DNA of 5,246 bases from Chloroflexota bacterium. GTDB lineage: Bacteria > Chloroflexota > Dehalococcoidia > Dehalococcoidales > UBA3254. Location: assembly GCA_017860765.1 (NCBI GenBank), contig JAGDMY010000123.1, forward strand, positions 1 through 5,246, given 5' to 3'. The notes beneath the pieces are model-generated. The model made no database searches, was not told the DNA's origin, and saw only the letters and a program-made list of their open reading frames with translations. Position numbers and translations under genes: made by a program. Shown in pieces: positions 1-5,246 of the stretch (positions are counted from its first letter, which is position 1; every line of letters begins with the position of its first letter).

Positions 1-1166
1 GGGGCCGCCCCGCCGGTGCCCCCCCAGAAATTCACTCCGGGCTTGCCGGGTCCCTGCATGGCCCCCAGAAGCACCATTAGCCTGGCCCATTCGGTGGCAT
101 AGGCTTCGCGGCAGGCGCCGGTGGCGCCGAAGATGCTGCCGACTGCCAGCATGGTCTTTTTGGAGGCCCATTCCCTGGCTAAAGCCGTGATGGTATGGGC
201 CGGGACGTCACAGATCGCGGCCGCCCACCGGGGGGTCTTGGGAGTCTTATCCTGGCCTTGGCCCAGGATATGCTGCTTCCACTCCTCAAAGCCGTAGGTG
301 CGGTTTTCCACGAACCATTTATCGTAGGTCCCTTCCTTTAACCAGACATAACCGATCGCTTCGGCCAGGGCGGCGTCCGTTCCGGGCCGCGGCGCGATCC
401 AGGTATCACCCAGGGTACTGGCGGTGCAGTTGCAATACGGATCAACGGTCACAAAGGGGATGCCCAGCTCTTTCATCCAGATCCGCCACATCAGATTTTC
501 CTGGCCGCTGTACATATAGGAGGTGCTGTTGGGGTCCACTGCCCAGAAGATCACCTGCTCGGTGTTTTTCAGGGCATCCTGCAGCAGCTCGGACTGCTCG
601 CAATGTCCCAGCCGCCACCAGTGTCCCCAGGTGTGGACGGCCCCCCACTGCCACCCTTCCCAGCTGTCCGGGTTATCAAACAAAGTGGTGTAGCCTAACA
701 AATTGAAAAAGCGGCCCAGGGGACCCAGCTTATAATGCAGAAAGCCCCAGTTATGGTGGGAGGAGGTCATGGCCGTAATGGCGGCGGGACCGTAGGTCTG
801 GCGAATCCGCTTCATTTCCGCGGAGACCAGGTCGAGGGCTTCCTCCCAGGAGATGCGGACATACTCATCTTTGCCCCGCAGTTCGGGGTGTCTCTCCCCT
901 TTAGGATCAAAATGCTTCCGCTTAAGCGGATATCTGGTGCGGTTCTCGGCATAAACCCTCGTTCGCTCAGGGACTTCGTAGGTTTGCAGGGTGGTCTTGC
1001 GGGGCGGGGTGAACCGCCGCCCGTGGGCCTGGATAACCCAGGAAGGCGCATCCGCCTTATCGTCAAATATAATAGGCCGCATGCGGACAATCTTGCCGTC
1101 TCTGACATATACTCTGACCGGTCCACCGACAGTACACTGTATAAAGACCTGCTCTTCGGATGCCAT
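1..1166 (-). CDS. Transhydroxylase-type molybdopterin catalytic subunit (alpha-2), C-terminus cut by window edge
   Basis: This is the N-terminal 388 residues of a bis-MGD molybdenum enzyme; family members are about 875 aa, so more than half lies beyond the left edge. The ATG at 1166 follows a strong ribosome site (AAAGGGGG, 6-nt gap). There is no Tat signal, and the N-terminus has only one Cys (C11), so it lacks the [4Fe-4S] motif of many relatives, as in Pelobacter transhydroxylase (TH, athL). Residues 75-130 hold the usual RYPLKRK and YVRISWEEALD blocks. The pocket reads SSHHNWG (H137/H138), Y145, then NPDSWEGW (D167, S168, W169). The spacing His-7-Tyr-21-Asp-Ser-Trp matches what I recall for TH His144, Tyr152, Asp174, Ser175 (Mo ligand) and Trp176. 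The stretch near residues 34-56 (FDDKADAPSW, FTPPRKT) also strongly recalls TH. It is therefore the better TH candidate of the two alpha chains. It lies 90 bp behind the beta gene, past a terminator hairpin. Whether its own beta gene follows is unknown. Confidence 0.93.
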   Translation of the reverse strand, partial: MASEEQVFIQCTVGGPVRVYVRDGKIVRMRPIIFDDKADAPSWVIQAHGRRFTPPRKTTLQTYEVPERTRVYAENRTRYPLKRKHFDPKGERHPELRGKDEYVRISWEEALDLVSAEMKRIRQTYGPAAITAMTSSHHNWGFLHYKLGPLGRFFNLLGYTTLFDNPDSWEGWQWGAVHTWGHWWRLGHCEQSELLQDALKNTEQVIFWAVDPNSTSYMYSGQENLMWRIWMKELGIPFVTVDPYCNCTASTLGDTWIAPRPGTDAALAEAIGYVWLKEGTYDKWFVENRTYGFEEWKQHILGQGQDKTPKTPRWAAAICDVPAHTITALAREWASKKTMLAVGSIFGATGACREAYATEWARLMVLLGAMQGPGKPGVNFWGGTGGAA

Positions 1167-1172
1167 CACATT

Positions 1173-1180
1173 CCCCCTTT
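1173..1180 (-). promoter_or_regulatory. Ribosome binding site of alpha-2
   Basis: On the minus strand AAAGGGGG precedes the ATG at 1166 with a 6-nt spacer. It fixes the start of alpha-2 and can pair with CCCUUU in the descending arm of the upstream terminator (minus strand 1205-1200), so its access could depend on which structure forms. Confidence 0.75.
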
Positions 1181-1194
1181 AGACTTTAAAGTCT
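1181..1194. repeat. 14-bp perfect palindrome next to the alpha-2 ribosome binding site
   Basis: AGACTTTAAAGTCT is perfectly self-complementary. It sits between the terminator hairpin and the AAAGGGGG ribosome site of alpha-2, directly abutting the latter. It could be an operator, or an RNA stem (AGACU-UUAA-AGUCU) that brings the ribosome site close to the CCCUUU of the terminator's 3' arm. Part of it recurs as AAAGTCT at 1228-1234. The role is inferred only. Confidence 0.45.
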
Positions 1195-1197
1195 TTA

Positions 1198-1225
1198 AAA
1201 AAGGGTGCTCTGGTGCACCCTTTTT
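1198..1225 (-). terminator. Intrinsic terminator or attenuator between beta and alpha-2
   Basis: A perfect 11-bp stem is visible: AAAAAGGGTGC at 1198-1208 and GCACCCTTTTT at 1215-1225, with a 6-nt loop. Read on the minus strand the hairpin runs into six U residues, starting about 31 nt after the beta stop codon, the usual geometry of a Rho-independent terminator. The flanking A and T runs make it nearly symmetrical, so it could also work on the plus strand. It lies inside the 90-bp gap before alpha-2, and I see no convincing promoter between it and alpha-2. Partial read-through is the simplest way for alpha-2 to be expressed from the same transcript. Confidence 0.8.
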
Positions 1226-1256
1226 AAAAAGTCTGCTTTCAATGTCTCATAAGGTT

Positions 1257-2075
1257 TCAAACCTGCTTGTATAGCGCCAGGTCGCCAATATTGATATCTT
1301 TTTCCGTGCTAATTCCATTGACTTCTCTGGTCAGGTAGCCGGCTTTCTCTATTGTCAACGAGAAGTTGCCGACCTTCAGACCTTCAAACCAGAAATCACC
1401 GAAATCATCCGTCTGGAGGCTGGAAATTTTCGCGCCCTTGTCCCCCTTCAGGGTAACCGTAGCCCCTTCCAGACACTCGTCCGCTTCAGAGTCATAAACA
1501 GCCCCGGCAATAAACCTCTTGGGGATGCCGATGTAGTAGACCCGGGGTCCGGCCTTGGCTTCCGGCTTCAGTATTTCGGCCTTAGCAATAATATCCTTGA
1601 AGTCTTCTTCTTCACCGAACTTTAAGGCTCCGGTGGGACAGGCATCCACACACCTGGGCTCCTTCCAGCCCTTATCCAGCAAATGAGCGCACCAGGTGCA
1701 CTTTTGCGCAATATTCAGGTCCCGGTTGAAATAGATTATGCCGTAGGGACAGGCGTCCAGACAGTTCCTCTGTCCGGCGCATTTGGTGGGGTCTATGATT
1801 ACCGCGCCGTCCGGTCTGCGATAGATGGCGTCAGATTTGCAGGCCGGAATGCAGGGAGCATCGGCGCAATGCTGACACATATAATGCATATACGCCATTT
1901 TTACTTTAGGCACCTGCCCTCTGACGATATCCTGGACCCTCATCCAGAACTGGCCGGTGTCCGGCTGGGGCTTGGCGATCGGTGTCCAGTCATTGCCCAC
2001 ATGCTCATCCTTGCAGGCAATCTGGCAGTTGTAGCAACCGTTGCACCTGGTAATGTCGATAATAAACGCTTTCAA
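1257..2075 (-). CDS. Transhydroxylase-type iron-sulfur beta subunit with C-terminal transthyretin-like domain
   Basis: This 272-aa electron-transfer subunit should partner the alpha chain encoded just upstream. It resembles the small subunit of pyrogallol:phloroglucinol transhydroxylase (bthL, about 274 aa). Residues 1-150 are a DmsB/NrfC-like polyferredoxin. Group I is C11, C14, C17, C21; group II is C67, C70, C75, C79; group III is C99, C105, C109 with Q102 where the second Cys is expected; group IV is C126, C129, C142, C146. Residues about 187-270 form a carboxypeptidase-regulatory or Cna-B-like beta-sandwich (TDDFGDFWFEGL, then G-x-F-x-L-x-I-x3-GY), characteristic of TH beta. No signal peptide or membrane segment is seen, so it is cytoplasmic. 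The start is TTG at 2075, chosen because MKAFIIDITRC matches the family N-terminus. AGAGGTG and AAGGA upstream lie inside the end of alpha-1, and the TTG overlaps the alpha-1 TGA as TTGA, implying coupled translation and 1:1 stoichiometry. A terminator hairpin begins about 31 nt after the stop. Confidence 0.95.
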   Translation of the reverse strand: MKAFIIDITRCNGCYNCQIACKDEHVGNDWTPIAKPQPDTGQFWMRVQDIVRGQVPKVKMAYMHYMCQHCADAPCIPACKSDAIYRRPDGAVIIDPTKCAGQRNCLDACPYGIIYFNRDLNIAQKCTWCAHLLDKGWKEPRCVDACPTGALKFGEEEDFKDIIAKAEILKPEAKAGPRVYYIGIPKRFIAGAVYDSEADECLEGATVTLKGDKGAKISSLQTDDFGDFWFEGLKVGNFSLTIEKAGYLTREVNGISTEKDINIGDLALYKQV

Positions 2076-4714
2076 CTTTCCTTTTCACCTCTATATAATA
2101 TTCTCTCGAAGGTCTGCCCGGAGGCAGCATCGTAAGGCCGGCTGAAGACTTCGGGATATTTCCGCCGCAGTTCTTCGATGTCGGTCCTCTCCGCCTGCAC
2201 CAGAAAACCGCTGGTAACCATGCCCGCGCAATTCTTGGAGGTGGTATGGCGCGGACAGATGGTATTAATGGCACCGCCCCGATCGAATTCCCCCGGCACA
2301 ATGGGATCGTAGCGGGACCCGTGGTCGATATAAACACATCCCGGCATGATGCGCTCGGTGACATAGGCACCTGCCAGCACGCGCCCCCTCTCGTTAAATA
2401 GCGCGACGATATCTCCGTCCCGGATATCCCGCCTGGCGGCATCGGAGGGGTGGATCCAGACCGGTTCGTAGAGATAACCGTCCGGCCCTTTGACCTTGCC
2501 GGTGACTATCTCGTGGAACCAGTCGACGTCATCCATCTGGGCATGGACCCTCCACCTCGGATGGTTGGAGATGACCAGCAGGGGATAATCCCTGACCCTT
2601 TCGCTGGAAATCCTTTCATCATGGAAATCGCTCTTTTCCACCCAGTGGGGCACTGGCGGCCTCTCAATATCATCCGGGAAGTTTTTAGCCAGCCGCTCGG
2701 AATAAAACTCCAGCTTGCCGCTGGGAGTGGACATGGGATATTTCTCCGGGTCTTTGTAGAACTCGATCATGCCGGCGGGGATTTTCTCCCAATCCGGGTC
2801 GGTAGGCACCACGCAGTATTTCTTCTCCTGAATCTGCTCCCAGGTGCAAATGCCCGCCTTCTCCATCCCCGAGCCGTCGAAACCGGTCTTAATCCATTGC
2901 TGGAGGGTCTTGCCTTCGGAATATTTTTCATAGAGGCCCATTCTCTTGGCAATTTCACCCACGATTTCCCAATCCGTCTTGGACTCTCCCCGGGGTTCAA
3001 TCGCCTTCTCTTCCAGGTAGACACAGTTGTATTGTACCGGCCAATGGTCAGCCCCGATATCTTCTTCCTCATACTTGGTATTGACGGGAAGGATAATGTC
3101 GGCAAACAGGCAGTCGTTTTCCAGCCAGGGATGCTGGATTAAGATAAATTCAATCTTCTCCATTTGCATTGTACGATGGAAGAAGTTGGCATCATTCCAG
3201 CAGGTGCTGAAACAGGGGGTATCCGACCAGAGCATATGAATTTCCTGTTTGCCCGGCAGAGGGTAAACATAATGCTTGAACTGGTCCTCGACCACTTCCA
3301 TCTGATCGGAGCTGCCGTAGATATCATATTTGCCGGTCGCAATCACATCGTGCAAAATGGTCTTGGGAATCATTGACTCCTGCTTCCACATGAAGGGGAT
3401 GTAGCCCCTGTAGGCGGCGCCGACCATCGGGCGAATCTTGGAGGTCGGCGTGAGCATTCCCACCACCCCAGGCTTGCCCGATCTCATCCTGTTGTAGCTT
3501 CCCAGCATGGTACCTTCCACGAAGGTAAGCTGGTTGACACCCGGCTTGCCCACCCCCTGCATGCCCAGCAGGCAGACCTCCATCCGGGCCGGCTCGGAGG
3601 AATAGGGGCCGCGGATGTAGGGACCGCCATAGCCGTGGGCGACGGTGGTGCGTTTTTTGGCCCACACCCTGGCCAGGGCCTTGATGGTCCGGGAAGGGAC
3701 GCCGCACTTCTCGGCTGCCCATTTAGGGGTCTTGGGGACGCCGTCCTCCTTGCCCAGAACGTAGTCAGAAAACTTATCGAAGCCGACGACATGGGTCTTC
3801 ACATATTCTTTATCATAGGTCCCGTTGACGATCCACTGGTAGGCGATGGCCAGCTGCATAGCCACATCGGTATTGGGAAGGATGGGTATCCATTTGTCCG
3901 CATGAATAGCAGCGGCATAGTTCAGATCGGGGCTGATATAGACCTGCTTGATGCCCAGCTCGGTATACCAGTAGCTCATCAGGCTGGGCAAATGTCCTCC
4001 CCCAAAGCCCCAGGGAGTGGTCTCCTGGTCGCAGCCCTGGCAGATCAGCATCTCGGTGTTTTTGGCGACATCATTATAGAGGTTGGAGGAATATTCCATG
4101 TTCAGGCCCACCGGCTCGCAGCCCCAGACATGTTTGGCCCCCCAGTACCAGCCTTCCCAGCTATCCGGGTTGCGGATCTGCTGGGTGTAGCCGCCGAGCA
4201 GCCTCATGAGATAGATGGCACAGCCATGGGCCGCGTTGACCGCTTTGCCTTCTCCATGGCCCTCGGCCTGGAGGCAGATGCCCTCCGGACCGTACTTTTT
4301 TTGGACCCTCTTGATTTCGCTGACGATGATATCCAGGGCCTCATCCCAGGAAATTCTCACATACTTGCTTTTGCCGCGGTTCCGGGTATTTCTGTTGCCA
4401 TTGGGGTCCCAATCCACCCTCTTCAAGGGATACATAATCCGGTTGGGAGAATAGATCCTCTTCTTGTAAGCCGTGCCATGAGGAGGCAAAGGAGACTTGA
4501 GGGGCGGCACAAAAGTCTGGCCGCGGGCCTCCAGCTTCCAGGGGTTGAATTCCTCCGGTTTATATCTCCAATCGTAATGCAGAGGGCGAATGCGGACTAT
4601 CTTGTTATCCTTGACATCCACGCAGGCTACGTTGGAATTGTCACCAAATGAGCTAAAACAGGTACCCTTGATTACCGTTTTTTCTTCTGATTGCGGCCTA
4701 TTTTCTGGCTTCAT
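2072..4714 (-). CDS. Transhydroxylase-family molybdopterin oxidoreductase, catalytic subunit (alpha-1)
   Basis: This complete 880-aa protein is a DMSO-reductase-superfamily catalytic subunit, close in length to Pelobacter TH alpha (about 875 aa). The start is ATG at 4714 with AGGGAG at 4725-4720. The N-terminus has no Tat signal, and C19 and C31 do not form a [4Fe-4S] motif. In order: an N-terminal domain with MYPLKRVDWDPNG and YVRISWDEALD (about 94-127); the Mo-ligand motif NPDSWEGW with D184, S185, W186; a central cofactor-binding region (about 220-400, including GMQGVGKPGVN); a middle domain with FADIILPVNTKYEEED (537-552); and a C-terminal MGD-binding domain (about 705-840), including HPSDAARRDIRDGDIV and a Gly/Arg-rich turn. 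It is a diverged paralogue of alpha-2. Upstream of D-S-W it has EGHGEGKAVNAAHGC (H153, H163) instead of the SSHHNWG-x-LHY of alpha-2, with a net one-residue indel, so the substrate probably differs. It is the first gene of the operon and overlaps beta by four bases. The family is secure; the reaction (hydroxyl transfer, hydroxylation or dehydroxylation of an aromatic) is not. Confidence 0.95.
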   Translation of the reverse strand: MKPENRPQSEEKTVIKGTCFSSFGDNSNVACVDVKDNKIVRIRPLHYDWRYKPEEFNPWKLEARGQTFVPPLKSPLPPHGTAYKKRIYSPNRIMYPLKRVDWDPNGNRNTRNRGKSKYVRISWDEALDIIVSEIKRVQKKYGPEGICLQAEGHGEGKAVNAAHGCAIYLMRLLGGYTQQIRNPDSWEGWYWGAKHVWGCEPVGLNMEYSSNLYNDVAKNTEMLICQGCDQETTPWGFGGGHLPSLMSYWYTELGIKQVYISPDLNYAAAIHADKWIPILPNTDVAMQLAIAYQWIVNGTYDKEYVKTHVVGFDKFSDYVLGKEDGVPKTPKWAAEKCGVPSRTIKALARVWAKKRTTVAHGYGGPYIRGPYSSEPARMEVCLLGMQGVGKPGVNQLTFVEGTMLGSYNRMRSGKPGVVGMLTPTSKIRPMVGAAYRGYIPFMWKQESMIPKTILHDVIATGKYDIYGSSDQMEVVEDQFKHYVYPLPGKQEIHMLWSDTPCFSTCWNDANFFHRTMQMEKIEFILIQHPWLENDCLFADIILPVNTKYEEEDIGADHWPVQYNCVYLEEKAIEPRGESKTDWEIVGEIAKRMGLYEKYSEGKTLQQWIKTGFDGSGMEKAGICTWEQIQEKKYCVVPTDPDWEKIPAGMIEFYKDPEKYPMSTPSGKLEFYSERLAKNFPDDIERPPVPHWVEKSDFHDERISSERVRDYPLLVISNHPRWRVHAQMDDVDWFHEIVTGKVKGPDGYLYEPVWIHPSDAARRDIRDGDIVALFNERGRVLAGAYVTERIMPGCVYIDHGSRYDPIVPGEFDRGGAINTICPRHTTSKNCAGMVTSGFLVQAERTDIEELRRKYPEVFSRPYDAASGQTFERILYRGEKES

Positions 4715-4872
4715 TTTATCTCCCTATTTTAATTCAGTGGAAAAGACACAAAACCCTGACAAATTGAAGTTTTAGCCGTGAAATCCAGGTTGGAAAATAA
4801 TCACCGGTTTCCGAAATTTGAAAACAGCCACCCTTCCCCGTCCGAAAGCCCGACAATCGACAGCGACATATT
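4715..4872 (-). other. Putative untranslated leader of the alpha-1/beta operon
   Basis: There is no ORF of note in these 158 bases on the strand leading into alpha-1. Apart from the ribosome site I recognise no promoter hexamer pair, sigma-54 GG-N10-GC element, tRNA or known riboswitch core. Only short weak stems are visible. If the weak -10 candidate at 4884-4879 is correct, this is a long 5' leader. Confidence 0.3.
4720..4725 (-). promoter_or_regulatory. Ribosome binding site of alpha-1
   Basis: On the minus strand AGGGAG lies five bases before the ATG at 4714. It supports that ATG as the start. Confidence 0.75.
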
Positions 4873-4878
4873 TCATCC

Positions 4879-4884
4879 ATAATA
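4879..4884 (-). promoter_or_regulatory. Weak candidate -10 element for the alpha-1 operon
   Basis: On the minus strand TATTAT matches five of six bases of the sigma-70 -10 consensus, in an AT-rich stretch. No good -35 hexamer lies 16-18 bp upstream. Instead the position is occupied by the first copy of the tandem repeat (4904-4925), which would suit a promoter that depends on an activator. Transcription would begin near 4872. Confidence 0.25.
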
Positions 4885-4903
4885 TTTAATTTTAGGGGAA
4901 CAA

Positions 4904-4948
4904 GCTATCAGAAAAGGGATTATTTCGCTATCAGAAAAGGGATTATTT
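4904..4948. repeat. Two perfect 22-bp direct repeats, 23-bp period
   Basis: Two identical 22-base copies lie at 4904-4925 and 4927-4948. Each begins GCTATCAGAAAAGGG and ends in ATTATTT, and one base separates them. The period is about two helical turns, so bound proteins would lie on nearly the same face of the DNA. They are in the intergenic region upstream of alpha-1 and outside any credible gene. They look like a tandem binding site for a regulator, though a simple local duplication is possible. Confidence 0.85.
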
Positions 4949-5029
4949 TGAGGCCGGCCGCATACTGGCGGCTCATTATGGGTAATAAATCCTAGTACTA
5001 AAGTAAAAACTGGGAGGAAAGGTAAATAT

Positions 5030-5078
5030 AGGTGTATTGACTTTGATTTTCCCAAAAAGCAAAATGGAATTTACACCT
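5030..5078. repeat. Inverted repeat bracketing the plus-strand promoter
   Basis: AGGTGTA (5030-5036) and its reverse complement TACACCT (5072-5078) flank the promoter hexamers. The arms are 42 bp apart centre to centre, four helical turns. It could be a split operator, or chance given the short arms. Confidence 0.3.
5037..5065 (+). promoter_or_regulatory. Candidate sigma-70 promoter, plus strand
   Basis: TTGACT (5037-5042; five of six consensus bases) and CAAAAT (5060-5065; four of six) are separated by exactly 17 bp. It points toward the possible membrane-protein gene at the right edge, divergent from alpha-1, with transcription starting near 5072. An inverted repeat, AGGTGTA at 5030-5036 and TACACCT at 5072-5078, brackets it. 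Confidence 0.4.
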
Positions 5079-5196
5079 GGTTTTGATAAAGACCTGTTGC
5101 CTTAGCAAAAATGATCAACTTAAACAGGACCGGTGTTAGTCCATAGAGGACCAGGAATACGAAAAAGACGCTTCTTATCCTGATTTTAGTTGTCAT
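5071..5196 (-). CDS. Possible 41-aa small membrane protein (low confidence)
   Basis: On the minus strand an ATG at 5196 opens a frame ending at TAA (5073-5071). It begins MTTKIRIRS, followed by a hydrophobic run (VFFVFLVLYGLTPVLFKL) and a short polar tail, so a single membrane helix with a basic N-terminus is plausible. An in-frame TAG three codons upstream bounds it. The ribosome site is weak (AGG five bases before the ATG). It overlaps the plus-strand candidate at 5159-5246, so at most one is likely real. No family is recognised. Confidence 0.15.
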   Translation of the reverse strand: MTTKIRIRSVFFVFLVLYGLTPVLFKLIIFAKATGLYQNQV

Positions 5197-5246
5197 GTCT
5201 GCCTATACCATCCTCGTCGGAGGGGTTTTAGCGACCCATGCCCTGG
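5159..5246 (+). CDS. Possible start of a membrane-protein gene, cut by the right edge
   Basis: A reading frame is open from after a TAG at 5144 to the window end. From 5159 it reads TKKTLLILILVV, then MSAYTILVGGVLATHAL: two or three basic or polar residues followed by a long hydrophobic stretch, like the first membrane anchor or signal segment of a sensor, transporter or exported protein. AGAGGA at 5145-5150 sits eight bases before the codon at 5159, which is ACG, not ATG. The first standard start is the ATG at 5195, which has no ribosome site and would lose the basic end of the helix. So the start is either a rare ACG, the ATG at 5195, or an ATG altered by mutation or sequencing error. Only 29 codons are visible and I do not recognise the family. 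It would be transcribed divergently from the molybdoenzyme operon. Confidence 0.35.

Follow-up and report, generated by a model that had tools for sequence, protein, structure and literature searches.

The closest solved relative of the enzymes described here is the pyrogallol-phloroglucinol transhydroxylase of Pelobacter acidigallici (PDB 4v4c, PgtL/AthL), abbreviated as TH. In the Chloroflexi, the accessible parts of two reports describe two pyrogallol hydroxytransferase complexes for RBG-2, two operons for RBG-1351 (PMC3971608), and three pyrogallol hydroxytransferase gene copies for DEH-C11 (PMC4959651); from such transhydroxylase-like genes, pyrogallol fermentation by Chloroflexi has been claimed (PMC3971608). 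The gut catechol dehydroxylases of Eggerthella and Gordonibacter are, according to excerpts of the respective papers, Mo enzymes acting on phenols in anaerobes (PMC7028382, PMC12771579), with acetylene hydratase as their nearest kin (PMC7028382).

The window, i.e., the whole 5,246-nt stretch of Chloroflexota DNA that was analyzed, carries three open reading frames on its minus strand in the order alpha1, beta, and alpha2. Alpha1 (2072..4714) is a complete catalytic subunit of 880 aa, and beta (1257..2075) is a TH-type Fe-S subunit of 272 aa, the start codon TTG of which overlaps the alpha1 stop codon as TTGA. Alpha2 (3..1169) amounts to 389 aa with no stop codon, its 3' end lying beyond the window edge, and its start is likely the ATG at 1166-1164 behind GGGGG. 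By sequence, the closest solved structure was TH 4v4c for alpha1 (E = 1.6e-133), alpha2 (E = 9.1e-130), and beta (E = 2.7e-52), and E-values so low exclude a chance resemblance. Pseudogene status was also considered and rejected for alpha1, which has an intact frame with relatives at 82-83% identity, and for beta, with an intact frame and a relative at 72% identity. On balance, we consider it moderately probable that two tandem alpha/beta pairs of the TH (PF21423) family, one complete and the other truncated, are encoded in the window, with alpha1-beta being a different, net-redox enzyme.

As the initial annotation had noted, both alpha subunits share NPDSWEGW, at 4148..4171 in alpha1 (minus strand; residues 182-189) and at 651..674 in alpha2 (minus strand; residues 166-173 counted from GTG); Ser185 of alpha1, corresponding to TH Ser175, and Ser169 of alpha2 would be the Mo ligands. 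An N-terminal Fe-S motif had been described as missing from both, and indeed, at E up to 0.001, Pfam matched PF04879 (Fe4S4 domain) in neither. Both have a match to PF21423 (Pyrogallol hydroxytransferase large subunit-like, domain 1), together with PF00384 and PF01568 in alpha1. In the trees of alpha subunits with Pelobacter TH and reductases, alpha1 and alpha2 were found in separate clades with non-identical pockets: namely, clade A with TH and alpha2, and clade B with alpha1, each supported at 100/100 in a 29-row tree and with an SH-aLRT of 100 in a 57-row tree. Alpha2, which is 51% identical to TH over 383 residues, is placed inside clade A and outside the sub-branch containing TH. The proposal that alpha1 represents an uncharacterized branch of the family has thus held up, given its separate clade, its different pocket residues, and zero characterized members of clade B in the compared set (a set without RhL). 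Clade B spans phyla, and alpha1 is no lone oddity. To our knowledge, activity is known for none of its members, and our limited literature survey, with subscription journals mostly outside its range, returned no account of a separate clade with such a pocket.

Residues were counted over 115 aligned chains (81 in clade B and 34 in clade A), with the columns tied to a TH numbering verified on 4v4c_A. His144, Asp174, Ser175, and Trp176 of TH are kept in both clades (81/81 and 34/34). At the positions of TH Tyr152, 226, 404, and 560, Tyr is present in 34/34 chains of clade A versus 0/81 of clade B, alpha1 included; the Tyr560 position is a gap throughout clade B (81/81), from which the loop of this residue is missing. 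In TH, Tyr152, Tyr404, and Tyr560 line the pocket. Conversely, Glu155 (alpha1 numbering) is found in 81/81 chains of clade B and Lys157 in 77/81, both against 0/34 in clade A; Asp/Glu151, Glu155, and Lys157 of clade B replace a Ser, a mostly Asn position, and a Gly of clade A, respectively. This clade-specific pattern agrees in two further alignments. Alpha2 has its pocket residues in the spacing of TH, as had been proposed: H137, Y145, D167, S168, and W169 (from ATG 1166-1164) align with TH H144, Y152, D174, S175, and W176, and the positions of TH Tyr404 and Tyr560 lie beyond its residue 389, both being Tyr in an 88%-identical relative at L001, the locus closest to the window.

The pocket segment of alpha1, EGHGEGKAVNAAHG (4223..4264, minus strand; residues 151-164), had been described as distinct and as containing indels. 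Its residues do differ from those of TH SSHHMWGNVGYRHS, but the two align without a gap, the only nearby indel being an additional Gly beyond the segment (LLGGYT). His153 was aligned with TH His144, and Glu151, Glu155, Lys157, and Ala161 take the positions of TH Ser142, Met146, Gly148, and Tyr152; His163 corresponds to TH His154, at which most other clade A rows have Met or Leu. For both alpha1 and alpha2, these comparisons with the TH pocket were made by alignment and not by structural overlay. An AlphaFold model of alpha1 from the 115-row alignment reached a pLDDT of 93.3, and a shallower run with 15 near relatives (pLDDT 51.2) was discarded. TH was the top Foldseek match of this model (TM 0.83/0.84), and VIA-align superposed it on TH 4v4c_A at 2.0 Å rmsd across 799 residues, compared with 755 residues at 2.5 Å for TorA 9h4t.

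From the gene order, the initial annotation had offered two readings, either two full alpha/beta pairs with the second beta beyond the edge or two alphas around one beta, and our results favor the former. In the beta tree, the window beta is found among the alpha1-type betas, and alpha1-type and alpha2-type betas are split by one branch (1 change; 0/500 shuffles as low), the support of this branch being only 78. When the gene order was counted in 78 related loci with 93 alpha1-type and 10 alpha2-type genes, nine of the ten alpha2-type genes had a beta directly downstream, and the tenth reaches the contig end. L001, with its two cassettes in swapped order relative to the window, has the alpha2 relative followed by its own beta 10 nt downstream. 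The gap between beta and alpha2 in the window contains a terminator-like hairpin (1198..1225, no strand assigned; stem GGGTGC/GCACCC flanked by A and T runs), a putative operon boundary; the 111-nt hairpin stretch had a z of -3.03 with 1/200 shuffles equally stable, and a terminator pattern scan did not pick up this hairpin. Because the beta types match the alphas, alpha2-type genes adjoin a beta in 9/10 cases, and the hairpin lies between, two alpha/beta pairs are most likely, and they would probably be transcribed separately. A single beta serving two alternative catalytic subunits with different substrates would fit the alpha-beta-alpha order of the window, where a second beta is absent from view, and nine of the 93 alpha1-type genes do run directly into another alpha (five alpha1 and four alpha2). 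Against such sharing stand the betas adjoining alpha2-type genes, the correspondence of beta and alpha types, the L001 arrangement, and the hairpin; it was dropped as the main reading on the pairing and hairpin evidence, and we regard it as very unlikely. It is disfavored for the window but kept open for the family, since in L001, L006, L007, and L008 an alpha2 gene comes immediately after an alpha1-type gene. An adjacent beta is also not universal for alpha1-type genes, because 15/93 have neither alpha nor beta within 300 nt downstream in addition to the 9/93 followed by an alpha. In favor of the pairing of alpha1 with its beta, one locus, L018, has a natural beta-alpha1 fusion frame.

Just upstream of alpha2, a 14-nt palindrome AGACTTTAAAGTCT (1181..1194, no strand assigned) is a possible operator; when sought in all related loci, it was found in the window only. 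Rfam gave zero matches at gathering thresholds.

Betas of this enzyme class normally carry four Fe-S clusters, the fourth of which is the electron exit. The window beta aligns with TH beta end to end, including the C-terminal domain (PF13620, residues 189-258). At its fourth-cluster site (1749..1841, minus strand; residues 79-109), three of the four ligand positions are Cys (Cys79, Cys99, and Cys105) and the other is Gln102, whereas TH beta has Gly, Ala, and Leu at the three Cys positions. The three Cys residues occur jointly in 41/60 alpha1-type betas (40/59 without L117 of clade C) versus 0/13 alpha2-type betas. Given the Gln, the site in the window beta may be occupied by a [3Fe-4S] cluster or be empty, and because 19/60 alpha1-type betas are missing the fourth-cluster Cys, net redox cannot rest on this cluster clade-wide. 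In betas of the window type, these ligands suggest that alpha1-beta exchanges electrons with a partner.

For alpha2, whose own beta would lie just past the edge, we propose a TH-clade enzyme with a Ser ligand, in which the TH pocket is present over the readable part; it would most likely transhydroxylate or hydroxylate a polyphenol such as a trihydroxybenzene. Alpha1-beta has retained the Mo-side set (His153, Asp184, the Ser185 ligand, and Trp186) while having Asp/Glu151, Glu155, and Lys157 and none of the four tyrosines of the TH clade. From the lost tyrosines, the new residues, and the fourth-cluster ligands kept in beta, we infer that it would catalyze net redox, as opposed to a transhydroxylation that is redox-neutral and uses a bound co-substrate, with electrons passing between Mo and an outside partner and with a phenolic or otherwise hydroxylated, presumably aromatic, substrate. 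Our best guess is a phenol (de)hydroxylase; reductive dehydroxylation would be the first guess for the reaction and anaerobic hydroxylation the second. Both enzymes probably act in the oxygen-free turnover of phenol-like compounds.

Three other readings of alpha1-beta were weighed. Both enzymes might be ordinary pyrogallol-phloroglucinol transhydroxylases, as the published Chloroflexi annotations imply, with the residue differences being drift; several such complexes are described in Chloroflexi in the available parts of PMC3971608 and PMC4959651, the fold of alpha1 is the same as that of TH, and Pelobacter TH, too, has His at the position of His163, a residue that does not vary in clade B. 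The complete division of the pocket tyrosines between the clades and the clade's own Glu155 and Lys157, however, point to replacement under constraint and not to drift, which makes this reading improbable. Slightly less so, but still unlikely, is membership in the resorcinol hydroxylase (RhL/RhS) family, in which case alpha1-beta would hydroxylate anaerobically and export electrons through beta. RhL is Ser-ligated, cytoplasmic, and grouped with PgtL in the accessible portion of PMC10100899, and a fourth-cluster beta would suit net oxidation; yet the RhL name was absent among the 120 matches listed, and two proteobacterial plasmid homologues (L109 and L110) were placed in clade A with TH in the 57-row tree. 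As for an S- or N-oxide reductase of the DMSO/TMAO reductase type, the top VIA-align Z of the alpha1 model was that of TorA 9h4t (42.0, slightly above 40.5 for TH), so the fold is compatible with non-aromatic oxo-transfer, and JGI labels some alpha1 relatives as trimethylamine-N-oxide reductase. The TIGR00509 match to alpha1 (367.7 bits) is nonetheless far below the cut-off of 1017.55 bits, TH ranks first by sequence and Foldseek, and alpha1 stands apart in the tree from the three outgroup reductases, in which both the His of the His153 position and the Asp of the Asp184 position are missing; we give this reading little credence. Beyond the net-redox enzyme that we favor for the window, it is a tentative possibility, somewhat short of an even chance, that clade B as a whole is an unrecognized family of net-redox Mo phenol dehydroxylases (or hydroxylases) that arose within the transhydroxylase lineage, with an origin separate from that of the catechol dehydroxylases, which are related to acetylene hydratase.

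Clade B ranges over sediment Chloroflexota, gut Coriobacteriia, and sulfate reducers. In the class of the L001 genome, matches with E up to 1e-30 were obtained in 28/119 sampled genomes, but clade B-level matches (54-82%) were seen only in the genome of L001 itself, with at most seven candidates scored per genome; clade B is therefore patchy in this class. PF21423 copies numbered from 1 to 13 per genome in ten genomes. Among the neighbors, genes that speak for our main reading are, in L009, a UbiX-like flavoprotein gene directly 3' of alpha1 and a UbiD gene 8 kb on, and, in L001, CoA-transferase and crotonase genes; no neighbor gene in the related loci names a substrate. In Coriobacteriia, proteins like the LuxR (GerE) protein L058:7672-9099 are encoded within 3.1 kb in 8/14 clade B loci, and MalT-type LuxR matches are found in four other loci, up to 7.5 kb off; Pfam confirmed GerE in five proteins of four of those Coriobacteriia loci. 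Such domains are common there: genomes of 3.9 Mb each had 63 GerE matches (Gordonibacter sp. 28C) and at least 150 (Raoultibacter timonensis), and this proximity hence counts as weak.

By tree or BLAST score, clade B includes Sporomusa acidovorans, Sporomusa silvacetica, Candidatus Formimonas warabiya, Gordonibacter sp. 28C, Raoultibacter timonensis, Desulfamplus magnetovallimortis, and Geomobilimonas luticola. These organisms are cultivable or have been cultivated, and the reaction of clade B is directly testable. If clade B is a separate family, there is a danger that its members are labeled pyrogallol hydroxytransferase or TMAO reductase, and it would have exchanged a co-substrate pocket lined by tyrosines for a pocket containing acidic residues and a lysine. 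If one branch is a different enzyme, furthermore, gene copy count is not evidence for a pyrogallol pathway.

Compared with known systems, RBG-2, RBG-1351, and DEH-C11 have several AthLS copies per genome and belong to the same phylum as L001; in the accessible parts of PMC3971608 and PMC4959651, with which we compared by description only, no clade with a different pocket is set apart. Catechol dehydroxylases, as far as the excerpts of their papers describe them, resemble clade B in the LuxR-type regulators near some Coriobacteriia loci. In a sequence search with alpha1, acetylene hydratase 2e7z scored 65.4 bits versus 450 for TH. Catechol dehydroxylases have an N-terminal Fe4S4 domain, unlike alpha1, which has PF21423 without PF04879, our trees being built without catechol dehydroxylases. 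With TH, both alphas have in common NPDSWEGW with the Ser ligand, the equivalents of His144, Asp174, and Trp176, and no Fe4S4 domain match, and alpha2 further shares Tyr152 and the clade. Alpha1 (34% identical to TH), in contrast, differs from TH in lacking Tyr152, 226, 404, and 560 with the Tyr560 loop, and alpha1-beta differs in having Glu155 and Lys157 in alpha1 and fourth-cluster ligands in beta.

Both alpha1 and alpha2 matched PF21423 and PF00384 in Pfam, where no match to the Fe4S4 domain PF04879 was listed for either chain, and neither reached an NCBIfam cut-off; beta matched Fer4_11 and, at its C-terminus, CarboxypepD_reg. For all three proteins, the top sequence match in the PDB was the pyrogallol-phloroglucinol transhydroxylase (TH) of Pelobacter acidigallici (4v4c), with 450 bits for alpha1 (next sequence, 268.7), 436.2 bits for alpha2 (runner-up, 141.8), and 181.4 bits for beta (runner-up, 113.4). 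When alpha trees were rooted on DMSO/TMAO reductases, three clades were separated with full support each in both a 57-row quick tree and a 29-row careful tree: namely, clade A (TH, two proteobacterial plasmid homologues, and alpha2), clade B (including alpha1), and a small clade C with two chains of Raoultibacter timonensis (L116 and L117); the branching order among the clades was resolved in neither tree. The divergence of the two alpha chains proposed in the initial annotation is hence borne out, in that alpha1 and alpha2 do not form a single tight clade and their pockets are not identical; clade B lacks Tyr152, Tyr226, Tyr404, and Tyr560 of TH and has Glu155 and Lys157. In the two clade C chains, Asp174 is replaced by Asn and His144 is followed by Pro-Glu-Trp, and the genome of R. 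timonensis gave 13 matches to PF21423.

When alpha1 was used as a query against proteins, 7,996 candidates were scored (5,182 at E up to 0.001), of which the best 120 were listed, and a genome scan confirmed 418 encoding stretches, the best 80 of which were kept as 78 loci. One protein that matches alpha1 at 879 of its 880 residues is encoded on a 7,951-base contig. The record labels of these loci, which may err for MAGs, include Chloroflexota, Actinomycetota, Bacillota, Desulfobacterota-type bacteria, one ANME-2 bin, and others. Among the best 80 of 418 stretches, the closest was L001, a locus of Dehalococcoidia from a fen, with the order alpha1-like (57% identity to the window gene), alpha2 (88%), beta (47%), alpha1 (82%), beta (72%), a crotonase-type gene, alpha2-like (70%), and beta (47%). 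Also, a TH-like gene of Sporomusa acidovorans (L120:2929-5626) was split over two overlapping frames of 446 and 481 aa.

The order of the genes had left two options, either two enzymes sharing one beta subunit or two full alpha/beta pairs, and it is the latter that the data favor. In a beta tree with 60 alpha1-type (including L117 of clade C) and 13 alpha2-type neighbors of an alpha gene, the two types part at a single branch (support, 78) with one change, and none of 500 shuffles was as low. A 15-row set (support, 97) contains only the 13 alpha2-type betas, TH beta, and L117, while the window beta belongs to a nine-member alpha1-type set (support, 98). The 78 loci (best 80 of 418 stretches) contain 103 alpha genes: nine of the 10 alpha2-type genes were followed by beta and the tenth was cut by a contig end; the 93 alpha1-type genes were followed by beta (60), another alpha1 (5), alpha2 (4), no alpha or beta within 300 nt (15), or a contig end (9). 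Furthermore, L018:3514-7083 is a single 1,190-aa frame with a beta domain (4-276) fused to an alpha1 domain (324-1190). From the beta-tree split, the neighbor counts, and this fusion, the window beta is very probably the partner of alpha1, and a beta of its own is very probable for alpha2. The fused frame lies between a stand-alone alpha1 and a stand-alone beta, and L009 and L016 have alpha1-type genes with no adjoining beta.

All three window genes are on the minus strand. Since the TTG start of beta (2075-1257) lies within the stop of alpha1 (4714-2072) as TTGA, the two are probably translated together. The 87-base gap between beta and alpha2 (1169 to the left edge) contains a hairpin flanked by A and T runs (1198-1225), which likely marks the end of the alpha1-beta unit; the 111-nt hairpin stretch had -31.3 kcal/mol (z, -3.03), and one of 200 shuffles was equally stable. 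The hairpin was missing from the output of a terminator pattern scan, perhaps because the T run is paired within the stem. A perfect palindrome, AGACTTTAAAGTCT (1181-1194), stands upstream of alpha2 and, when sought across the related loci, was found in the window only. Upstream of alpha1 are two identical 22-nt direct repeats, GCTATCAGAAAAGGGATTATTT (4904-4948), spaced 23 nt start to start.

Regarding the function, neighbors of alpha1-type genes encode CoA-transferases and a crotonase in L001, a UbiX-like flavoprotein directly after alpha1 with UbiD 8 kb on in L009, and TRAP, DASS, and MFS transporters, FAH, BKACE, GntR, and OYE-type proteins elsewhere. One single-linkage cluster of other molybdoenzymes has members in 15 loci; an Fe4S4 domain is present in those scanned (from L022, L039, L057, and L059), and an NrfD-type gene, one of which was scanned, accompanies the further molybdoenzyme in six loci. 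An Fe-S protein, an NrfD-type membrane protein, and a further molybdoenzyme recur upstream of alpha1 in L036, L050, L051, L057, L059, and L060. These neighbors suggest that organic acids or aromatics are broken down anaerobically, although no particular substrate is indicated. LuxR-type regulators are near the Coriobacteriia loci, yet such genes are common in Coriobacteriia. Alpha2 is likely a TH-type enzyme; for alpha1-beta, a net-redox phenol enzyme is the favored reading, with roughly even chances that its redox substrate is aromatic and less confidence still in the direction of its reaction.

A fourth Fe-S cluster in this enzyme class is the exit to an outside electron partner. Its putative ligands Cys79, Cys99, and Cys105 occur jointly in 41 of the 60 alpha1-type betas (L117 being one of the 41) and in none of the 13 alpha2-type betas; position 102 is Cys as well in 31 of these 41, but Gln in the window beta. 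TH beta, in contrast to window-type betas, has Gly, Ala, and Leu at positions 79, 99, and 105, respectively. Loss of the cluster would agree with a redox-neutral transhydroxylase and its retention with a net redox enzyme. These Cys residues are missing from 19 alpha1-type betas (13 from Coriobacteriia, five from Bacillota, and one from an Actinobacteria bin), an exception that the net-redox reading leaves unexplained. Multiple copies of AthLS in Chloroflexi have already been published (PMC3971608, PMC4959651), and no description of a separate clade with the clade B pocket was found among the results listed from the open-access literature. Clade B would represent a variant form, apparently undescribed, within the known TH (PF21423) family.
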